Shown one piece after another: positions 1 to 64,000 of a DNA stretch of 64,000 nt; position 1 is the first letter of the stretch; the number at the start of each line of letters is the position of its first letter. The translations under genes and the position numbers were made by a program. The notes under the pieces are model-generated. The model had not been told where the DNA came from and did no database searches. It saw nothing but the letters and a program-made list of their open reading frames with translations. The stretch covers positions 43,323 to 107,322 of IMG/VR virus record IMGVR_UViG_3300003872_000001, one strand, 5' to 3'. The stretch is from a virus.

Positions 1-606
1 AATTTAAGTGAATTAGCAAGTACACTATTGGTTAAATATCGAGGTGTTGATTCAGAAGAAGATAAAATTTATCTTGAAGCAGTAAATGAGTATCTTACAA
101 AGGCTGTTATGTTAGTAATTAAACTATGTTTAAACGAAACAGAAAAGATTAGTTCGTTTATGGACGATTATAAACTACTATTAGATACTTATGAAAATGC
201 ATTTATTAAGATGCCGGGTGTGGCTAAGCGATATAAATTTAGCTTAGAAAGCATCTTTACTGACCTGCAAGCATCTATGGATATATACAATATAATGAAT
301 GAGGATTTAGCAGAAGAGGAACCTACTACTTCTTTTAAAAATTTTAAAAGAGGTATCATAATAGACCCAGTTGTAATTATGGTTTTAAATACCAATTCAC
401 AGTTAGTAAAGGCAACAAATATACTTTCTGTATTTAAAGATATGGAAGGAGTTAAAGCTATACGTGAAGATGTACTACCTACATTACATCGCTTAATAGA
501 TCAAGCATATGAAACTGGTTATACTAAATTGGTCCTGATCGTAGGTGATGCTACTTTCATTGTTAAACGAACAGTATCAGACTACTTCACTATAAGTAAA
601 CTATGA
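1..606 (+). CDS. C-terminal part of an unknown phage protein (5' end outside window)
   Basis: The reading frame is open from the first base and ends in TGA at 604-606, so this is the last 201 codons of a longer gene. No ATG with a ribosome binding site is seen near the left edge. The protein is predicted mostly helical and acidic, with no motif I recognise. It is followed by a strong hairpin and converges on the portal gene. A virion or assembly role would fit the neighbourhood but is only a guess. Confidence 0.7.
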   Translation, partial: NLSELASTLLVKYRGVDSEEDKIYLEAVNEYLTKAVMLVIKLCLNETEKISSFMDDYKLLLDTYENAFIKMPGVAKRYKFSLESIFTDLQASMDIYNIMNEDLAEEEPTTSFKNFKRGIIIDPVVIMVLNTNSQLVKATNILSVFKDMEGVKAIREDVLPTLHRLIDQAYETGYTKLVLIVGDATFIVKRTVSDYFTISKL

Positions 607-608
607 TA

Positions 609-640
609 TATCACTAGTAGCATATTAGCTACTAGTGATA
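609..640. terminator. Bidirectional hairpin between convergent genes
   Basis: Perfect 13-bp inverted repeat, TATCACTAGTAGC and GCTACTAGTGATA, with a 6-nt loop (ATATTA), three bases after the stop of the plus-strand gene. It lies between convergent genes and belongs to the GTAGC/GCTAC hairpin family seen at many gene ends in this window. Confidence 0.75.
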
Positions 641-724
641 ATTTAAGCAACTATTAAGAAGAAGTTTTTTTATTTTTTTAAAAAATTAATAGCTGTAAGC
701 GTATATACATCTAAACAAATACCG

Positions 725-3334
725 TTAAACCGTGAGATCATCTTCTGTATCGCCGCTATCATCACCTGTGTCACCATCACCACTATCACCGGTATCTGTA
801 TTGTCATCATCACTAGCATCACCAGCATCAGTAGTATCATCCGGAATATCACCTTCAGGATCTCCTTCATCTTCTCCGCCGGTATTGTCCTCATTGGTAT
901 CATCTGCTGTGCCATCTCCTTCCTCATCAATTTTATCTAATTTCTTATTTACGTCTTTAACAAATTTACCTGTCTTCTTAAAGAATGGTATAAGTAGTTC
1001 ACTAAGAATACTAGTGTAATCTTGATATTCATCTAATAAATCAAATTTAATTTTACCTTCTTCATTCCTGGTCATAAACTCAGTTATTTCAGGAAAATAG
1101 TTATTATCAACCATCCATTTCTTAATTAATATAGTTTTCATAACTACTTTAATACCATCTATCTTACCGCTCATATCACCTATAAGTTCATCTGGCAAAG
1201 CGTCACTGCTCATAACTAAATCTAGATAGTCATCTAGTGCACTACTATAGTCCCCGAATAGATCTTTCACATTAGTATTATCAGTAACTTCTGGTTTAGG
1301 TAAACTAACATTTAAATTATCGATATATTCTTTGGTAAGATAGTCCACAATAATATCTTTTTTATTTTCCAATCCTAATTGAGCTATATCTGATTTAAAA
1401 TTTTTTATTAGTTTGGTGTAGTTACTCTCTATCAAACCTTTTATTTTATTATAAATTCTAGGATCATTATAAATAATCTTTCTAGTATAAGATTGAACTT
1501 GTGGTATCAATATATTTTGTAACTGCATAACACGCTTAGACAGTAATATATTCTTTGCAACTACTGTTGTAGCGAAATCTGGATCGTATCCACTTTTAAC
1601 TAATTCTTGTGTTAAACCAAATGACATAATAATATGTTCTTGTATCATATTATCTAATTCGTCATCTGGGATTACTTTACTTGTATTAGTGTCTGTAGTT
1701 GTTATATCCATAGCTGGTAGACGTGGGTGTTTAAATTTAAACACAAAACCTACCTTATGTGCCCAATCAACTAGGTCGTCGATTTTAGTAACTCCTAGAG
1801 GCAATTGTGTTTGTCTAGTTTTCATAGCTTCAGAAATTATTTTTTCTTTAGTACCATCTGGATCGATATCATCGTCATCCAACTCAGCAGAAACTTCAGT
1901 AGTAGTGGTACTATTTTTTATATTCGCCATTAGTTTAGTAAATAGAATAATACTTCTTATACTAAATAGCATAGTTACTTTTTCCAGCATGCTTTTACCA
2001 GTACCATTATCTCTATAATCAAATGCGAAATATTCTAATAGTTGTTTTGGAATATATAATAATTTAGTTTTCTTACCATCTAAAGCACGGAATAACATAG
2101 TTTCATATATATCGTCAGCATCACTTAAAGTAGCTAATGATCCATACACTCCAGTTTCTAATCGTTTTTTAAGTTTATTTTCAATTAGAGTATTATAAAT
2201 TTTTTTAATATCTTTTAATTTAGGATCTTTCTTTATAATACCTTTTAAAGCTTTTTGTGTCTTCTTTATAATATCCAATTTATTATCAGTACTACCACTA
2301 TTTAGAGATCCATTTAACACTTCAGTATTAGATAAAGCTTTCTGTGTATTTTTTAGAGGAGCACCATTATCGTCAAGCATAATAAAATATCCCAAATGAT
2401 CAGTATTATCATTAACACTATGCACCGGGATAATAGATTCAGGAGATAATTTAAGTATAAGTGGTTTACCTACATTTTCTCTAATAGTTTCATCAGAAGT
2501 TTTAACTTCAAGATAAGTAGCCTCTTTATATGAAGTTGTTCTAAATAGGCTATCCAGGCCCATTTTATTTTCCAATTTCTTCATTTTTTCTTTTACACTC
2601 ATATCGACATTTGCTTCTGTGCTAATATTAAATATATCATCGATTTTACTATTAACTTTACGCTTAAATACTTCATTTGCTACTAGACATGTATAGTCAT
2701 CTGTGATGTCCAATACATCATTTTCTAAATATTCTAATTTTATTTCTTCATTACCAAACGTATAAGATTCAGTGGATAATTTATCAGACGCACTACCTAA
2801 TAATCCTTTACTCTTTTCTGATTTTTGAATATATTTAGCCACATCCATATCTTCATGTGATGCATATATATCGCTGTTTATGATTTCATCTAATGCAGAT
2901 TCTGGTATGATGGCCTCGGCGTAACAACCTTTAGTAAATAATGCTTCTCTTATAATAGTTGGTAATTTAGCATTTATGTCATATTCTTTTAACATGAATG
3001 TTTCGATTTCATTTAGGATAGTATTATTTATATCTATTGGTATGTTCAATTCTGGCTTAACATATCTTAATTTACTTTCAAGCATGTCATTAGGTGCCAG
3101 TATACTAGAAGTTAATATTTGTATCGATAGCTCAACATCCGGAAATAATTGTGTGATATCTTCATTATTCTTGATTCTATCAAGTACACTATTTCCTATA
3201 TCACTAATATTACTAGCGTTATTACCCATATTGTAACCAGAACTTTTTCCTGGTTGTGTTAATTTACTGAATACAGCTTCAGCTTCAGCATTTTTCATAA
3301 TATACTTTGGTATTTTAGCAGTTGGTTTTTTCAT
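725..3334 (-). CDS. Portal protein
   Basis: An 869-residue protein in the size range of phiKZ-type portals, which form the dodecameric ring at the head vertex through which DNA is packaged. The central part (about residues 430-640) has the portal-like pattern of large myoviruses: a YIPKQLLEYFAFDY segment, a GTGKSMLE segment, a long SIRSIILFTKLM helix, then a KFKHPRLPAMD segment and a helical clip/stem. The last 70 residues are almost only Asp, Gly, Thr and Glu, an acidic low-complexity tail. The frame can start at 3364, but ATG at 3334 is preceded by GGAG at 5 nt and is preferred. The next gene begins divergently only 30 bp away. The portal call rests on family resemblance and on the presence of other head genes nearby. 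Confidence 0.75.
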   Translation of the reverse strand: MKKPTAKIPKYIMKNAEAEAVFSKLTQPGKSSGYNMGNNASNISDIGNSVLDRIKNNEDITQLFPDVELSIQILTSSILAPNDMLESKLRYVKPELNIPIDINNTILNEIETFMLKEYDINAKLPTIIREALFTKGCYAEAIIPESALDEIINSDIYASHEDMDVAKYIQKSEKSKGLLGSASDKLSTESYTFGNEEIKLEYLENDVLDITDDYTCLVANEVFKRKVNSKIDDIFNISTEANVDMSVKEKMKKLENKMGLDSLFRTTSYKEATYLEVKTSDETIRENVGKPLILKLSPESIIPVHSVNDNTDHLGYFIMLDDNGAPLKNTQKALSNTEVLNGSLNSGSTDNKLDIIKKTQKALKGIIKKDPKLKDIKKIYNTLIENKLKKRLETGVYGSLATLSDADDIYETMLFRALDGKKTKLLYIPKQLLEYFAFDYRDNGTGKSMLEKVTMLFSIRSIILFTKLMANIKNSTTTTEVSAELDDDDIDPDGTKEKIISEAMKTRQTQLPLGVTKIDDLVDWAHKVGFVFKFKHPRLPAMDITTTDTNTSKVIPDDELDNMIQEHIIMSFGLTQELVKSGYDPDFATTVVAKNILLSKRVMQLQNILIPQVQSYTRKIIYNDPRIYNKIKGLIESNYTKLIKNFKSDIAQLGLENKKDIIVDYLTKEYIDNLNVSLPKPEVTDNTNVKDLFGDYSSALDDYLDLVMSSDALPDELIGDMSGKIDGIKVVMKTILIKKWMVDNNYFPEITEFMTRNEEGKIKFDLLDEYQDYTSILSELLIPFFKKTGKFVKDVNKKLDKIDEEGDGTADDTNEDNTGGEDEGDPEGDIPDDTTDAGDASDDDNTDTGDSGDGDTGDDSGDTEDDLTV

Positions 3335-3364
3335 TATAGCTCCATTCATTTTAAGGATATTCAT

Positions 3365-5878
3365 ATGTATACATTACAGCAATACGTAGATGACAATATA
3401 GTATTGGCCAAATCTATGGTCATAAAATTAACCGATATAGGTGAGCAAATAAACAATAGTTTAAAAGCTTTATTCAATATAGATATACCCTCAGATAAAC
3501 ATGACTGGAAATATTTTTTAAACCTTTCTGGTCAGCCACATTCTACTAATAGTAGAGATATTAAAATAAACATATTAGAACTAAATCAGATAAGACCATT
3601 TAATATAGACACATTAGATAAATACCCAGACACAAGAGCTTCTCTTACAGGATTTAGTAACTATTATAATGAATTAATATATAAGTATCCTAATGATATA
3701 GCATATATAAATGGTTGTATAAACCCTGTTAATATCGATGTAGCTATATCAGCCCCAGAAGGTACTATCTTAACTTATGATGATACACTTGTTGAGGAAC
3801 AAGAATTATCGATAATTAGGAAATTAGAAAAATTCATTATAGATTATCTTGCAAGATGGCATCTTAAAAATTATATGGTCTGCGATGAACTTTATATGTC
3901 ATCTATGTTAGCTACCTTATATGGTGCGATACCTAATAAGTTAATGAATATAAGATTAGCCAATGCTAGATCTAATGAAGCTCATAGCTTCCATGTAGAA
4001 CATTATTTTAGGTCAAATTTTAATTTATGGGATGATGTGCAAGTATTGAATAAAGAGTCACTCTGGTGGCTTTATAACAATCTAGATTACATCATCAAAC
4101 ATGGAGGTAGAGAGAGCACAACTGATCTTATATTAAATAAAATTTTTAATGTAAATAATATTGGCGTCGGCAGGATTATGTTAGGTTTCCAAGATGCTAC
4201 ACTTAAGAAATCTCCTACACTAGATGAATCAGTTTATAATAATTCTACTAGCAATATTATTTCTATAAAAGCAAATGACAGTTACTTTATGAACAATAAC
4301 AAAACTAGAAGTATTCAAACTTTTATAGACACACAATTAGCTAGTAAACAAATAACATCTGACTTATTTAAAAATGATCCATTTTACACTGATATATTTA
4401 AAGAAAAACTAAATGGTAAAAATGATGTATTAGAAAATACAAAAACATTTGATATTAATCCAGTAGTTTTATTAGATATATACGGATTAGATCTTTTTGA
4501 AACCATTGTTGATACATGGGCACATAAAGCTTATAATGACCAATATTTAGCTTTACAATATTTTACCGACCCTAACACTAACGCGAGGTATACTTTATCG
4601 CCTAAGCAAGGTTTCTTAGTATTGATTAAAATGATCGCTATGTTATATGGTGACACTAATACGACTATAGATGATTACTATTATAATAATGTGATATCAC
4701 CTTCTTATGATAAGTCTACATTAATAAATAATTTATTTACTACAGAAGATTTATCAGATATAGCAGACGTTATATTAGCTAATGTTCCTAATACAGTATT
4801 TATTTCCACTAACACTAAGTTTACTACTTATATTAATGATATATTAAAACTTTTTGTAACGGTTAAACTCATTGATTCTAATATAGAAGATTTATCCATT
4901 TCTACGGATATAAAAGCAATTGCAAATCGCTTAGCACAACGTGGAGTTATAAGTATATCCAAAGGTAAGACGATAGATGAATTACTAATGGCAGAAGGTA
5001 TAAATATAAGTATGCCTGGGATATACAATCCTAAGTTAACTATTGCTGAACTACTATTAGTCTTTACAGGTATGAATGTCGACATATATCAAAAGTTTAC
5101 AGATATTAATGACCACTATATATCAATATTCAATAAGTTAACATCTTATACAACACAGATAAATTATACGTCAGATGGTGCTAAATCGTTATATTCTGAA
5201 TATACTACTATGTCTGTTAACCATATCACTAAAGGTGTGATAACAACTGAAGCAGCACATGGCTTCCCGTTGGAACAAGAAAAAACTATAGTTAAAGGTA
5301 TGGGTAATAACTTTAAAGATAGGTTAGATGGGTTCATACTAGATAATACAGATAATATATTTGTATATGATGTATGTGGGATAACCGGCATATGTGAAAT
5401 ATATTCTATGCAAAAGGATATACTGGCAGAAGTAACTCAGCCTAATGTTTATGTGGAAGTACTTAGAAATTGTATACCGTATTATAGCCCTAGTGTTGAT
5501 GTTGAGTCTAATACATTTAAAGAAGAAATATCTTATAAATGGATAGATAATACAGAAGGATTACACTATGCTAATTGCAAAATAGGAGGGTTAGTAATTA
5601 TTGATCAGCAACAGAAAAATTTAGTAGGCAATGTAACAGAACCTAATGTAATAGGTGAAGTTCTACAAGAATGTATACCGTATTATAGTCCAGAGATAGT
5701 ATCTGCAGCTAACGACTTTAAAGACAGTACCCATGGAAAAATAGTTAATACTAATACTATTAAAAATGTATCTAAAGTTGTTATAGATCCAGTTATAGCG
5801 TATACAGGAGATAATACTACAAATCAACCTACAGGAAATGCTACTGTGCCTAATATAATTGCTCAAATAGATATTTAA
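3365..5878 (+). CDS. Large virion structural protein of unknown function, beside the portal
   Basis: 837 residues. AAGGA lies 7 nt before the ATG. Divergent from the portal with a gap of 30 bp, so the promoters of both genes must lie inside each other's coding regions. No enzyme motif is visible. The C-terminal 150 residues contain a repeat about 70 residues apart: QPNVYVEVLRNCIPYYSP near residue 689 and EPNVIGEVLQECIPYYSP near residue 759, with a third shortened copy (VPNIIAQIDI) as the final residues. Repeated C-terminal modules suggest a head-tail joining or baseplate component that meets several partners, but this is inference. It ends at a strong hairpin and converges on the 218-residue gene. 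Confidence 0.6.
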   Translation: MYTLQQYVDDNIVLAKSMVIKLTDIGEQINNSLKALFNIDIPSDKHDWKYFLNLSGQPHSTNSRDIKINILELNQIRPFNIDTLDKYPDTRASLTGFSNYYNELIYKYPNDIAYINGCINPVNIDVAISAPEGTILTYDDTLVEEQELSIIRKLEKFIIDYLARWHLKNYMVCDELYMSSMLATLYGAIPNKLMNIRLANARSNEAHSFHVEHYFRSNFNLWDDVQVLNKESLWWLYNNLDYIIKHGGRESTTDLILNKIFNVNNIGVGRIMLGFQDATLKKSPTLDESVYNNSTSNIISIKANDSYFMNNNKTRSIQTFIDTQLASKQITSDLFKNDPFYTDIFKEKLNGKNDVLENTKTFDINPVVLLDIYGLDLFETIVDTWAHKAYNDQYLALQYFTDPNTNARYTLSPKQGFLVLIKMIAMLYGDTNTTIDDYYYNNVISPSYDKSTLINNLFTTEDLSDIADVILANVPNTVFISTNTKFTTYINDILKLFVTVKLIDSNIEDLSISTDIKAIANRLAQRGVISISKGKTIDELLMAEGINISMPGIYNPKLTIAELLLVFTGMNVDIYQKFTDINDHYISIFNKLTSYTTQINYTSDGAKSLYSEYTTMSVNHITKGVITTEAAHGFPLEQEKTIVKGMGNNFKDRLDGFILDNTDNIFVYDVCGITGICEIYSMQKDILAEVTQPNVYVEVLRNCIPYYSPSVDVESNTFKEEISYKWIDNTEGLHYANCKIGGLVIIDQQQKNLVGNVTEPNVIGEVLQECIPYYSPEIVSAANDFKDSTHGKIVNTNTIKNVSKVVIDPVIAYTGDNTTNQPTGNATVPNIIAQIDI

Positions 5879-5881
5879 CAT

Positions 5882-5915
5882 AACTACTATTAGCCACATA
5901 TGGCTAATAGTAGTT
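5882..5915. terminator. Bidirectional hairpin between convergent genes
   Basis: Perfect 14-bp stem, AACTACTATTAGCC and GGCTAATAGTAGTT, loop ACATAT. It begins 4 nt after the plus-strand stop codon and its other arm overlaps the stop codon of the minus-strand gene, so it can end both transcripts. Confidence 0.75.
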
Positions 5916-6570
5916 AAAGATTACTTCGTATCATCATAGCATGTAACATAGCTTTTACAGTATTAGTAGAAACTACACCAGTAGCATAGTTTGCTAGTAC
6001 TTTTTGACTAACAGAACCTTGGCTTATTAACAATTTAGTCATAGCATCTTTACTGCCTAAATCACCACCACGATCTTTCATAAGTTCTTGAGCACTCTCT
6101 TTAATACCCATACCAACTAATATTTGTAATTCAGGTAAAGTTAATTTGCTAGCTTTACTTTCTCCAGTAACTTGACCAGTTAATAGATCTATTGTTTTAT
6201 CATCCTTAGGAATAGATATTTTTTTAGTTAAGATTTGGCTAGCACGTCTTGTTGCTATATTAAGAACTAAATATTTATTTGGTGTAATGTAAGGATGTTT
6301 TTTAGCAAATCGTAAACGTTGAAATACTGGCTCACCTAACTCCTCTACTATTTTCATACATTTTTTAGTGTCTAATTTAATATCAGATCCATTAGGTGCA
6401 ACGACAGATAATTTAATTTTTCTATCTCTTAGATCTCTCATAAAGTTATCAAAATCTTTATTAGACATATTTTTAAATATAAGATCTTTATATAGTTTCT
6501 TATTCTTGGTACCAGCTATCTTTTCTATATAAGTAAGTATAGTTTGTTCAGCTTTTTTTCTATCGGCCAT
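5914..6570 (-). CDS. Probable RNA polymerase beta C-terminal clamp fragment (split beta subunit)
   Basis: 218 residues. The order of motifs resembles the last 170 residues of bacterial beta (the Rpb2 domain 7 clamp segment). A YLVLNIATRRASQ stretch sits where beta has YMLKLNHLVDDK. About 45 residues later LPELQILVGMGIKESAQELM sits where beta has [20 protein letters not shown], followed by RGGD in place of SDD. The C-terminus, TVKAMLHAMMIRSNL, matches the beta ending ESFNVLLKEIRSLGINIEL in position and pattern. The main beta gene at 29230-33918 stops just before this region, so this protein could supply the missing part or belong to a second (virion) polymerase. Alternative: an unrelated virion protein. 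The alignment was made by eye. Confidence 0.5.
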   Translation of the reverse strand: MADRKKAEQTILTYIEKIAGTKNKKLYKDLIFKNMSNKDFDNFMRDLRDRKIKLSVVAPNGSDIKLDTKKCMKIVEELGEPVFQRLRFAKKHPYITPNKYLVLNIATRRASQILTKKISIPKDDKTIDLLTGQVTGESKASKLTLPELQILVGMGIKESAQELMKDRGGDLGSKDAMTKLLISQGSVSQKVLANYATGVVSTNTVKAMLHAMMIRSNL

Positions 6571-6583
6571 TGGGATTCCTTAT

Positions 6584-6609
6584 ATATGATGTAATATATT
6601 ACATCATAT
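6584..6609 (-). terminator. Hairpin between two minus-strand genes
   Basis: Perfect 12-bp inverted repeat ATATGATGTAAT and ATTACATCATAT with a 2-nt loop, lying in the gap between the stop of the 257-residue gene and the start of the 218-residue gene. It could attenuate read-through or protect an mRNA end. The sequence differs from the GTAGC/GCTAC family. Confidence 0.55.
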
Positions 6610-6612
6610 GAT

Positions 6613-7386
6613 TTAAAACATTATTGGTATACATATATTGGTAGGTGTCTTAATACCTAAGTATTTTACACGATATGTTTCACGATCAGACTGAGTTATC
6701 GTATATGTTGGAATAGGACTAGGTGTAGTGAATACGTCCTTAGGAGTACCAAGATTTAATAAACCAGCTAATTGATTCTTCTTATCTAAAACACCTACTT
6801 CTGGGGAATCTACAATTGTTTTCCATACATTATTACTACCATTACTTGCTAGTCCGTGCATAGTTACAACTTGGTGTTTATTAGATATGTCCTCTTTAAC
6901 TGTAGGTAATTTAAATATAGTTTCTAAAGGAAGAACGGCATCACTTGCTTCTTCATTCATAATACTACCACCACCAACTCTATAACCCCACACATCATAA
7001 CTATTACCCTTTAAGTTTTGATCTATATATTCAAGTTCAGGTATGAGTATAATATCCATATACACTTTATCATAATATGCACGCATATAGTTATTAGTAA
7101 CAGATGATGTAAATGATGTTAGAAATATAAATCTGTAATCTTTATTCTTTTTATAATAATTAGTATCAACAATGGTATTATTAGCGTCTTTACGACTTAA
7201 AACTAAAGGTGAATAAGTACTTGTTTTTACTTCTCTTCTGCTTATTAATGTATCACTAATGCTCATTAACGGTAAGGTCTCTTTAATAGTGATAACTAAG
7301 TTATTTCCTGTTAACGTTTGTTTTTTGCTTTCACTAACAGCTAACTCTACTTTACGTGTCTGAAAGTCTGGTTTTTTATATATCAT
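6613..7386 (-). CDS. Unknown protein, possibly virion structural
   Basis: 257 residues, rich in beta-strand-forming residues with no recognised motif. It lies in the minus-strand run between the beta-like fragment and two small genes, 19 bp after the upstream gene. A motif TTTCTTGATATTT on the minus strand about 25-40 nt before the start resembles the sequence before the 77-residue gene at 33970 and may be a promoter. AAGGA precedes the ATG. Function not assigned. Confidence 0.6.
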   Translation of the reverse strand: MIYKKPDFQTRKVELAVSESKKQTLTGNNLVITIKETLPLMSISDTLISRREVKTSTYSPLVLSRKDANNTIVDTNYYKKNKDYRFIFLTSFTSSVTNNYMRAYYDKVYMDIILIPELEYIDQNLKGNSYDVWGYRVGGGSIMNEEASDAVLPLETIFKLPTVKEDISNKHQVVTMHGLASNGSNNVWKTIVDSPEVGVLDKKNQLAGLLNLGTPKDVFTTPSPIPTYTITQSDRETYRVKYLGIKTPTNICIPIMF

Positions 7387-7405
7387 CTATTTATCCTTCA
7401 ATTTT

Positions 7406-7798
7406 TTAAATATCAAGAAAAATGTTATTAGTTATAAAGTATGGTAAAACTATTTCTTTCATAAGAGTAACCCAGTCTTCAATGTAACCATCATTTGCAA
7501 TAAACGGCAATACGTTATTTATAATATTACCACTAACACTTCTGTACACTAATAACTCGGTTATAAATAATCTATTTATAATTATCCTCTGCACTACTTG
7601 GTTCTTATTATAGATTGATTTAATATCAGGATTATTCAAAAACTTTTTACTGTGGTCTTTATTAGTAGTTGCTATATGGTCAGCTATTAGCTTAACCAAA
7701 TTAATATCTCCCGATGCTCTGGGTTCATTATATAAATCCATAACATTAACTATTGGTATTGGTTTTTCTTTCTTTTTTGTAACTTTATTAACACTCAT
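7406..7798 (-). CDS. Unknown protein, 130 residues
   Basis: Begins with a Lys-rich stretch (KVTKKKEKP), then is mostly helical with hydrophobic segments. The start overlaps the end of the upstream gene by 11 nt, which implies translational coupling. No family recognised. It lies in the same minus-strand operon as the dUTPase and the RecA-like ATPase. Confidence 0.6.
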   Translation of the reverse strand: MSVNKVTKKKEKPIPIVNVMDLYNEPRASGDINLVKLIADHIATTNKDHSKKFLNNPDIKSIYNKNQVVQRIIINRLFITELLVYRSVSGNIINNVLPFIANDGYIEDWVTLMKEIVLPYFITNNIFLDI

Positions 7799-8114
7799 AA
7801 GTATCTCCTAATTTAGTATTTTCTTTTAGCCAATTGAAATGTCTAATAACTTCAAAATTCTTATGCTTAGCGGCTATCTCATGCATAATAGTTATTATAT
7901 TTTTATATTTAGCATCGGTAGCTAATTTATTAACTACTTTAATTTCTGCACTCTGTATTAAAGGTCTAGTAGTTTCGGTTTGTGTCACACCACTCATGTG
8001 AAAACATAGTCTTTCTAAATAGTAAAAGTAAGTCTCTATTAAGGTATCATCCTTAACATTTAAATTGAATTTTAACCATTCCGGATCCATTGTACACCAA
8101 TTCTTAAGCTTCAT
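7788..8114 (-). CDS. Unknown protein, 108 residues, in dUTPase operon
   Basis: A longer frame extends upstream into the dUTPase gene, but the ATG at 8114 (MKLKNW) starts 1 nt after the dUTPase stop and gives normal operon packing, so this start is preferred. Helical and compact, with no recognised motif. It overlaps the next gene by 11 nt. Confidence 0.6.
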   Translation of the reverse strand: MKLKNWCTMDPEWLKFNLNVKDDTLIETYFYYLERLCFHMSGVTQTETTRPLIQSAEIKVVNKLATDAKYKNIITIMHEIAAKHKNFEVIRHFNWLKENTKLGDTYEC

Positions 8115-8115
8115 T

Positions 8116-8811
8116 CTATTTACCTTGACAATCTTGATCTTGAAAATCTTTATTTGCAATATAATATTTATCATACTCTGCATATAGCTCGTCAAATGAT
8201 AAATCATTATTATTAGAAAATATTCTACAAATATGAACATTATCTTCCTCACCATTTATCACTTTCATATAAGTTCCATCTTTATAACCGTTATCTTGTC
8301 TAAATATATTAAGTACATTCTTAATGACGTATAAAGTGTATAATTCATCTATATCCATATGTATACTATTCATAACTTTAGCAAAATTAAATATTAATGT
8401 TCCTATACTGTATGGTCTAATAAAAGTTACCTCAAGAAGACCTTCTAAGCATTCTACAGTTTCTAAATAATCTAGCGGACCAGTTTTCTTTTCAATATGT
8501 TCAGATAATAAATCAGAGCACATCTCTTCAGTTATATTTGTACCTGCTATCTCAATACCCCTACTCATAATGAAATGCCAAATATCAACAACTTCTATTT
8601 TAAGATTATCCCAATCTACAGCACCATCTAAATTCTTCCAATGCTTATAAGTATCGCTACTGTCTATGGCCTCAGCTATTTCTTGTCTAATATATCTTAA
8701 CCATGTTATTTTTCTACCATTAGTAGTTCTACCTTCAGGCCAATTTTTACCACATGTTTTAACATTAAGTGCATCTTGTAATGCAACCATTTCTCCTATT
8801 TTAGAATTCAT
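8116..8811 (-). CDS. Dimeric (all-alpha) dUTPase-like pyrophosphatase
   Basis: 231 residues. It would hydrolyse dUTP to dUMP and pyrophosphate, keeping uracil out of phage DNA and supplying dUMP for thymidylate. The all-alpha NTP pyrophosphatase pattern is visible: E44-x-x-E47 (RQEIAEA), then HWK at 57-59, then E73-x-x-D76 in KIEVVDIWHF, the metal-binding helices of the dimeric dUTPase/MazG superfamily. The HWK plus EVVDIWHF spacing fits dimeric dUTPase better than MazG. It is packed 1 nt from both neighbours in the minus-strand operon headed by the RecA-like ATPase. A MazG-type or dCTP-acting pyrophosphatase is the main alternative. Confidence 0.75.
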   Translation of the reverse strand: MNSKIGEMVALQDALNVKTCGKNWPEGRTTNGRKITWLRYIRQEIAEAIDSSDTYKHWKNLDGAVDWDNLKIEVVDIWHFIMSRGIEIAGTNITEEMCSDLLSEHIEKKTGPLDYLETVECLEGLLEVTFIRPYSIGTLIFNFAKVMNSIHMDIDELYTLYVIKNVLNIFRQDNGYKDGTYMKVINGEEDNVHICRIFSNNNDLSFDELYAEYDKYYIANKDFQDQDCQGK

Positions 8812-8812
8812 C

Positions 8813-10273
8813 TTATTTATCCTTTTTTGTTATATTTAATTTTTTTCGTAGATCTTCTGGGTACCAATAAGGTATATACTCACCTTTTCTCATTTTAAGT
8901 AAATCTATAGTACTTAAGAAAGGTATAACATTTTTATCATATTGATTAGGTATCCAAAATCCTCTAGTGTTTAATAATAAATCCCAATCATAACCCATAG
9001 TTTTAAGATCGTCATATAGTTCCTTAGGAGTACATAATAATCCATTTTCACGATATAAAGGTTTAAATACACTTAATTGTAACATTTCACTAGTAATGTT
9101 AATAGCCCTTCTTAGACTACTATCTTCTTCAGTTTTTTTTCTAATTGTTGTCCTGCCTAAGTTAACTTCAGGATATATATCTAAATGATAATGAACTAAG
9201 CTACCATCTATACCATATCTATTATTACTTTTAATATAATGGAATTCAGTCAAACTAGGTAATACACCCTCATTTTGGCTAACTACTAATTCAATAGTAA
9301 ATCCACTAGCGCCACCTTTATTCCTAAGAGCAGTAAGCTTAACAATATTCAATTCTGTTTCACTAGCATCATCTTTAGATCTAGGATATTCTGGTAGTCT
9401 AGTAGATTGATTTTTTAATACTCTAGCTGTATGAGCATACCATGCTATGTTAGTTAAGAAGAAAAATTTAGGACCAACTCCTTTAATAGCATCATCCTGC
9501 TTCAGATATTGTAATTTTTTAGTGGGTTGATTATACATAGCTGGGCCGCTAGCCATATTAATCTTTTCACCAATATGTGCTGTTGTTAAAAAACATATAT
9601 TAGCTTTATTCCCTAATGTAGGAATACTACTTAGAAACTTAGTTTTAAATAAACCTTGTTTCATAAACGCAGTATTAGTTTTACTATCATCTATATCTTT
9701 ACTCATAAGCGAGCTTGTGGAACCTGGTTCAAATTCAGTAAGACTATCTATTTCAGCAAATGTGGGTATAATCAATTCTAATGGTTTTTTTGTATACGGG
9801 TCTCTGAATGCTGTAAAAATCATTCTAGTATTTTTAGATTTAGCTTTTTCATCTGCATATTTATTAATATCATTCACCCATTCATCTGCATTCTCTAAAG
9901 ATTTATCAGTTATATGCCAAAGTGCATTTTCTCCTAAGATTACACTATTCTCATCCATATTAACAAATGGTTTAGCTAGCATTGATAATCTGTCTAGAGA
10001 TACATTAACTTCGGTATCATATGTAGTCATAGCAGTTGGTGTGGAATATAATAGTTTATCAGCTGCTGACAACATTATATAGTGTGTTAAAGTGCTTTTA
10101 AATGAGTTACCTGTACCAACTACTGCCGACATGCCCCCAATACTTATACCACCATTAACCACGGTCTCCCCGTTTTTACCTATAACAAAATTTGCTGTTG
10201 GTATATCCATTAGAGCACCTATATTAATAGACACCTTAGGTAATGTCCTTGTTTTAGTATTAAATTTTAACAT
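8813..10273 (-). CDS. RecA/UvsX-like recombination ATPase
   Basis: 486 residues. A Walker A loop is seen at residues 53-61 (GTGNSFKST), a variant of GxxxxGKS/T. The following TTYDTEVNVS segment, an aspartate-bearing SLTEF strand and a FLTTAHIGEKINM strand fit a RecA-fold core. The arrangement resembles phage UvsX-type recombinases or DnaB-type RecA-fold ATPases rather than AAA+. The expected role is strand exchange in replication and repair. It heads the minus-strand operon and its ATG is preceded by AAGGA. A replicative helicase-loader or DnaB-like function cannot be excluded from sequence alone. Confidence 0.6.
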   Translation of the reverse strand: MLKFNTKTRTLPKVSINIGALMDIPTANFVIGKNGETVVNGGISIGGMSAVVGTGNSFKSTLTHYIMLSAADKLLYSTPTAMTTYDTEVNVSLDRLSMLAKPFVNMDENSVILGENALWHITDKSLENADEWVNDINKYADEKAKSKNTRMIFTAFRDPYTKKPLELIIPTFAEIDSLTEFEPGSTSSLMSKDIDDSKTNTAFMKQGLFKTKFLSSIPTLGNKANICFLTTAHIGEKINMASGPAMYNQPTKKLQYLKQDDAIKGVGPKFFFLTNIAWYAHTARVLKNQSTRLPEYPRSKDDASETELNIVKLTALRNKGGASGFTIELVVSQNEGVLPSLTEFHYIKSNNRYGIDGSLVHYHLDIYPEVNLGRTTIRKKTEEDSSLRRAINITSEMLQLSVFKPLYRENGLLCTPKELYDDLKTMGYDWDLLLNTRGFWIPNQYDKNVIPFLSTIDLLKMRKGEYIPYWYPEDLRKKLNITKKDK

Positions 10274-10442
10274 TTATATTCCTTTAATTTATTTCATCAA
10301 GTAATACATGTATAGTATAAATTATTTGTAATTTAACGAAAGCTAATTTATTCTAGTTTAGTATTATATGATAATATTTAATTTTAATTCTATTTCATTT
10401 AACATATGGAGTTAAAAAATAATACACACAAAAGGAAACAAA
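10274..10442. promoter_or_regulatory. Divergent intergenic region before RecA-like and HNH genes
   Basis: 169 bp of very AT-rich sequence between two divergently transcribed genes. It must hold leftward and rightward start signals. TATAAT-like blocks are present (for example around 10362-10375), but none matches the conserved early promoter found elsewhere in the window. Confidence 0.35.
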
Positions 10443-11888
10443 ATGGATAAGATAGAAACTAGGCATGAGTCAGTGGTAAATAGTTTATATAAAAGTATAT
10501 GTTATAAGTTAAGTAATGATAATAAAATTAGAATGTTCACTAAGGATCAATTAGATAAATATCTATTATCTAATGAAACATATAATACTATATTAAATAA
10601 TCTACAACATACACAAAATAAAGAAGACTACCCGGTATTAGACTATGTAGATAATGGTAGAAATGAAATATATTTAGACCATTTAACTATAGATACTAAA
10701 TCGGGCATATTGAAATTAACAGGTTCTAAAGTATGTAGTGTTTGTAAAAAGGAATTACCTTTAACAGATTTTGGTAAAACTGGTGTTAATAGTAGATCAG
10801 CTACCGGTAGACATTCAGCCTGTAAGAAATGTATTAGATTAAAAATGAAAGAGCCTAAACAACTATTATCTTTTATACATAGATATTTAGATAAAAATCC
10901 TAAAATAGATTTAAAATTTACTAGAGAAGAGATGTGGGATAGTTGGTTACGACCGGATAGTGAATTTATGAAGTTATATAACGCATGGGACAAAATAAAT
11001 ATAAATGATACTCCGAGAATAGAACTCATTGATAAAACTAAACCTTATACATTAGATAATATAAGGCCAATCACTATGAGAATACTTAAACGATTAGCTA
11101 AAGAATCCACTACTAAAGTATGTCAAAAATGTAAAAAAGAATTACCTAAAGAAGCATTCTCTATAAATAGTAAAACTAAAGATGGTAGAGATACTACTTG
11201 TAAACAGTGTACTATAAACGAAAGTAGAGATTTTCATAAGTTAGGATGGCGTATGTATAATGGTATGGTTGGTCGTAGTAAACGTAGAGGGCATGCGTTA
11301 CCGACATATGATAAATATGAGTTTCAAAAATGGTTAGAGAACCAACCTAATTACAAAACACTATACAATAATTGGAAAGAACATAATTGGAACGAAAATT
11401 ATTCTCCTAGTATTGACAGAATAAATAATTATATAGGTTATACTTTAGATAATATACAATTAACTACACGGGAAGCTAATAATGGTAAAGAGAGAATTCC
11501 TGTTTTACTATATGATAAAAGGGGCAATCTCTTAAAGTATTTTGTTAATATAAAAAATTGCGCAGAATATCTAGAGATACACCCAGTTACTATTTTTAGG
11601 AATGTTAAAAAAGGTAAATTTTACTATAATGAACATATAGTTATACCTGAAAGAATATTTTCTGAAATGTTATTAAAATCTATATTAAAAAGAGTAGTTA
11701 CTATAGTAGACAATAAAGATAAAATTTTATCTATAGGTAAAAAAGGTAACATTAAAGTGTATGATAATATTAAAGATTGCTCTAGTGATACTAATGATTC
11801 TCCTAAAGCTATTAATAATATATTAAGATCCGGTAATAAAAGAAAATTTAGCAAGAATGGTTATACATATGAAAAACTAGTTAAGTAG
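10443..11888 (+). CDS. Free-standing HNH homing endonuclease with two zinc ribbons
   Basis: 481 residues. Two CxxC...CxxC modules are visible: CSVC...CKKC near residues 98-130 and CQKC...CKQC near residues 226-257, each introduced by KVC and KKELP. A segment with SIDRINNYIGYTLDNIQL follows near residues 335-355, typical of phage HNH nucleases in which the His-Asn-His core is degenerate. NUMOD1-like DNA-binding repeats follow (NIKNCAEYLEIHPVTIFRNV and NIKDCSSDTNDSPKAINNIL). It is a separate gene between the RecA-like gene and head genes, not obviously inside an intron. Probable role: cutting an intronless or empty relative's genome at this locus. Confidence 0.75.
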   Translation: MDKIETRHESVVNSLYKSICYKLSNDNKIRMFTKDQLDKYLLSNETYNTILNNLQHTQNKEDYPVLDYVDNGRNEIYLDHLTIDTKSGILKLTGSKVCSVCKKELPLTDFGKTGVNSRSATGRHSACKKCIRLKMKEPKQLLSFIHRYLDKNPKIDLKFTREEMWDSWLRPDSEFMKLYNAWDKININDTPRIELIDKTKPYTLDNIRPITMRILKRLAKESTTKVCQKCKKELPKEAFSINSKTKDGRDTTCKQCTINESRDFHKLGWRMYNGMVGRSKRRGHALPTYDKYEFQKWLENQPNYKTLYNNWKEHNWNENYSPSIDRINNYIGYTLDNIQLTTREANNGKERIPVLLYDKRGNLLKYFVNIKNCAEYLEIHPVTIFRNVKKGKFYYNEHIVIPERIFSEMLLKSILKRVVTIVDNKDKILSIGKKGNIKVYDNIKDCSSDTNDSPKAINNILRSGNKRKFSKNGYTYEKLVK

Positions 11889-11939
11889 CTAAATTCTAAT
11901 ATTTCTTGAATGTTCCAAAATAAAAATAAGGTTAATGTC

Positions 11940-12812
11940 ATGACAGAAAATGTATTAAAAGAATATAGGTTAGCTATAGAGAGTTTACCTAATTTAAAAC
12001 AACGCGTAGATATGTTAGAATCTTCTAATGAGAATTTAGGAGCTGTATTCAATAGTGTCTCAGGATTTATAACATCACAATTCACAGCTATATATAATAC
12101 CTTTAGTAATAACAGCAGTAGATTAGAGAAGGTTAATAAAAAAGATCTAAGCGAACAAGCGAAAGACCTTATTAAAACTAAAAAAGATATAGCTAAAATT
12201 ATATCTAGTAAAGAAATGGCTACTTTACATAATATTGAAGTGCCTGTACCACTAGGTATGAAAGTAGATATGCTTACTGCATCAAGTTATCTAAATACAG
12301 CAACTACTAGAATCTCTAAAAAGATATTAGTGTATATATACGAAGTAGATACATTAGTTAGTAAAATGTTAGCTGACGCTGACTATAGGAAGAAACTTAA
12401 ACCAGGCAAAATGTTCTTTGAAATACGAAGTGACTCTAATGATAATTTAGATAATATAAAAGCTATCATTGATGAAAATGGTGTTAAAGATAGGATGACT
12501 CTAGATAACCTTTTACCTAACTTAAATAGTTTAAATTCAATTTTAGCTAATTTAAATAGTGCTAATAACACACTCACTTATAGTAAGGTAAAAAAAATAG
12601 CAGAATCTATAAATGAATTAAGTAGCAAAATAAATGATTTATACGAATATTATACTGATAATAAAGATCTCGGTATAACTAAATCTAGTATATCTGAATT
12701 AGCTTATGGTGTAGAAAATCTAGCAGATTATACTACTAGTAGTATAACAGTTTTCTATTTAGTTAACCAACTGAATAGTTCATTTGTCAATATGATAAAA
12801 TTAATAAAATAA
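11940..12812 (+). CDS. Likely internal head protein, 290 residues
   Basis: The ATG at 11940 (MTENVLKE) with AAGGT 7 nt upstream is preferred over an in-frame ATG at 11910. The protein is almost entirely helical and coiled-coil-like, with an Ala-Ile-Glu site near residue 13 that would suit an S/A-x-E phiKZ-type prohead protease. It is followed after 9 nt by a similarly built protein. An inner-body or scaffold-like head component is inferred from layout and composition. A TTTCTTGAATG motif just upstream may be a promoter element. Confidence 0.5.
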   Translation: MTENVLKEYRLAIESLPNLKQRVDMLESSNENLGAVFNSVSGFITSQFTAIYNTFSNNSSRLEKVNKKDLSEQAKDLIKTKKDIAKIISSKEMATLHNIEVPVPLGMKVDMLTASSYLNTATTRISKKILVYIYEVDTLVSKMLADADYRKKLKPGKMFFEIRSDSNDNLDNIKAIIDENGVKDRMTLDNLLPNLNSLNSILANLNSANNTLTYSKVKKIAESINELSSKINDLYEYYTDNKDLGITKSSISELAYGVENLADYTTSSITVFYLVNQLNSSFVNMIKLIK

Positions 12813-12821
12813 GGAAACAGA

Positions 12822-14126
12822 ATGAAGTTATTCGACTTAAGTAATGAAGAAGTAGTTGCTACTGAAGCATATGTACCAAATGAAGATATGGTTGAAGAAA
12901 TAACTAACCTACAGAATGAGATAGTTATGAGTTGTGAGGCTATGACTGAAGGTCTAGCTACAGTTGAAAGACTAGAGACTATGTTAGCTAGTCACGAGAA
13001 TCTACCAAAGAATATTAAGTCTGATGTAGCTTATTGTAATGTAGCTACAGAGAACATCTCTATGGTATGTGCTAATATAGGCCTAACTCCGTCAGTACAA
13101 GTATCTGTAGAGTCTATAGATGATAAAGAACTAGGATCGCTATCTACTGAAGATATTAAAGATACTATACAAAAAATAATAAATGCAATCAAGAAGATGT
13201 TCTTGAAAGTAGCAGCTAAGATCAAACAGTTCATAACTAAACTAGTTCATAATGGTAGAAGACTAGATGCTAGATTGGATGCATTTAAAAAAATAGTTAA
13301 TGACTCTAAAGCAGAAGATGTGCAAGATGAAAAGAAAGAAATTTTATTAAAGAAATTAAAGAAATTCACAACTTTATTTTCAGCTGCATTAGATGATGGC
13401 GCTTCTGGTTCATTAACACTTAAACAACTTGATACATTAATTAGCTTTAGTTCAGAATACAAAAACGTGGATAGTTCTATTGAAGTACCAGAAGAATTAA
13501 TGAATGCTTTCATGAATGGTTTTGCTGACCCTGAAAATGAAGACAAAATATGGGCCGATATCGTTAAACGTTACGAGCATAATTATAAAACTCTATTCGG
13601 TAAACTATTACATAATCTGGCTAAGAATAAAATAGAAGGAGATGACGAAAAAAAAATTGTAACTGATATAAAAATACAGCCAATACGCGTGGATGGTGAT
13701 GTGATTTCCGGTATGATATACTACATGTATACCAAGAATAAAGATAAAGAACCAGAACTTATGTTAAAATTTATGAGCTTTAAATGTGACCAAGATCGGG
13801 TATTCCATGATACTTCAAGTGAGAAAGTTTCTGTTCCGGATTTAGCAGATGTTAAAAAATTTATATCTGGTATTGAAAAGCCTAGTTCCGTATTAAGTAA
13901 ATTATCTAAAGGTGGTGAAGAAGATTTAGACACAACTGAAAGATCTATTAAAAGATTAGAAGAAATTGTCAAAGACGATGATAGTGAAAGTGTTCGTATT
14001 AGTTCAAAAATTAATGAAATATATAGTATAGTTCCTAAAGTAGTTAATGGTAATATTATTAACTATTATAACAATATTGTTAATATATTAGATTTATTTT
14101 CTGCATATATTGTAGTTAAAAAATAA
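12822..14126 (+). CDS. Probable protease-processed internal head protein
   Basis: 434 residues, AAGGA 8 nt before the ATG. The N-terminal MKLFDLSNEEVVATEA and the acidic, helical first 100 residues look like the propeptides of phiKZ-family internal head proteins. Candidate processing sites of the S/A-x-E type are A13-T14-E15 and S95-V96-E97. After residue 105 the protein becomes Lys-rich with amphipathic helices (IINAIKKMFLKVAAKIKQFI). The expected role is packaging in the head with or around DNA. It pairs with the preceding 290-residue gene. The protease that could cut it is at 36213-36977. Exact orthology not established. Confidence 0.55.
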   Translation: MKLFDLSNEEVVATEAYVPNEDMVEEITNLQNEIVMSCEAMTEGLATVERLETMLASHENLPKNIKSDVAYCNVATENISMVCANIGLTPSVQVSVESIDDKELGSLSTEDIKDTIQKIINAIKKMFLKVAAKIKQFITKLVHNGRRLDARLDAFKKIVNDSKAEDVQDEKKEILLKKLKKFTTLFSAALDDGASGSLTLKQLDTLISFSSEYKNVDSSIEVPEELMNAFMNGFADPENEDKIWADIVKRYEHNYKTLFGKLLHNLAKNKIEGDDEKKIVTDIKIQPIRVDGDVISGMIYYMYTKNKDKEPELMLKFMSFKCDQDRVFHDTSSEKVSVPDLADVKKFISGIEKPSSVLSKLSKGGEEDLDTTERSIKRLEEIVKDDDSESVRISSKINEIYSIVPKVVNGNIINYYNNIVNILDLFSAYIVVKK

Positions 14127-14133
14127 GTATAGT

Positions 14134-14167
14134 TATACGCTAGTAGCTAATATGCTACTAGTGTATA
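14134..14167 (+). terminator. Hairpin after internal head protein genes
   Basis: Stem TATACGCTAGTAGC with GCTACTAGTGTATA, one G-U pair, loop TAATAT, 8 nt after the stop codon. GTAGC/GCTAC family. Confidence 0.7.
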
Positions 14168-14221
14168 TAACTTTTAAATTACTTATTTCATTAGTGGAAA
14201 ATAGAAAATAAAGGTTAAGAA

Positions 14222-15649
14222 ATGTCTAAAACTAAAGAAGAGAATGATATTGAAGTAGAACCTACATATCATATGGTTATATATTGTGATGGAAGTGCTG
14301 GGCCTACTAATCCCGGATTCTATGGTACTGGTATACATGGTTATATTTATAGTAATAAAAGTATAGGTATGAAAAATGGTGACCGGCCTAATAAGTTTAT
14401 GATAACCGATATGGGGTATATAGAAAATGGTCAAATGAGTGATAAGGCTAATACTATTATTCCATTAGTCTACTTAGATGGCTATAGGTCTAATAATGGT
14501 ATAAATAGTAATAATGCTGCTGAAATAGATGGTATACAAATAGCTATAGAAACTGCTCTGGATAATTCTAAATATAAAATATCGTCTATCTATATTAAAA
14601 CAGATAGTCTATATGCTATGGGTGTTTTTGAGAAAGCTAAAGGGAGTGTGAAAATTTGGGATACACCAGACAGACCTAATATCGAAAGATATTGGTTAGC
14701 TAAGGATATATTAGAAAGAGCTAAAGAAGTTAACCTTGAAATTAATATTATTAAAGTACTTGGACATAGTACTGCTATCGGTAATCATTTAGCTGATAGG
14801 ATGGCATTCTTAGGTAGAGATATGAGTGGTAAGTATTCTAAAGATGAAACTATTATTAAATATACCGAACCAAAATACTGGAAGCCTAAAATAATTAAAA
14901 ATTCTCTTATTAATTTTAAGAATTTATACTTTATGAAAGGTCTGACTAATCCTAATATGTATTCTATATTAAATTATGGTGATGTGGAATTAGGTAAAAA
15001 AACAAACACAGCAACATTTGGGCTAGTTAAATTAAATGAGCCTATTACATATATTAATAATATTATAGATCAATTTAACAGGTATCTAGGAACTAAAGCA
15101 GTTATTTCAACTATAGATCTTAGTGTACTTTATTCGCAACGCATGATGCATTATTATGATTTATTTAAAGATGAAATACTTATTCCTAATCCTAGAGGTA
15201 GAAAATACTTAGCTGTTCTAGAAGAAGATATAGTGTGTAGTGAAGTATACCCGCCTGGATTAGCTAAAAGTGCCCTAGACAAGACTTTGATACTTAATAA
15301 TATCATCTATGATTATGAACATGAGAAGAATATGTTCCACTATGTAGATATAACAGATAAGATTTATGGTGTGGACAGTAAAGGTAAACCTAAAACTCTA
15401 CTAACACAAACTGATACTATAATAGATGTTACTATAGAATGTGGTGTTGTTAAATTAGAAGTAGGCACAGATATAATAAATAGAAATTTACTTAAGAAGA
15501 TTGAAAATGAAGAAACTAAAGTTTATTTAGTTTATGTATATAAAAGTAAAACTAGTGTACAATACTGGACCTTAGTTGATGCTACTAAGGTTAATAATAT
15601 TGGTGTGTACTGTAATTTTTATACTGGTTATTTATTCTGTAAAAAGTAA
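14222..15649 (+). CDS. RNase H family protein with long C-terminal extension
   Basis: 475 residues. The first 200 residues are an RNase HI domain with the complete metal-binding set: D23 in YCDGS, E101 in NNAAEIDG, D128 in KTDSLYAM and D192 in GNHLADRMA, plus the conserved H182 in LGHST. It would cleave RNA in RNA-DNA hybrids, for example primers or R-loops, in phage replication. The remaining 275 residues have no recognised domain and make the protein about three times longer than cellular RNase HI. Possible substrate-binding or virion module. AAGG precedes the ATG, and it stands alone between two hairpins. Confidence 0.85.
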   Translation: MSKTKEENDIEVEPTYHMVIYCDGSAGPTNPGFYGTGIHGYIYSNKSIGMKNGDRPNKFMITDMGYIENGQMSDKANTIIPLVYLDGYRSNNGINSNNAAEIDGIQIAIETALDNSKYKISSIYIKTDSLYAMGVFEKAKGSVKIWDTPDRPNIERYWLAKDILERAKEVNLEINIIKVLGHSTAIGNHLADRMAFLGRDMSGKYSKDETIIKYTEPKYWKPKIIKNSLINFKNLYFMKGLTNPNMYSILNYGDVELGKKTNTATFGLVKLNEPITYINNIIDQFNRYLGTKAVISTIDLSVLYSQRMMHYYDLFKDEILIPNPRGRKYLAVLEEDIVCSEVYPPGLAKSALDKTLILNNIIYDYEHEKNMFHYVDITDKIYGVDSKGKPKTLLTQTDTIIDVTIECGVVKLEVGTDIINRNLLKKIENEETKVYLVYVYKSKTSVQYWTLVDATKVNNIGVYCNFYTGYLFCKK

Positions 15650-15654
15650 TATCT

Positions 15655-15682
15655 GTATACTAGTAGGCAACTACTGGTATAC
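15655..15682 (+). terminator. Hairpin after RNase H gene
   Basis: Stem GTATACTAGTAG and CTACTGGTATAC (one G-T wobble) with loop GCAA, starting 5 nt after the stop codon. Confidence 0.65.
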
Positions 15683-15770
15683 TTGTAAGCATTTCTTGAA
15701 TAATATGTAACCTTTAGTTATTAAAAAGAGGTTCATTATGTTAAATATGAAAAATTAATAAGGAATGATT

Positions 15771-16178
15771 ATGTCTGATAATAGTATATTTACCGATGAC
15801 GAAAAAGAAATATTAGAACTTACTAAAAAAGTAAGAATCGATGCTTTAAAATCTTTAACAAAAAATGGCTCACCTGTAAAAACTAATGAACTAAGAATAT
15901 TAAATGAAATAAGTACATCTTTAGATAAGGTTGTACAAGATTCTGCGTCAAATAGACTTAAGTCAGAGGATGTTAAAAATAGTAGTGCCACTGTAGATTT
16001 AGTTAGGGAGACATTATTAAATGCTCAGAAGATTAAAAGTAAAATGACCATGAATACTGTACGTGAATTAGATAGCAATTTTAAATTAGAACATATTGTT
16101 CCCGGTCATACTGATATCAACCCTGGTAAACTAGAGCCTTCTGAATTTATAGATATTAACGATGGAGATGCCAAATGA
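15771..16178 (+). CDS. Small helical protein, possibly small terminase-like
   Basis: 135 residues from ATG 15771, which has AAGGA at 6 nt; an in-frame ATG at 15765 overlaps the ribosome binding site. The N-terminal half (TKNGSPVKTNELRILNEISTSLDKVV) resembles the helix-turn-helix and helical segments of some phage small terminase subunits, but no diagnostic motif can be claimed. It overlaps the next gene by ATGA, so the two are co-translated. A TTTCTTGAATAAT motif lies about 70 nt upstream. Confidence 0.5.
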   Translation: MSDNSIFTDDEKEILELTKKVRIDALKSLTKNGSPVKTNELRILNEISTSLDKVVQDSASNRLKSEDVKNSSATVDLVRETLLNAQKIKSKMTMNTVRELDSNFKLEHIVPGHTDINPGKLEPSEFIDINDGDAK

Positions 16179-16978
16179 TAATCAACTCACAAAGAACTAT
16201 ATACGCACTAGACATGCAATCACATATGATGCTAGGTATGCCATATGAAACATTACCGAATACTACATTAAATGAAAAATATAATTTTTTAACTAACTTA
16301 ACTACAAATGGTGTATATCCTACTATTAAATATCTGGTAATAGGTAAGGGCGGTACACCTAAGTTCACTAATAGTCTAATGAAGCACTCTGCACACACAG
16401 CTAAAGATGCAGCACTATTCGAACAAGTTCCTTTTGTGATGAAAACACATGAGACTGATTTGTCTGCAGCAGACCAAGCTAAATATAGATTTAGATTTAT
16501 AGAGATTCATAATGGTGTAGAATATGTATGTTACTATTTAAAAATTATTCCATCGATTGATTTAAATCGTGGTATTTACCAGGTTAATGTTGTTGGTAAT
16601 GATGGTAAGTTAGGTTACTTCGACACAAACAGAAGCGATATATTACTACCTAAACCAGCGGCTAATATAAATTATTTAGATACAGCAAATAGTGTTTACC
16701 TTGCAAAAAGTATGAAAGTTATGTTCGAGATGACTATTGATGATATAGACAACCTTAAAGAAGTATATAAAATACTTTATAAGGAACCTGTTAACATAAC
16801 TGAAATTGGAGTTTGTAGCGGGATTGACACACCTATTGCTAGTGGAGCTATTGAGGCTAAATGCGTACAACTTAATTACTTTGTAGGAGTAGACATTAAT
16901 CTGGTAGAAGATCTTGACGCCAATGGCCAGTTTATTAGATCGATAGAAATTGGTGGTAGTGAAATGTTAATAATGTAA
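16175..16978 (+). CDS. Probable virion structural protein, 267 residues
   Basis: Starts inside the stop codon of the preceding gene (ATGATAA context), so it is translationally coupled. Beta-rich with a few long helices; contains YPTIKYLVIGKGG near residue 50 and VGVDINLVEDL near residue 240. The composition suits a tail, baseplate or neck component. No family is named with confidence. It is followed after 14 nt by the RuvC gene. Confidence 0.5.
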   Translation: MIINSQRTIYALDMQSHMMLGMPYETLPNTTLNEKYNFLTNLTTNGVYPTIKYLVIGKGGTPKFTNSLMKHSAHTAKDAALFEQVPFVMKTHETDLSAADQAKYRFRFIEIHNGVEYVCYYLKIIPSIDLNRGIYQVNVVGNDGKLGYFDTNRSDILLPKPAANINYLDTANSVYLAKSMKVMFEMTIDDIDNLKEVYKILYKEPVNITEIGVCSGIDTPIASGAIEAKCVQLNYFVGVDINLVEDLDANGQFIRSIEIGGSEMLIM

Positions 16979-16992
16979 ATTAAGGAGGATCT

Positions 16993-17547
16993 ATGGATAC
17001 AATTAATATTTTAGCAATAGATCCTGGTGGGAATACAGGTGTTTCTATATTTACTATAAATGTAGTTACTATTGAAATCGTTAATATAGAAACATTTTTT
17101 ATAGATTTAGAATATTATGATAAAGATAATGATTATGAAAAACTAAAAAATAAACTATTAGGTTTAAGCGTTAGCATAAAACATATAATAGATGTTTATA
17201 ATCCACACATACTAGCAATTGAAGATACATTTGTAAATTATAGATTTCCCAAATCAGCAATTTATCTTTCCCAATATATAGCAACTATTGAACTAGCTGT
17301 AATGTCGTCTAATAAATTTATTAAAATATATAAATATCCTCCTAAACTTATAAAATATTATGTAGGAGCTAAAGGTAATGCCGATAAAGATATGATGTTA
17401 GCTAGAGTAGCTCTTATACCTGAGATAACTAAATATATTAACCCATACCATATAACTGAACATGAAATCGATAGTTTAGCTATAGGTTATATTACTATAA
17501 ATTTTATACGAGAAGATCCTTTACAATTATTAATCCTTTGTAGTTAG
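16993..17547 (+). CDS. ruvC: RuvC-like Holliday junction resolvase
   Basis: 184 residues, the usual RuvC length. The RNase H-fold catalytic acids are present: D10 in AIDPGGNTG, E77 in LAIEDTF, and E156/D160 in TEHEIDSLAIGY. It would cut branched DNA before packaging or during recombination, working with the RecA-like and gp46-like proteins in this window. AGGAGG precedes the ATG at 5 nt. The omega-RNA-like element lies directly downstream, but the protein is a classic short RuvC with no TnpB zinc finger or helical domain. Confidence 0.85.
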   Translation: MDTINILAIDPGGNTGVSIFTINVVTIEIVNIETFFIDLEYYDKDNDYEKLKNKLLGLSVSIKHIIDVYNPHILAIEDTFVNYRFPKSAIYLSQYIATIELAVMSSNKFIKIYKYPPKLIKYYVGAKGNADKDMMLARVALIPEITKYINPYHITEHEIDSLAIGYITINFIREDPLQLLILCS

Positions 17548-17552
17548 TAAAA

Positions 17553-17688
17553 CTTCATCCTTCAGAGCTGGGTAACACTAGAGTGTTACAACTAGTAATA
17601 TAACTATCAAGTACTATAGGTAGGGAACCGACCTTAGCTGCTCTTAGAGTAGTCTAGAAGCCACCTCGTTCGCAAAGTGGTAGTTCAC
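17553..17688 (+). ncRNA. Omega-RNA-like / IS605-type right-end element without tnpB
   Basis: About 136 nt in the untranslated gap after ruvC. It reads like the 3' end of TnpB-associated (IS200/IS605) loci: CCTTCAGAGCTGGGTAACACT, then GGTAGGGAACCGACCTTAG, then GAAGCCACC, a loop and GTGGTAGTTCAC ending at 17688. The GAAGCC-stem-GGTAGTTCAC ending is the typical omega-RNA/right-end signature of these elements, with CCAC pairing to GTGG. No tnpB or tnpA frame is found in the window. The next bases (TAATGATATAACATAC) would be the guide. It may be a relic, a non-autonomous element, or a guide RNA acting with a TnpB encoded elsewhere. Recognition is from memory of the family. Confidence 0.6.
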
Positions 17689-17698
17689 TAATGATATA

Positions 17699-17729
17699 AC
17701 ATACTATTAGGTATTACCTAATAGTGTGT
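17699..17729 (+). terminator. Hairpin after the omega-RNA-like element
   Basis: Stem ACATACTATTAGGT with ACCTAATAGTGTGT, one wobble, 3-nt loop. It begins 11 nt after the TTCAC end, so it could terminate the RNA or form part of its presumed guide. Confidence 0.6.
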
Positions 17730-17784
17730 AAATATTTGACATATATCACTTCCCTGAATGAAGAAAATATAAATAGGAGGAGCT

Positions 17785-18264
17785 ATGATTAAAAGGATTA
17801 TAAATAAGTTACAAAATTATTTAAATATACATAATGAAGACCCAATCATAGTAAAAATTAATAAATTAGAATCACATATTTCTAAATATGAATTTAATCC
17901 TTATTTAACAGCAAGTAATATAGAAGTCATACATCCAGATATATTGATCTATACAAAAGCCATTAATGACTTACTTGCACAAAATTTATCTAAAAATTAT
18001 ATTAAGGTACAACCTATAAATAAGAATAGTGTATTAACAGTCCATATAGGTACCTTCTGGACTGATCAAGGCAATTTACTAACAAATACTAATGCAGCTT
18101 TTAAAGAGTGGCTAGAGGCCTCTAAAGAGCTTATTAATAGATACAATATAAATATCAAATTAGTAGGATCTGGTATACCATATAGTAATGCAGTCAAACT
18201 ACAACCATACATCACTAATATAAGGAGTATAATCAATACATTGGAATTAGATTACTTCTCTTAG
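17785..18264 (+). CDS. Unknown protein, 159 residues
   Basis: AGGAGGAGCT before the ATG gives a strong start. Contains a central beta segment (SVLTVHIGTFWTDQG) and a helical C-terminal half. No family recognised. It stands between the omega-RNA-like region and an early-type promoter. Confidence 0.6.
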   Translation: MIKRIINKLQNYLNIHNEDPIIVKINKLESHISKYEFNPYLTASNIEVIHPDILIYTKAINDLLAQNLSKNYIKVQPINKNSVLTVHIGTFWTDQGNLLTNTNAAFKEWLEASKELINRYNINIKLVGSGIPYSNAVKLQPYITNIRSIINTLELDYFS

Positions 18265-18298
18265 TTACCAGAAGTAAGTATTTGAGATATGTGCGTAT

Positions 18299-18327
18299 TT
18301 GATTCTAAACAGAAACAAGTATATAAT
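18299..18327 (+). promoter_or_regulatory. Early-type promoter, copy 1
   Basis: TTGATT at 18299-18304, a 17-bp spacer beginning CTAAA and ending AAGTA, and TATAAT at 18322-18327. One of four near-identical copies in the window. It drives the genes at 18397 onwards. The layout fits host sigma70-type polymerase. Confidence 0.75.
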
Positions 18328-18396
18328 ATTAAAATAAGCATAACAATCAATGTTGTGTAAGCCATCACCAAGTATGGTGATATAAAAGGAAACTTT

Positions 18397-18810
18397 ATGA
18401 ATAAAGGTAAGATCAAGTTAGAGGAAATAACAACTTTCCAAGAAGGAACAATATTAACGAAACTATGGCGTAATATTTTACATGATATTAACTATATAAA
18501 TAATTTAGAATATTTAGTTAATAGATATGTCAATAAGACTAAATCTTCTGTTAATATGGTTAATAGACGAACTAAGTCGTCACTTATTAAAAATATAACA
18601 GCCAAAGATATGAGTTGGAGAACTTTTATAGATTTAATATTTAATGTCTTAGATATCAAATTTATGACAATTAGTATTAAGTTAGATCATGCTGACGGTA
18701 CTAGTACTGTGCACCATATTAAAACAGCTAAACCAATTATTAAAAAGACACTTAAGGGAGTCATAGATGGAGATACAGATGAAGAAACAAATGATAAAAA
18801 GTCTATATGA
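18397..18810 (+). CDS. Unknown protein, 137 residues, first gene of an early-type unit
   Basis: AAGGAAACTTT precedes the ATG, 70 nt after the promoter. Basic N-terminal two-thirds, acidic end (DGDTDEETNDKK). A hairpin (CATCACC and GGTGATA) lies in the leader just before the ribosome binding site. Overlaps the next gene by 44 nt. No family recognised. Confidence 0.6.
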   Translation: MNKGKIKLEEITTFQEGTILTKLWRNILHDINYINNLEYLVNRYVNKTKSSVNMVNRRTKSSLIKNITAKDMSWRTFIDLIFNVLDIKFMTISIKLDHADGTSTVHHIKTAKPIIKKTLKGVIDGDTDEETNDKKSI

Positions 18811-19231
18811 CACAATAACAGAAACACGATCACCAGAATTAAAAAAGCTATCTGATTTCTTTAAAGAGATATATAAATATAATGTACATACTCTATCTAC
18901 AGAGATAAGTATAAATAAACTTATGGGATATATTTATGAAAATGATACAGACACCATCTTTGACTTTTTATATAGATTGAAGTACAACTTACTTTTAGCT
19001 AATTGTGAAGATGCTTTGCAGACTGTAAGTAAACTAAATAAGAATGATAAATTGTTCTTAAAAAGTAAATATATAGATAAAACATTATCTGCAATTATGA
19101 CATATAATTTTGATAATACAGATGAATTTGTAGAGCTGGTTGTCTTATTAAGATTAAATATTAATTATGTTATAAAAGATATTATATTTAAAATGGAAGG
19201 AAATGATGATGTACCAAATAACAATGAATGA
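18767..19231 (+). CDS. Unknown helical protein, 154 residues
   Basis: GGGAG is 6 nt before the ATG at 18767; a second in-frame ATG at 18779 is possible. All-helical prediction with a short acidic C-terminus. Overlaps both neighbours, which implies coupling in a three-gene early unit. Not recognised. Confidence 0.55.
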   Translation: MEIQMKKQMIKSLYDTITETRSPELKKLSDFFKEIYKYNVHTLSTEISINKLMGYIYENDTDTIFDFLYRLKYNLLLANCEDALQTVSKLNKNDKLFLKSKYIDKTLSAIMTYNFDNTDEFVELVVLLRLNINYVIKDIIFKMEGNDDVPNNNE

Positions 19232-19781
19232 TATTGAAGGTAAAGATTATATCAATATTAGCACATATAGTAAAATTAAAGTAGGTAAGCAACTTGCGCC
19301 AGGATACCCTACATCTTTTAAAACGATATTAGGTACTACTGGAAGTATCAAGAATGCATTAAGTTTCCTTACCATCAAAGGTTTCCCCGTTAAACTCATA
19401 GGTAAGAAACGATTAACCTCATATGACGTTAAATCCCTACAAACTAAAGAGTCGGTTAAAATAGATAACTATAAAGCTTATTTAATTTATTTCATAAGTC
19501 TCAGAATACTAAATGATCCCGAGCTACTTGAGGCATTAAAGAAACTCCCAAAAGATATTAAATTCACTAGCTTTAATACCTGTACAGATAAAATACTAGA
19601 CTGTAAAAGTAGGTTATATAATAGTAATCAAAATATGTATTGTGATGTAGTAAGTGAATTATTCGCACTAATACAAGATGATAAATTTGATAATACTTCT
19701 ATTCAAAAATTTGTAATAGATAATAAGTCTAAAGATATTGAACTGTTTACTTGTTTACCGAATCCAGTTTCTATAATCTAA
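19203..19781 (+). CDS. Unknown protein, about 190 residues
   Basis: Three consecutive ATG codons at 19203, 19206 and 19209 follow GGAAGG; the second or third has the better spacing. The start INISTYSKIKVGKQLAPGYPT is reminiscent of a widespread small phage protein family beginning INVYSK...LG..LS, but the match is weak. The rest is helical. Ends at a strong hairpin opposite the tape measure gene. Confidence 0.55.
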   Translation: MMMYQITMNDIEGKDYINISTYSKIKVGKQLAPGYPTSFKTILGTTGSIKNALSFLTIKGFPVKLIGKKRLTSYDVKSLQTKESVKIDNYKAYLIYFISLRILNDPELLEALKKLPKDIKFTSFNTCTDKILDCKSRLYNSNQNMYCDVVSELFALIQDDKFDNTSIQKFVIDNKSKDIELFTCLPNPVSII

Positions 19782-19803
19782 TCTATTAAGAAGACATAAC
19801 TTG

Positions 19804-19841
19804 TTGTATACCTATAGCCTTATTTGGCTATAGGTATACAA
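19804..19841. terminator. Bidirectional hairpin between convergent genes
   Basis: Perfect 16-bp stem, TTGTATACCTATAGCC and GGCTATAGGTATACAA, loop TTATTT, between the 192-residue gene and the end of the tape measure gene. Confidence 0.8.
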
Positions 19842-19848
19842 TCATTAG

Positions 19849-22800
19849 TTATGACGCAAAATTAGTATGTTTACTAATGTCTATTGTTGGTTTGGGAAAT
19901 TCTGTTCTCCTATGTTCTATTTGCTGTTTAGGTGTTGTATCAAATACACTACTTATAACATCACTAACTGCATTTGTATTATTTTTTTTATCACTTTCCA
20001 TCTTAGTTAATAACTCTAATATTTTTAATTGTATATTAACTGTATAACCAATATTATTATCCATATTAGCTAATAGTTTATTAGAGTCCTGGCTAACCAT
20101 ATGTAAATCATTTAATGGCTTATTTATGTCCTGAGGAACAGGTTGATAATGCTTAGTAGGTACGATTCTCTTTTTAGGTTGTGACGTAACCACACCAACG
20201 ATAGCTGCGTTATTACTATTTATCTTAGCAATTTTATCATTAGGTAGATCTCTATCAGTTGATAAAGCATTATCACTTTTTATAATATGATTAGTAGCTT
20301 TAGTTGTATTTTGTTTTTTAGCAAATTGACTATAAGCACTTTTATAATCACTAGGATTATTGAAAATATTACTACCTAATTTATACCCGACAGTTGAACC
20401 TATAGCATGATTAGACTTAACAGTATTTAGGATACTGTTATTAGTATTATTATTGGCAGGAATGAGCTTAGATCTACTAGTTTTATCACCCAATCCTGGT
20501 TTAATACTAATATGTTTAACCGTACTTGGTATATTGTTATTAGCAGGAGTAAGTTTATCAGTTGCTGTATGTTTAACTCCAATATGTGTTTTATTTTTAT
20601 CATTCTTTTTAGGATATTTTACTTTTATAGTTGGCTTAATAGGCTGACCCTCGGCATTGACTGGTGCCGAATCTTTAGAGAATAAGTCAAAGCCCAATAT
20701 CTGTTTAGATACAGCTGATTTTAAAGATAGTTTATCGACTACCATATATTTAATAATCCAACCAGCATCCCATAATAGTAATGACCATCCTACAAAAGGA
20801 ACTAACCTTGCTGCTATTTTTGCACTCAATTCACCTACTAGTTCTGCACCAGCTTTTTCTCCTAATTTTTCTAAAATTTTAGTTTTAAAACTGCGGAGTA
20901 TATCTATGATCTTAGATGCGACACCTGACTTGCTTATTTTTTCACCTACTTTAAGAGCTTCTTCCCCGACCTTACTAAATGTCTTACCTATCTTTTCAGC
21001 TCGCTCAGTTCCAAGTAAAGTTTTAGATGCATACTTACCAACAGCACTGATTCCTTTACCTGCTAATTTAACTGCACCAACGCCAGCTCCTATTACTGTG
21101 CTGCCTACACCTTTAACTGCTTTTACAACACCCCCTAATAATCCTGGCATAAATTTTTTTAGAAGGCCTCCTAATTTAAATGGAAGTTTAAGTATGTTTT
21201 TACCGATATTTTTTAGTAAACCAGGGATATGTTTTAAACCGCCCCATAAAAGTTTCTTTAAACCAGCTACAGCTATACCCATAGCAGCTAAAACTAAGCC
21301 AGGAATACCTTTACTAGTAAAACCTTTACCTAATTTGTGAAGGGATTCTTTAGCAGCTCCTTTAGTGTGTTTATTCCAACTCTTTAACTCATCTCTCCAG
21401 TTACCATCTCTTCTACCATCTTTATCTGTATCGAATATTTTAGCATCTTTTTGAGCTTGAGTTTCTTTTTTATGGAATGGGGATAGTTTAGATAACAGAC
21501 CAGCGGCGCCACCGAGTATCACTCCTCCAGCTCCTACTAAACCTTCTTTTAATGTACTTTCCTTACTACCTGAGTCTTTAGTCGTATCATTAGATGTTTT
21601 TTTAGTTTCAGACTTCTTGGATTTATTCCAATTTTTTAATCTTACTTTCCAATTACCATCTCTAGTGCCATCTTTATTTTGGTCGAAGAGTTCATTTTCT
21701 TCTTTTATCTTTTGTTCTTTTTTATATAACGGGTTCAGTGTATGGAATAATCCTGTAATTCCTTTTTTCAATAAGCTAGCAGCTTCTCTATCTAAATCAG
21801 TCCTATGTATGCCAGTAACTAGTGATTTTATTTTAGCAAATTTTCCAGTTTTTATGCTAGTCTTATTGTCTAATATATCATCTTTAATAAGTTTCTTAGG
21901 TATATGTAAGCCAAGGCCTTCAGCATATTCAGAAATGTTTTTAACAATACCTTTCTTATATGCTTCAGAGTTATAAAATTCTTCTTTAAGCTTTTTATAC
22001 TCGCGCAAATCTACATGTAAATATTTACTAGTTATATCTAATAACTTTTCTTTTGTTTTATTAGCTGCGTCTAATGGATTTAAATTATCTTTGACCTTAT
22101 CATATCCATCTTTTGCCATATCAAGATGAATATCTTTAGCTAAAATCGCATAAGCTTTAAGTGCTTTAGTATATTCCTTTATTTCAACATAATGCAAAAC
22201 TTCATTAATGGCTGATTTATGCTTAACACTTAATTGTTCATTATAATCTTTCATTTCATCCAGAATACTCATTATTCTTTTTTTAGTTGAAAATACCATA
22301 TCAGAATTTTTAATAACTGCTTGAGATAAATATATTTTATCTCTGACACTGAATGAATTTAAATCTATTTTAGATGCTGCTGCACTTATATTATTAAATT
22401 TTTTTGTAGTAAATGTTTTAGTTTTATTATACATACTATCTTCTGTAGTACGTTCTTTATCTATAAAGTGTTCAGCATTATTAATTAAAGTATCTATTAG
22501 TTCTGGTCGCTTAGGAACCTTATGTTTACCCATTAGCTTATTAAATAAGCCTGATACTTTATCTAATTTTTTGCTATTAATAACTGTCTCATCGCCATGA
22601 ACTAAACCTACTATATCATCTTTAGTTTCTGGATTACCAGTATAGCCACCTTGTTTGAATTTAGGTATATCACTTACATGTACAGCATCTTTATGTTCAG
22701 TTTCGTTAAACTCATAGCTACTAATATTAGGTAAGTTAGGCTTATGTCTCATTTTATTAAGAATGATCTTACCATTTTTTGCTATAGGATGTTGCTGTAA

Positions 22801-25245
22801 TCTTTTTCCTAATTTTCTAACTTTCTTAGCTTTAGTAGCTACTGTAGTTTTCTTAAGTTCATCTATAGTCTTTTCAGCTTTAGTAGCTACTGTAGTTTTC
22901 TTAAGTTCATCTATAGTCTTTTCAGCTTTGGCTATAGTGTCATCTTTAAGCTTATTTCTACCTTCTTCGGTTTTTAGCTTAGATACAGTTTTCTTAAGTT
23001 TATCTGCTGCTTCTTCAGCTTTGGCTATAGTATCATCTTTAAGCTTATTTCTGTCTTCTTCAGTTTTTAACTTAGATACAGTTTTCTTAAGTTTATCTGC
23101 TGCTGCTTTAGCTTTAGCCGCAGAATCTTTCTTAAACTTATCTTTCTTCTTCTTTAGACTCTCTTTAGCTTTTTCTGCAAAGCTTTTTTCTGCATTCTTT
23201 TCTGCGTCCTTTTTATTAACTTCTTCTTTATATTTATTAGCATCTTTTGCACTAACTTTACCCATTTCATCTAGCAACATTTCCTTATATTGCTCATTAT
23301 TAAAACTTAGCTCACCGGTTTCTTTATTGGTTTTAAGTAGCCTCATGGCAGCTAATTCTTTAGCATTACCAGAATCTATTAATTCTTGTGGTAAATCACC
23401 TAATGTAGGTAAACTTTCTTTTGCATGTTTTAAATTACTATTAGTTCTACTTAGTATATTAACATCTTCTTTTGCTTTTTTAAGCATTTTAACTACCGAA
23501 GCTAGAACTTTTTTCTTCATTTCTTTTGTAAAGTTATTTAGAAATTTCTTAGATGTTAAACTAGTAGGAGCTAATGACCCACCGCTTAATAAATATTTAG
23601 TTACTCCTCTTCTTAGCTGTTTAACTTCTATTTCGCTAGTAAGTTTTAAGCCACCGTATTTAGTTAAATCATCCATAAATGCATCTACATAATAGGTGGT
23701 GTCCTTAGATATTTTATTATGTATATCGGATCTAATATTTTTTTCTATTTGGGAGCTTGTAGTAAATTTATCTCTTCTATAATCATATATTAGTTCATTA
23801 GATTCTGGTTTACCATCTTTAGTACGGATAGACTTTACTTCACCATATATCTTAGATAACAATTGAGGTATAACTTTATTTATGCTAGACTTAGTTCTAT
23901 TATCAAATATTGTACTATCTGTGAGCTTTTCTTTATTAATAGTTAATGTATTCTCTTTATCGTCTCGTGATCCCGTAAAGTTACTAGCAATACTTGCTGC
24001 CCCGTGCATCAAACGACTTTTTAATGTTTCTTTTCTATTACCATCTTTATCAGTTGTATACTCTCTTTCTTTAGATTTAATTTTATCTATATTACCGCCG
24101 ATATCCATAAATGCATTTTTAGTTTTATAAATATTCTTTTTAATATTTTTATTTTCAGCTAAGCGATCACCTATAGTCGATCCTAAGAATTCTTTAATCT
24201 TGGATCCTAATAACATACCTAAGATACCGCCAGTTCCTCCGGCCATAGCAGCTGTTTCGCCAAAAGTTTCTTTTGATTCTGCAGTGTCATCTATAAGGCC
24301 CATCCCAGCTAAAGCCTGATTCTTTATATTGCTAATGCCATTAACTAGATTTCTCCTAGTATTACCAAATATATTATTTCCATTGTATAACGTTTCTGTT
24401 ATTCCGCCATAAGCTTTAGATTTTAAATCGTGCTTAAGTGCTTCATTTTTATGTATCTTCACCATATCAGGAAGACCAGTATTAGTGACTATAGCGTTGA
24501 ATTGATTTTTAAATCCATCCATAGCAGTAGCTAATAAATCTAATTGTTTTTGTGCTATGAATAGTGACTTATATTTTAGTTCCAAAGATCGTCTATAATA
24601 ATTAGCAGTTATTTCATTATTAAACGCACGAATACTTTCTAAATTTACTGCTGCTGTATTTGCTAATTCAGTAGATGTCTTAAATCTATTTAATTCTATT
24701 TTCTTAGAAATTAATTCTTCAACTTTTTCTCGTTGAGTCTTTTCACCTAAAGTATCACCAATAGCTTCTGCTATTTTAGCTGCTTGTAATTCACTTTCAG
24801 ATTTTTTACGATCTTCATTGGAATCATCATCTACACCCATCCACTTTCTGATTTTATTAGTTACAGCTGTAACTTTTTCATTTTTAGGTAATAGTCGTTC
24901 AAAACTATTAAGTGTAGTATTAGCTTTAGTTCTTATTTCAGTAGCTGCTTTTACTAATTCATCTTTAACATCTTTAGCTACATGTACTACTTCGTCTTGC
25001 TCACCTGATAATGATTTAGGTAAAGCATTTTTAGCAATAGTAGTAGCCGTTTCTAATTTATCATCCTTTATATCATCCACGAAACTTTTAGTGCCCGACT
25101 TAAGTGTGTTAAGTACAGCTTCTCTTTTATTTTTAGCGGGAGGAGGTGTAGCGAATGGATCAAAATTATCCATACTTAATAGATCGTCATCAAGCCCTAA
25201 ATCGTCGTTATCAAAATCTAATTTATTATCTAAATCTTTAGCCAT
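19849..25245 (-). CDS. Tail tape measure protein, 1798 residues
   Basis: The longest gene in the window. It sets tail length and sits in the tail lumen. Supporting features: an N-terminal acidic segment, several hundred residues of Lys/Glu/Ala coiled coil (about 690-820) with internal repeats, a GGYTG...VGLVHGDETVIN segment near residue 865 that is characteristic of tape measure proteins, and glycine-rich hydrophobic stretches at about 1300-1420 and 1450-1490 that suit membrane insertion. Two copies of a calcium-loop-like motif, FDQNKDGTRDGNW near 1185 and FDTDKDGRRDGNW near 1270, lie before hydrophobic helices. No lytic domain recognised. Tube and sheath genes at 41-44 kb supply the rest of the tail shaft. 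Confidence 0.8.
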   Translation of the reverse strand: MAKDLDNKLDFDNDDLGLDDDLLSMDNFDPFATPPPAKNKREAVLNTLKSGTKSFVDDIKDDKLETATTIAKNALPKSLSGEQDEVVHVAKDVKDELVKAATEIRTKANTTLNSFERLLPKNEKVTAVTNKIRKWMGVDDDSNEDRKKSESELQAAKIAEAIGDTLGEKTQREKVEELISKKIELNRFKTSTELANTAAVNLESIRAFNNEITANYYRRSLELKYKSLFIAQKQLDLLATAMDGFKNQFNAIVTNTGLPDMVKIHKNEALKHDLKSKAYGGITETLYNGNNIFGNTRRNLVNGISNIKNQALAGMGLIDDTAESKETFGETAAMAGGTGGILGMLLGSKIKEFLGSTIGDRLAENKNIKKNIYKTKNAFMDIGGNIDKIKSKEREYTTDKDGNRKETLKSRLMHGAASIASNFTGSRDDKENTLTINKEKLTDSTIFDNRTKSSINKVIPQLLSKIYGEVKSIRTKDGKPESNELIYDYRRDKFTTSSQIEKNIRSDIHNKISKDTTYYVDAFMDDLTKYGGLKLTSEIEVKQLRRGVTKYLLSGGSLAPTSLTSKKFLNNFTKEMKKKVLASVVKMLKKAKEDVNILSRTNSNLKHAKESLPTLGDLPQELIDSGNAKELAAMRLLKTNKETGELSFNNEQYKEMLLDEMGKVSAKDANKYKEEVNKKDAEKNAEKSFAEKAKESLKKKKDKFKKDSAAKAKAAADKLKKTVSKLKTEEDRNKLKDDTIAKAEEAADKLKKTVSKLKTEEGRNKLKDDTIAKAEKTIDELKKTTVATKAEKTIDELKKTTVATKAKKVRKLGKRLQQHPIAKNGKIILNKMRHKPNLPNISSYEFNETEHKDAVHVSDIPKFKQGGYTGNPETKDDIVGLVHGDETVINSKKLDKVSGLFNKLMGKHKVPKRPELIDTLINNAEHFIDKERTTEDSMYNKTKTFTTKKFNNISAAASKIDLNSFSVRDKIYLSQAVIKNSDMVFSTKKRIMSILDEMKDYNEQLSVKHKSAINEVLHYVEIKEYTKALKAYAILAKDIHLDMAKDGYDKVKDNLNPLDAANKTKEKLLDITSKYLHVDLREYKKLKEEFYNSEAYKKGIVKNISEYAEGLGLHIPKKLIKDDILDNKTSIKTGKFAKIKSLVTGIHRTDLDREAASLLKKGITGLFHTLNPLYKKEQKIKEENELFDQNKDGTRDGNWKVRLKNWNKSKKSETKKTSNDTTKDSGSKESTLKEGLVGAGGVILGGAAGLLSKLSPFHKKETQAQKDAKIFDTDKDGRRDGNWRDELKSWNKHTKGAAKESLHKLGKGFTSKGIPGLVLAAMGIAVAGLKKLLWGGLKHIPGLLKNIGKNILKLPFKLGGLLKKFMPGLLGGVVKAVKGVGSTVIGAGVGAVKLAGKGISAVGKYASKTLLGTERAEKIGKTFSKVGEEALKVGEKISKSGVASKIIDILRSFKTKILEKLGEKAGAELVGELSAKIAARLVPFVGWSLLLWDAGWIIKYMVVDKLSLKSAVSKQILGFDLFSKDSAPVNAEGQPIKPTIKVKYPKKNDKNKTHIGVKHTATDKLTPANNNIPSTVKHISIKPGLGDKTSRSKLIPANNNTNNSILNTVKSNHAIGSTVGYKLGSNIFNNPSDYKSAYSQFAKKQNTTKATNHIIKSDNALSTDRDLPNDKIAKINSNNAAIVGVVTSQPKKRIVPTKHYQPVPQDINKPLNDLHMVSQDSNKLLANMDNNIGYTVNIQLKILELLTKMESDKKNNTNAVSDVISSVFDTTPKQQIEHRRTEFPKPTIDISKHTNFAS
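22831..23113 (-). repeat. Tandem DNA repeats inside the tape measure gene
   Basis: Two near-perfect 48-bp copies (22831-22878 and 22879-22926) followed by two near-perfect 93-bp copies (22928-23020 and 23021-23113). They encode repeated helical units containing AEKTIDELKKTTVATK and KDDTIAKAEEAADKLKKTV. The copies keep the frame, as expected for length changes in a tape measure coiled coil. Confidence 0.85.
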
Positions 25246-25371
25246 AATATTTTCCTTGATTAATCTTACGACTACTATATAGTCTTCAGTTATAGTCGTT
25301 CATTCAAAAAAATGAATGAGCCACTAGTTTAATCACAGTATCCTATATAATAGTTAATTCAAGGAGATGTT
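25246..25371. promoter_or_regulatory. Divergent control region of tape measure and RNA polymerase genes
   Basis: 126 bp with inverted repeats: ACGACTA near 25269 pairs with TAGTCGT near 25293, and TTCATTCA with TGAATGA around 25299-25319 across an A-tract. A TATATAATAG block at about 25344 lies on the plus side. The promoter class is not identified. Confidence 0.4.
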
Positions 25372-28300
25372 ATGGACCCGTTTAATATAGAATTATTATT
25401 TTTAAATAAAAATAATTTAAAGCAATTAGGACAAGTAAAAAGTCTTGATATATTTGAGCCTAATACAGATATATTTAAAATAGATGGATTATTCTCACAG
25501 GAAATATTTGGACCTGTTGGATCAGAGATACGTACTATGAAATATGGTTATATAGATCTTAAACTTAAGATCATGCACCCACTGGCATTTAGATCACTTA
25601 TACAATTAAAAACATTATACAGCGACATTGCATCTGGTAAAAAATACGCAATATTTGATGAAGAACTTGGTGACTTTACTTTATCTAACCCTATAGATGG
25701 AAAAACAGGTTATGACTTTTTTTATAACCATATATTTAAACTTAAATTACTTGCTAATAATAGTGACAGTAGAAGTTTTAAAATAGAATTGATAAAGAAG
25801 TATTATAGTGTACCTAGTCAAGTACATACTTTAACTAAATGGTTAGTGTACCCAGCCGGATTAAGAGACTATAGTTTAGATAAAGATGGTAGAGGTAGTT
25901 ATGATGAAGTAAATGATATTTATAAGAAGCTATTATCTACTGCCAATATGCTTAATAATACAACTATAGACAGTAATAATTTAAGAATGTTCAATACTAT
26001 ACGATATAAGCTACAAGGTATAACTTTAGAAATTTATGAGTATTTTGAAAATTTACTTAAAGGTAAAAAGAAATTCCTACAAAATAAATGGACAAAAAGA
26101 GCTATCGTTTATGGTACGCGAAATGTTATTACAGCTACACCTATCGTTATAGATGATGTTAATAATAAAAATAAAATATCTTTTAATAATACTGTTATAG
26201 GGTTATACCAATATTTAGAAGCAGCTAACCCTATAGTTAAGCATCAAGTATTGAAAATGTTTTCTCATAAGATATTCAATCCTGATACTAATACAGCTCC
26301 GTTAGTAAACATTAAAACTATGCAAACAACATTAGTGGACATAAGTAGCAAAAGTAGAGACGATTGGCTATCGGAAGAGTACTTAGATAATACTATAGCT
26401 AAAATGGGACAAGAGTTCTATAGAAGTGAACCTATTTTAGTAGAAGATAATTATTTAATGTTAATATACGATGACGGGAAGTACGTAGAACTGATCTTTA
26501 ATACTGGTGAAATGGATAGTAGTTTAAATAAGAAATATCTTAGACCTATTACATATGCAGAATTATTTTATCTTGCTATATATGAGATTCGTAATAAATA
26601 TCCAGGCCTTATAACAAGATACCCAGTTACTGAAGAGGGATCTATATACCCAACTATCCCTTATGTAAAAACTACTAATATTAGTAGGACAGTTAAAATG
26701 AAGTACTATGGAGAAATGATTGACGTGTATGAGTATCCTATTCTAAGCGAAAATTATTTTAACTCACTAAGTGTACATAGTACACACTTAGGTCACCTTG
26801 GAGCTGACTTTGATGGTACAGTCGTAGAATAGTTTCCGTAGATATTAAAAAGTAAGAGATTTACTGCACTTAGAAGCTTTTATATTACTAAAAAAGCTTA
26901 CTACCTTATTTATTGATAGTATAAAATAAATAAGGATTTAACATGAGTAATCTCAGATTCGATGTAGTCGGTAACAACGACTATTATATAACAGAACATT
27001 TAGAAATTGGTAAAAATAATGAAAAAGCTAGAAATCTTGTATTCGATAAAGATAAAGTTTTTATAACATTATTTGGTTATAGACACAAGGTAAAATTAGA
27101 ATGGCTTTATTGGTTAAGCTACTATAAACTAAATTTACCGAATAATTATGAAAGATATATTAGTGATATTAGATTTTATAGTTTAAGCAGAGATGGTAGA
27201 ACTCTTACCGATGACCATATAGTTTTATTTAAAAAGCCTGTTATAATAAAATATGGCTCTACTGTGTTTAGATTATTGGCAAGATTTCCTAATTACGCTA
27301 TATCTAAAGACGGAACTATTATGAACATGAAAACTAAGTTCTTTAAAAAGCCTAGTAGTAATGAAAAAAATAGATATTTAAGATCTAATATTATTGATCA
27401 AGCTGGACTTTATTCTAGTAACACTAGAGTCACACATAGATTAGTAGCACTAGCATGGGTTCCCAATCCTAATAACGATTTTATAGCTAGACCTATAGTA
27501 GATCACATAGATGGTAATAAAACTAACTGTCATGCCGATAACTTAAGATGGATATCGTTTTTAGGTAATAGTTTAGCAGCAGTAGATCAAGGTCTCAATA
27601 CTATAGCGATACCGGTACTTAGTAAAAATATAGATACGGGTGAGGTAGAAAAATGGGGATCTTTAACCAGGTTCACTGAAGCCAAAGGTAGGACGAGAAT
27701 AGATACTAATGCAGCTCCATTATATAAGTCTAAAGTATGGAAAACTCCTAATGGCGATTATTTACTTAAGTACTTAAGTGATTCCACACCTTGGGCTAAT
27801 AGTGAAGATATTAAAAACAATACCAATACTAAATTAACTATAATTATTAAAGATAAAACATTCACTATACATGGTCGTAACTCTTTGAAAGATTTTGCCA
27901 AGAAAGAATTTGATATAATTATACATGGTAAACAAAGTATAAATAAATCTATAAAACAATTCTTAGATAGATACATAGCTAAATATGATAATAATATAAA
28001 AATAATCATAGATAGACCTAAATACCAAAATGATTTAAATAAAATATTATATAAAGCTAAGAATTTAGTAACTGGTGAAGTGTTAATAAATAAAACTAGA
28101 AAAGAGTTATTAGAATATACCGGTATACCAAAATCATCTATAACTAAAAGCATAGCTAATACTGGATTATATTCTTACAATGATTGGGTGTTTACTACTA
28201 TGTATATAGACTTTCCTAAAGAGAAAGATGTTAAATTTGTTAAATATAATTATAAAATAAAAGTAACCAATACAAAAACCAATAAATCTGTTATATATGA

Positions 28301-28963
28301 TAGCTTAAGAAAAGCTTCTAGTGAATTAGACATACCTAGAAGAAAACTTAAAGCTATATTGAATAATACTAATAATATCTTTAGTGGACATATATTCACT
28401 ATGATATAAGTGCCCGTTGTAGAAGTAATTCTATAATGACAACCAAGCTAATTGCGGGAAGCCACTAAAGCTTATAACTACCACTTATAGATGGAAACAT
28501 ACTATAATACTCCAGCCGTAATAGAGGAACTAGGAGCATGGTAAAAACGTTATAAGATGTATATGGGTAATCAGCGCAGCGAAGCACCTTAAACAGCGAG
28601 AGCTATCCTGTATGGAGTGTGTGTGTTCAACGACTAACGGATTGATCACCGTGTAGGGCTCAAGTGAGTGGGTATAGAATCCCTTAAATCGAAATGCTGG
28701 GAACCTATCTATAAGGTTCTTGATATAGTCTCGTCATGCAGGGAAAGCCTGCAGCAGTTCATAAGAGAACGCGGTCAGTGTAACGAACTGATTGGAAGGT
28801 TTCGGACGTGGTTTCATTTAACCTTCTCTATACTGATGAAAGTATAGCTGAAATAAATAAACTACTTAAAAATAAAAAATTTTATCTAACAGGTAATAAT
28901 GACCTGATGTACCGAGTGAGTACAGATCCATTAGAGCTAGTATTAAAACATTTAACTTTTTAA
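25372..28963 (+). CDS. RNA polymerase beta' N-terminal subunit, two exons joined over a group I intron
   Basis: Exons 25372-26817 and 28805-28963, 534 residues after splicing. It is the N-terminal half of a phage multisubunit RNA polymerase beta' chain. The start has GLFSQEIFGPV near residue 41, where cellular beta' has the EKIFGP motif, and KIMHPLAFRSLIQLK near 67. The catalytic magnesium motif is HLGADFDG (to residue 482) plus D483 from exon 2, giving ADFDGD with D479, D481 and D483. After splicing the chain continues VVSFNLLYTDESIAEI and ends KHLTF. The unspliced frame would stop 3 codons into the intron (GTC GTA GAA TAG). The C-terminal half of beta' is not in this window, so the chain is split as in phiKZ relatives. 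AAGGAG precedes the ATG. Confidence 0.85.
26818..28804 (+). mobile_element. Group I intron 1 (with HNH gene) in the beta' active-site codons
   Basis: The 5' exon ends ...GATGGT and the intron ends in G at 28804, restoring GAT GGT | GAC GTG, the expected U-before and G-last pattern for group I. The 3' part (about 28430-28804) has group I core blocks: AATTGCGGGAA, GCGCAGCGAAG, GTTCAACGACTA, GGGCTCAAGTGAGTGGGTA and GATATAGTC. It is closely related to intron 2 over the last 370 nt. Length 1987 nt, including the HNH gene 26943-28409. Confidence 0.85.
26943..28409 (+). CDS. Intron-encoded HNH homing endonuclease
   Basis: 488 residues inside intron 1, in its own frame with AAGGA before the ATG. A NUMOD4/HNH region runs from about residue 115 to 205: FPNYAISKDGTIMN, then HRLVALAWVPNP, then VDHIDGNKTNCHADNLRWIS, which has the HNH_3 pattern. 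The C-terminal third contains NUMOD1-like units (NKTRKELLEYTGIPKSSITK and SLRKASSELDIPRRKLKAIL) that would bind the target site. The expected role is to cut an intronless beta' allele at its DFDGD codons and promote intron spread. Confidence 0.85.
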   Translation: MSNLRFDVVGNNDYYITEHLEIGKNNEKARNLVFDKDKVFITLFGYRHKVKLEWLYWLSYYKLNLPNNYERYISDIRFYSLSRDGRTLTDDHIVLFKKPVIIKYGSTVFRLLARFPNYAISKDGTIMNMKTKFFKKPSSNEKNRYLRSNIIDQAGLYSSNTRVTHRLVALAWVPNPNNDFIARPIVDHIDGNKTNCHADNLRWISFLGNSLAAVDQGLNTIAIPVLSKNIDTGEVEKWGSLTRFTEAKGRTRIDTNAAPLYKSKVWKTPNGDYLLKYLSDSTPWANSEDIKNNTNTKLTIIIKDKTFTIHGRNSLKDFAKKEFDIIIHGKQSINKSIKQFLDRYIAKYDNNIKIIIDRPKYQNDLNKILYKAKNLVTGEVLINKTRKELLEYTGIPKSSITKSIANTGLYSYNDWVFTTMYIDFPKEKDVKFVKYNYKIKVTNTKTNKSVIYDSLRKASSELDIPRRKLKAILNNTNNIFSGHIFTMI

Positions 28964-28978
28964 AGGAATACTATAGTA

Positions 28979-29227
28979 ATGAAAGAAATGAAGATATATT
29001 TAGAAAAAGATTCAAAACATAGAACTAGACGAACTAAATATCGTGATGTAGCTGACCAAGGTACAGTTATAGGCGATATTGATGAGGGACAAGTATTTTT
29101 ATGTGGTACTAGAATAGCCGCTAATCAAATGGTTTGGCGTATACCATTCGCATGGAGATATGATATTTATGATATATATTATGAAGGTAATATACCAGTT
29201 ATCGAATTTACACAAATTAAGGAATAA
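28979..29227 (+). CDS. Small unknown protein between beta' and beta genes
   Basis: 82 residues. AAAGGA precedes the ATG, 15 nt after the beta' stop and 2 nt before the beta start, so the three genes form one transcript. The composition (KHRTRRTKYR, many aromatics) suggests a small compact domain. Its place makes a polymerase accessory role possible, but nothing in the sequence proves it. Confidence 0.6.
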   Translation: MKEMKIYLEKDSKHRTRRTKYRDVADQGTVIGDIDEGQVFLCGTRIAANQMVWRIPFAWRYDIYDIYYEGNIPVIEFTQIKE

Positions 29228-29229
29228 TA

Positions 29230-32200
29230 ATGAATTTCAATGAATTTTATAAAAAATATGGTAATAGACGTAGTACAAGTCTTATAGAGCCTAAAACTGT
29301 AGATAACGATAGTTTTAAATTTCCTAGAAATAGTATCTTGCAATGGGTTATGGTATCTGATGTAGTGGTTCCTATGACTACAGATTATGGATATTTACAT
29401 AATGAAAAGTTGCCAGTGGTAACTACACCATTAAAGTATAGTAAAGATATTGATCTCGTAGGAACTCCTATACAAAAACCTATAGTTGTCGCTAGAATAA
29501 TGAAAGAGTTAAAATCTAATGAACCTACATTTAAATTTTTAAAACCTAATATTAAATCTATAAAAGTACCTAATACTAAATTATTCATTTTTAATTATGG
29601 AGTAGTAGGTGCAAGTTATAGATATAGTATAGATCCACTTAATGACTATTACAAATATGTTAATACGATGAAAACTATTCTATATAACAGCAGCATAGCT
29701 AATATGGGCGATGGTAGACATCAATTTATACTTATTGATTTACCATTATCTATACCAAACCGTATGGTTCTAGATAGGTTTTTAACTAAAATGACTAAAG
29801 TAGGATTAGAACATTTTAGTACTTATAAACATTTGATTATGTTAGAATTATGGAAATTCCTATCACCTGATACAGAATCACTATTTGATGTACTATCATT
29901 AGCCGATTATAAAAATATAACTTTAATGTTTAATAGTAACGGCAAAGTGTCATTCCTTAATTTAAATTTATTATTAAGTTTATCTAAGGATAGACCTGAT
30001 GTAGTTACAGGATTAAATAAGGTTCCTTCTGAAACTTTAAAGAAAATGTTTTATGTATTTATTACTAAATTATCAAATGTAGTTAATATTCCCGATGCTG
30101 CTATTAAAAAAACAAATGAGTTAATGAACAGTGTGGTAGGTAGTAATAATATGCAATTAGAAGAAAATGAAGAACATTTAGACTCTAAGAATATAGATAA
30201 AGCATTATCAGAAGAACTAGATGATATACCAGATAGTGATAGTATTGACGATATGGTTACTGATTCTGAGATAGAAAAAATATCAGAAACTGCTATGACA
30301 ACCTATGATACAAAAAAAGAACTATTAGACACTAAAGATAATCCTAAAGCAGAGCTAACTAAGAAATTAGATTTATTAAAGAAACATAAAGTTATTTCTA
30401 AAACAAAATTTGATAATTTACATACAGCACTTGCTAATCAAACTAAAATGACAATAGATTTACCAGGTAAAGGTGAAACAAAACTTACTGATCTTTTAAC
30501 TATATCTGATAAAGATTTAACGTTAACTAATAAAGAAATAGAATTACCTGCAGCTAAATCAGTATTAGATCCAACTATGAATAAAAATGTAACATCAGTT
30601 ATGATTTCTAAATATATTGAAAATAAATATTATAAAGATATGACTAGAAGTTTATTCGGATTACAAAAGGCTGGTGTAATTATTAATAGTTATAAAATAG
30701 AGTCAGGTGCGAATATATTAGGTGAATTTCAAATCCATACAATAGAAGTTGTATTATTAGATGGTAGTAAAAGTAAACTAACATTTAAATTACCTACTAT
30801 TTCTAAAGATGGTTCTTTTAAAATGAGTACTCATTCTTATTATATGCGTATGCAGAAAGTAGACAAGGTTATAGTTAAAGTAGGCTTTAACAAAGTTAAT
30901 CTTAATACATACTATGGTAAATTATCTGTGACTAAAGCTACATTTAAAAAAGATGATGCCGGATATGTCTTTAGGAATAAGTTATTAAAATTATCAGAGA
31001 TTAATAAAGAACTAACTAATATAGGACTATTAGATAATATCAAAATGGATCAAACTTTACCTATTGCTTATACTACTATTTCTCGTTATGTAAAAAAGTT
31101 TACACTAGGTAATCTCAATTATAATTTTGATTATGATAATAGAGATAAATTACTACCTAAGATTAAGTTAGACTCTATTGAAAAAAATAAAATTTTAGTA
31201 GGTGTAACTAATGACGGGAAGCCACTATTGATGGATAATGATGGTGTGGTTTATTTAAACAATAAACCTATAGGTACAATATTGCACCAATTAGGCCTTA
31301 AACAAAATGCATTACCAATAGAGTATGCTAATTTAAGGATTCTTAAAAAACAAATACCACTAGTTACTATACTCAGTTATTATATAGGCTTACAATCACT
31401 GTTCAAAATACTTAACACTAAATTTACTAAACATCAAGTTAAAGAAAAAATTACATTAGATCCTAATCAGTATGTAGTATTATTTAAAGATGTTAAGTTA
31501 ATCATTGAAAGAGACTATGGTCTAAGTGATATGATTATAGCTGGACTAGTTAGTATAAAAAATATTACAAGAAATATTAATTTTTCAGTTATGACAAATA
31601 AAGATAACTTTAGCATACTCTTCAATATGATGGAGTTAAGTATAACTTATATTAATGAGATTAAACTTTTAGAGACAATGTATATAGATCCTATGAGTGA
31701 AAATGTACTTAAAAGTATGCATGAACCAATTGTCTTTAAAGCACTATTGATAAGAGCTGCTGAATTGCTTTTAACGGATGATTATATAAATCCAAATGAT
31801 GTAACTAACATATTGGTAAAAGGTTATGAACGCATTCCTGGTATGGTTTATAATGAATTAGTACGGGCTATGAAAGAGCATGCAAATGCATCAATCTTTG
31901 GCAAAAGTAGATTACAGATTAACCCTTACTCAGTATGGGCAACTATAGGCTCTGATAGTACAACTGTATTGATAGATGATCTCAACCCAGTAGCTGAAAT
32001 AAAACAATTTGAAGATGTATCAGCATTAGGTAAATTTGGTAGAATAAAAGAAACATTCACTAAGGATACCCGTAGTATTGATGAATCAGAAATAGGACTA
32101 TTTTCAGAAGCAGTTAAAGATAGTGGTGATGTGGGTATAACTGCATATTTATCAGGTGCACCTACATTTAAAAATATATTAGGAGAAGTTAATAAATTTG

Positions 32201-33918
32201 ACTGGAAAGAAGATGGAATGACTTCTATTTTATCTACTCCGGGATTACTGACTCCATTTACAATAACTGATGATGCAAAAAGATCAACAGACATCCTATA
32301 AGAGAGTTATATTTCTTATAAGAATGTGATATGTAGATAATAAATAATATAGAATATTTTGAAATATCAGGATATTCCAATAATATAAAAAAGATTCTAA
32401 TAAATTTATTTATTATCACACATATCGTTTAGGTCCAGATTTACAGTAATGTAAATTGGTTATCTTTCTAATTGCGGGGAATCCTTAAAGTCTATAGATA
32501 CTACTTACATATGGAAACATGATGTAATACTCACTTCAGTAATGGAGATAGTGAGCATAGTAAAAACTCTATAGAATATGACAATAGGCAACCGGCGCAG
32601 CGAAGTCTCTACGTGACTCAGTCATACGAGATGTGTTCAACGACTATCCCTGTAACGGGAGTAGGGCTCAAGTGAGTGGGTATGAAATCCCTTAAATCGA
32701 AATGTTAGACACCCTATCATTATAAATGAGGGTGAAGATATAGTCTCGACATGCAGGGAAAGCCTGCAGCAGTTCATAAGAGAACGCGGTCAGTGTAACG
32801 AACTGATCGGAAGATACGCAAATTTCTCTACGATTATGGCGTCACACGCTATACCAATGAAGTCATCTAGTTCTTCTTATGTACGAACTGGTTATGAATC
32901 TGTGCTAGCATTAAGAGCTAGTAAAAAGTTTGTAATACATGCGGAGCAAGATGGAAAAATAACTGATGTTAGTCCACAGTACATTAAAGGTGTTTATAAG
33001 GACGGTACACAATTTAAATATAGTATTAAGAAATGGACTTCTAAAGAAGAGGCTGGCTCAACTTATACGCATAAAATGATACCTGCATTAGGCAAAAATA
33101 AAACATTTAAAACTGGTGATGCATTAGTATATGATCCTATCTTTTTTGAAAAAGATATATTCGATCCAGGTAAAGTTGTCTATAAGACTTCCACTAATAT
33201 GCGCATCGCGTTATTAGAAGACATTCAAACATTTGAGGACTCTTGTACTATAAGCAAAAAGATGTCTAAAAAAACAGGTATAGAAATTACAAAGGTAAAG
33301 TCATTTGTTTTAAATACTTCTGATGTAATAGCTAACCTAGTAAAAATTGGTAGTAAGATAAATGCCAATGATCCATTATTTACAATTGTAGATAAGTATG
33401 TAGCTCGCTCTGCTAAAACTTTAGATAAAGAAACATTAGAGTTACTTAAAGCATTAAAGAACAATAGTCCTAAAGCTAAATACAAAGGAATTATTGAGAA
33501 TGTTGTTATTATGTATAATGCAGAGCCGGATGAAATTTCTAAAAGTGCACAAGAACTTATAGATGCTAGTGATATTAGATTAAAAGCTAATAAAGGTTTT
33601 ATAGGGAAAGTTGATAGCACATATAGTGTTGCGGGAAGTAAATTGATGCCTGGTACTATGGAAATCAAAATATATATTATTACAAAAGAAAATAGTGGTA
33701 TTGGCGATAAGTTTATAGTTGGAGGTCAACTTAAGTGTACAGTTTCAGAGGTTGCTGATTATGAAATATATACAGCAGATACCAATACTGAAGTTGATAT
33801 GACATTTAGTATGAAGGCTATAAACGCCAGGATTGTTAATAGTGCTTTCATCACAGGTATGGCGGGTAGGGCTTTAGAAGCTCTGGAAAATAAAGTAATA
33901 CGGGAATATTTTGGTTAA
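29230..33918 (+). CDS. RNA polymerase beta subunit, two exons joined over a group I intron
   Basis: Exons 29230-32284 and 32819-33918, 1384 residues after splicing. The join restores DDAKR-S-NFSTIMASHAIPM, equivalent to the rifampicin-region motif DDANRALMGSNMQRQAVP of cellular beta. Exon 2 then shows NMRIALLEDIQTFEDSCTIS, equivalent to NMRVAFMPWNGYNFEDSI, and GIGDKFIVGGQLKCTVS, equivalent to GDKMAGRHGNKGVVS. It ends at VREYFG-like residues soon after, so the C-terminal clamp region of cellular beta is absent. A candidate for that piece is the 218-residue gene at 5914-6570. The first 1000 residues are longer than the matching part of bacterial beta and include an acidic insertion around 300-380. 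Confidence 0.85.
32285..32818 (+). mobile_element. Group I intron 2 (no ORF) in the beta gene
   Basis: 534 nt. Exon 1 ends ...AAAAGAT and the intron ends in G at 32818; splicing gives AAA AGA TCA AAT. The core blocks AATTGCGGGGAA, GCGCAGCGAAG, GTTCAACGACTA, GGCTCAAGTGAGTGGGTA and GATATAGTC are shared with intron 1, as is the 3' block GCAGTTCATAAGAGAACGCG and the following TCAGTGTAACGAACTGAT. It carries no endonuclease gene, so any mobility would need help in trans. The exact boundaries could shift by a base or two. Confidence 0.8.
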
Positions 33919-33969
33919 GAACGTTTGTTCTTCGACCATATTTCTTGATATTTTAAATAAGGAATAATT

Positions 33970-34203
33970 ATGATTATAAGTTCTAATCTCCAAGAAGAAG
34001 ATAGAGTTGCAGTTAATCTAAATAGTTTAACACTACTTACAACGTTGGCAACTAAAGTTATTGATAGAGTTGTAAATGACCATAGTGATATTTTATATGC
34101 TCCAAAAAACACAATAGGTATAGAGAACTTTTACTCATCAGTAGATGTAATCATATCTGATAAAATTAAAAATGCATTATTAGGAGATGACAATGTTAAA
34201 TAA
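33970..34203 (+). CDS. Unknown small protein, 77 residues
   Basis: AAGGA lies 7 nt before the ATG; the gene overlaps the start of the next by 11 nt. Acidic, helical. First gene of a head-assembly run that leads to the prohead protease. TTTCTTGATATTTTAAA lies just upstream and resembles the sequence before the gene at 6613-7386. Confidence 0.6.
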   Translation: MIISSNLQEEDRVAVNLNSLTLLTTLATKVIDRVVNDHSDILYAPKNTIGIENFYSSVDVIISDKIKNALLGDDNVK

Positions 34204-35491
34204 AACTGTTAAATTGCTAGCCGATGAATTAGCATTAAAAGATAAAGTAATTCAACCAGTTAATAATACAGCATTAGCGTTAATTAATGGTGCATCTATA
34301 GAAAGTCAAAATATAGTAGCTAATAAAATAGCTAATAAAATAGGCAATGAAGTTAATCTTTATAGAAATGGATTCGTTCCAGTTCTTAAAAATTATATTA
34401 ATATTATTGAAAAAACTATTGAAAACCGTACACCTAATAACCCAGTTGAGCAATATCAAATTGATGTTATTAAAATACCTGATATAATAAAACTACTTAT
34501 TAAAAAAGGTACTATTAAAAAACAGGCTTCAGTTTATGACCTACCGATAGCTTCTTTAATTATTCCTGCTCCTACAGAAAATATTAAGAGTTATTTTAAA
34601 GTAACTTCCATTGAAGAGCAACTAGCAGTTGATGCTGCATTGGATCGTTATACTAATGAACAATTGACAGCTCTATGGGAAAAATATCTTTCGAATGTAT
34701 CTGGTAGTAATATTAATATTAGTTCTATATCGTATAATGGTTTAGATAATTTCGATGAAATATCTTTACTATTAATATTAGTAGGAAATTTAAAAAATAA
34801 TATACCTGACGGAGTATCTATAAAAGAGAATGCTTATGGCACTATCATGCGTGAATTCTATAATAAACTAGTAGAAGATATATCTGTTATAGTCAGAACT
34901 TATAACGACTATGTTGCTATGAAAAGACTAGTTATTAAAATAGATAATTTTACTATTAAAGTTGTAGAAGATATTTATAATATCTTTTTAAAAGATAATA
35001 GTGCTGAAATTCTACTAGGTATGATTATTACCAAAATAGATGGTTTTGCTAAATATATGTTAGATGATATTGTTGCAAATAGTGATACATATATGAGTAA
35101 TTGGGAAAAATTCCTTAGACTAAATACTATTGCTATGAAACTAGAGTCTAACAATATTTACAAATTAGCTTATACATTTGGTATAGATGAATTATTAAAA
35201 GAAATACCAGAAAGTCTAAACAAATATGTAGTATACGTTGAATCAGACATAGTTACTATTACTGAGAAGTATGTTAGTAAATTAAGCACTGAGAATATAT
35301 TAAATATTCCGGATGTAGCACTATACATTATTGGTAAACTCGTTTTCCCTAATACTAATGCGTATATTTTCTTTCAAGCTATGAATAAGTATAAAGAACT
35401 CGACACTAAGATTACTTCAATGGAAGCAGCTTCATTAGCAACACTAGATATGATAGTAGATTACTTATTACAGCAAGTTAAAGTAGTATAA
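34193..35491 (+). CDS. Unknown helical protein, probably virion or head assembly, 432 residues
   Basis: ATG 34193 has GGAG at 6 nt and is preferred to the in-frame ATG at 34187. The protein is predominantly helical with Asn/Ile-rich composition and no enzyme motif. It precedes a 236-residue protein and the prohead protease in one tight operon (gaps of 9 and 1 nt), so a head-shell or core role is likely, though not shown. Confidence 0.55.
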   Translation: MLNKTVKLLADELALKDKVIQPVNNTALALINGASIESQNIVANKIANKIGNEVNLYRNGFVPVLKNYINIIEKTIENRTPNNPVEQYQIDVIKIPDIIKLLIKKGTIKKQASVYDLPIASLIIPAPTENIKSYFKVTSIEEQLAVDAALDRYTNEQLTALWEKYLSNVSGSNINISSISYNGLDNFDEISLLLILVGNLKNNIPDGVSIKENAYGTIMREFYNKLVEDISVIVRTYNDYVAMKRLVIKIDNFTIKVVEDIYNIFLKDNSAEILLGMIITKIDGFAKYMLDDIVANSDTYMSNWEKFLRLNTIAMKLESNNIYKLAYTFGIDELLKEIPESLNKYVVYVESDIVTITEKYVSKLSTENILNIPDVALYIIGKLVFPNTNAYIFFQAMNKYKELDTKITSMEAASLATLDMIVDYLLQQVKVV

Positions 35492-35500
35492 AGGTATAGT

Positions 35501-36211
35501 ATGGAAAGTTTAGAAGTTAATAAATTAGTTAGAAATGCAGATAAAAGTAAGTCTGCTTTTAAAATAGTTGGCGATGTAACCATGGCTACTGAAGATCTTT
35601 CTATTATCTTTCCAGAGAACTTTATCAATGCTGGCTTAGCTAATATGTCTGATGGAGTTTCAGTTATAGGTATCGTTGCCGTGATTATAGGTAATACCTA
35701 TAGTGTGTTGAATATACCTACTAATATTAGGTTAACTCCCTCCACAATAGATAGTGTAGATGTGGGTGGTATTACACAGGTTTTATGTAAATTTAATAAG
35801 GGTGATATTGTCTTAAAAACTAACGGGGTAACTAAGACCACAAAGTATCTTTATAAAATATTAAGTTTCTTTTATATTAAAGGTAAAATACCATGGTATA
35901 TAAGTTATGAAGATGCCAGCAACTTTATATTGGAATCTGTAAAATATACAGGTAGTCATATAGGTGATAACTTCACAGCTACAGAAATCATCACGTCAAT
36001 TGTTTCATATGATCCTAAAAATAGTGATACTGCATATAGACTTAGTGATTTTGAATGGTTCCCAGTATATAAGGGAATGAATAATCAATTTCATGCATTT
36101 GATAATACTACTTCAAAATTAGTTGGTGCGTATTTTTCAGATGGTGTTATAACGAGTATAGTTGATAAAAGTGAAGAAGTTAGCAATATAGAAGAAATAA
36201 TAAGGAAATGA
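35501..36211 (+). CDS. Probable virion protein upstream of prohead protease
   Basis: 236 residues, beta-rich (SVIGIVAVIIGNTYSVLNIP, then VGGITQVLCKFNKGDIVLKT). AAGG precedes the ATG and the stop is 1 nt from the protease start. No family recognised. Confidence 0.55.
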   Translation: MESLEVNKLVRNADKSKSAFKIVGDVTMATEDLSIIFPENFINAGLANMSDGVSVIGIVAVIIGNTYSVLNIPTNIRLTPSTIDSVDVGGITQVLCKFNKGDIVLKTNGVTKTTKYLYKILSFFYIKGKIPWYISYEDASNFILESVKYTGSHIGDNFTATEIITSIVSYDPKNSDTAYRLSDFEWFPVYKGMNNQFHAFDNTTSKLVGAYFSDGVITSIVDKSEEVSNIEEIIRK

Positions 36212-36212
36212 T

Positions 36213-36977
36213 ATGAGTGAAGTTGTTTTTACTACTGTAAAATCTAATGGTGATAATAGGAAATTAGAGAAAGATGATAACGGATATTATAAGGTTACCT
36301 TAGGTGCTTTAAATGTTTTCAATTCCGCTAATCAATATTATGAATTATCCGATAGTGTTAAAAAATTATTTACAGAAGATTCTTCTATATTAATGCGTCG
36401 AATAAAAAGTGGTTCTCTGAAGTCTGAAGTAGGTCATCCTAAGTTAGTACCTGGTATGACTAAGAATGAATATTATGCTAGAAACTTGAGAATAGAAGAG
36501 ACTAACATATGTGCTCATATTAGAGATATTATGTTAGAAGAAACTAATATTGATTCAGGTTATGGTAATGGCGACAAAGTAGTTTTAATTACTGGTTGGA
36601 TAGCACCTAGCGGAGTTCACGGAGAAGCATTAAAAAAAGATCTAGATAATCCAGATGTCAATGTGGCATTCTCTATTAGGTCATTTACTAACAACAGAAT
36701 GGTTGCTGGTACACTTGTGAAAAGAATAGGTCAAGTTGTTACTTGGGATTGGGTTAATGAACCTGGTATTAATTATGCTACTAAATGGAAAACCCTTGGT
36801 ATCGAGTCAAATGATAAATTCACTATGAGTATTGTAGAACTTAAAGGCGGAGATGAAGATATAAATGAATGTCTAAATTGCTCTTTAGAGTCTAATGACG
36901 AAAAAGAACTTACAAGAGAATTGATTCATACTCTAGAAGATGACGATAATAAAAAACACATTATATTAGATTGGTAA
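36213..36977 (+). CDS. Prohead (maturation) protease
   Basis: 254 residues. The T4 gp21/phiKZ-type serine protease pattern is present: SGSLKSEVGHP with His at residue 75 (equivalent to GxLxGExGHP) and VAFSIRSF with Ser at 154 (equivalent to VSxRG). The spacing of about 80 residues between His and Ser is typical. A second histidine at 102 (CAHIRD) could complete the set. It would process internal head proteins, with 12822-14126 a candidate substrate. Acidic C-terminal tail. Last gene of its operon, followed by a hairpin. Confidence 0.75.
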   Translation: MSEVVFTTVKSNGDNRKLEKDDNGYYKVTLGALNVFNSANQYYELSDSVKKLFTEDSSILMRRIKSGSLKSEVGHPKLVPGMTKNEYYARNLRIEETNICAHIRDIMLEETNIDSGYGNGDKVVLITGWIAPSGVHGEALKKDLDNPDVNVAFSIRSFTNNRMVAGTLVKRIGQVVTWDWVNEPGINYATKWKTLGIESNDKFTMSIVELKGGDEDINECLNCSLESNDEKELTRELIHTLEDDDNKKHIILDW

Positions 36978-36980
36978 TAG

Positions 36981-37006
36981 CACTAGTAGCTAAATAGCTA
37001 CTAGTG
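36981..37006 (+). terminator. Hairpin plus T-run after protease gene
   Basis: Perfect 12-bp arms CACTAGTAGCTA and TAGCTACTAGTG around AA, followed by TATATTTTTTG. This copy looks like a classical intrinsic terminator on the plus strand. Confidence 0.75.
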
Positions 37007-37045
37007 TATATTTTTTGAATAATGCACCATTAAGGAGGTACTAAG

Positions 37046-39217
37046 ATGATCGGGAGAACTAATAATGTAAATCCAAAATTAAAACTTAAATCAGGTATTT
37101 TAAAAAATCAGAATGATCAAACTAACGAGAAAATTGATAGTCTTAATATAATAGATAGTAAATGGGTAAATACTATGTTTATGATTCCTAATTCAGACTT
37201 ACCAACTAAGACAGACATGCAATATAGGTATTGGTCTACAGCTGATGATAAGTTTACTGATACTTCACTAGGTGGCTCCATAGCTATCAATGCTAGGCCA
37301 CAGTTTACTCCTTATGCAGACATTCCATCTAAAGGAAGGATATCTTCTCGTCATGATGTTACTATCAATGGTAGAACCGGCGATTACGGTATGGGTAGAT
37401 ATTATAGTGAAGCCATTGACGATAATAGTGAATTGGTATACCTCACATTCGGCATACCTAGATTTAACTCAATATTCGATTTCTTTAGTAAAAGTGTTGA
37501 CTATGTTGATAGTGTTGTTGCTAATACAGGTAGAAGCCCAATAGGGTACCGTGCTGGTCAACTTATGGGTGATGTAGCTATGTTAGTTGCATTCCCAGTT
37601 ATAACTCTTTCAATATGGTTTACTAAGACTGTAATAGGATTCCTAACTGGACATGGTGCATTTGATTATTATTATATAGAAGAAACTATGCATACGTATT
37701 GGGGTACAGTTAATACCATAGTTACTCAAATGGCTACAGAATTAGGTATACTTATTCCTGAACTTATACAAAGTGAAAGTTCTCAATCCGATAAGATCGG
37801 TACTAACTATAAATTTAATCAAACTGCACTTAACAACTTAAAAGCATTAATGCCAGGAATTATCGGACCTAATAACTATATAGATGTATTTGCTATAGCT
37901 ACTAGAGCACAAACTATGGCTGATCAACAAATGTTACGTGATCGTGCGTTATTCGAAAGTAAACAACCACATGTAGATGGGTTATTTGGATATCTTAAAC
38001 GAAAATTTAGTTCAGATGGAAGTGGCGATCCGGGATCAACCACACTGGATGCTATAAACTCAGCTATATCATTTGAAACTTTTATTAAAAAATTTACTAC
38101 TGATCCTTCTTATCCTTTTGCTAAAGAAGTTAAAGGTTCAGTTGATATGAATACTAACACACCTAAGCCAGGCAGTAAAAACACTATACCAACCAATAAG
38201 AAAAATGCACGTTTCGTACAGGGACCACAAGGACGTTATAAAAATACTGGTAATGATCCAAGTGCTCTACTTAAATTTACTAAAGCATTAGACAGTGCAG
38301 TAAGAGGTGGCGGGGAATTTGCAATATTCAAAGTCGACTATAGTGGTAGTGTGAGTGAATCTTTTTCTAATAGTACGAGTGAAATTGGAACATCTGAAAA
38401 ATTAAAATCTTTAGCTAAAAAAAGTAGAGATGTGCGTTTTGACTTATCAGGCGGAAACATTTTAGGTGATACTGTAGGTAAGATATTCGGATATGCAAAA
38501 GACACTATCATGGGTGCATTAGATAGTGTGACTTTTGGAGCATCTAATGTAGTACAAACTTTACTAGGCGGAGGATATATAAACATTCCTAAAAAATGGG
38601 ATGACTCATCATATAGTGCACCTTCGACTAATTATAAGATACAACTTGTATCACCTTATGCTAACCAAATAAGTCAATTACAAAATATTTACATACCATT
38701 AGCATTATTATTAGCAGGAGCCTTACCACAAGCTACAGGTAGAGCAAGTTATACTTCTCCTTATTTATGTAAACTATTTAATAAAGGTAAGCAAACCATT
38801 GATTTAGGAATGATCACTAGTGTTACTATTTCTAGGGGCACATCTAATCTTGCATTTAATAAATTTAAACAAGCATTAGCTATTGATGTTAGTTTTACTG
38901 TTACTGATTTTAGTAATTTATTAACATCTCCTGTCCCGGTATCTATCTTCCAAACATTCTCTCCGGAGTTACAGGATGATACACCGTTCAGTAAGTTTAT
39001 AGCAACAATATGTAGTAGAGACTTACTAACATCAAAATATGCTGTTCCTAAAGCTAAAATAAATCTATCTAGAAAGATTATGAATATGGAACAAACATTT
39101 AGTCCTAATAGTTGGGGACTATTAGCTGGTGAATCACTAAGGGGATTGTTGGGCGGAGCGGCTGCAGATTCAAGTCTAGCTAGCGGTACTCAATCTAACC
39201 AATATCCTTCACTATGA
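37046..39217 (+). CDS. Large tail or baseplate structural protein, 723 residues
   Basis: AAGGAGG precedes the ATG. Hydrophobic segment GQLMGDVAMLVAFPVITLSI near residue 175-200. The C-terminal 200 residues contain KIQLVSPYANQISQLQNIY, then LALLLAGALP, GRASYTSPYLCKLFNKGKQT and DLGMITSVTISRG, a pattern found in baseplate/tail proteins of several large contractile-tailed phages. The role is assigned only as structural. The region around 345-390 is Pro/Asn/Lys-rich linker. Confidence 0.6.
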   Translation: MIGRTNNVNPKLKLKSGILKNQNDQTNEKIDSLNIIDSKWVNTMFMIPNSDLPTKTDMQYRYWSTADDKFTDTSLGGSIAINARPQFTPYADIPSKGRISSRHDVTINGRTGDYGMGRYYSEAIDDNSELVYLTFGIPRFNSIFDFFSKSVDYVDSVVANTGRSPIGYRAGQLMGDVAMLVAFPVITLSIWFTKTVIGFLTGHGAFDYYYIEETMHTYWGTVNTIVTQMATELGILIPELIQSESSQSDKIGTNYKFNQTALNNLKALMPGIIGPNNYIDVFAIATRAQTMADQQMLRDRALFESKQPHVDGLFGYLKRKFSSDGSGDPGSTTLDAINSAISFETFIKKFTTDPSYPFAKEVKGSVDMNTNTPKPGSKNTIPTNKKNARFVQGPQGRYKNTGNDPSALLKFTKALDSAVRGGGEFAIFKVDYSGSVSESFSNSTSEIGTSEKLKSLAKKSRDVRFDLSGGNILGDTVGKIFGYAKDTIMGALDSVTFGASNVVQTLLGGGYINIPKKWDDSSYSAPSTNYKIQLVSPYANQISQLQNIYIPLALLLAGALPQATGRASYTSPYLCKLFNKGKQTIDLGMITSVTISRGTSNLAFNKFKQALAIDVSFTVTDFSNLLTSPVPVSIFQTFSPELQDDTPFSKFIATICSRDLLTSKYAVPKAKINLSRKIMNMEQTFSPNSWGLLAGESLRGLLGGAAADSSLASGTQSNQYPSL

Positions 39218-39279
39218 GTAATTCATCACATTAGAATAGATCGTGCCTTCTAGGTACCTTAAAATGAATATAAAGACTA

Positions 39280-39313
39280 TATAACACTAGTAGCCATAGC
39301 TACTAGTGTTATA
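39280..39313. terminator. Bidirectional hairpin between convergent genes
   Basis: 15-bp stem TATAACACTAGTAGC and GCTACTAGTGTTATA with loop CATA, between the 723-residue gene and the 363-residue minus-strand gene. Confidence 0.8.
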
Positions 39314-39314
39314 C

Positions 39315-40406
39315 TTATATTTTATGTAGAATACTCATAATAAGACTACTTCTGCTATTAGTAGTAACATTGTTAGTTGGTGCTGTGGGCATAGAAAAAT
39401 CATTTTCTGTTTTATGCACTGCAATTGATCCCATAAATAAATTATTTTTTACACGATAATAATTAGTGTTGCCTTGACTATCTGTTTTCCAAGAAGGATC
39501 ATAACTATCTAACCCACTAGTAATATTCTCATATGTGTAATTACTACTAGTAGCATCTTTTTTTGTTCCAGATAAATTAGACATTACATTATCTATATTA
39601 CCTTTAGTATTAACACGTGCTACACTACGTTCATTTTCAGGCATAGAGTCAGTAATAGCTTTATTAAGCATTATCTTATCATATACTTTACTACTACCTA
39701 TTTTCCCAACGGAACCACTTATGGCACTCATCATACCAGATTTGTCTATTACGCCTTTAGCAAATTTTTCTATACTACTACAATCTAGCCAGTTTAATAA
39801 ACTTTTATTAGTTAAAAAATCTAATAGACCACTTATATCTAATCCGCCCATATGAAAACAACTTGTTAATGTTGACATAAGATTATTTTTACTCATAATG
39901 GTACTACCAACATGGCTATTCAAATCAGACATAACATTACCTTTAATAATAGGTGTTAAAGCTGATATGTCTAATCCTGGATGACTTGTTTTAGCTATTG
40001 TTAATTTAGCATGAATCATTTTATCTAGTTTACTATTTTGAAGTGAAGATAATGTTACACTATGTGTGTTTTCTTTACTAGCACTGGTATTCGATAGTAC
40101 ACTATCAATTCCTACAGTAGGTGTTAGAGAAGAATCTCTACTTACATTAGTTTTACTAGATAATTCTTTTTTATTAGCTGGTGTAGTTACAGAACCATTA
40201 TATAGTGCATTAGTCGGGCTAGACACTATACCGTGTTTGGGATGCTCATTATTAACCATAGCTTTATTAGCTGCAGTTTTACTAGGACTTAACTCTTGAC
40301 TACCCACACTTGCTTTATTAGTTATACTGTCTTTTTTATTCTCAAAACTTACCTGATTAAGTTTCGTTATTGTTTCAACATTTAGTCTTTTTGTAATAAT
40401 AGCCAT
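39315..40406 (-). CDS. Unknown Ser/Asn-rich protein, probably virion
   Basis: 363 residues. The first 130 residues are low complexity (Ser, Thr, Lys, Asn); the middle has helical repeats with repeated LDISxL segments (GLDISALTPII and GLDISGLLDFL); the C-terminus is Ser/Thr-rich. AAGGAG precedes the ATG. No family recognised. Located between two structural genes. Confidence 0.5.
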   Translation of the reverse strand: MAIITKRLNVETITKLNQVSFENKKDSITNKASVGSQELSPSKTAANKAMVNNEHPKHGIVSSPTNALYNGSVTTPANKKELSSKTNVSRDSSLTPTVGIDSVLSNTSASKENTHSVTLSSLQNSKLDKMIHAKLTIAKTSHPGLDISALTPIIKGNVMSDLNSHVGSTIMSKNNLMSTLTSCFHMGGLDISGLLDFLTNKSLLNWLDCSSIEKFAKGVIDKSGMMSAISGSVGKIGSSKVYDKIMLNKAITDSMPENERSVARVNTKGNIDNVMSNLSGTKKDATSSNYTYENITSGLDSYDPSWKTDSQGNTNYYRVKNNLFMGSIAVHKTENDFSMPTAPTNNVTTNSRSSLIMSILHKI

Positions 40407-40464
40407 TATATAACTCCTTATCTTTTTTCATGAAAATAAGAAATAATGAACTAACAGTAAATAG

Positions 40465-40493
40465 TTGATTCTAGAAAAAATTAAGTACATAAT
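40465..40493 (+). promoter_or_regulatory. Early-type promoter, copy 2
   Basis: TTGATT at 40465, 17-bp spacer CTAGAAAAAATTAAGTA, and CATAAT at 40488-40493. Spacer and flanks match the other three copies. Drives the 142-residue gene and the structured RNA after it. Confidence 0.7.
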
Positions 40494-40548
40494 ATTAATA
40501 TGAAGAGTATGTAATGTACTTGGAATATTTCAAGTTAAGGAGACAGAT

Positions 40549-40977
40549 ATGTCTATTGAATTCGATAAGGATAAGTTTGATGTCACAATATCAAATGGTG
40601 TGGCTAATATCACATATACAGATAAAGAGGCGTTCTTTAAGAACACTAAAATTCCTAAAAAGGTTCTTAAGGAAGTATTCGATTATGAGAATGAATACAT
40701 CCTGGCTGCAAACATAGAGGGTGCAAAGCAAGCCAAGAACTTGATGGGAGAAAACAAAAACCTAGATGAAGTAGTGACGGAACTTCCATTTTCACCATCG
40801 GCACGTGGTAAGGTTACGGTAGTAGGTAAACGATCACAAAAATTCCGAAGTCCAAAAGATGGTAGTGAGATTGTAAAATCCACACTAAGGACAATCGTTA
40901 AAAATCCATTCTTAAAAGTAAGTGACTCTAAGATAAAAGAACTCACCAAGGATATGACTGAGACACTTCTATCATAG
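40549..40977 (+). CDS. Unknown early-type protein, 142 residues
   Basis: AAGGAG 9 nt before the ATG, about 55 nt after an early-type promoter. A basic stretch (GKVTVVGKRSQKFRSPK) suggests nucleic-acid or host-protein contact. Base and codon use look less AT-rich than neighbouring structural genes, hinting at a different origin or strong expression. It sits alone on the plus strand between minus-strand tail genes. No family recognised. Confidence 0.6.
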   Translation: MSIEFDKDKFDVTISNGVANITYTDKEAFFKNTKIPKKVLKEVFDYENEYILAANIEGAKQAKNLMGENKNLDEVVTELPFSPSARGKVTVVGKRSQKFRSPKDGSEIVKSTLRTIVKNPFLKVSDSKIKELTKDMTETLLS

Positions 40978-41338
40978 TCCGTAAATTCTACCCAGCTATA
41001 GTTTACATATAGTATGGTTGTTTAGCTGCATAAGCCACTTGTTAAATCGTAAAAGAAAGAGTGCACATATCCTACAACTCTAGAAGTTTAGTAGAGATCA
41101 AGTGATTTCGAAATGATGAAGGATAAATCTTGTGTTTAGTCATAAGAAGATTAGACACAAGCAGTTCATAAAGAGAACGGATACTATGTAACGAATAGTA
41201 TCGAATACACATAAGATAGACCTTAGTTACTCTTTACTCTTAAGAGTAACTCAATAACCTATTGATAATACTCTACATTAGGGTTCTAAATAGGTAATAC
41301 TTAATACTGTAGGCTGCAGAATAAGATAAGTATACGTA
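40978..41338 (+). ncRNA. Structured untranslated region with group I intron-like 3' domain
   Basis: 361 nt with no gene after the 142-residue ORF. Blocks shared with the two RNA polymerase introns are present: GCAGTTCATAA-AGAGAACGG near 41168, followed by a short stem loop and TGTAACGAA, and TCAAGTGATTTCGAAAT near 41099 resembling the TCAAGTGAG...ATCGAAATG of the introns. The GTTCAACGACTA and GATATAGTC blocks are missing, so this is not a complete intron of the same kind. A deleted intron or a repurposed stable RNA are the options. It ends at a hairpin terminator. Confidence 0.5.
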
Positions 41339-41370
41339 TATACACTAGTAGCATATGCTACTAGTGTATA
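41339..41370. terminator. Long perfect palindrome terminator
   Basis: Perfect 16-bp arms TATACACTAGTAGCAT and ATGCTACTAGTGTATA with no spare loop bases, followed on the plus strand by TTATTTTTTTT. Ends the early transcript and sits 10 nt from the end of the tail tube gene. Confidence 0.8.
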
Positions 41371-41379
41371 TTATTTTTT

Positions 41380-42249
41380 TTAGTAGTCGTTAAAACCTAC
41401 TTTAGATGCAGTAACATTAGCGTCCGCTCCATCTTTATTAGGTACAATCATATCAGTGTCAGGTATTTTATTAAGTACACTTAACGCTGACAATGTTGTT
41501 TGTCCTAAGTCCAAAACATTTTCATTGTTCATAGTTATACCAGTCCAGTCAATAGAAAGTTCTTTACCTTCTCCGGCTGAATTCATATTCCTTTGCCCAG
41601 TTCTTTCGCCGTTTGATTTAGGCATCATATTAACTCTTAGCCAAGCATCAACTACAACCTTTTGAGTAATATCAGGTTCTATAAATAACACCGTACCGGT
41701 ATAAAAATCTGGAGTATAAATACCAATAGTATCCATATTTTTAATTAAATTAGATACTAATGGTTTTTTAGTATCAGGATCCATCATACCATATCGGATT
41801 AGAATATCAAAGAACTTAGTAATAGCTTTATTAGCTTTTTCTTTATAAGTTGTAGCTAATGAACTTCTAGCTCTTTTGACATCAGTTATTGACTCTTGTT
41901 GTTCACCGCCACCGCCAATTGGTGTTTCATCAAATTCAACTGTTAAACCTGAAGTTAAACCAGTTATAGTTAATGGATGAAGTTCTATAAGAGCTTTATA
42001 CGTAGCTATCCATTTTGCCGTGTCTTGCATATATTGAAAAAATCCAGGTGTTCGCAGAACGATCGGGATTACATTATTCGATACATATGACGCATTCGAT
42101 ATCCATTCGTCATATACTTTACCATCAGCAGCGATAGTACCTATCTTAGGCATATATCCTTGCTGTCCACCATCAACTAAGTTTGCGGTTGGTGCAGCTT
42201 CTGCAAAAAGTTTATTCTTTTCTAAAACAGCATTTTTTAATCTTGCCAT
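41380..42249 (-). CDS. Tail tube protein
   Basis: 289 residues, matching the size of phiKZ-type tail tube proteins, and directly downstream of the sheath gene, as in those phages. Strand-rich segments around residues 95-115 and 160-215, and an insert with GGGGEQQ near 115. It would form the inner tube through which DNA passes. The assignment rests on length, position after the sheath and general pattern; there is no short diagnostic motif. Confidence 0.7.
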   Translation of the reverse strand: MARLKNAVLEKNKLFAEAAPTANLVDGGQQGYMPKIGTIAADGKVYDEWISNASYVSNNVIPIVLRTPGFFQYMQDTAKWIATYKALIELHPLTITGLTSGLTVEFDETPIGGGGEQQESITDVKRARSSLATTYKEKANKAITKFFDILIRYGMMDPDTKKPLVSNLIKNMDTIGIYTPDFYTGTVLFIEPDITQKVVVDAWLRVNMMPKSNGERTGQRNMNSAGEGKELSIDWTGITMNNENVLDLGQTTLSALSVLNKIPDTDMIVPNKDGADANVTASKVGFNDY

Positions 42250-42328
42250 ATTAAATCCTTTTTTATTTTTTGTAGAACTTAAGAAAGCCCTATTTAGTTC
42301 CTTTTAAAAGGAACTTATAGATGAGTGA

Positions 42329-44503
42329 TTATTTTTTAGCTAAATCACTTAAACGATGAGCTTCTATTGTTGTTACCTGAACAGAAAGCATATTAGAGCT
42401 GTAGATACTTATTATCAAATTCCAACTATATCCACGTTGTATATCAGCATCTGTAAATACAACTTCTGGAATAATTACAAACATACCTGCAAATCGATCT
42501 TTAATATTTAGGTTAACAAAATCTACAACTTGTTGTGCGAATTCTGCTTTAGTAAGAGCCACAGAGCCAGTGAAGTTACGCCATGCCCAGTCAGCTACTT
42601 TTTGTAATGTACAAATTGCTGCAACTGTAAACCAACTATTAAGAACAGAAGTATCATTATCATACACAGTTTGAATAGCAGGGAAACTATATTGTCGTCT
42701 ATCATATGGTTGTGCCCATACTAAACCACTATTCCATAAGACTGGCTTAATACCTGCTGGTATGAATTTTGGTTCATAATCTATTAATTCTGTTAATATA
42801 TTTCCTGGAGCTTTATCAAATAGATAAACTGGATTCCATTTACCATCGCCTGCACCCATCATTTTAGATGATTTAATAAGAAGGCTGTAAGTAGCAGGTA
42901 TTGCATCTTGTGTACTATTATCAGGCATCTTTCCTGTACCAGCAACTAAAACACCTCTCATAACAGATGTACCAAAATATGTTGATTCCGGAGTTAACTT
43001 CAATCGAGTTTTTAGTGCAACAGCAATAGCTCTTTCATCACTGAGTGGTAATGTCTTTGTACCTAATGAAGCATCATGTGTACCCATAATAACTGCGGTA
43101 TCTTTTCTAACAGCTATAAAATTACATAATTCTTCTTTAGTTGGTAATGTAAAACCTGAATCATACATAACACTTTCGACATTGATTGCCAAATCCATTA
43201 CAGTACTATTTATATCTAAATATTTCTGCATTTCAGCAACTACTAATTTTTCAAACATTTCATTTGATAGCGTACCATCCGAACCACCATTCATAAAGAT
43301 AGGTGTTTTATAAGAAAATTGTGTTACAGTTTCACCTTTAGTAGGTGTTACATTATTGTCTACTATCAAGCTAAAGTAGTTGATAGATTTACTAGATTCA
43401 GCATTAAAAATATCAAGTAGATAAAATTGTTCTGGGTTCTTAGCAAGTGTAGTGCCAGTATCGGCAAAGTCAAACCATGTGGATGTTGCAGCACTTAAGC
43501 CATCTTCCCAAACAGTAGGAGTATTGCTAACGTATTTAGCTTCTTCCGCCATAACTAAACCTAATACAAGTTCATAATTCTCTTTATAAAATTTCCTATT
43601 ACCAAAATCACTATATTTAAGAGGTAGTAATGGGTTACCTTCGTTGAACCAGTTGTTATCAAAAACAGCATCAAAATCATATCGTGCTTGAGTTAATGGA
43701 TTTATCGCTTTTTCTCTAAATGTAAACATTACACTTGGTTCACCGTACAATGATCTCATTCTAACAGGTGTAGCATTAGGATTTGGTCGTTCGAATAAAG
43801 ATAAGTTATATGGTAATGCTTGATTAGCTGTTAGCAATCTGTCATCTATATTATCATGAAGAACTTTATCTATACTAAAGCCAATATTGTTATATGCTTC
43901 ACCCTGATATGCAGCTACAAATTCTAGTATAGGATACATAGTTGAAGTAGTTGCTGTACCAGTTGAAGTTTTTCCTTTTAGGTTACCTGCTTTAGATTTA
44001 GCAGTACCAAATGTATACATTGGGTCAGTCATAACTTCAGTTACTATATTAACTTTATGACCACTAATCGTAGGTGTGGTAGTATTAGCTATCGGGTCAC
44101 CGTTAGTGTCTAGTACATAATCACCTGTTGATGTTCTTTTATAATTAGGGATTTGATCCGCTACTATATCTAAATAAACTACTATATTAGATTTAATACC
44201 AGCATCAGTAGGTATAACTCGCTGAGCCATAACTGTAGAACCAGCTCCGACAGCACCAGTTAAAAATCTAGTAGAATGATTATAATACTGTTTATTCATA
44301 TCAAATGTTTCTTCGCCATACATAAGTAACATAGGTCCACCAGCTGTAAGTGTAGGGACTGTTGTTCCTTTTCTAGCAAAAATGAAACTTTTCAATAGAT
44401 GTTGCGGTATTTCTAATGCACCAGGTTTAATAACTCTGGTACTAAGGTCATCAGTACCTAAGCTCTTATTCATTGGGGAACTAGAGATAATATTTAAAGA
44501 CAT
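42329..44503 (-). CDS. Contractile tail sheath protein
   Basis: 724 residues, about the size of phiKZ-type sheath proteins (near 700). The N-terminus shows the sheath pattern ALEIPQHLLKSFIFARKGT...GGPMLLMYGEETFD...QYYNHSTRFLTGAVGAGS. The C-terminal part has the conserved sheath core, including a VADWAWRNFTG helix and ending IISIYSSNMLSVQVTTIEAHRLSD. It contracts to drive the tube through the host envelope. AAGGAG precedes the ATG. The operon reads sheath then tube. Confidence 0.8.
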   Translation of the reverse strand: MSLNIISSSPMNKSLGTDDLSTRVIKPGALEIPQHLLKSFIFARKGTTVPTLTAGGPMLLMYGEETFDMNKQYYNHSTRFLTGAVGAGSTVMAQRVIPTDAGIKSNIVVYLDIVADQIPNYKRTSTGDYVLDTNGDPIANTTTPTISGHKVNIVTEVMTDPMYTFGTAKSKAGNLKGKTSTGTATTSTMYPILEFVAAYQGEAYNNIGFSIDKVLHDNIDDRLLTANQALPYNLSLFERPNPNATPVRMRSLYGEPSVMFTFREKAINPLTQARYDFDAVFDNNWFNEGNPLLPLKYSDFGNRKFYKENYELVLGLVMAEEAKYVSNTPTVWEDGLSAATSTWFDFADTGTTLAKNPEQFYLLDIFNAESSKSINYFSLIVDNNVTPTKGETVTQFSYKTPIFMNGGSDGTLSNEMFEKLVVAEMQKYLDINSTVMDLAINVESVMYDSGFTLPTKEELCNFIAVRKDTAVIMGTHDASLGTKTLPLSDERAIAVALKTRLKLTPESTYFGTSVMRGVLVAGTGKMPDNSTQDAIPATYSLLIKSSKMMGAGDGKWNPVYLFDKAPGNILTELIDYEPKFIPAGIKPVLWNSGLVWAQPYDRRQYSFPAIQTVYDNDTSVLNSWFTVAAICTLQKVADWAWRNFTGSVALTKAEFAQQVVDFVNLNIKDRFAGMFVIIPEVVFTDADIQRGYSWNLIISIYSSNMLSVQVTTIEAHRLSDLAKK

Positions 44504-44647
44504 GTTGTCTCCTTATTAATTTATTTCTTTAAGGTTAATTAAAACCAAGAGTATATGCATACTCATTAGTGTAATTCTACACTATATCACATGTGATAGT
44601 TTGTTTTGTAACAAATTCTCAACTAAATGAAAAATTTTAACTAGATA

Positions 44648-46447
44648 TTAGTAGAATTTACTTATAGATTCTGTTTTAGTAGTGGTGTCTAATATAGCCC
44701 TTAATACATCACCAGTTTTCAATTTTATACAAGTATTAGGTTCTGTATTATTTACATTAGGATTAACTATATCGTCTAATGTTCCATTTATAGGGTTATA
44801 AATCATAAAGTTATTAGAATCAGTATAATTAGTTTTAAAGATAACTGAATTGGTATTTACAAGATCAACTTTTTGTAAATCACTATTTCTAAAGGCTTTT
44901 GGTACTCTCACACCATCCAACCATATTTTTTCTTTTATATTATAGTCTTTGCTTATAGCGCTTGTACCGCCCATAACAGTAACACGACCATCATGTTGGT
45001 CTACTAATGTTGCATTACCTAATCCGGTTAATGGTACCTTTGTAACTGTAGTTACAGCTTTCGTAGTGAAATTTATAGATTTTAATATTGAACCTCCTAC
45101 TGGAAGATATATGGCTTCATCCACACCAGTCATAACTATTCCGTTTGTTTTACCTAAAGGTATGGTTTCATCAGCTAATGTTATAGTTTGTTTAAACTGG
45201 ACAGTATTAGTATAAGCATCAAAATCGTATATATCAAATACTACATCTCCATTATTATTAACTGTATTAATTACTAATAAGTTATTAGGTAATAATTTTA
45301 TCCACATATTACTTTTATTATTATATAATGTAACATTAGGTAAAGTTTTAACAATATTTAATCTTTGAGTACTCCTATCATAATTTGCTAATACAAATTG
45401 TCCATTACTAACCATCGGTATCTGTTTAGTATATATTTCATTAGTTACCATAAATGGTGGCATAAGATTATTAGTAGTATCATACATAAACTTTGTTTTA
45501 TTTGCATATGTAAAATTCTTATCTATTATATCAAATTCATTAATAGTAACTGTGTTTAATGTAATTTCATTAGTTAAATAACTACCATCACCAACCATAC
45601 TTAAAAGAGTTATTGTATAAGTATTATTATCGGCTAATAACTCTCCGGGTATTAAAACTCTGGGAGCTGTTGGTAATATGTTTTTACTATATATAGGATC
45701 TTTTGTAAATGTGTCAAATACCTCTAATTTTATAACACCATAGTCTTTATATTGGTTAACTTTTTTAAAATTAATTATATAATCATTATAAGGATATACT
45801 CTATTATTATTGGTATTAGTTATTTCATAATTAAACAAATTATTAGATAGTATAATGTTTCTTATACCAGCTCTACTAGTCATCCCACTACCTGTACCAT
45901 GTATAGCTATAATTTTTAACATAGCTAAATTATATAAATTGATATCTGCCTTATTGATAGTAATACTAGTTAGGTTAGTAGTATCAGCTAAAGAAGCAAA
46001 TACTACATCACCTGTGCCATTGTATATTACCCAATCTGTTAAACTATGACCTTCTAATGTACTTTTAAAAGTACTAGTTTTAATCGTAAAAGTAGATTTA
46101 CTTTTATCTTTTATTTCATCTTCATTTATATAAACCATAGGAGTATCAATAACCACATCTACATTTATCAATAAGGTACTTGCATTATCTTCCACACTAC
46201 CTCTCACTGGCACCAAATCACTCCAACCTGAACTCGTATTATTATTAAAGAATCTTTCTGCTCTGATATAATATACAGCGTTAGTAGGTGGTGTTATATT
46301 ACTATAATATATATCTAAGAATTCTGTACTATTATAAAGACTATCTAACTTAATAGTCATTGCAGCATCACCCCAAACTTCCCATGATGTTTGGATATGA
46401 TCTACATTATTAATAGGTACCCATTTCTTAATTTTAAGTGTAATCAT
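44648..46447 (-). CDS. Probable tail fibre or tail-associated beta-rich protein
   Basis: 599 residues, almost entirely beta strands. The N-terminal 200 residues look like two or three Ig/fibronectin-like modules (TSWEVWGDAAMT...YYIRAERFFNN). The C-terminal 300 residues contain repeated strand units that resemble a kelch or propeller repeat (DGRVTVMGGTSAISKDYNIKE near residue 495). AGGAG precedes the ATG. Position beside the sheath supports a tail role in surface binding. Not assigned to a named family. Confidence 0.55.
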   Translation of the reverse strand: MITLKIKKWVPINNVDHIQTSWEVWGDAAMTIKLDSLYNSTEFLDIYYSNITPPTNAVYYIRAERFFNNNTSSGWSDLVPVRGSVEDNASTLLINVDVVIDTPMVYINEDEIKDKSKSTFTIKTSTFKSTLEGHSLTDWVIYNGTGDVVFASLADTTNLTSITINKADINLYNLAMLKIIAIHGTGSGMTSRAGIRNIILSNNLFNYEITNTNNNRVYPYNDYIINFKKVNQYKDYGVIKLEVFDTFTKDPIYSKNILPTAPRVLIPGELLADNNTYTITLLSMVGDGSYLTNEITLNTVTINEFDIIDKNFTYANKTKFMYDTTNNLMPPFMVTNEIYTKQIPMVSNGQFVLANYDRSTQRLNIVKTLPNVTLYNNKSNMWIKLLPNNLLVINTVNNNGDVVFDIYDFDAYTNTVQFKQTITLADETIPLGKTNGIVMTGVDEAIYLPVGGSILKSINFTTKAVTTVTKVPLTGLGNATLVDQHDGRVTVMGGTSAISKDYNIKEKIWLDGVRVPKAFRNSDLQKVDLVNTNSVIFKTNYTDSNNFMIYNPINGTLDDIVNPNVNNTEPNTCIKLKTGDVLRAILDTTTKTESISKFY

Positions 46448-46546
46448 ATCTATCTCCTGTAATTTGAATATTCAACTAATTATCACCACCCCTCGTAAAA
46501 AATCAAATATTCTCTAATACTATGAGTACATAAATAAGGAAATAAA

Positions 46547-48976
46547 ATGCAAATAAAGAAACTTATTTTACATAAATATAATAGATATAATTTTAATAAT
46601 ATAGAAACTTTAGAATATACACCACAACAACATTTACAAATTATACTAGGTACTAATTTAAGTGGTAAAAGTTCTACTATGAAAGAGCTATCACCTCTTC
46701 CTGCTGATATTAAAAAAGATTTTAAAGAAGGAGGTTACAAAAAAATAACTATACTTCATAATAACAAAGAATACGATATATCATCTGGTGTAATAAGTTC
46801 TACCAAACATAGTTTTAAAATAGATAATATAGAACAGAACCCTACTGGTCTTAGAAAAATACAATTAGAGTTAGTAAAAGAACATTTTAATTTAACACCA
46901 CAAGTATTCAGCATTATATTAGGTACTCATAAATTCACAGGAATGTCTATAGCTGATAGAAGAAAATGGTTAACTACTATATCTAATGTTGACTACACTT
47001 ATCCCCTGGGTGTTTATAACAAGATAAAAAATAATTACAGAGATATAGTCGGCGCTCTTAAAATAGCTAATAATAAACTATTGCAAAATACTGATAAAGT
47101 AATTGAGCCAAAACTTAAATCTAAATTATTAAAAGATTTAGAGCACCTTAATAAACTAATAGACCATATCTTATCTACTAAAACAAATGTTAATTATAAT
47201 GAATCTAATTTCGTATCAGTATTAAAAACTTCTATAGCTGAAGTAAGACAAGCACTAAGTACTTTAAATCTTAATATAGAAAACCCTGAAGAAAAAGTAG
47301 TCGCTAAACAATATGAGTTGAAAACAGTTATAAATAATATAACTATGATCAATGATAAACTAAATAAGATATCTAAAATAGATACTAGTTTAGATTTAAA
47401 AACTTTATATAAAGAAAAAGACATTTTAACACAACAATTAAAAGAGTTAAGTAGCTTAAATAAATATGGAGTTGATCTCGACATCATAGATACGGTTATT
47501 GCTTCTTATAATGAAATCTCAACTGATATTATATCTCTGTTAAATAACATAGCTGAAATAGATGTTATTTATTCTGCTGATAAGTTACACAAACTTAATA
47601 ATAAAATAAACCAATTTAATTCTGATAAAGAAAAGATCACTAACCATATAAATAGGTTACAATTAGAAAAGAAAAAATATGATGACCTATTAAATAAACC
47701 ATCTATAACATGTGACAAATGTGGTAATGAGTGGAAACTTAATTATGATAAGATAACACATACTAATGTTATAGAAAAACTAAGTTCATTAGAAGATCAA
47801 CTCGATAAGTTAAATAATGTTATTGAAACAACTAAAAAGATATATGACGAATATATAGTTAAAAAGAATAGTATAGATAACTTAAGGAATTATATTAAAA
47901 ATAATATAGTAATTAAACCTATTTTTAATTACATATTTACTAAATATGATCTACAAAAAGATACAGGTCCTATACTTAATGAATTTAATATGGTTACGAT
48001 ATTCCTTAATAGGATAAAAAATTATACTGCTATTAAAGATAAGTTAATATCATTAGAGAATGATATCAACATAGTTAAAACTTCGGATAAAGTTAAAAAT
48101 GAATTAACTATATTAAATAAAGAATCTCTTAATAAAGATTTATCTTCGAATATAGCTAAAAGAGAGGATCTATTAAAACAGATAAAAGATTTAAATAATT
48201 ATATTAATAAGAAACAAGAAATCACAGTGTTAGCCGATAAATTAAAAAATGCTATTAAGCAAACCTATCGACATAGAGATTATACCTTAAATAAGATAAA
48301 AAATGAACATCTTAATGAACTTGTTAATCTCCTCAGATATGATGTATCACAGATAGAATCTAGACTTAAGGATGATGAGTTAGCTGCTACTAGAACTCAT
48401 ATTATAAAAAAAGATATCGATGAATATCAATCTAAAGAAAAAATACTTAAAATCATGATGAAAGAATTATCACCTACAGAAGGTCTTATAGCTAAGAGTA
48501 TCAATAGTTTCTTAAATTTATTCATTAAAGATCTTAATATCATAGTCAATAGTCTATTTATTAATGATATTAAAGTATTAGCTCCTAATATAGAAGATGG
48601 TGATCTTGACTACAAATTCCCTATCCTTATGAATAATACTGATACAATAAATGATGTCTCAGAAGGCAGTACTGGTCTTAAAGAAGTATTAGATTTAGCA
48701 TTTAGAATTATATTTATGAAATATTTAGGTCTTAACGATTTTCCTTTATACCTAGATGAATATGCTGTAAATGCAGATACCGGTAATAGAATAAAAGCTT
48801 ATACTGCTATTGAAACCATATTAGGTCCTAATTTTAGTCAAGTATTTTTAATAAGTCATTTTGAAAGTATGTTCGGTAGATTCAGTAATGCTGATATATC
48901 TGTTCTTAGTAAAGAGAATTTACTTATAGATGATGATCTAACATATAACCAACACCTTAAACTAACTTATAACTGA
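46547..48976 (+). CDS. SbcC/Rad50-like recombination ATPase (T4 gp46 type)
   Basis: 809 residues. Walker A at 35-42 (GTNLSGKS), long coiled coils, a zinc hook CDKC at residues 389-392, a second coiled coil, then the ABC signature/Walker B half with DVSEGSTGLKEVLDLA and FPLYLDEYA near residue 737 and the H-loop LISHFESM near 775. This is the complete SMC-type layout. With a nuclease partner (gp47/SbcD) not found in this window, it would process DNA ends for recombination-dependent replication. AAGGA precedes the ATG. Convergent with the next gene across a hairpin. Confidence 0.85.
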   Translation: MQIKKLILHKYNRYNFNNIETLEYTPQQHLQIILGTNLSGKSSTMKELSPLPADIKKDFKEGGYKKITILHNNKEYDISSGVISSTKHSFKIDNIEQNPTGLRKIQLELVKEHFNLTPQVFSIILGTHKFTGMSIADRRKWLTTISNVDYTYPLGVYNKIKNNYRDIVGALKIANNKLLQNTDKVIEPKLKSKLLKDLEHLNKLIDHILSTKTNVNYNESNFVSVLKTSIAEVRQALSTLNLNIENPEEKVVAKQYELKTVINNITMINDKLNKISKIDTSLDLKTLYKEKDILTQQLKELSSLNKYGVDLDIIDTVIASYNEISTDIISLLNNIAEIDVIYSADKLHKLNNKINQFNSDKEKITNHINRLQLEKKKYDDLLNKPSITCDKCGNEWKLNYDKITHTNVIEKLSSLEDQLDKLNNVIETTKKIYDEYIVKKNSIDNLRNYIKNNIVIKPIFNYIFTKYDLQKDTGPILNEFNMVTIFLNRIKNYTAIKDKLISLENDINIVKTSDKVKNELTILNKESLNKDLSSNIAKREDLLKQIKDLNNYINKKQEITVLADKLKNAIKQTYRHRDYTLNKIKNEHLNELVNLLRYDVSQIESRLKDDELAATRTHIIKKDIDEYQSKEKILKIMMKELSPTEGLIAKSINSFLNLFIKDLNIIVNSLFINDIKVLAPNIEDGDLDYKFPILMNNTDTINDVSEGSTGLKEVLDLAFRIIFMKYLGLNDFPLYLDEYAVNADTGNRIKAYTAIETILGPNFSQVFLISHFESMFGRFSNADISVLSKENLLIDDDLTYNQHLKLTYN

Positions 48977-49001
48977 TGATAGCTATAGCTATCATCAGTT
49001 A
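48970..49001. terminator. Bidirectional hairpin between convergent genes
   Basis: Perfect 14-bp arms TAACTGATGATAGC and GCTATCATCAGTTA, loop TATA. The left arm covers the last codons and stop of the gp46-like gene; the right arm ends 1 nt before the stop of the minus-strand gene. Confidence 0.75.
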
Positions 49002-49002
49002 T

Positions 49003-49626
49003 CTACTTAGCTGGTATATAGTGTTCTTGTATATATTTCTCTAAAGCTTGTAATTTAATTTTATCTTGTTTATATAATTCACGCAACTCTATTAGTTGTG
49101 TTCTATAACTTTTATAAACTGATTTATCATTTTCACGAAGTTTCTTAAACTTTTCAGCTTCAGTTACTGGTATAACTGCTACAGCTGATGCTAGTATTTC
49201 CTCTACAGTACTATTAACTCCTACTATATCCTTTACATCATTTACTATAGTATCTTTAATTATAGTTAAATCCATATCAACAGGTATATTACCTAAACTA
49301 ATAGCTAAAACTCTCTCTTGATAATTTACACCATTTATCTTAGGTATACTTAATATTTTATTCGCTGGTACATAAAAGAACTCACTACCAGATGTAGTAA
49401 ATACAACTATAGGGATATCTTTATTTAAATCACTACTAAATTCACTAGAAGATAATCCTACTGGTGTGTATATAGTTAGATAAGGCTTCTCTCCACTTTT
49501 ATCTAACTCTACTAGACTCCTAACTGCCTGTACTGTATACTCCTGATTATCTCTAACTATGGTATCGAATGGAGGAGCAAACTTAAAAAAACCTTTACTA
49601 CCTATCGGTGGAACTAATGTTAACAT
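49003..49626 (-). CDS. Probable baseplate or tail protein, 207 residues
   Basis: The first 130 residues are beta-rich (TVQAVRSLVELDKSGEKPYLTIYTPVG); the last 60 form a charged coiled coil ending at YIPAK. It lies 9 nt downstream of the spike-like gene in the same operon, so a baseplate hub or wedge role is plausible. Not recognised by motif. Confidence 0.55.
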   Translation of the reverse strand: MLTLVPPIGSKGFFKFAPPFDTIVRDNQEYTVQAVRSLVELDKSGEKPYLTIYTPVGLSSSEFSSDLNKDIPIVVFTTSGSEFFYVPANKILSIPKINGVNYQERVLAISLGNIPVDMDLTIIKDTIVNDVKDIVGVNSTVEEILASAVAVIPVTEAEKFKKLRENDKSVYKSYRTQLIELRELYKQDKIKLQALEKYIQEHYIPAK

Positions 49627-49635
49627 ATCATATCC

Positions 49636-50505
49636 TTACATTTTAAAACTATCTATTTTTTTCTTAAGTGCTTTAAACTTATTTTTACTAGCAGATGTTC
49701 TAGGTACATTAGCACCTAGATTACCTACACCCTCATCATCCATACATACTTGTAGCCAATTGCTCAATATAGATATCAATTCACCAGTATCATTTTTTAT
49801 ACTTAATTTCTTAAGTGTTACAGATTTATTATTACCTATTGTTTCAGTACTGTTATTATTTACTGTTTCAGTACGATCATTACCTATTTTAGTAATGATG
49901 TCATGATTGGCATTAAAAGTGAAATCTTCTTTAGCACTATCTAATTCCATAGAATTATTTTTACCATCTATTAAGGTTACAGTGCCATCTTTAGTATTAA
50001 TTTCAAAATCATAAGTAGTTAGTTCACCATCGCTATCATCTGTATGTAATCTAACAAATTTATTTATAGTATCTATAGTCCAATAATAAACCTTTTCTAA
50101 TAAAGTTTTATCTTCTATAGTACCTTTATTGCTGTACACATAAGTAGCTTTTTCTCTTTTCCTAAGATCTAATTCGTTATATATAGTTCCCCAAAAGTAT
50201 TTGTCTGTATTACCATATCTATATATTCTAACAGTCTCACCTTTACATACAGAAGGAGGAGTCAGTCTATTATTATCACCATCATTTAACCATTTACACA
50301 TAATCTTAGTACTCTTAATAATTTTAGTAACTATAGTCTCACCATGTATATTAAGTACTTTAGCATTTTCTATATTTGTATCATCTATGATACCATTACT
50401 ACCTGACATTTGTTCTAACGGATGGACTTCAGCCCATACATCATCTTCTGGTAAGTCATGTGTAATCATACCTAGCGAATATACGTGTAGTGCACTTGTC
50501 TTCAT
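49636..50505 (-). CDS. Probable baseplate spike / central puncturing protein
   Basis: 289 residues from ATG 50505, which has AAGGAG at 7 nt; an upstream in-frame TTG is less likely. The N-terminal 100 residues could be an OB-like domain (HPLEQMSGSNGIIDDTNIENAKV). Residues about 160-240 carry short repeated strands, including DGTVTLIDGKNNSMELDS and NDRTETVNNNSTETIGNNKS, the regular pattern of gp5/gpV-type beta-helical spikes. The C-terminus is basic and helical. Expected role: tail tip that pierces the outer envelope. Family membership is inferred from the repeat pattern and position. Confidence 0.6.
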   Translation of the reverse strand: MKTSALHVYSLGMITHDLPEDDVWAEVHPLEQMSGSNGIIDDTNIENAKVLNIHGETIVTKIIKSTKIMCKWLNDGDNNRLTPPSVCKGETVRIYRYGNTDKYFWGTIYNELDLRKREKATYVYSNKGTIEDKTLLEKVYYWTIDTINKFVRLHTDDSDGELTTYDFEINTKDGTVTLIDGKNNSMELDSAKEDFTFNANHDIITKIGNDRTETVNNNSTETIGNNKSVTLKKLSIKNDTGELISILSNWLQVCMDDEGVGNLGANVPRTSASKNKFKALKKKIDSFKM

Positions 50506-51058
50506 ATACAATCTCCTTAATTCTTTATTTCTATCTATTAGACCCCTTATTAAGCTGTTAAGTGGTATAGTTAGGTCTTAACTCATGCAAATACTAAATT
50601 AAAAATAGTTTATAGTAACATATATAGCTATACCTATACAAGCTTATATAAGCCTGTATAGTTTAATTTATTTAGTTATTATTTTAATTCAATATAGTCT
50701 ATTTAATTACTATACTCACTTAATTAATAGTTTATAATTTTTAATTTCGTATATAAGGCGGCATAGCCGCCTTATATAATATTAGTATTATAGTCTATAT
50801 AGTCTGTATTATATTAGGTCACTTTAGTTACTTAGGGTAGTTACTTTTTTACTTTAAGTTTCTATAAGGTCTCTCCGAAGATGCTGCTTCGGTCATCAAG
50901 TAAATAGTATACTTTTTAATTTATTATTAATTTATTCATAATACCCTAGTGAACTAAGTAAGTATAGTTAGTAAGTTCTTTGATTAACTTAGTAGACTAT
51001 ATTACTTAGTCTATTGAAGCAAATTCTTAAATCAATTATAAACATAAGGAACTATGCT
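50506..51058. other. 553-bp non-coding, palindrome-rich divergent region
   Basis: No credible gene on either strand. Very AT-rich with several inverted repeats: CTATACA...TGTATAG around 50624-50660, the GC-rich palindrome at 50751-50777, CCGAAG...CTTCGG at about 50876-50894, and ACTTAGTAGAC...TAGTCTA near 50989-51012. It separates the spike operon (leftward) from the HNH/ankyrin island (rightward), so it must contain promoters. The density of palindromes would also suit a replication origin or a recombination site, which is speculation. Confidence 0.5.
50751..50777. repeat. GC-rich perfect palindrome in AT-rich DNA
   Basis: ATATAAGGCGGC and GCCGCCTTATAT around a 3-nt ATA loop: 12-bp perfect arms containing GGCGGC, the most GC-rich block in a long AT-rich stretch. 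Could be a terminator in either direction or a protein-binding site. Confidence 0.7.
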
Positions 51059-51553
51059 ATGAGTATACAAAAAATAAGAAATAAGAAGATAAGAAATAAA
51101 CCTGTTTTTATGCCTGTAGATAAACTTCGTAAAATAGGAAAAATGAATGGTAGTATATTTAGTAGTAAGTATGTAGCTGATGATCAAGGTAATGTATATA
51201 TACATAAGATAACAGTTAAGTCTAGATCTATAAATAATGAAATATGTATCTTAGTTGTTAAGATGAACCCATACCAAACCAGGAATGGTTATATGGAATA
51301 TGTATTAACAGATAAGCATGGTATAAAGAAACATCTACAGGTACATAGGATAGTAGCTACTAAGTTTATACCTAATCCTGAGAATAAACCCCATGTTAAT
51401 CATAAGGATGGTAATAGGAGCCATAATGCTGTAGGTAATTTAGAATGGAATACTGTATCTGAGAATAATATTCACAGAGTAATGATGATGAAAAAACGTA
51501 TGGGTGATAATTATACATTTAAAATAGATAATGATATAAAAAAGGAAAACTAA
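51059..51553 (+). CDS. Free-standing HNH homing endonuclease
   Basis: 164 residues from ATG 51059 with AAGGA upstream; an upstream TTG frame extension is not needed. A NUMOD4-like start is followed by HRIVATKFIPNPENKPHVNHKDGN and NLEWNTVSENNIH, the complete HNH_3 pattern (residues about 100-150). Basic N-terminus (KIRNKKIRNK). Located at the left edge of the ankyrin island; it is likely a selfish gene that helped mobilise the segment. Confidence 0.8.
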   Translation: MSIQKIRNKKIRNKPVFMPVDKLRKIGKMNGSIFSSKYVADDQGNVYIHKITVKSRSINNEICILVVKMNPYQTRNGYMEYVLTDKHGIKKHLQVHRIVATKFIPNPENKPHVNHKDGNRSHNAVGNLEWNTVSENNIHRVMMMKKRMGDNYTFKIDNDIKKEN

Positions 51554-51567
51554 ATAATTACTTAGTA

Positions 51568-51603
51568 ATGAAATCGCATCTCTAAAGGACTTTAAATGAA
51601 AGC
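51568..51603 (+). repeat. Left direct repeat flanking the ankyrin gene
   Basis: Contains AATGAAATCGCATCTCTA followed directly by AAGGACTTTAAATGAA. The same two blocks recur at 52399-52416 and 52435-52450 on the other side of the ankyrin gene, there separated by 18 extra bases. Confidence 0.8.
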
Positions 51604-51706
51604 AGAACAAATAGATTTTAATATAGTAGTAAATTGTGGATATAGTAATAGGACTATAGCTAGATACAAAGATATATGCTATATAGGTTGTTTAATTATG
51701 CCTTAA
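51596..51706 (+). pseudogene. Short ORF at the start of the ankyrin gene, possibly its frameshifted 5' end
   Basis: 36 codons from an ATG with AAGGACTTTAA upstream: MKAEQIDFNIVVNC... ending CLIMP. It overlaps the first codons of the ankyrin frame in another phase. It may be the true start of the ankyrin gene separated by a frameshift, or a leader peptide. No independent function suggested. Confidence 0.35.
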
Positions 51707-52425
51707 AATGGGCTAGCGGTTATGATTATCTAGATATAGTTAAGTATTTAGTGGAACATGGAGCGGATATAACTGCTAATCATAATTGTGCTGTACGATA
51801 TGCTAGCAAAAATGGTAACTTAGATATAGTTAAGTATCTGGTAGAACACGGAGCAGATGTAACTGCTGGTGATAATTATGCTGTTAAATGGGCTGGTATG
51901 TATGGTTATTTAGATACAGTTAAATATCTAGTACAATGCGGTGCTGATGTAACTGCTGGTGATAACTGGGCTATAGTAGAGGCTAGCCGAAATGGTTATT
52001 TAAGCACAGTCAAATACTTGGTAAAATATGGCGGTGATGTAACTGATAGTAATAATATGGCTATAGGATCAGCTAGTGCAAATGGTAATTTAGATATAGT
52101 CAAATATCTAGTACAATGCGGGGCTGATATTACTGCTAATGATAATTATGCTATAAGATGGGCGAGCGAAAATGGTTATTTAGATACAGTTAAATATCTA
52201 GCGGAATGCGGTGCAGATATAAATGCTAAAGATAACTGTACTGTTAAATGGGCTAGCGCTAACGGCCACTTAGATATAGTTAAGTATTTAGTGGAACATG
52301 GTGCTGATGTAACTGCTGGCGATAATGGCGCCTTAAAATGGGCTAGTAAAGAAGGTCATTTAGATATAGTTAAATATCTAGAACAAGTAAATAAGGAAAA
52401 TGAAATCGCATCTCTAGAAGTGTAA
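51676..52425 (+). CDS. Ankyrin-repeat protein (5' end possibly truncated or frameshifted)
   Basis: 249 residues made of eight ankyrin units of 30 residues (90 bp each), consensus NYAVKWAS-NGYLDIVKYLVEHGADVTAGD, starting in phase at residue 7; the eighth is a capping half unit. Ankyrin stacks bind other proteins. This repeat style (long NxAxxWASxNGxLDxVKYLV units) resembles ankyrin proteins of giant DNA viruses more than those common in bacteria. The ATG at 51676 has no good ribosome binding site; the AAGGA-preceded ATG at 51596 is in another frame. Direct repeats flank the gene. A host-interaction or anti-defence role is possible but unproven. Confidence 0.7.
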   Translation: MLYRLFNYALKWASGYDYLDIVKYLVEHGADITANHNCAVRYASKNGNLDIVKYLVEHGADVTAGDNYAVKWAGMYGYLDTVKYLVQCGADVTAGDNWAIVEASRNGYLSTVKYLVKYGGDVTDSNNMAIGSASANGNLDIVKYLVQCGADITANDNYAIRWASENGYLDTVKYLAECGADINAKDNCTVKWASANGHLDIVKYLVEHGADVTAGDNGALKWASKEGHLDIVKYLEQVNKENEIASLEV

Positions 52426-52450
52426 GCCGAATTTAAGGACTTTAAATGAA
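52399..52450 (+). repeat. Right direct repeat flanking the ankyrin gene
   Basis: AATGAAATCGCATCTCTA at 52399-52416 and AAGGACTTTAAATGAA at 52435-52450, copies of the leader before 51596. It overlaps the end of the ankyrin gene and the start signals of the 202-residue gene, so both genes begin with the same translation leader. Confidence 0.8.
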
Positions 52451-53054
52451 ACATTATAACCCAACTGAGTTAGTACTTAACATGCCAGTTATGTATAGCG
52501 AAGCAGACAGTTCTGGTGATAAGTTACTCAATGGACATTTTGCATCTTATGATGTAGATGGTAATGCTTATGTATGGTCAGAAGGTGGAACTAGTTATAC
52601 TAGATCTATTAAATTTAAACAAATAGTTAAATGTAAATATTGTTTCCCTATGACAACTATGGATGAAGGCGTATTAAGAACTAAACTTATAAATGATGGT
52701 GGAGTTGATGTAGTTGAATTACCAGATGACTATGTTGAACCAATAACTTTAAAAATAACTACTAGATTCTATAAGACCAGGTCAGGCAATAGAGTTGAAA
52801 TAAAAGAAGAAATATCTAAGAAAAAATTTAAGTCATTCATAGGTGTAGTTACTATTCCAGCAGATGATCCATATGATAAAAAATTAGGTAAGTATGGTAA
52901 GATGGAATTTGGCATGTTTAATGTCGATGAAGAAGATGCTTTTACTTCATCAACTGAAGATGAATATCGAACAGTAACCTATAATAGAAATGGAACTGTG
53001 TACTCGAGTCACGATAAAGAACCTAATGCTGATGATATTGTTGGCTACTGGTAG
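52446..53054 (+). CDS. Unknown protein, 202 residues
   Basis: AAGGACTTTAA before the ATG. Beta-rich N-terminal half with an FKQIVKCKYCFPM segment, acidic C-terminal quarter (DEEDAFTSSTEDE). No family recognised. Downstream of the ankyrin gene and sharing its leader sequence. Confidence 0.6.
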   Translation: MKHYNPTELVLNMPVMYSEADSSGDKLLNGHFASYDVDGNAYVWSEGGTSYTRSIKFKQIVKCKYCFPMTTMDEGVLRTKLINDGGVDVVELPDDYVEPITLKITTRFYKTRSGNRVEIKEEISKKKFKSFIGVVTIPADDPYDKKLGKYGKMEFGMFNVDEEDAFTSSTEDEYRTVTYNRNGTVYSSHDKEPNADDIVGYW

Positions 53055-53113
53055 ATTGGTCAGCAAAAGATTCTAGGATATAATATGCAACAAAATAGAT
53101 TTGGGGATATCTG

Positions 53114-53398
53114 ATGAATACCCATGGTGATGATTATATAGTGATAGTAAATAGTGTTGATATGAGTACAGGTGATTTTACTTTTTTGGGATATCGAATG
53201 GCTGGTAGTGGCATTCGATATCCTGATATGAATACAACAGATATAAATAAATTAATAAACATCCTTAGGTTCCCTGAACTAAAAGAAGGGCGTATAATAA
53301 TGGATATAATATCTTGTATAATACCTGGTGTGGTACCTAAAGTTCATTGGGAAACGGAAGGGTTAGAAGGCACAACTAAAGATATACCATTTTCGTGA
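53114..53398 (+). CDS. Unknown small protein, 94 residues
   Basis: Begins 59 bp after the previous gene with a weak GGGGATATCTG ribosome binding region. Mixed alpha/beta, with a hydrophobic IIMDIISCIIPGVVP stretch near residue 62. The stop lies immediately before early-type promoter copy 3. Confidence 0.5.
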   Translation: MNTHGDDYIVIVNSVDMSTGDFTFLGYRMAGSGIRYPDMNTTDINKLINILRFPELKEGRIIMDIISCIIPGVVPKVHWETEGLEGTTKDIPFS

Positions 53399-53401
53399 TA
53401 G

Positions 53402-53430
53402 TTGATTCTAAAAAGAATTAAGTATATAAT
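53402..53430 (+). promoter_or_regulatory. Early-type promoter, copy 3 (phuZ promoter)
   Basis: TTGATT at 53402-53407, 17-bp spacer CTAAAAAGAATTAAGTA, TATAAT at 53425-53430. Perfect -10 box; 59 nt before the tubulin ATG. Confidence 0.8.
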
Positions 53431-53489
53431 ATTAAAATAGAGATATACGTTGATCAGGTATATTGAATTTAAATACAAAGGAGTCTTAA

Positions 53490-54533
53490 ATGGCTAATAA
53501 AATAATTGTACACGCTTGTGGTGGTACTGGGATAAAGGTAGCTGATAAAGTTATTAATAATGTAGCGATATTGGGGGATGGGTTTTCGGATATTGATATA
53601 AAATATATTGATACTAGTAGAGCAGATATATCTAAAATAGAGCATGACCCGAAAGCATTTTGGCATATTAAATCTGCAGAGTTCGGAAAAGATACACTAT
53701 CTGGGTCTGGATCAGAGCGAAGACATGTATCGAAAGAAATATCTGGTGACATTGCAAACTATCTCAATCACTATAATCTTCAAAACTATCACGCTGGAGA
53801 ATATCATTTAGTTGTATTTAGTGCTTCTGGTGGTTCTGGTGGGGTTATTGGGTCATTAATAGTAAAAGAATTATTATCAGAAAACATGCCGGTGGTTGCT
53901 ATAGTTGTAGGTGATAGCAGTAATGGTTTGTCTGCTATTAATACATTAAATACCCTAGCCGGACTTAACAACATAGCAAATAAAGCTAAAAAACCATTAA
54001 ATATTATGTATGTTAATAATAAAGATTTTGCCGAGAATGGTATATTAAGCGGTATCGACAATGCTAATAAAGCTATCTTTTCTAGCTTATCAGTATTATC
54101 ATTATTTTTAAGTGGTGATAATGAGGCATTAGATAACCAAGACTTATCTAATATTATTGATCAGTCTAACTATAAAACTATCAACATACAACCTGGACTA
54201 TATGCATTATCTACATTTAGTGGTAAATCTACATTACCACAAGGTGCTATCCCTACAGTTGCTCGTACACTAACAATAGCTGGTGTATCACCAGATATAG
54301 GTATACAGCTACTACATCATAAGTCTGGTATAGTTACATCTGAAAATGCTAACAAAATATTTGGAAAACAATATCCATTGCATTTAGTAAGTAGTGCGAA
54401 TCTATTTAGTGTTGAGACTATGAATCTTAAAACAGTAACGGATGAATATTACAATATGATGCATAAAATTGAAGTACAACATGTAGAAGGTACATCAGAA
54501 TCTGATGAATCAGATGATGGTTTAGTATTCTAA
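53490..54533 (+). CDS. phuZ: PhuZ-like phage tubulin
   Basis: 347 residues with tubulin/FtsZ-fold GTP-binding signatures: N-terminal HACGGTGIKVAD (residues 8-19) and the glycine-rich SASGGSGGVIGS (111-122), which is the tubulin signature loop. A T7-like acidic segment (DNQDLSNIID, 215-224) would contact the GTP of the next subunit. The C-terminal tail is acidic (SESDESDDGLVF), as in PhuZ, where the tail joins filament contacts. PhuZ filaments centre the phage nucleus and carry capsids in phiKZ-like infections. AAGGAG precedes the ATG. The strong early-type promoter directly upstream fits high early expression. Overall divergence from known PhuZ is probably large. Confidence 0.8.
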   Translation: MANKIIVHACGGTGIKVADKVINNVAILGDGFSDIDIKYIDTSRADISKIEHDPKAFWHIKSAEFGKDTLSGSGSERRHVSKEISGDIANYLNHYNLQNYHAGEYHLVVFSASGGSGGVIGSLIVKELLSENMPVVAIVVGDSSNGLSAINTLNTLAGLNNIANKAKKPLNIMYVNNKDFAENGILSGIDNANKAIFSSLSVLSLFLSGDNEALDNQDLSNIIDQSNYKTINIQPGLYALSTFSGKSTLPQGAIPTVARTLTIAGVSPDIGIQLLHHKSGIVTSENANKIFGKQYPLHLVSSANLFSVETMNLKTVTDEYYNMMHKIEVQHVEGTSESDESDDGLVF

Positions 54534-54535
54534 GA

Positions 54536-54569
54536 ATAACACTAGTGGCATATTAGCCACTAGTGTTAT
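54536..54569 (+). terminator. Hairpin terminator after phuZ
   Basis: Perfect 14-bp arms ATAACACTAGTGGC and GCCACTAGTGTTAT with loop ATATTA, followed by TCTTTTTC. Confidence 0.8.
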
Positions 54570-54727
54570 ATCTTTTTCTATTATTAACCTTAAGGGTCAT
54601 ACACACAGTACCAATATAAATTGAACATGTGGTAATATGTTGATGGAGTAATACTCTGACCACTAAATCATAATAATGTTCCTTCTAGGTGCCTTAAAAT
54701 GATTCTGACAATATAAAAAGGAATACT

Positions 54728-55357
54728 ATGGCAACAACAATTGTAAAAGAAAGAATTATATTAGATCTTAATTCTATATTATATTATATAGAAGATATTT
54801 TAAAGAAATATATTCCCAATACTGAATTTCACAAATATTATAGTGACGATTTATTATACTGTAAAAGTTATCGATTTCCTATCACTAACAGAAGTGGTGA
54901 ACTTGATAAAAAGAACATTTCTAATAAACCATTTTATGCTATAGCAGCAGCATTTTTATTAAGGAAATTAGCTTTATTACAAATATTAGATGAGAATCCG
55001 AACCGTTCGGCGATATTTAAAAATGAATTATTAAATAACACGACTTCGAATATATATAACATTAATCCATATACTGACATCGCAGATATATACCAAGAAA
55101 TGTTTCCAGATATAACTATCATAGATTGTGGTAAAATAGAACACCTTATACAACCTGCAATAGATAAGATACTTAATGTTATTAAGAAAAATCCAGAAGC
55201 AGTTTACTCTATTGATATCGATACTAAATTTATTATTGTATTAAGACATGAGCATATATTGGCTTATAGATATAGAGAAGCTTTAGATTTTAAGCAGATT
55301 GCAGATGCTATAGAATTAGAACACCAGGAGGTATGTAATGTCTATAACAATAGATAG
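54728..55357 (+). CDS. Unknown protein, 209 residues, first of six small genes
   Basis: AAAAAGGA before the ATG. Helical with a central hydrophobic helix (FYAIAAAFLLRKLALLQIL near residue 70). Starts with a beta segment IILDLNSILYYIEDIL that recurs in the next gene (VVILDLSSLFLM). Overlaps the next gene by 20 nt. Function unknown; possibly a related family with its neighbours. Confidence 0.6.
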   Translation: MATTIVKERIILDLNSILYYIEDILKKYIPNTEFHKYYSDDLLYCKSYRFPITNRSGELDKKNISNKPFYAIAAAFLLRKLALLQILDENPNRSAIFKNELLNNTTSNIYNINPYTDIADIYQEMFPDITIIDCGKIEHLIQPAIDKILNVIKKNPEAVYSIDIDTKFIIVLRHEHILAYRYREALDFKQIADAIELEHQEVCNVYNNR

Positions 55358-55877
55358 AGAATTAATAGAACATGCTATAGCGACTACATGGGATGATTAT
55401 GATCAGGATGTAGTAATACTAGATTTATCATCTTTATTTTTAATGTCACCAACTCATTTATTAATTCCTAGAGGTGAAAACTTTAATATACAGACTTCTA
55501 TTTTTATACAAGAGCTAATAGAAATTATTACAATAAGATATGTTAATTTAGATAACTCTTTAGCTATACGGGAATTATTGTCTGATATCATTACAAAAGT
55601 GAATACTTCCACTATGAGTACTTTATCTTTACATACTATATTACATAGTAAAAACTATTCCTTTATACTCATTGCAAATAAAATAAAGAAGTTTATAACT
55701 CATTATTTTAAATTGGTTAATCGTTATGCTAAGGGTTATATAAATGCGTATACGGTAAATCAAGCATCAGAGCTTAATATGATTAGTAAACTATACATAC
55801 CTACAGATATAACTGTTTATATATCAGATGCGACTGTTCGTATGCAAAGTGTACTAATTCTAAAGACAAGACGATGA
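55338..55877 (+). CDS. Unknown protein, 179 residues
   Basis: AGGAGG at 6 nt before ATG. A VVILDLSSLFLM segment is followed by a helical FIQELIEIITIRYVNLD pattern similar in layout to the other proteins of this cluster. Overlaps the next gene by ATGA. Confidence 0.6.
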   Translation: MSITIDRELIEHAIATTWDDYDQDVVILDLSSLFLMSPTHLLIPRGENFNIQTSIFIQELIEIITIRYVNLDNSLAIRELLSDIITKVNTSTMSTLSLHTILHSKNYSFILIANKIKKFITHYFKLVNRYAKGYINAYTVNQASELNMISKLYIPTDITVYISDATVRMQSVLILKTRR

Positions 55878-56242
55878 TAGTAAATAAAATCATAGACTTA
55901 ACTAAATTTAAAGCTATATGTGGTAGACTGGATACCGAATTATTCGAGTTATGGTTAGTGACAAATTTTCAGTTACATACAGACAAGAATATGAATACTA
56001 TTAAAATAGTTAATAAAAAAATAGCTAATGCTCTATTCAATAATGTAATTGAAGAAGATATAGGGCATAAAGAGATATTAGTATTTTATAAGGAAAAGGC
56101 TTATCTGACACATATTATAAGATATTATTCAATATTAAAACATATGATACTTAAGGAAGTATCTCCATATGTAAAGAACATTAAGTTTAAACAAGTTATT
56201 AGTGAGGAACCATATATGATAGAATTTGAGGTTACATTATGA
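55874..56242 (+). CDS. Unknown protein, 122 residues
   Basis: Starts inside the stop codon of the previous gene. Mixed fold ending in a beta segment (PYMIEFEVTL). Overlaps the next gene by ATGA. Not recognised. Confidence 0.55.
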   Translation: MIVNKIIDLTKFKAICGRLDTELFELWLVTNFQLHTDKNMNTIKIVNKKIANALFNNVIEEDIGHKEILVFYKEKAYLTHIIRYYSILKHMILKEVSPYVKNIKFKQVISEEPYMIEFEVTL

Positions 56243-56724
56243 ATCTAAGATCAAATATAAATAGAGTACTAGTGGAAGAGTATAAGTTAGACTTTGAAAA
56301 AGATAGGATATATATAGACATAACACTACCTATATCATTAATCTATAGGATTATAGATACAGGCAAGGTTAACATACTTGAAGTTAGTAAAATAATAGTT
56401 GAGATCATGATAATTAATTTTAAGTATAATGACTATCTAGGTATCGATAGTATTATAGGTTTATTAGAATATGAATTGGATTTGAATAATGGTTACGGTC
56501 AGACCGTAGATATGAATAATATATACACCATTATGATGGAAAAATCAGAAGAGTTTTCATTTATATATGAGTATATTTATAGTAGTATAGAAAAATTTAT
56601 AAAACCAGGTCATACAGTCGTTCCAATACAATGGGTAGGTGATAATTATTTTAATAATATGTCATTAGAGGTAGTTTTAACTAAACAAGATATAGATGTA
56701 AATCGACCAGGTTTGATTTATTAG
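56239..56724 (+). CDS. Unknown protein, 161 residues
   Basis: Coupled start (ATGA overlap). IYIDITLPISLIYRI near residue 27, a long helical middle, and a beta end (NNMSLEVVLTK). Layout resembles the other members of the cluster. Confidence 0.55.
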   Translation: MNLRSNINRVLVEEYKLDFEKDRIYIDITLPISLIYRIIDTGKVNILEVSKIIVEIMIINFKYNDYLGIDSIIGLLEYELDLNNGYGQTVDMNNIYTIMMEKSEEFSFIYEYIYSSIEKFIKPGHTVVPIQWVGDNYFNNMSLEVVLTKQDIDVNRPGLIY

Positions 56725-56741
56725 ATGGAAAGGAGTGTAAT

Positions 56742-57128
56742 ATGGGCGAAAGGGAAATATACATTTTAAGGATGCCAGAGCTACTTAGACAGTTCTTTAT
56801 AGATTTTAAATTAGCCAGTAATAAAGTATTTATTAATACATTTATCGAAGATCTTACAGATATCGCAAAGTCTATGATGTATAGTACAGATGGTGTTGTT
56901 ACTATCGATACACTAATAACAGATCTTAAGTCCGTAAATTTAAATCTAACTCCAGAATTTATTGATTATTTTAATCGTATTATTACTGATATTTGTTTAG
57001 AACTATTACAGATACTTGTTACATATAATCTGCATAATAGGCTCTTTTATGTTGATGTGACAAATACCAGAGGGATAGCATTATTAACATATGATGGAGA
57101 GTTATATTCTCCTACTAGAAAAATATAA
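56742..57128 (+). CDS. Unknown protein, 128 residues
   Basis: AAAGGAG before the ATG. Helical (FIDFKLASNKVFINTFIEDLTDIAKSMM) with a beta C-terminal end (GIALLTYDGELYS). Same overall layout as its neighbours. Confidence 0.55.
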   Translation: MGEREIYILRMPELLRQFFIDFKLASNKVFINTFIEDLTDIAKSMMYSTDGVVTIDTLITDLKSVNLNLTPEFIDYFNRIITDICLELLQILVTYNLHNRLFYVDVTNTRGIALLTYDGELYSPTRKI

Positions 57129-57143
57129 ATAAGGATATATATA

Positions 57144-57539
57144 ATGGTTACATTTAATATAAATAAAGTGTATAATTTTAATACATTAGCGCCAGTTATT
57201 TTAGGAGATCGTTATGAAAATATGACTGTCTTAGGTATTCTAACAGCTGAAGAAGCTATGAAATATCGTGATATTTACACATTGCATAATAATTTAATTC
57301 CTGTTATAACAGGACTACCTGTAAACGCAGGAGATTGTTCATTTTTACTATTAGAGAATACTAGTAAAGAAACTACGGTTCTAGCTATAGAATACATAGA
57401 TCCGGTCTCAGTGCAATTGGTTACATCTGTTAATATACGAGCAGATATAATGAATGTGTCCACAAATGACTTAGTTATCATTACATCATTATTGAAAGGT
57501 GCTGGTTATTATAATATAAATCTTTCAACATTCCAATAG
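57144..57539 (+). CDS. Unknown protein, 131 residues
   Basis: AAGGA 10 nt before the ATG. Beta-rich, small. Last gene of the six-gene run; its stop codon overlaps the terminator hairpin. Not recognised. Confidence 0.55.
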   Translation: MVTFNINKVYNFNTLAPVILGDRYENMTVLGILTAEEAMKYRDIYTLHNNLIPVITGLPVNAGDCSFLLLENTSKETTVLAIEYIDPVSVQLVTSVNIRADIMNVSTNDLVIITSLLKGAGYYNINLSTFQ

Positions 57540-57569
57540 ATATCAGTAGCTTAGTTGGCTACTGATATC
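57539..57569 (+). terminator. Hairpin after the small-gene run
   Basis: Arms GATATCAGTAGC and GCTACTGATATC around a 7-nt loop. GTAGC/GCTAC family. Confidence 0.7.
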
Positions 57570-57630
57570 TAGATTAAATCTTGATTTAAATTCTTAATTT
57601 ACTAACTTAAATGATTAAAAGGAGAAGAAT

Positions 57631-59742
57631 ATGTCACAAGTATTTAAACGAGATATTGATAGTTATCAACGATTACCAGACCCAGTTACGTGTTATATAA
57701 AAGATGCAGCTATTGCGTTATCTAAACGTAATAATAAATCTATAGAAGAAAACACTTTAATAGTTAAAAAGTTATTAACTAGTAGTGACATAAAAAATCC
57801 AGAAGTAACATTTAGAGAGACATTATCAAATGGAGATAGACAAACAAATACTGACAAATTAAGTGGGTATATAAAGCATATAAGAACAGATGCTGTTGTT
57901 ACGGCTCCGTCGTTTACATCTTATGTTCATCCAGATATAGCGAAGTCTTTACAAGCCGGATTTTTAGATAAAAATATTGCTTTAAGAAAAAGCGATAAAG
58001 CTAATGCGTTTCTATATAGACAAAAAGGCGATACTGATAAATTTATTTATTATAACACATTACAAAAAACAAGAAAGATATTTAATAACTCATTAAGTGG
58101 TGCATATGCTAGTAAGAGTACTATATTATATACACCTAGTGCACACTATACATTGACATCTACTACTAGACAGGTAGCTTCTATAGGTAATGCTATAAGT
58201 GAATCCATTATTGCTGGTAATAGGTTATATAAAGATTCAGATTCTGTTATTAACCATATATTAACATTGTGTAGATTTACAACACCTAGTGTTAAAACTG
58301 TAGTGGATTCATATCATTTGCATATTCCAACAACTGATGAGGTTATAGGAATTCTAAAAGCATCATCTGATAACTATTTCTTAGATGATACTGCATATAA
58401 GACTATAAGATCAATAATAGAAAATTGTAGTAAATACGAAAAATGCAATATAGTTTACAATAATGATCTTTGGAATTTAAAGGAGTTTAATCCAGATTTA
58501 ATTAAAGATTTTATTACAAAAATAATAAATAATGTCGTATTACCAATAAATGAGTTAGGAGATGTAGACTCTATACTAAATACAGCTGATGAAGGTATAC
58601 TCAACCTTTTATATCATTTGAATACTGAAATCTTAAGAGGTCAAGATAGACGAAAATGGTCTATTGAGATTAAACAAGTCATGGCATCTGGTGTGATTCA
58701 TGTTGAAAAATGCTTATTAGAATATGAGTTACTATTATCGACATTCTTAGTGACAGATGTATTACCTCCTAATATAGCATATATAAAAGATATGCTTCGT
58801 GATTGTATTGTGCTTAGTGATACTGATAGTACGGTGGCGTCTTATGACCAATGGAGTGATTGGTACTTCGGTAAACCTACCTTTGGACCAGAGGCTACTC
58901 AAGTTACAGCTGTAGTTATGACTATAACCACACAAGTCATGGATCATTATATAAAAATGTTTGCTAGTAATATGAATGTTGCTAAAAGTAATATGAATAC
59001 ATTAGTTATGAAGAATGAGTTCTATTGGTCTTCATTTAGTGCAGCTAATGTTAGTAAACACTATTATGCACAGATAATAATACAAGAAGGTAATGTGTTA
59101 CCAGAGCCAACACTAGAGTTAAAAGGTGTACATTTAATAGCATCAAAAAGTTCTAAAAGTATAAGGACTTCCGGACTAGAACTGATTAATACCATACAAG
59201 ATGCTATAAATAATGGTACTAAAATATCATTGACAAATTGCGCAACTAAAGTTGCGGATATAGAAAGAGAAATAATCAAACGTGCTAAGAACGGTGATAT
59301 AGATATATTTGATATGGAGAAGATAAAGGAAGAAAGTGCATATAAAAATGAAGCTAGTATGTCTCCATATCTACATCACTTATTGTGGAAAGATGTATTT
59401 AGTCAAAAATATGGTTCATCTGATGAACCGCAATACATGGTGTTAAAAATACCGACTCGTAATATGTCTAAACGTAAAATGAATAATTTCTTAGAAACTA
59501 TAGAAGATATAGAATTAAAAGAGAGATTAACATTATTTATAAAAAAATATAATAAGGAGCAAATAACTACATTTAAAGTACCATTAACTATAGCTGCTGA
59601 AAGTGGTGTGCCTGCAGAAATGTTATTGAATTTAGATATAGAACGACTAGTATCAACTAGTTGTAATATGTTATATGTAATATTAGAAACTATAGGTTTC
59701 TATAGGAAGAAGGAATTACTAGTTAGTCAAATGGGATATTGA
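57631..59742 (+). CDS. Family B DNA polymerase, palm/thumb subunit (split polymerase)
   Basis: 703 residues. It appears to be the C-terminal polymerase half of a B-family DNA polymerase. Motif B is seen as QKTRKIFNNSLSGAYASK (145-162, equivalent to Kx3NSxYG). Motif C is DTDS at 397-400. A KHYYAQ segment at 476-481 matches the KKRY-type motif, followed by LELKGVH (495-501), equivalent to the LDxKGxE motif. There is no 3'-5' exonuclease domain with its DIE and YDxxxFD motifs, so the exonuclease is likely encoded by another gene. GGAGAAG precedes the ATG. Confidence 0.75.
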   Translation: MSQVFKRDIDSYQRLPDPVTCYIKDAAIALSKRNNKSIEENTLIVKKLLTSSDIKNPEVTFRETLSNGDRQTNTDKLSGYIKHIRTDAVVTAPSFTSYVHPDIAKSLQAGFLDKNIALRKSDKANAFLYRQKGDTDKFIYYNTLQKTRKIFNNSLSGAYASKSTILYTPSAHYTLTSTTRQVASIGNAISESIIAGNRLYKDSDSVINHILTLCRFTTPSVKTVVDSYHLHIPTTDEVIGILKASSDNYFLDDTAYKTIRSIIENCSKYEKCNIVYNNDLWNLKEFNPDLIKDFITKIINNVVLPINELGDVDSILNTADEGILNLLYHLNTEILRGQDRRKWSIEIKQVMASGVIHVEKCLLEYELLLSTFLVTDVLPPNIAYIKDMLRDCIVLSDTDSTVASYDQWSDWYFGKPTFGPEATQVTAVVMTITTQVMDHYIKMFASNMNVAKSNMNTLVMKNEFYWSSFSAANVSKHYYAQIIIQEGNVLPEPTLELKGVHLIASKSSKSIRTSGLELINTIQDAINNGTKISLTNCATKVADIEREIIKRAKNGDIDIFDMEKIKEESAYKNEASMSPYLHHLLWKDVFSQKYGSSDEPQYMVLKIPTRNMSKRKMNNFLETIEDIELKERLTLFIKKYNKEQITTFKVPLTIAAESGVPAEMLLNLDIERLVSTSCNMLYVILETIGFYRKKELLVSQMGY

Positions 59743-59788
59743 TAATATCTATATTAACTTTCTGTTTGCTAGTAAGAAGTAGACTATA

Positions 59789-59817
59789 TTGATTCTAAAA
59801 AGAATTAAATATATAAT
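59789..59817 (+). promoter_or_regulatory. Early-type promoter, copy 4
   Basis: TTGATT at 59789-59794, 17-bp spacer CTAAAAAGAATTAAATA, TATAAT at 59812-59817. Drives the 152-residue gene. Nearly identical to copy 3. Confidence 0.8.
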
Positions 59818-59863
59818 ATTAAATTGTACACCTAGTATAAGATTAAATAAATAAGGATAAAAA

Positions 59864-60322
59864 ATGAGTAATGTTCTAAGTGAAGAAGCGTTGATGGTTA
59901 ACACTATGGTGTTTTTATTAATATTTTCAATCGATGATAAAGACACTCGCGGTAAAAGAGTTAGGAAGAAAATAGTAAGGAATATTAAATTTAAATTAGC
60001 TCAATTTAGAAATGAGAATAATCCTACTAGATACTTAGAGTTAGTTAATAAGGCGAGTGTAATATTAAAAGAAGTTAGTGACGCGACAGTTGAGAAGTCC
60101 ATTACACCATCAGCTATGCTAAACTTATTGTATTTCAAATACCCAGAGTTAGTAAAGGAACTAAATATATCAGTAAGAGATAAAGATAATTTAACAAAAG
60201 CATATACAGGTATTAACCTAACATGGCAAACAGTGAAATATACTAATAGACTAGTAGAGAAAATTAAAGAATATTTAGGAATATATATTCCTGTATGGGT
60301 CGATGAAGATATAGCATCATAG
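59864..60322 (+). CDS. Unknown early-type protein, 152 residues
   Basis: AAGGA 8 nt before the ATG, 46 nt after promoter copy 4. Helical with a very basic patch (DTRGKRVRKKIVRNIKFK near residue 26). Flanked by a strong hairpin. No family recognised. Confidence 0.6.
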   Translation: MSNVLSEEALMVNTMVFLLIFSIDDKDTRGKRVRKKIVRNIKFKLAQFRNENNPTRYLELVNKASVILKEVSDATVEKSITPSAMLNLLYFKYPELVKELNISVRDKDNLTKAYTGINLTWQTVKYTNRLVEKIKEYLGIYIPVWVDEDIAS

Positions 60323-60323
60323 G

Positions 60324-60355
60324 TTACTTTCCTCTAGCTAACTAGAGGAAAGTAA
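60324..60355 (+). terminator. Hairpin terminator
   Basis: Perfect 14-bp arms TTACTTTCCTCTAG and CTAGAGGAAAGTAA, loop CTAA, 2 nt after the stop codon. Its sequence differs from the GTAGC/GCTAC family. Confidence 0.75.
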
Positions 60356-60388
60356 GGTAATCATAATAAAAATTAAAAGGAATACAAT

Positions 60389-60835
60389 ATGTTTATCATG
60401 ACTAAAAAAAGTCGTGTGGGTATTATCCTAACAACTATCTTAGAAGATGATATAGAGGTTGCTAATATCGTTTATAGGAATACCGATAATGGTAAGTTTA
60501 CTGTAGAGGTCGCACTCACTTTTTTAGATGGTGTCCATGTTATTGGGAAATGGACTCGTGTTGAGAAACCGCCATTAGTATTTCTCAGGGGATATATCCA
60601 AGAACTTTTAAAGTATTTAGAAAGGTTTGATATCACTAAGATGTCAGTTAATTCGAAGGAGTACAACGAAGTAATTGAAAAACTTCAATCACTTCGTCAA
60701 GAGATGTTAACATCCCGAGCAAAGTATTACGCCATCAGCAAGAATACTAGATCTAAACACAGTACTATCAAAAGACGTATAATTTTTGATAGCACTGTTA
60801 CTGTTTACACTATAACAAAATGTAATCAACATTAG
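60389..60835 (+). CDS. Unknown basic protein, 148 residues
   Basis: AAGGA 8 nt before the ATG. Beta-rich first half (FTVEVALTFLDGVHVIGKWTR) and a strongly basic C-terminal third (SKNTRSKHSTIKRRIIF), suggesting nucleic-acid binding. Codon use looks less AT-rich than its neighbours. No family recognised. Confidence 0.55.
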   Translation: MFIMTKKSRVGIILTTILEDDIEVANIVYRNTDNGKFTVEVALTFLDGVHVIGKWTRVEKPPLVFLRGYIQELLKYLERFDITKMSVNSKEYNEVIEKLQSLRQEMLTSRAKYYAISKNTRSKHSTIKRRIIFDSTVTVYTITKCNQH

Positions 60836-60915
60836 GCTGGGTATGAAATGTGGCAAAATAAAAGGAGAACTACATCTAATAAAAAATAATAAAGAAATCA
60901 AAATAAGGACACATG

Positions 60916-61278
60916 ATGAATTTAAAAATGTACATACTTGATTTATTAAAAAATCAAAAAGATATTATTGCATATAATATAGGTATTGTGGCAACAATTA
61001 TAACTAATGGTGATAACCCAGCTTTGGATCCTATTCCGACAAAACTTGTATTACCAGATAACATTATCTTAAATATTGAGTATAAAGCAATTAATAATAG
61101 AATGAGCTTGTTGGTAACACCTGAACCAGGCACAGAATATGTGTTTCAAGATAATAAACCTGTAACAATACGACTGAATAATCCAGATATGGATATTATC
61201 TTAAGTAATTTAGCTACTATTATTGTTAATAGGTTTAATATCGGAACCTCTAATCAACTTCAAATAGCAATAAAGTAA
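60916..61278 (+). CDS. Unknown protein, 120 residues
   Basis: Two ATG codons in a row (60913, 60916); AAGGA spacing favours the second. Beta-rich middle (KLVLPDNIILNIEYKAI). Immediately upstream of the AAA+ ATPase gene (23 nt), so they are probably co-expressed and may act together. Confidence 0.55.
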   Translation: MNLKMYILDLLKNQKDIIAYNIGIVATIITNGDNPALDPIPTKLVLPDNIILNIEYKAINNRMSLLVTPEPGTEYVFQDNKPVTIRLNNPDMDIILSNLATIIVNRFNIGTSNQLQIAIK

Positions 61279-61301
61279 AAAGAAAGAAAGGATACTTTAA
61301 A

Positions 61302-62336
61302 ATGGAATCTAGAGTTAAAGGCGTTTATAAGTTAGTGAGGTATGGACAGGAATATAATTTAATATACGATCGTCCGTATCTAAATGTCCCAGAAAAAATT
61401 TATGGTAAAAGTGCTAAATATGCTGCTCATTTCTTTAATACATTTTTAGTATCTAAAGAATCTTGTGGCGCTATGTTAATAGGAGCTAAAGGTTCTGGTA
61501 AAACTGAGTTGAGTAATATGATAGGTAATATTGCTATTAATCATGGCCTATATGTAGTTGAAGTTACTAATATACAACCAACTATTTCTATAATCAATTA
61601 CTTAGATAGCTTGACAGATTGTGTCGTCATTTTTGATGAATTTGGTAAAGTCTTTCTAACAAGTTTACAAGATAAAATGTTAACTATGTTTAGTAATACA
61701 TTTAATAAAAAATTCTTTGTAATAACGGATAATGATTCATATAGGATTTCTAGTTTATTAATAGACAGACCAGGTCGCATACGGTACCATTTGGATATGA
61801 ATAGAGTAGAAGAAGATGTAGTAGTGGAGTATTGTGATGACAAAGGAGTTTCGAAACAATTCTTAAATGAACTTTTAGGCATATATAGATCAAGTACTAT
61901 ATTTAGCTTTGATCATCTTAAAGCATTAGTTAGTGAACATTTAATAGACACAAGTATACCCATAGAAGATATAATTAAAATATTAAATGTGAAAATTTTA
62001 GGTAAGAAAGTTGTTCTAGTAGCTGTAAAACTAGTACTTGATGATGATACCAAGTTAACAGATGAGAATAATGATGAATATGTAATAACATCTAATAATA
62101 CTATAGAAAGGACTCAATTTAATAGTAATGGTCGTTATTATATAAATTGGAAGAAAGTTAGTAAAGTTAGTGATGGAACAACACAGCCAACGGAACCCGC
62201 TTTTACAAGAGAGTCCAGCTCGATGGGAACACTGTATATTACGAATGAAGATGTGATAGATATAGATGAAAGTAATAGAAAGATTATTTGTAAAAAGGAT
62301 AATTTTAAAATTACATTAGAAATCAAAGATGTATAA
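61302..62336 (+). CDS. AAA+ ATPase
   Basis: 344 residues. Walker A GAKGSGKT at 61-68, Walker B VVIFDEFG (108-115), a sensor-like FFVITDND strand (138-145), and RPGRIRYHL (156-164), where arginine residues would act as sensor or finger. The order fits an AAA+ module of the Bcs1/FtsH-like kind. After the core comes a helical lid (to about 225) and a beta-rich C-terminal 110 residues of unknown role. Possible roles include remodelling of replication or virion complexes. AAGAAAGAAAGGA region precedes the ATG. Confidence 0.75.
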   Translation: MESRVKGVYKLVRYGQEYNLIYDRPYLNVPEKIYGKSAKYAAHFFNTFLVSKESCGAMLIGAKGSGKTELSNMIGNIAINHGLYVVEVTNIQPTISIINYLDSLTDCVVIFDEFGKVFLTSLQDKMLTMFSNTFNKKFFVITDNDSYRISSLLIDRPGRIRYHLDMNRVEEDVVVEYCDDKGVSKQFLNELLGIYRSSTIFSFDHLKALVSEHLIDTSIPIEDIIKILNVKILGKKVVLVAVKLVLDDDTKLTDENNDEYVITSNNTIERTQFNSNGRYYINWKKVSKVSDGTTQPTEPAFTRESSSMGTLYITNEDVIDIDESNRKIICKKDNFKITLEIKDV

Positions 62337-62343
62337 CTAGTAT

Positions 62344-62373
62344 TACTATAGTAGCTCACAGGCTACTATAGTA
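62344..62373. terminator. Bidirectional hairpin between convergent genes
   Basis: Arms TACTATAGTAGC and GCTACTATAGTA, loop TCACAG, followed on the plus strand by GTATTTTTTTTTT. GTAGC/GCTAC family. Confidence 0.75.
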
Positions 62374-62383
62374 GTATTTTTTT

Positions 62384-62921
62384 TTATTTTTTAATGGGAG
62401 CTGGTGTGCCTATCGGTCTAGGTACTTTTGGAAATTTTTTAGCTTTAGTAGCTGGTTTGATAGTTTCTTTTGGTTCAGCTTTTTCTTCTGATTTAGCTTT
62501 AGTAGCTGGCTTAGCTTTTTCTTCTGATTCAGCTGGCACAGTTTTAGTAACTGGTTTAGTAGCTGGCTTAGCTTTTTCTTCTGATTCAGCTGGCACAGTT
62601 TTAGTAACTGGTTTAGTAGCTGGCTTAGCTTTTTTCAGCTTTAGTAGCTGATTTAACTTCGGAATTTAATTTCCGTTTTAACATTAATACCTGTTCCTTT
62701 AATGTACTTATATCATTTTTGTATTCAGCAATACTAGCTTCTAGTTCTTGAATTTTGTCATCCTTTATTTTTACTGCATCATTATTATTATTAGTAAGTC
62801 TAGTTATAGTTTTTTCTAAACTAAGTATAGTGTCATTTAGATAATGTACACATGTAGCTCCGTATGACTTACTGAATAATTTTAAGATCTTTTTATGTAG
62901 TGAAAGTGGTGCGCACTTCAT
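62384..62921 (-). pseudogene. Coiled-coil protein with Lys/Pro/Ala-rich tail, frame interrupted at an A-run
   Basis: The first frame (62921-62625, 98 residues) is a coiled coil ending SATKAEKS-stop. Right at its end a run of six A (reverse strand GCTGAAAAAAGCTAA) separates it from an open frame that continues to 62384. Deleting one A gives KAEKAKPATKPVTKTV and then two 19-residue repeats of KPVTKTVPAESEEKAKPAT, ending PRPIGTPAPIKK. The repeat continuing exactly across the break shows that the two parts were one gene. The cause could be a sequence error, a mutation, or programmed slippage. Repeats of 57 bp at DNA level. AAGGAG precedes the ATG. Confidence 0.7.
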
Positions 62922-63062
62922 TATTACTCCTTAGATTTATTTATCAAATAATAGTAATGTACTAGAAAAGGTACCATAGACGAAATAGATAAAACTTATA
63001 AAGTACGTAATATTATGAGTGGTAATAACCATATCTTAAATTAAATGTGCAAGCCCGTACAT

Positions 63063-63098
63063 TCTAGTAATACTAGTGAATCTAGTAATACTAGTGAA
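63063..63098 (+). repeat. 18-bp direct tandem repeat before the 241-residue gene
   Basis: Two exact copies of TCTAGTAATACTAGTGAA, each itself containing an inverted repeat CTAGTAATACTAG, directly before the ribosome binding site AGAGGAGAAC of the next gene. Possibly an operator or a leader stem. Confidence 0.7.
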
Positions 63099-63112
63099 TC
63101 AGAGGAGAACAA

Positions 63113-63838
63113 ATGAGTGATACAACTAACGATATTTTGGCTTTAATGGAATCAGACGACAAACCATTTTCGGAACATACTACAACTAGTAGTAAGAAAG
63201 AAGATGATACTGATAATAAAGGTAAAAAGATAGATTTATGGAAAGATACGGATATTCCTAAAGTTAAAATCAATCCAGATACTATACATAAAGTGGATAA
63301 AAGTTATGCGATCTTTATACATAAACCAGAAACTGGTATACCTAAAGAGATCGGCGAGAAATTAAAAGAACTAACCAAAGCTCTTGCTACAAAAGGTTTT
63401 ATATTTAGATATAATGGTGATAATGAACCAATATTTAAAAGTATCTTGGATGCTGACAATATTATTGTTGATACATATTTACCATGGAAAAAGTTTAATA
63501 CTGATGCACCTAATATAAAAATGGTACGACCAGTCGAAATAGCTTATAAGCATGCTTCATATTATCATAAAGGCTTCCCAAAACTTCCTAATAATGTTAG
63601 GACTATATTAGCTAGAGATGTACATGTACTGCTCGGCGAAGATTGCCGACGTGCCGTTTCATTTATGATAGCATATACACCTGACGGATGTGAAAGTAAA
63701 AGTAAGATAGATTTTAAAACTACAGGAAATGTTTCTTTTCCTATAACAATAGCAGAAGAAGTTAATATCCCGGTATTCAATATTAAAAATGCAGATGCAA
63801 TTAATAGATTAATTGAATATCTTAAAACATTAAACTAG
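63113..63838 (+). CDS. SLOG/Rossmann-like nucleotide-binding protein
   Basis: 241 residues. AGAGGAGAAC precedes the ATG. The N-terminal 55 residues are acidic and disordered. The C-terminal domain has the pattern of phage SLOG-like proteins: TKALATKGFIFRYNG, ADNIIVDTYLPW, then SFMIAYTPDGCES and GNVSFPITIAEEVNIPVFNI (residues about 185-225). Such domains bind nucleotide ligands or DNA-processing partners; no catalytic role can be fixed. Neighbour genes give no further clue. Confidence 0.6.
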   Translation: MSDTTNDILALMESDDKPFSEHTTTSSKKEDDTDNKGKKIDLWKDTDIPKVKINPDTIHKVDKSYAIFIHKPETGIPKEIGEKLKELTKALATKGFIFRYNGDNEPIFKSILDADNIIVDTYLPWKKFNTDAPNIKMVRPVEIAYKHASYYHKGFPKLPNNVRTILARDVHVLLGEDCRRAVSFMIAYTPDGCESKSKIDFKTTGNVSFPITIAEEVNIPVFNIKNADAINRLIEYLKTLN

Positions 63839-63848
63839 GAGTTATTTA

Positions 63849-64000
63849 TGGATACAAATACAACCACTGTTGCTACACCAACTAAACCTGCTGCTCCAGT
63901 AACACCAACTGTTGCTACACCAACTAAACCTGCTGCTCCAGTAACACCAACTGTTGCTACACCAACTAAACCTGCTGCTCCAGTAACACCAACTGTTGCT
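63849..64000 (+). CDS. Pro/Ala/Thr-repeat protein, 5' part (runs off window)
   Basis: AGGAG 7 nt before the ATG. After MDTNTT the frame consists of a 14-residue unit TVATPTKPAAPVTP repeated, as exact 42-bp DNA copies, to the end of the window. Such extended linkers occur in virion or surface-exposed proteins. The full product is not visible. Confidence 0.75.

Follow-up and report, generated by a model that had tools for sequence, protein, structure and literature searches.

The window analysed here, a stretch of 64,000 nucleotides covering positions 43323-107322 of a 107-kb virus contig (IMG/VR record IMGVR_UViG_3300003872_000001), carries a gene for the beta' N-terminal subunit of virion RNA polymerase in two exons, separated within the codons of the catalytic motif DFDGD. 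Exon 1 (25372..26817, plus strand; phrog_2986, E=1.7e-148; tblastn with 295 phage records) comprises codons 1-482 and ends in HLGADFDG, its last codon being GGT (Gly482). Exon 2 (28805..28963, plus strand) was recovered by a profile built from 97 intact C-terminal stretches (E=4.5e-18) and by alignment with intact homologues; it runs from GAC, the codon of the third catalytic aspartate (Asp483), to Phe534 and a stop codon at 28961-28963, and translates as DVVSFNLLYTDESIAEINKLLKNKKFYLTGNNDLMYRVSTDPLELVLKHLTF. The joined protein has 534 residues, with DFDGD, the catalytic metal-binding site, at residues 479-483; the predicted ligated junction reads GATGGT-GACGTG, and ...GADFDGDVVSFN... in protein.

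Intact beta' proteins of known jumbo phages cover 99% of the joined protein in a single tblastn piece, with homology to the virion beta' N-terminal subunit along the whole length and DxDGD at the expected place. Identity to PhiPA3 gp212 is 37%. Aligned with nine intact homologues, it shows no gap at the junction, and D479, D481, G482 and D483 are invariant. Used as a single sequence, the joined protein matched no solved structure, and a ten-sequence profile was needed to reach beta' of the AR9 non-virion polymerase (7s01, E=1.1e-16), in which DYDGD is co-linear with DFDGD of the window, the motif stretch alone being weak there. This agrees with the original prediction of a phage RNA polymerase beta' and of its active-site motif, and homology refines the assignment: the split subunit is the N-terminal beta' of a virion polymerase, in the group of PhiPA3 gp212 and phiKZ gp180. 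The gene order, beta' followed by beta, is the same as in PhiPA3, and an 82-aa ORF without a PHROGs match (28979-29227) lies between the two genes.

Boundaries and RNA core of the beta' intron

The intervening 1987 nt (26818..28804, plus strand) are a group I intron, as predicted. We considered all junction pairs in which exon 1 ends in T, the intron ends in G and DxDGD is restored in frame, and exactly one solution was found (26817 / 28805), so that the insertion between Gly482 and Asp483 stands with its numbering unchanged. Its 3' boundary reads TTTCG^GAC, with the terminal G (omega G) present. Its RF00028 match (28384-28754; 49.2 bits, E=6.3e-11, and E=7e-13 in the own-genome search) spans the full model length (1-253), and the catalytic core (P3-P8) is recognised. 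Given that this score is 0.8 bits under the RF00028 gathering score of 50, a default Rfam scan of the window returned no match; the fast filters also missed a second intron, in the beta gene. Around the beta' intron, Rfam yielded no other family.

The 5' strand of P1, GGU^AC (26815..26819, plus strand), spans the 5' splice site and would pair with a putative internal guide sequence, GUGCC (28410..28414, plus strand), which would form the 3' strand and place the last exon base, U, opposite the guide G at 28412 as a U.G pair at the splice site. This P1 is short (5 pairs, one of them U.G) and weak by itself, and is supported by its spacing, since the guide G precedes the P4 anchor by 38 nt, a distance of 37-40 nt in most introns of the DxDGD motif. 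An alternative P1 at 28416, the best by automated score, was rejected in favour of 28412 with its conserved spacing. P7 can be assigned to GACUA (28632..28636, plus strand), inside the conserved UUCAACGACUA, and UAGUC (28726..28730, plus strand), inside GAUAUAGUC; L045b, another intron of the DxDGD motif, shows a compensatory change there (GACCA/UGGUC). A simple search for P3 gave inconsistent results among introns, and by eye the window and the related locus L027 can be given a P3 that contains one compensatory change (C-G to U-A). Inspection of the window intron produced no convincing P10 pairing with the 3' exon. Minimum-energy folding fails to show the core, and stability is modestly above that of shuffles (z -1.84).

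Past Gly482, the unspliced frame reads ...DFDGTVVE and stops at a TAG inside the intron (26830-26832). A complete active site would therefore depend on splicing, in line with the original prediction. Intein and frameshift readings were rejected because in-frame stop codons directly follow the junction and an RNA core is present. Jumbo phage polymerase genes are divided into several polypeptides (PMC7598289), and exon 1 has its own stop codon, so we weighed whether the gene is truly split into two translated chains, or the intron dead and the polymerase lost. Exon 2, however, has neither a start codon of its own nor a ribosome site at the junction, its chain would begin inside the active-site loop, it is conserved in frame as the profile match attests, and the intron retains P1, P4 and P7 elements. 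Known splits fall after the double-psi barrel domain and not inside DxDGD (PMC7598289). We give this reading almost no credence.

The intron endonuclease and sister introns on the contig

An HNH nuclease had been predicted inside the intron, and the corresponding ORF (488 aa; 26943..28409, plus strand) matches PF13392 (HNH_3; E=1.4e-6), phrog_59 (E=2.6e-25) and PhiPA3 gp210 (28% identity over 132 aa of the HNH region, E=1e-11). The HNH signature HRLVALAW...VDHIDGNKTNCHADNLRW (residues 165-203; 27435..27551, plus strand) is intact (HRL...DHIDGNK...NLRW) and aligns with PhiPA3 gp210 and with the HNH stretch of the solved I-HmuI structure 1u3e, to which the match is weak (E=0.013). The best full-length relatives of this putative homing endonuclease are proteins of other jumbo phages, at ~29% identity. 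Given that the guide sequence starts directly after its stop codon, the ORF would be placed in the P1 loop.

The gene for the partner subunit is also interrupted. Beta exon 1 (29230..32284, plus strand; phrog_3148, E=1.5e-203) ends in ...TDDAKR-S(U), and exon 2 (32819..33918, plus strand; phrog_3148 profile positions 1062-1420) continues as SNFSTIMASHAIPM... once joined; comparison with intact beta genes identifies the interrupted stretch as DDAKR-S. Between them lies a group I intron of 534 nt without a long ORF (32285..32818, plus strand; RF00028 at window positions 32404-32769, 74.6 bits). The beta intron shares 81% identity with the beta' intron over 335 nt, with two or three differences in the final 77 nt toward the 3' exon; these near-identical ends suggest recent copying or gene conversion between the two.

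A search of the phage's own genome gave four RF00028 matches on the contig. Outside the window are two further group I introns (G000:C1:33557-33919, minus strand, and 41499-41853, plus strand; loci L006 and L007), hosted, by inspection, by a DnaB-like helicase gene and a gene for a 450-aa ORF without known function. Elsewhere in beta, near residue 546 of the window's protein, a recurrent interruption was seen in L039, L043, L044, L056 and L092, with gaps of 0.4-2 kb, and L036 and L073 have RF00028 introns near the beta DD motif.

Interruptions of the DxDGD codons among relatives

Queried separately, exon 1 and the HNH ORF found no close relative of the window phage in IMG/VR, with or without the intron, and mobility was therefore inferred from other relatives. 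Two IMG/VR scans for beta' used queries that end before the motif, so that interruption was not selected against, and returned 160 loci, 119 of them distinct. DxDGD is intact in 99 of the 119 and interrupted in 20, which removes the uniqueness implied by the original prediction. At interrupted loci the match is contiguous up to the break, which always falls inside the same 15 nt.

Six insertion positions are used within these 15 nt. By the rule used, exon 1 ends in U at all junctions (P1 U.G), with a single solution in almost all, while junctions of double introns were assigned by reading. Insertions after nt 3 (D^xDGD) occur in L046, L103, L132, L136, L141, L142, L148, L153 and L172, as well as in the first introns of L045 and L069 and in phages LC, LucasX, MS31 and TSL-2019. 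Those after nt 4 are found in L164, L169, L183 and the first intron of L027, and one after nt 5 in L057. EL, phiRU and the second introns of L045 and L069 use the position after nt 9 (DxD^GD), and the window, the second intron of L027 and Aeromonas phages AhC3_1 and CF8 that after nt 12 (DxDG^D). VP4B was assigned to the position after nt 15 (DYDGD^Q), where several junctions fit and the chosen one restores the usual QLNSNG. RF00028 supports nearly all of the motif introns. L148 and L169 have no RF00028 match above threshold; those of AhC3_1 and CF8 have no Rfam match, and a P1 pairing (CGGU^AA/UUGCCG) and a P4-like stretch are present in them. Of the 21 motif introns measured, 12 have no ORF.

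Mapped on a tree of 128 beta' sequences, intron state requires no fewer than 20 changes, gains and losses pooled, and at least 16 of them are forced by well-supported branches. An empty allele defines the boundaries to the base in one pair of near-identical phages: L136 has a 1299-nt intron, L138 is intronless, and the joined flanks of the former align with the latter over 450/450 bases with no gap, at 92.9%. The L148 intron (6450-8465) contains ~700 nt extra and is otherwise ~90% identical to that of L136. In Photobacterium phage PDCC-1 (L013, 4931-6660), a hybrid intron combines a 5' half like that of TSL-2019 (site D^YDGD) with a 3' half like that of VP4B (site DYDGD^Q); the ligated exons would lack YDGD, and the arrangement is either a recombinant or an assembly chimera. 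The group I match at L034 (5890-6450) is weak (36.5 bits); the first exon there ends in DFD, and GD codons could not be located ahead of exon 2.

Three contigs have two introns flanking a microexon, an arrangement in which each catalytic aspartate lies on its own exon. In L045 (5934-6690) and L069 (5928-6815), which come from two different metagenomes, tandem introns surround the 6-nt microexon TTCGAT (motif D^FD^GD), each locus has two RF00028 introns (78-80 bits in one, 76 and 64 bits in the other), and P1 is canonical for both introns. In L027 (5923-6724), a relative at 47% identity, an 8-nt microexon, ATGACGGT, lies between two introns (motif D^(Y)DG^D). Its second intron, inside which the contig ends, occupies the window's exact site and is 76% identical to the window intron over the 256 nt that precede the contig end, as against 58.7% for exon DNA. 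Small exons as such are not new: mitochondrial genes are reported to contain mini-exons of fewer than four codons as a regular feature (PMC10352661), and phage phiNIT1 has a small exon flanked by two introns (PMC11878797). If the microexons described here are true, splicing must join an exon that doubles as the P1 partner of the next intron, and these loci would test the smallest exon that a group I ribozyme can manage.

We are confident that group I introns have settled repeatedly in the DxDGD codons of the jumbo phage virion polymerase, with at least six positions in 15 nt, many gains and losses, and, in three contigs of two lineages, aspartates distributed over three exons around 6- or 8-nt microexons. 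The literature searched held no report of such a hot spot; the AR9 (2016) and EL (2005) genome papers were outside that search.

Mobility, regulation and known systems

The window very likely contains a mobile-type, HNH-encoding group I intron that settled in virion polymerase beta' between Gly482 and Asp483 of DFDGD and that would both self-splice and home. Once transcribed, the intron would fold so that GGU at the exon end pairs with the guide GUGCC to form P1, with U.G at the splice site and the P3/P7 core downstream. With a guanosine cofactor, it would then excise itself and join GGT to GAC, restoring the full active site. The HNH protein would nick or cut the conserved site of intronless, co-infecting phages, and the intron may spread by homing. 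Conserved catalytic codons suit such an element well, since the target has little room to mutate and an imprecise loss kills the phage. It is generally accepted that group I introns insert into active-site codons (for example, PMC12908238).

The original prediction went further and held that splicing would control phage transcription, with phage or host conditions modulating excision and hence the amount of active virion polymerase. Unspliced RNA would give a truncated subunit lacking Asp483, so any change in splicing would alter active polymerase, and the partner catalytic subunit carries a related intron. Because the virion polymerase is produced to be packaged into the next virions, a switch of this kind would act in the next infection. 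The site is intronless in the same 99 of 119 relatives, near-identical phages differ in intron presence, position and size, which fits a mobile element and not a conserved switch, and Rfam revealed no riboswitch or conserved regulatory element near the intron. Regulation of transcription by splicing is possible, yet the sequence offers no sign of it, and we regard a regulatory switch as very unlikely.

Introns of the I-HmuI/SPO1 type in phage DNA polymerase genes, as well as those of Twort, likewise combine a group I ribozyme with an HNH_3/NUMOD-type endonuclease in an active-site stretch of an essential gene; the window intron differs from them in host gene and in the position of its ORF, in the P1 loop. 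By blastn, its core resembles introns of AR9, PBS1 and Staphylococcus phage K. Birkholz et al. (2024; PMC11620839) described its closest known counterpart, the gp210 intron of PhiPA3 in the virion polymerase beta gene (gp211/209). Both are HNH-encoding group I introns at conserved aspartates of a catalytic subunit of the virion polymerase, but the PhiPA3 intron interrupts beta, after DD of the DDxKR motif, whereas that of the window interrupts the DxDGD of beta'. The ORF-less intron in beta of the window phage is inserted 10 nt further downstream than the one of PhiPA3.

The HNH enzyme of the PhiPA3 beta intron nicks phiKZ (PMC11620839), and this direct precedent in the partner subunit raises the possibility that the window intron serves as a domesticated weapon, with the HNH protein retained for cutting the polymerase gene of competing phages. 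The intact HNH and the near-invariance of the target codons among relatives favour such a role; against it, no competitor is known, and the absence of the ORF from more than half of the motif introns measured fits the decay of a selfish element equally well. We hold this role as tentative, though it is compatible with a mobile intron, of which it would be a consequence.

Among GenBank jumbo phages, DxDGD introns occur in Pseudomonas phages EL/phiRU and LC, Vibrio phages VP4B, 2 TSL-2019 and MS31, Aeromonas phages AhC3_1 and CF8, and Xanthomonas phage LucasX. AhC3_1 and CF8 share the gene and the exact position of the window (DFDG^D), but their introns, of 256-257 nt and without an ORF, are unrelated to it in sequence. 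Most of the others differ in position (D^FDGD, DHD^GD or DYDGD^Q). In these named phages, the two beta' exons are mostly annotated as separate 'hypothetical proteins', so that such phages may seem to have no complete polymerase active site, a warning for annotation.

The window intron adds an active-site insertion in beta' to the one already described for the beta subunit of this polymerase, and it does so in a single phage whose two catalytic subunits each contain a sister intron. The DxDGD pattern could provide a clean system for the old question of introns in catalytic codons, offering one motif with many independent invasions, empty alleles, positions that follow the U rule, and endonucleases that have been kept or lost.
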